From JAUWCW01 sp030609125 [NCBI: Candidatus Rokuibacteriota bacterium] (GTDB taxonomy: Bacteria; JAUVQV01), in assembly GCA_030609125.1 (NCBI GenBank), contig JAUWCW010000180.1, positions 1 to 5,004 on the forward strand: DNA of 5,004 nt, written 5' to 3'. Under the pieces are notes generated by a model. The model was not told the origin of the DNA and made no database searches. It was given only the letters and a program-made list of their open reading frames with translations. Shown here piece after piece: positions 1-5,004 of this stretch (positions are counted from its first letter, which is position 1; the number at the start of each line of letters is the position of its first letter). The position numbers and the translations under genes are program-made.

Positions 1-705
1 CTCGTAGGGCCTCCCGTCGTAGTGGCCGCTGAGCTCAACGGCTGTCGCGCCGCTCTCGCGGAACATCTCCTCCAGCTCCGCCGCCTCGAGGCAGATGAGC
101 GTCAGGTGGGTGGTCCGCATCGACTCGGGGGCGGCGATGGGGGCGAGGAGAAGCTCCACGTAGGCGTGAGGGCCGCAGCGGTGGACCCCCTTCACGATCA
201 GTGCCTCCCCCTCGGGACGGGAGGAGCGGCGGCACTTCTGCCACAGCACAGGACCTTCGGGAAAACGCCAGAGGTTGAGCAGATGGACAGCGATTGCCCC
301 CCCCTTGCGGACGGCTCCGACCATGGAGGCCGCCGCCCGGCGCACCGTCGCCCTGTCCGGCGCCAGCGCCAGGGAGTTGCCTACGCAGAGGGCCGCGTCG
401 AAGGCTTCAGGCGGGCGGACCGGTTCGTCATACCCCCGCACCGCCCAGCGCAATCCGTCCGGCTCCCCGAAGGAGGCGCGGGCGCGCTCGATCATGCGGG
501 GACTGATGTCCGCCCCCTCGACACGCATACCCCAGGAGTGAAAGAGTGCCGCGTGCTGACCGGTGCCGCAGGCGACGTCGAGGACGGACCCGGCGCCGAC
601 GCTCTCGAAGAACCGGCGGAAGAAGGGCTCCTCCCCCGCCAGGCGCTTCGGCCAGTCGACGAGGTCCTCGAAGACGTCGCTCAGCTCGATGGACTTCTCT
701 TCCAT
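1..705 (-). CDS. Class I SAM-dependent methyltransferase, partial (3' end beyond window)
   Basis: Reading the minus strand from the ATG at 705-703 gives 235 codons without a stop to base 1, so the C-terminus lies outside the window. The Rossmann methyltransferase core is clear. Motif I is VLDVACGTG at residues 41-49 (SAM binding). An acidic residue at the end of strand 2 (D66 in VEGADIS) should contact the ribose hydroxyls. The segment FDAALCVGNSLAL at 102-114 matches the motif IV region of Methyltransf_11/25-type enzymes and of glycine/sarcosine-methyltransferase-like proteins. The N-terminus (DLVDWPKRLAGEEPFF) also fits that group. The substrate cannot be named from sequence. The start codon has only a weak GGGG upstream; no in-frame alternative start exists before the upstream stop. 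The gene is transcribed divergently from the trehalose-synthase-like gene. It is probably cytosolic: no signal peptide or membrane segment is seen. The family call is firm, the function unknown. Confidence 0.9.
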   Translation of the reverse strand, partial: MEEKSIELSDVFEDLVDWPKRLAGEEPFFRRFFESVGAGSVLDVACGTGQHAALFHSWGMRVEGADISPRMIERARASFGEPDGLRWAVRGYDEPVRPPEAFDAALCVGNSLALAPDRATVRRAAASMVGAVRKGGAIAVHLLNLWRFPEGPVLWQKCRRSSRPEGEALIVKGVHRCGPHAYVELLLAPIAAPESMRTTHLTLICLEAAELEEMFRESGATAVELSGHYDGRPYE

Positions 706-731
706 GATCTTTGAGCCCCGATGCGGGACAT
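681..731 (-). CDS. Possible 16-aa leader ORF overlapping the methyltransferase start
   Basis: On the minus strand a strong GAGGAGG (741-735) lies only 3 nt before an ATG at 731-729. That ATG opens a 16-codon frame ending in TGA at 683-681, 22 bases inside the methyltransferase gene and in another frame. The methyltransferase ATG at 705 has no strong ribosome binding site of its own, so this short frame could deliver ribosomes to it. The SD-to-ATG spacing is shorter than usual and the peptide has no recognisable features. It may be chance. Confidence 0.25.
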   Translation of the reverse strand: MSRIGAQRSWKRSPSS

Positions 732-768
732 GAGCCTCCTCGGTTGGCGGAGCGTATCGTTCAGGTGG

Positions 769-797
769 ATTGTTTCATCGCGTCGGGAGCGTGTCAA
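769..797 (-). promoter_or_regulatory. Sigma-70 type promoter of the methyltransferase gene
   Basis: On the minus strand there is a perfect TTGACA (797-792), a 17-bp spacer and AACAAT (774-769, 4/6 to TATAAT). A TG sits one base before the -10, giving an extended -10. Transcription would start near 762, leaving a leader of about 57 nt before the ATG at 705. This is a pattern match only. Confidence 0.55.
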
Positions 798-817
798 TCT
801 CACCGCGCATGCGTTAT

Positions 818-890
818 GGGGTCAGCCCTTGAATCGTGAATGATCATCGCCAAAAAGGCAACGTCTTGTCACGATTCAAGGGCTGACCCC
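818..890. repeat. REP/MITE-like element: perfect 22-bp inverted repeat
   Basis: The left arm 818-839 begins GGGGTCAGCCCTTGAATC and the right arm 869-890 is its exact reverse complement, with a 29-base centre. The symmetry continues imperfectly outside (TAT before the left arm against TAC on the complement). The centre contains TGATCA and a small GCC-AAAAA-GGC hairpin. GGGGTCAG-bounded palindromes of this kind are dispersed in bacterial genomes, sometimes near IS200-like REP-associated transposases; that link is from general knowledge and unverified here. It sits between two divergent genes and has no U-run typical of a terminator. Confidence 0.8.
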
Positions 891-924
891 GTACTCCCCG
901 TTGTTCCGTGGAGGAGGTCATACC

Positions 925-1014
925 ATGGTGTCGAATGACTTTACACTTACGTCAGCTTTTTTACTATCCATGCTCGACATAATGGGTGACTATATAGTTA
1001 TCATATCTAACTAA
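925..1014 (+). CDS. Possible 29-aa small protein or remnant of a lost gene
   Basis: GGAGGAGG (910-917) stands 7 nt before an ATG at 925, an ideal arrangement. It opens a 29-codon frame ending in TAA at 1012-1014. The peptide starts MVSNDFTLTSAFLLSML and ends in a hydrophobic stretch (DYIVIISN); it is not recognised. The second half lies in the AT-rich stretch upstream of the sigma-54 promoter and overlaps the palindromes there, so part of it may be regulatory DNA. It could be a real small hydrophobic peptide, a leader, or the surviving 5' end of a deleted gene. No clear promoter was seen for it. Confidence 0.35.
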   Translation: MVSNDFTLTSAFLLSMLDIMGDYIVIISN

Positions 1015-1044
1015 AACAACAAGTTACGAAGTGATATATTAGTT
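989..1044. promoter_or_regulatory. AT-rich cluster of palindromic half-sites upstream of the sigma-54 promoter
   Basis: This stretch contains the 10-bp palindrome ACTATATAGT (989-998). It also has the inverted repeat TAGTTA-N7-TAACTA (995-1000 / 1008-1013) and further AGTTA (1022-1026) and TTAGTT (1039-1044) half-sites. Such symmetric sites just upstream of a -24/-12 promoter could bind a regulator. AT-richness alone raises the chance of random palindromes, and no known operator was recognised. Confidence 0.35.
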
Positions 1045-1059
1045 GGCATGTTTTGTGCA
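1044..1059 (+). promoter_or_regulatory. Sigma-54 (RpoN) -24/-12 promoter
   Basis: TGGCATGTTTTGTGCA matches TGGCAYRNNNNTTGCW at 15 of 16 positions; only base 1055 (G for T) differs. The GG and GC dinucleotides have the correct spacing. The predicted transcription start near 1070 leaves about 19 nt before the ATG at 1089, which exactly accommodates the ribosome binding site at 1073-1078. It would make the downstream gene dependent on RpoN and an ATP-driven enhancer-binding activator. Confidence 0.7.
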
Positions 1060-1072
1060 AATACCATGCACC

Positions 1073-1078
1073 GGGAGG
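1073..1078 (+). promoter_or_regulatory. Ribosome binding site GGGAGG that decides the trehalose-synthase start
   Basis: GGGAGG lies 10 nt before the ATG at 1089 and 13 nt before a second in-frame ATG at 1092. It is only 5 nt before an out-of-frame ATG at 1084 that reads ATG-ACA-TGA. The longer frame from a TTG at 1053 would start inside the -12 box and has no ribosome binding site, so it is rejected. Confidence 0.7.
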
Positions 1079-1088
1079 AAACCATGAC

Positions 1089-2456
1089 ATGATGGCGCAG
1101 AACCAGAGATTGGAACAACACAGGTTCATTCCATCGGGCAAACAGGGCGGGCTTCTCGCAAGGTATGAGGAAATCATCGGCAAGAAAGCCGTCGATGAGT
1201 TGAGGGAGTACCGTGAGGGCTTCAGCGGCAGGAGAATCATTCACGTAAACTCCACGTTCGTCGGTGGGGGAGTCGCCGAGATCCTGAGGAGGGAGGTGCC
1301 GCTGGCCAACGAACTCGGCATCACCACCGAATGGTACAGGATCAAAGGGAACGAAGAGTTTTTTGAGACCACGAAGGGATTCCACAACGCCCTTCAGGGC
1401 AGGATGCTCGATGATCCGGCGAGCCTGATCGCGAGATACCACGACTTTTACCAGAACGGAGGAGGAACCCTGAACAGGCCCCTCATCGACTTTCTTGGAA
1501 ACCTCTCCCGCGAGGACGTCGTGATCATCCACGACCCTCAGCCGCTTTACCTTATCCATCACATGAAGCAGTCTGAAGCGCTCAAACTGTGGAGAATCCA
1601 CATCGACACCACGACCCCGGACCCCCACACCATGTCCTTCGTCGTCGACCAGGCGACACATTACGACGGGATCATCTCCACCATGCACGAGTATGTCAAA
1701 CCTCACCTGAACGGCTACCGAAACATCTATATGCTGGCGCCTTCCATCGATCCTTTCAGCGACAAGAACAGAACCATGCTCACCGGAGAAGTGCGCGGCA
1801 GAATCACCCGCTTCGGCATCCAGACCGACAGGCCCCTTCTGGTGCAGGTGTCGAGACTCGATCCGTGGAAGGACCCGTGCGGGGTGATCGATGTGTTCGA
1901 GACCATCCGTGGATACGGCAGAGACTGTCATCTGGCGCTCGTCTACAATTCCGCCGACGATGACCCCGAAGGCGCCGCGATGGAAGAAATGGTGAAAAAG
2001 TACCGCGACAGAAGCCCTTACCGGGAAGACATCCACCTTGTGATCGGCGATGATCCCTTGGACGTAAACGCCTTTCAGAGGCACGCGGCCGTCGTAATTC
2101 AGAAATCCATTCGGGAAGGCTTTGGTCTGACCGTCACGGAAGCCCTCTTCAAAGAGGCCCCCACCGTCGTCAACGGAGTGGGCGGCATAACCCTGCAGGT
2201 GCTCGACGGCTCAACGGGCTTCTCCGTAAAACCCTACCGCGTGGATCGCAAGGCGCGGGCGATCTGCGCCGAGGAGTATGGCCGGCATGTCGACGAATTC
2301 GCCCGCACCTGCATCCGGGCGATGGATTCCCGCGAAGATTCCGCAAAAATCGGAAAGCGCGGGAGAGAAGCGGTGGTCGAGAAGTTTCTCGCCACCTCGA
2401 AACTGAAGAACCTTCTCGACATCATCCTCGACTGCGGCGCCGACGGCGCACACTGA
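1089..2456 (+). CDS. treT: TreT-like trehalose synthase (GT4 glycosyltransferase)
   Basis: This 455-residue GT-B fold retaining glycosyltransferase of family GT4 matches trehalose glycosyltransferring synthase (TreT). TreT joins glucose from a nucleotide sugar (ADP- or UDP-glucose) to free glucose to make trehalose. The N-terminal domain has VNSTFVGGGVAEIL (53-66), followed by a conserved TEWYRIKGNEEFFETTKGFHN-type block (80-100) and IIHDPQP (146-152). The C-terminal nucleotide-sugar domain has QVSRLDPWKDP (253-263) with the catalytic-site R256 and K261. It also has REGFGLTVTEALFKEAP (342-358), whose E343 and E351 form the GT4 E-x7-E motif. Length is slightly above the roughly 415 residues usual for TreT. 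No signal peptide is visible, so it should be cytosolic. The start at 1089 (ATG ATG GCG) is set by the GGGAGG before it. It stands alone behind a sigma-54 type promoter, with no other trehalose gene nearby. Donor specificity and the synthetic or degradative direction cannot be read from sequence; a trehalose-phosphorylase-like activity is the main alternative. Confidence 0.85.
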   Translation: MMAQNQRLEQHRFIPSGKQGGLLARYEEIIGKKAVDELREYREGFSGRRIIHVNSTFVGGGVAEILRREVPLANELGITTEWYRIKGNEEFFETTKGFHNALQGRMLDDPASLIARYHDFYQNGGGTLNRPLIDFLGNLSREDVVIIHDPQPLYLIHHMKQSEALKLWRIHIDTTTPDPHTMSFVVDQATHYDGIISTMHEYVKPHLNGYRNIYMLAPSIDPFSDKNRTMLTGEVRGRITRFGIQTDRPLLVQVSRLDPWKDPCGVIDVFETIRGYGRDCHLALVYNSADDDPEGAAMEEMVKKYRDRSPYREDIHLVIGDDPLDVNAFQRHAAVVIQKSIREGFGLTVTEALFKEAPTVVNGVGGITLQVLDGSTGFSVKPYRVDRKARAICAEEYGRHVDEFARTCIRAMDSREDSAKIGKRGREAVVEKFLATSKLKNLLDIILDCGADGAH

Positions 2457-2486
2457 ACCGGCGCGGACATACCCCATCTCCCGATC

Positions 2487-2548
2487 CATCTTTTGCCTTG
2501 ACACCCTTTTTCCTGTCAAGTGAAGATATCCGGCAGGACTCCAAAACC
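2487..2548 (+). repeat. 62-nt structured repeat, copy 1
   Basis: This sequence recurs at 4943-5004 in the same orientation, with 59 of 62 bases identical and the first 44 (2487-2530) exactly so. It holds the inverted repeat CTTGACA-N10-TGTCAAG (2497-2503 / 2514-2520). Outer arms ATCTT (2488-2492) and AAGAT (2523-2527) extend it across a small internal loop. The central loop is CCCTTTTTCC. It ends 20 nt before the ATG of the flavoprotein gene. A perfect TTGACA (2498-2503) could be a -35, but no good -10 follows at 16-18 bp. The role is open: regulator-binding site, RNA element, or dispersed repeat. Confidence 0.85.
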
Positions 2549-2568
2549 GAAGGGAAGGATTGGGGCAT

Positions 2569-3894
2569 ATGGATTCTCTTGAACTTCCAGACCCGTCTGA
2601 CATCGCGGTCATAGGAGGAGGCCCGGCCGGGACCTTCTTCAGCATCTTCGCCCTCCAGATGGCCAGAATGGTCGACAAAAACCTCAACCTCACGATTTAT
2701 GAACCCAAGGACTTTGCAGGTGAAGGGCCCTCCGGCTGCAACCGGTGCGGTGGAGTCGTCTCGGAGCTGTTGGTCCAGACGCTGGCGGTGGAGGGAATCA
2801 ACCTGCCGGAGTCGGTCGTTCAGAGGGGAATCAACTCTTACCGCCTTCACACCGCGAAGGGAAGCGTGTACATCAAGGCCCCCTCCAACGAGCATTCCAT
2901 AGCCACCGTCTACAGGGGAGGAGGGCCGAAGGGAGTCGTCGCGGAGGGGAAACAAAGCTTCGACGGCTTTCTTCTCGACCTCGCAAAAAGGGAGGGGGCG
3001 TCGCTGAGAAGGGAAAAGGTGAGCCGGGTAGAAGAAAAGAACGGCCGCCCCATGCTTTACACCCGGGACGGCCTGCTCCAGAAGGCGGACCTCGTCGTCG
3101 GTGCGTTCGGCGTGAACAGCCCGTCAGCCAGGGTATTCCGCGACTGTGATTTCGGATACAGCCCGCCGAAGACAATCAAAACCGCCATTGCCGAGATAGA
3201 ATTCAAAAGAGACATCATCCCCGAACATTTCGGCAACTCCATACATCTTTTCCTGCTTCCCGAAAGGGACATTAAATTCGCGGCGTTGATCCCCAAACAG
3301 ACCCATCTCACCCTCTGTGTCCTGGGGAAGAACATGAGCAAAAGCCGGGTCAGCGATTTTCTCTCCCATCCCGTGGTGAAAGGGGCGATGCCCCCGGGCG
3401 AGCGCTACGAGCTCTCCTGCACCTGTTTTCCTAAAATGAACGTCGGCGCTTCCCCCAGGCCGTACACCGCCCGGATCGTAATGTGGGGTGACGCCGGATC
3501 GACGCGCCTTTTCAAGGACGGCATTGGAGCAGCCTATCGCACCGGCAAGGCGGCCGCCTCTACCGCCATGTTTCACGGTGTCGGCAGGAGACATTTCGCG
3601 GACACGTTTTACAAGGTCCACCGGAGCATCGTGATAGACAACTGGTTCGGGCGGTATCTCTTCTTCATCACCGGCCTTTACAAGAAGCACGGCCTGATGA
3701 CGAGCGGCATGCTCAATGTGGTGGAAGACGAGCAGAAAGACCCCGAAAGCCGCCGGAGACTGAGCTACATCCTCTGGAACATGTTCACCGGAAGCGAGCG
3801 CTACAAAACCATCTTCCTCAAGGCGGTGGACCTGCCGATGCACCTGGACCTCTGGAAGGAGTTCGCCGGAATACTGTCAGGGAGAAGACCATGA
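2569..3894 (+). CDS. FAD-dependent oxidoreductase, geranylgeranyl-reductase superfamily
   Basis: This 441-residue flavoprotein is related to the geranylgeranyl reductase / PHBH-like group, which reduces isoprenoid double bonds or oxidises substrates with FAD. The N-terminal dinucleotide fold has IAVIGGGPAGT (12-22, GxGxxG) followed by the acidic end of strand 2 (IYEPKD, 43-48). The second FAD motif MWGDAG sits at 305-310, followed by a conserved DGIGAAYRTGKAAA helix (317-330). An unusual CNRCGG (C57, C60) lies near the flavin end. The C-terminal roughly 90 residues form a helical tail (DNWFGRYLFFITGL 357-370; LWNMFTG 402-408) that could sit at the membrane surface; there is no clear transmembrane helix. 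The ATG at 2569 is chosen because AAGGA (2555-2559) lies 9 nt upstream; a TTG at 2560 would lengthen it by 3 residues. Its stop overlaps the next start by 4 nt. The substrate is unknown. Confidence 0.8.
   Translation: MDSLELPDPSDIAVIGGGPAGTFFSIFALQMARMVDKNLNLTIYEPKDFAGEGPSGCNRCGGVVSELLVQTLAVEGINLPESVVQRGINSYRLHTAKGSVYIKAPSNEHSIATVYRGGGPKGVVAEGKQSFDGFLLDLAKREGASLRREKVSRVEEKNGRPMLYTRDGLLQKADLVVGAFGVNSPSARVFRDCDFGYSPPKTIKTAIAEIEFKRDIIPEHFGNSIHLFLLPERDIKFAALIPKQTHLTLCVLGKNMSKSRVSDFLSHPVVKGAMPPGERYELSCTCFPKMNVGASPRPYTARIVMWGDAGSTRLFKDGIGAAYRTGKAAASTAMFHGVGRRHFADTFYKVHRSIVIDNWFGRYLFFITGLYKKHGLMTSGMLNVVEDEQKDPESRRRLSYILWNMFTGSERYKTIFLKAVDLPMHLDLWKEFAGILSGRRP
3881..3887 (+). promoter_or_regulatory. 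Ribosome binding site within the flavoprotein 3' end
   Basis: GGAGAAG lies 3 nt before the ATG at 3891 (its GGAG core 6 nt away) and inside the last codons of the upstream gene. With the ATGA overlap it implies translational coupling of the pair. Confidence 0.55.
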
Positions 3895-4757
3895 GAAGCA
3901 ACAGGCTGGGAAAAGAGTACCAGGGCGGAGAGGTGATCTTCCGTGAGGGAGACAAGGGCGATGTCATGTATGTCATCCAGTCCGGCGAGGTGGTTCTCAC
4001 GAAGAAAACTCCTTCGGGGGAATACACCCTGGCCTGCCTGGGAGCCGGTGAGATCCTCGGCGAAATGGCCCTTTTCGACAAGAAACCCAGGTCCGCGACC
4101 GCCACGGCCTCCGGCCCGGCGAGGCTTCTATCGGTGGACAAGCACAAGCTCTTTGAAAGCGTAAGCAACGATCCGACCCTGCTCTTCCGGATCCTGGAGA
4201 CAGGCGCCGGACGGCTGCGGAAGATAGGCGACGAGCTGACGACCGCCAGAAAACTGATAGCGGCGTTTCTCGAAACTTCCGCCAGCCTCGAGGAGACCTG
4301 CCGGATGATCATGGAGGAATGCAAAGAGGTCGTTCAGGCGGAAAACGGCTCACTGATGTTTCTCGACGACAGCGAAGCGAATCTCGCGGTGACCGCCGCC
4401 TTCGGCGCCGAGTCGGACCTCAAAATCCTCTTCAAGCCGGGCGAGGGGATTGCCGGCCGGGTTCTGCTGTCGGGAAAAGCTGAACGGATAGATGACGTCT
4501 CCGGCGACCCGGACTACGTCAAGGGAAACATCGAGATCCGATCCCTCCTCTGCGCACCGCTGAAAAACCAGGGTATGATTTTCGGCGTCATCAACATGAG
4601 CAGAACCTCGGGGCAATCCTTTGACGGCGAAGACCTCAGAGTGCTCATGTCGCTGGCCAATTTCGCGTCCATCGCCGTTCACAACGCCCTGCACTTCTCC
4701 CGCATCCACTCCACCATGCGCAAGCTGTCAATCCAGGCGTCGCTTCTGGACCTCTAG
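3891..4757 (+). CDS. Cyclic-nucleotide-binding (cNMP) + GAF domain sensor protein
   Basis: This 288-residue two-domain regulator has no DNA-binding or enzymatic output domain. Residues about 8-105 form a cNMP-binding beta-roll (GEVIFREGDKGDVMYVIQSGEV, 13-34). Its phosphate-binding cassette is GEMALFDKKPRSAT (57-70), where E58 and R67 are the expected ribose and phosphate contacts, so it looks competent to bind a cyclic nucleotide. Residues about 106-127 form a linker helix. Residues about 128-268 form a GAF domain (NGSLMFLDD 152-160; PGEGIAGRVLLSGKAERIDDV 183-203; RSLLCAPLKNQGMIFGVINM 217-236). A short tail ends in SLLDL. It overlaps the upstream flavoprotein gene by 4 nt (ATGA), so the two are co-translated and it may regulate or partner that enzyme; this is inference. 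It is probably cytosolic. A foldback element begins one base after its stop, so the natural C-terminus might have been altered, though the GAF domain is complete. Confidence 0.85.
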   Translation: MRSNRLGKEYQGGEVIFREGDKGDVMYVIQSGEVVLTKKTPSGEYTLACLGAGEILGEMALFDKKPRSATATASGPARLLSVDKHKLFESVSNDPTLLFRILETGAGRLRKIGDELTTARKLIAAFLETSASLEETCRMIMEECKEVVQAENGSLMFLDDSEANLAVTAAFGAESDLKILFKPGEGIAGRVLLSGKAERIDDVSGDPDYVKGNIEIRSLLCAPLKNQGMIFGVINMSRTSGQSFDGEDLRVLMSLANFASIAVHNALHFSRIHSTMRKLSIQASLLDL

Positions 4758-4931
4758 CCCGGATATTTCATGAACTTCGTTGCGAGAGCGTGGAGATTAC
4801 GTAAGATCAAGGGCTTTGCGCAGTTGAGCGGGTGAAGCTGTGCTGAAGCACAGCAAGGTCGTGAGACAAGAAAAGTCCTTGAGATCGCGTGATATCCTCG
4901 CTCGCAGCAGATGGCTCATGAAATTTCCGGG
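4758..4931. mobile_element. 174-bp foldback MITE-like element with 16-bp terminal inverted repeats
   Basis: The left end CCCGGATATTTCATGA (4758-4773) and the right end 4916-4931 are reverse complements at 15 of 16 positions (mismatch at 4764). Inner sequence is also imperfectly palindromic: TTGCGAGAGCG on the left matches TGCGAGCG on the right complement, and AAGGGCTTT matches AAGGACTTT. At the centre is a perfect 7-bp hairpin GCTGTGC-TGAA-GCACAGC (4837-4854). No ORF inside looks real, so it would need a transposase in trans. It abuts the stop codon of the cNMP/GAF gene. Flanks are CTAG on the left and CCAG on the right, so no exact target duplication is visible. No U-run follows the hairpin, so it is not a clear terminator. 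Confidence 0.75.
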
Positions 4932-4942
4932 CCAGTGTGCTG

Positions 4943-5004
4943 CATCTTTTGCCTTGACACCCTTTTTCCTGTCAAGTGAAGATATCGGGCAGGACACCAA
5001 GACC
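4943..5004 (+). repeat. 62-nt structured repeat, copy 2 (reaches window edge)
   Basis: Same orientation as 2487-2548, differing only at 4987 (G for C), 4996 (A for T) and 5001 (G for A). All three changes lie outside the CTTGACA/TGTCAAG hairpin (4953-4959 / 4970-4976), which is fully conserved. It begins 11 nt after the foldback element and may continue beyond the window. By analogy with copy 1, a gene start may lie a short way to the right. Confidence 0.85.

Follow-up and report, generated by a model that had tools for sequence, protein, structure and literature searches.

The locus and its genes

The window, that is the whole stretch of DNA analysed here, is an entire contig (C334, 5004 bp) of the draft genome JAUWCW01 sp030609125, which comprises 2,316,609 bases in 376 contigs and is 92% complete and 2% contaminated. 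Three genes follow one another on the plus strand: a TreT (trehalose-synthase-like) glycosyltransferase (1089-2456; PF21269, E 1.2e-40; its start codon was chosen by us), a GGR-like FAD flavoprotein (2569-3894; NCBIfam TIGR02032 at E 4.5e-12, below the curated cut-off) and a cyclic-nucleotide-binding and GAF protein, CRP-GAF (3891-4757; Pfam PF00027 and PF01590). The flavoprotein stop and the CRP-GAF start overlap by 4 nt, and a methyltransferase-like frame, named from a reading of its translation, occupies the left end of the window on the minus strand. At 815-893, a REP-like inverted repeat of 25 bp (96% complementary; TATGGGGTCAGCCCTTGAATCGTGA) has only weak partial matches in the surveyed contigs.

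The flavoprotein and CRP-GAF genes (2569-4757) form a recurring two-gene unit of unassigned function. At five loci in other genomes a CRP-GAF relative comes after a flavoprotein relative, the CRP-GAF match covering the whole protein at one (L010), 154 residues at a second (L029) and no more than the nucleotide-binding part, 112-121 residues, at the remaining three (L011, L012 and L016). The seven wider stretches around flavoprotein matches yielded no relative of the TreT or methyltransferase proteins, and no flavoprotein relatives were found in viral contigs or plasmids.

A 62-nt segment in two copies

A repeat search within the window returned a direct repeat of 62 nt, both copies on the plus strand, at 2487-2548 (copy 1) and 4943-5004 (copy 2), with 59/62 positions identical (95%), the next-best direct repeat (30 nt at 70%) being far below this pair. 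Copy 1 lies between the TreT stop codon (2454-2456) and the flavoprotein ATG (2569); copy 2 is cut by the end of the contig. Each contains the dyad CTTGACA-N10-TGTCAAG (2497-2520 in copy 1, with arms at 2497-2503 and 2514-2520 around a 10-nt loop; 4953-4976 in copy 2), a putative operator that is also a hairpin stem, and the outer arms ATCTT/AAGAT show no difference between the copies. The three differences fall at repeat positions 45, 54 and 59, leaving the first 44 nt identical, non-palindromic parts included; the chance that three random changes all land in the last 18 of 62 positions is 0.022, a post hoc and marginal value. The earlier note had described this arrangement, a duplicated 62-nt hairpin repeat on one strand whose three differences fall in the 3' third, off the hairpin, and whose first copy ends 20 nt before the flavoprotein ATG, and our searches bear it out on each point.

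When the 62-mer was shuffled 2000 times by mononucleotides, 35 of the shuffles contained a perfect 7+7 dyad with a loop of 3-15 nt; the dyad is unusual for this composition but not extreme. On its left side the repeat has a sharp edge; the right edge of copy 2 is hidden by the contig end at 5004, so that 62 nt is a lower bound on repeat length and any gene downstream of copy 2 would lie off the contig. The final 18 nt of the contig recur nowhere else in the bin with two mismatches or fewer, and that gene could therefore not be located; a tandem flavoprotein paralogue in this position was considered and rejected, there being no second flavoprotein match in the bin. A GTG frame of 20 codons from 2520 overlaps the flavoprotein start, and in it two of the three copy differences are silent and one exchanges Lys and Arg; no ribosome site was seen by eye before this GTG, and three changes prove nothing.

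A palindromic repeat family 5' of copy 2

Between the CRP-GAF stop and copy 2 lies a MITE-like palindromic repeat of 174 bp (4758-4931, plus strand), with ctag as its left and ccag as its right flank; the TAG stop of CRP-GAF sits within the CTAG directly 5' of it. When 4757-4942 was compared with its own genome, 34 matching pieces were obtained, including 13 of at least 160 nt at 94-100% (the window among them) and one further piece of 103 nt at 99% that was ended by a contig edge. In the sampled contigs, both ends could be recognised in 12 copies with the 174-bp core and in three short forms of 69-75 bp. The 4-bp flanks are identical in 7 of the 12 (ctag in five, ccag and ttaa in one each) and unlike in the other five, to which the window copy (ctag/ccag) belongs. 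Inverted ends, target-site duplication and multiple copies are thus largely in evidence, and the family resembles MITEs that insert at a CTAG-like target. The element stands directly 5' of copy 2, which lay 7 nt after the CRP-GAF stop before the insertion. Copies are also present in L076-L086, L089, L091 and L092, as imperfect palindromes and many at 94-98%. The surveyed contigs also hold five copies of another repeat family, ~183 nt long, whose inverted ends lie around ACGCAAGAATAA (L056:43-226, L087:1933-2116, L091:12292-12475, L084:3276-3457 and L109:6-187).

The MITE-like repeat, being common to many contigs of the bin, ties the window's contig to that bin; mis-binning was considered and is unlikely, as 4757-4942 matches many other bin contigs at 94-99%. 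Composition agrees weakly with the bin: tetranucleotide similarity between the window and 17 readable contigs is 0.991 (the contigs' own range being 0.989-0.998) and drops to 0.985 for the part of the window from 901 on, two of eight loci from other genomes reach 0.985 and 0.987, and the G+C content of 58.6% is close to the minimum of 54 readable stretches (58.4-70.1%). The MITE-like family, abundant in the genome and linking the contig to its bin, is the more useful by-product of the analysis.

Copy number and search for relatives

Searches of the 2.3-Mb assembly by BLAST, by a pattern with up to three mismatches and by a covariance model found two copies of the 62-mer, on one contig and on the same strand. 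All five fetched contigs under 3 kb were wholly N, and repeat copies on such contigs could be missed. Among 386 genomes only its own was positive, with no match in the other 385 (a set that takes in a smaller set of 60); the counts of 0/4 and 0/12 in two other phyla come from sets without a positive genome and are thus uninformative. The searched collection includes just two genomes of the own phylum, so that absence elsewhere says little on the age of the repeat. No match to 2457-2570 was found in phage or plasmid records, nor to the element in viral contigs. One further covariance-model match, at E 9.4 in the relative G001, stands in sequence that we take to resemble a co-chaperonin gene on the reverse strand, and it was therefore set aside as chance.

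As a baseline, 55 readable contigs (401,396 bases, ~1/6 of the genome; 5 of 60 were left out as N) were compared all against all at 88% or more over 40-400 nt, 20 of them chosen for carrying the MITE-like repeat, which inflates that family. Four groups emerged, two being parts of the one MITE-like family, the third the ~183-nt family (5 copies) and the fourth the 62-mer pair. No second same-contig pair of this size was seen in the 55 contigs; pairs across contigs would mostly be missed at this sample size.

That the 62-mer might be a dispersed REP-like repeat, as the earlier note had offered, with many genomic copies in random orientation and position, found no support in the BLAST, pattern or covariance searches of its own genome: they located two copies on one strand, there was no match in the 385 other genomes, and the dispersed repeat of this locus is a different element, the one 5' of copy 2. 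As a MITE the 62-mer does not qualify either: it has two copies, its dyad is internal, its last 21 nt lie outside the dyad and no target-site duplication was seen.

Putative promoter and operator features

The left arm of the dyad holds a perfect TTGACA (2498-2503), and GAAGAT follows at 2522-2527 after an 18-nt spacer; with hexamers 16-18 nt apart as the criterion, 2498-2527 on the plus strand is a putative weak sigma-70-type promoter whose -10 candidate matches TATAAT at 3/6 positions. A stricter promoter scan did not report it. All three copy differences lie 3' of the putative -10. In 175 upstream regions of the same genome (27,675 bases, that of copy 1 included), there are 16 TTGACA sites, mononucleotide shuffles giving 3.7 on average (maximum 11), and 8 of the 16 have TA...T at a spacing of 16-18 nt; this enrichment, and a partner at half of the sites, suggest that a standard -35 is in use in this genome. 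The TTGACA box that the earlier note saw in the repeat is real and of a kind enriched in sampled upstream regions, often with a -10-like partner. In copy 1 it lies 71 nt 5' of the start codon, the 16 upstream sites spanning 35-196. The other strand of the upstream regions has almost as many TTGACA sites (14 versus 16), and because the dyad is symmetric its own opposite strand carries TTGACA too, with an equal-scoring -10 candidate (CAAAAG, 3/6).

Among 116 sampled TTGACA sites, the -10 candidate has 4-5 matches at 35, three at 36 and fewer at 45, which puts 71/116 (copy 1 included) at three or more, compared with ~20% of random positions, and leaves 35/116 with a better candidate than that of copy 1. 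GAAGAT would therefore be a middling -10: possible but weak, of the sort that would need or obey a regulator. Repressors often bind across the -35 and the spacer.

These features suggest a reading that we put forward as our first choice, tentatively, namely that the two 62-mers are duplicates of one regulatory segment from between genes, each holding a weak sigma-70-type promoter with an operator dyad and standing before a transcription unit of its own. The promoter would be TTGACA-N18-GAAGAT, with the dyad overlapping the -35 box and the spacer; a dimeric transcription regulator would bind CTTGACA-N10-TGTCAAG, and the remainder of the 62-mer would form the start of the transcript. Copy 1 would drive the flavoprotein/CRP-GAF pair from a predicted start near 2534, through a leader of ~35 nt in which AAGGA (2555-2559) may serve as the ribosome site of the flavoprotein, and copy 2 would drive the next unit past the contig end. 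It is by inference that we speak of an active promoter, a bound regulator and a gene following copy 2.

The layout is in keeping with such a duplicated promoter: copy 1 stands between co-directional genes and copy 2 just 3' of a gene, 7 nt away once the MITE-like element is set aside. Counting for it as well are the TTGACA enrichment, the shared first 44 nt and a similarly built dyad 5' of the flavoprotein homologue at L070, one of five such homologues examined in other genomes. Counting against it are the poor -10, passed over by the stricter scan, the opposite-strand TTGACA results, the lack of a third copy in our searches and the other four homologues, whose upstream 150 nt (two of the five starts being approximate) have no dyad of at least 6 bp; a TTGAC/GTCAA dyad is found upstream of none of the five. 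The L070 dyad, TTTGAAT-N9-ATTCAAA from -60 (L070:7705-7727), resembles that of the 62-mer in build and place but differs in its letters. In the same upstream region a second palindrome overlaps it. Judged as an operator or regulon, the 62-mer offers two dyad copies and one known downstream gene. A regulator site common to several units, as the earlier note had proposed, is compatible with these data and is their best reading; the several units come down to two copies in the assembly, with the gene of copy 2 off the contig. The more ambitious form of this proposal, in which the 62-mer would be a lineage-specific regulated promoter cassette and part of a small undescribed regulon linking the flavoprotein/CRP-GAF pair to the unit past the contig end, seems to us unlikely.

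Alternative explanations

Nearly as likely as a duplicated promoter is a neutral short duplication, to which we give perhaps one chance in three: an intergenic segment of 62 nt or longer would have been copied once, 2.4 kb away, without shared function, by ordinary recombination or rearrangement around the flavoprotein/CRP-GAF pair. The finding of only two copies, close together, on the same strand and 5% diverged, agrees with such an event, as does the lack of any match to the 62-mer outside its own genome, and the MITE-like and REP-like repeats in the region make rearrangement plausible. It fits less well with the placement of the copies, copy 1 filling a short intergenic gap and copy 2 beginning right after a gene, or with the confinement of all three changes to the last 18 nt (a post hoc p of about 0.02).

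That the segment works as RNA, a hairpin in the leader or at the 3' end of the preceding transcript acting on translation or mRNA stability, we regard as improbable. A stem-loop of 7 pairs plus outer arms is predicted at -13.1 kcal/mol for copy 1 and -12.4 kcal/mol for copy 2, the placement (copy 1 between a stop and a start codon, copy 2 after a stop codon) would suit it, and the 41-nt hairpin folded as single-stranded DNA beats 197 of 200 shuffles (z -2.67), the whole 62-mer as DNA being beaten by 17 of 200. As RNA, however, the fold is less exceptional, with z -1.85 for copy 1 (-0.40 when its leader is included) and -0.57 for copy 2, and with 9 and 54 of 200 shuffles folding as well or better for copies 1 and 2, respectively. 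No T-run follows the stem, which excludes an intrinsic terminator, and the repeat is not among the two terminator sites predicted in the window. No Rfam family reaches its gathering score there, the best permissive match (8.4 bits against a threshold of 70 bits) lying outside the repeat. The stem is invariant in both copies, so that no variant copy offers a compensatory change. An RNA structure for the 62-mer is thus weakly supported by the folding models, and the RNA control element that the earlier note had suggested keeps its predicted hairpin, with folding modestly above shuffles for copy 1 and hardly above them for copy 2, and no Rfam match at gathering score.

Least probable, in our view, is that the 62-mers bound, in attL/attR-like or cassette-like fashion, a 2.4-kb segment that was inserted or can be excised and that carries the flavoprotein/CRP-GAF pair: the direct repeats do flank exactly this pair and the MITE-like element, and the pair recurs at five other loci with none of its TreT or methyltransferase neighbours in the seven wider stretches, but the three proteins examined include no integrase or recombinase and the 62-mer has no integron site of the GTTRRRY type, the core of attC, its plus strand lacking GTT altogether and the sole GTT on the reverse strand of copy 1 (GGTTTTG) giving no fit.

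If the 62-mer is a shared promoter/operator, it would provide a first handle on the regulation of the flavoprotein/CRP-GAF pair in a sparsely sampled phylum; if it is not, we are left with a small duplication at one locus. Either way it is a modest finding of an ordinary kind.

Comparison with known systems

A pattern scan of contigs from other genomes gave six loci, four of which are one orthologous crtE/crtD-like region, one a Brasilonema reading frame and one a Bacillota contig; with ~2 chance loci expected from uniform-base arithmetic, three independent places are near chance. The four orthologous loci (L005, L006, L007 and L009) are a divergent region of Rhizobiales, its crtE-like and crtD-like genes named from reading of translations, in which TTGCCTTGACA-N8-TGTCAAGNGAAGATGTC resembles the 62-mer over 38 nt (79-82%); it differs in having a loop of 8 instead of 10 and in standing between different genes. 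Over 160 kb of chosen sources the covariance model scores L007 at E 0.0083 and the remaining three loci at E 0.07, and because the search pattern had demanded 20 of those letters the scores are not independent evidence. The likeness may be fortuitous, or the two sequences may have converged on a -35 box combined with a dyad. The TTGCCTTGACA-N8-TGTCAAGNGAAGATGTC block is itself strongly conserved between the crtE-like and crtD-like genes at the four loci, and a TGT-N12-ACA that overlaps its left arm has what we take to be the form of a PpsR/CrtJ site. In the passages of PMC5504672 that contain the two hexamers, these are merely parts of primers, and the palindrome there is a different one.

Prokaryotic MITEs are matched at this locus by the repeat at 4758-4931, with its 174 bp, inverted ends, many near-identical copies and CTAG-like 4-bp flanks, and not by the 62-mer itself. 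REPs usually number more than 100 copies per genome (PMC2817692). The 62-mer is like REP/BIME elements in being a short extragenic palindrome and unlike them in its two copies and single orientation. In the HrcA/CIRCE system the operator dyad, an inverted repeat with a 9-nt spacer, overlaps a sigma-70-type promoter. The 62-mer departs from this system in its half-site, CTTGACA, which matched no known regulator, in its poor -10 and in having two copies only, and it shares with HrcA/CIRCE-type operators an inverted repeat whose arms are about as far apart and which stands next to the start of an operon.
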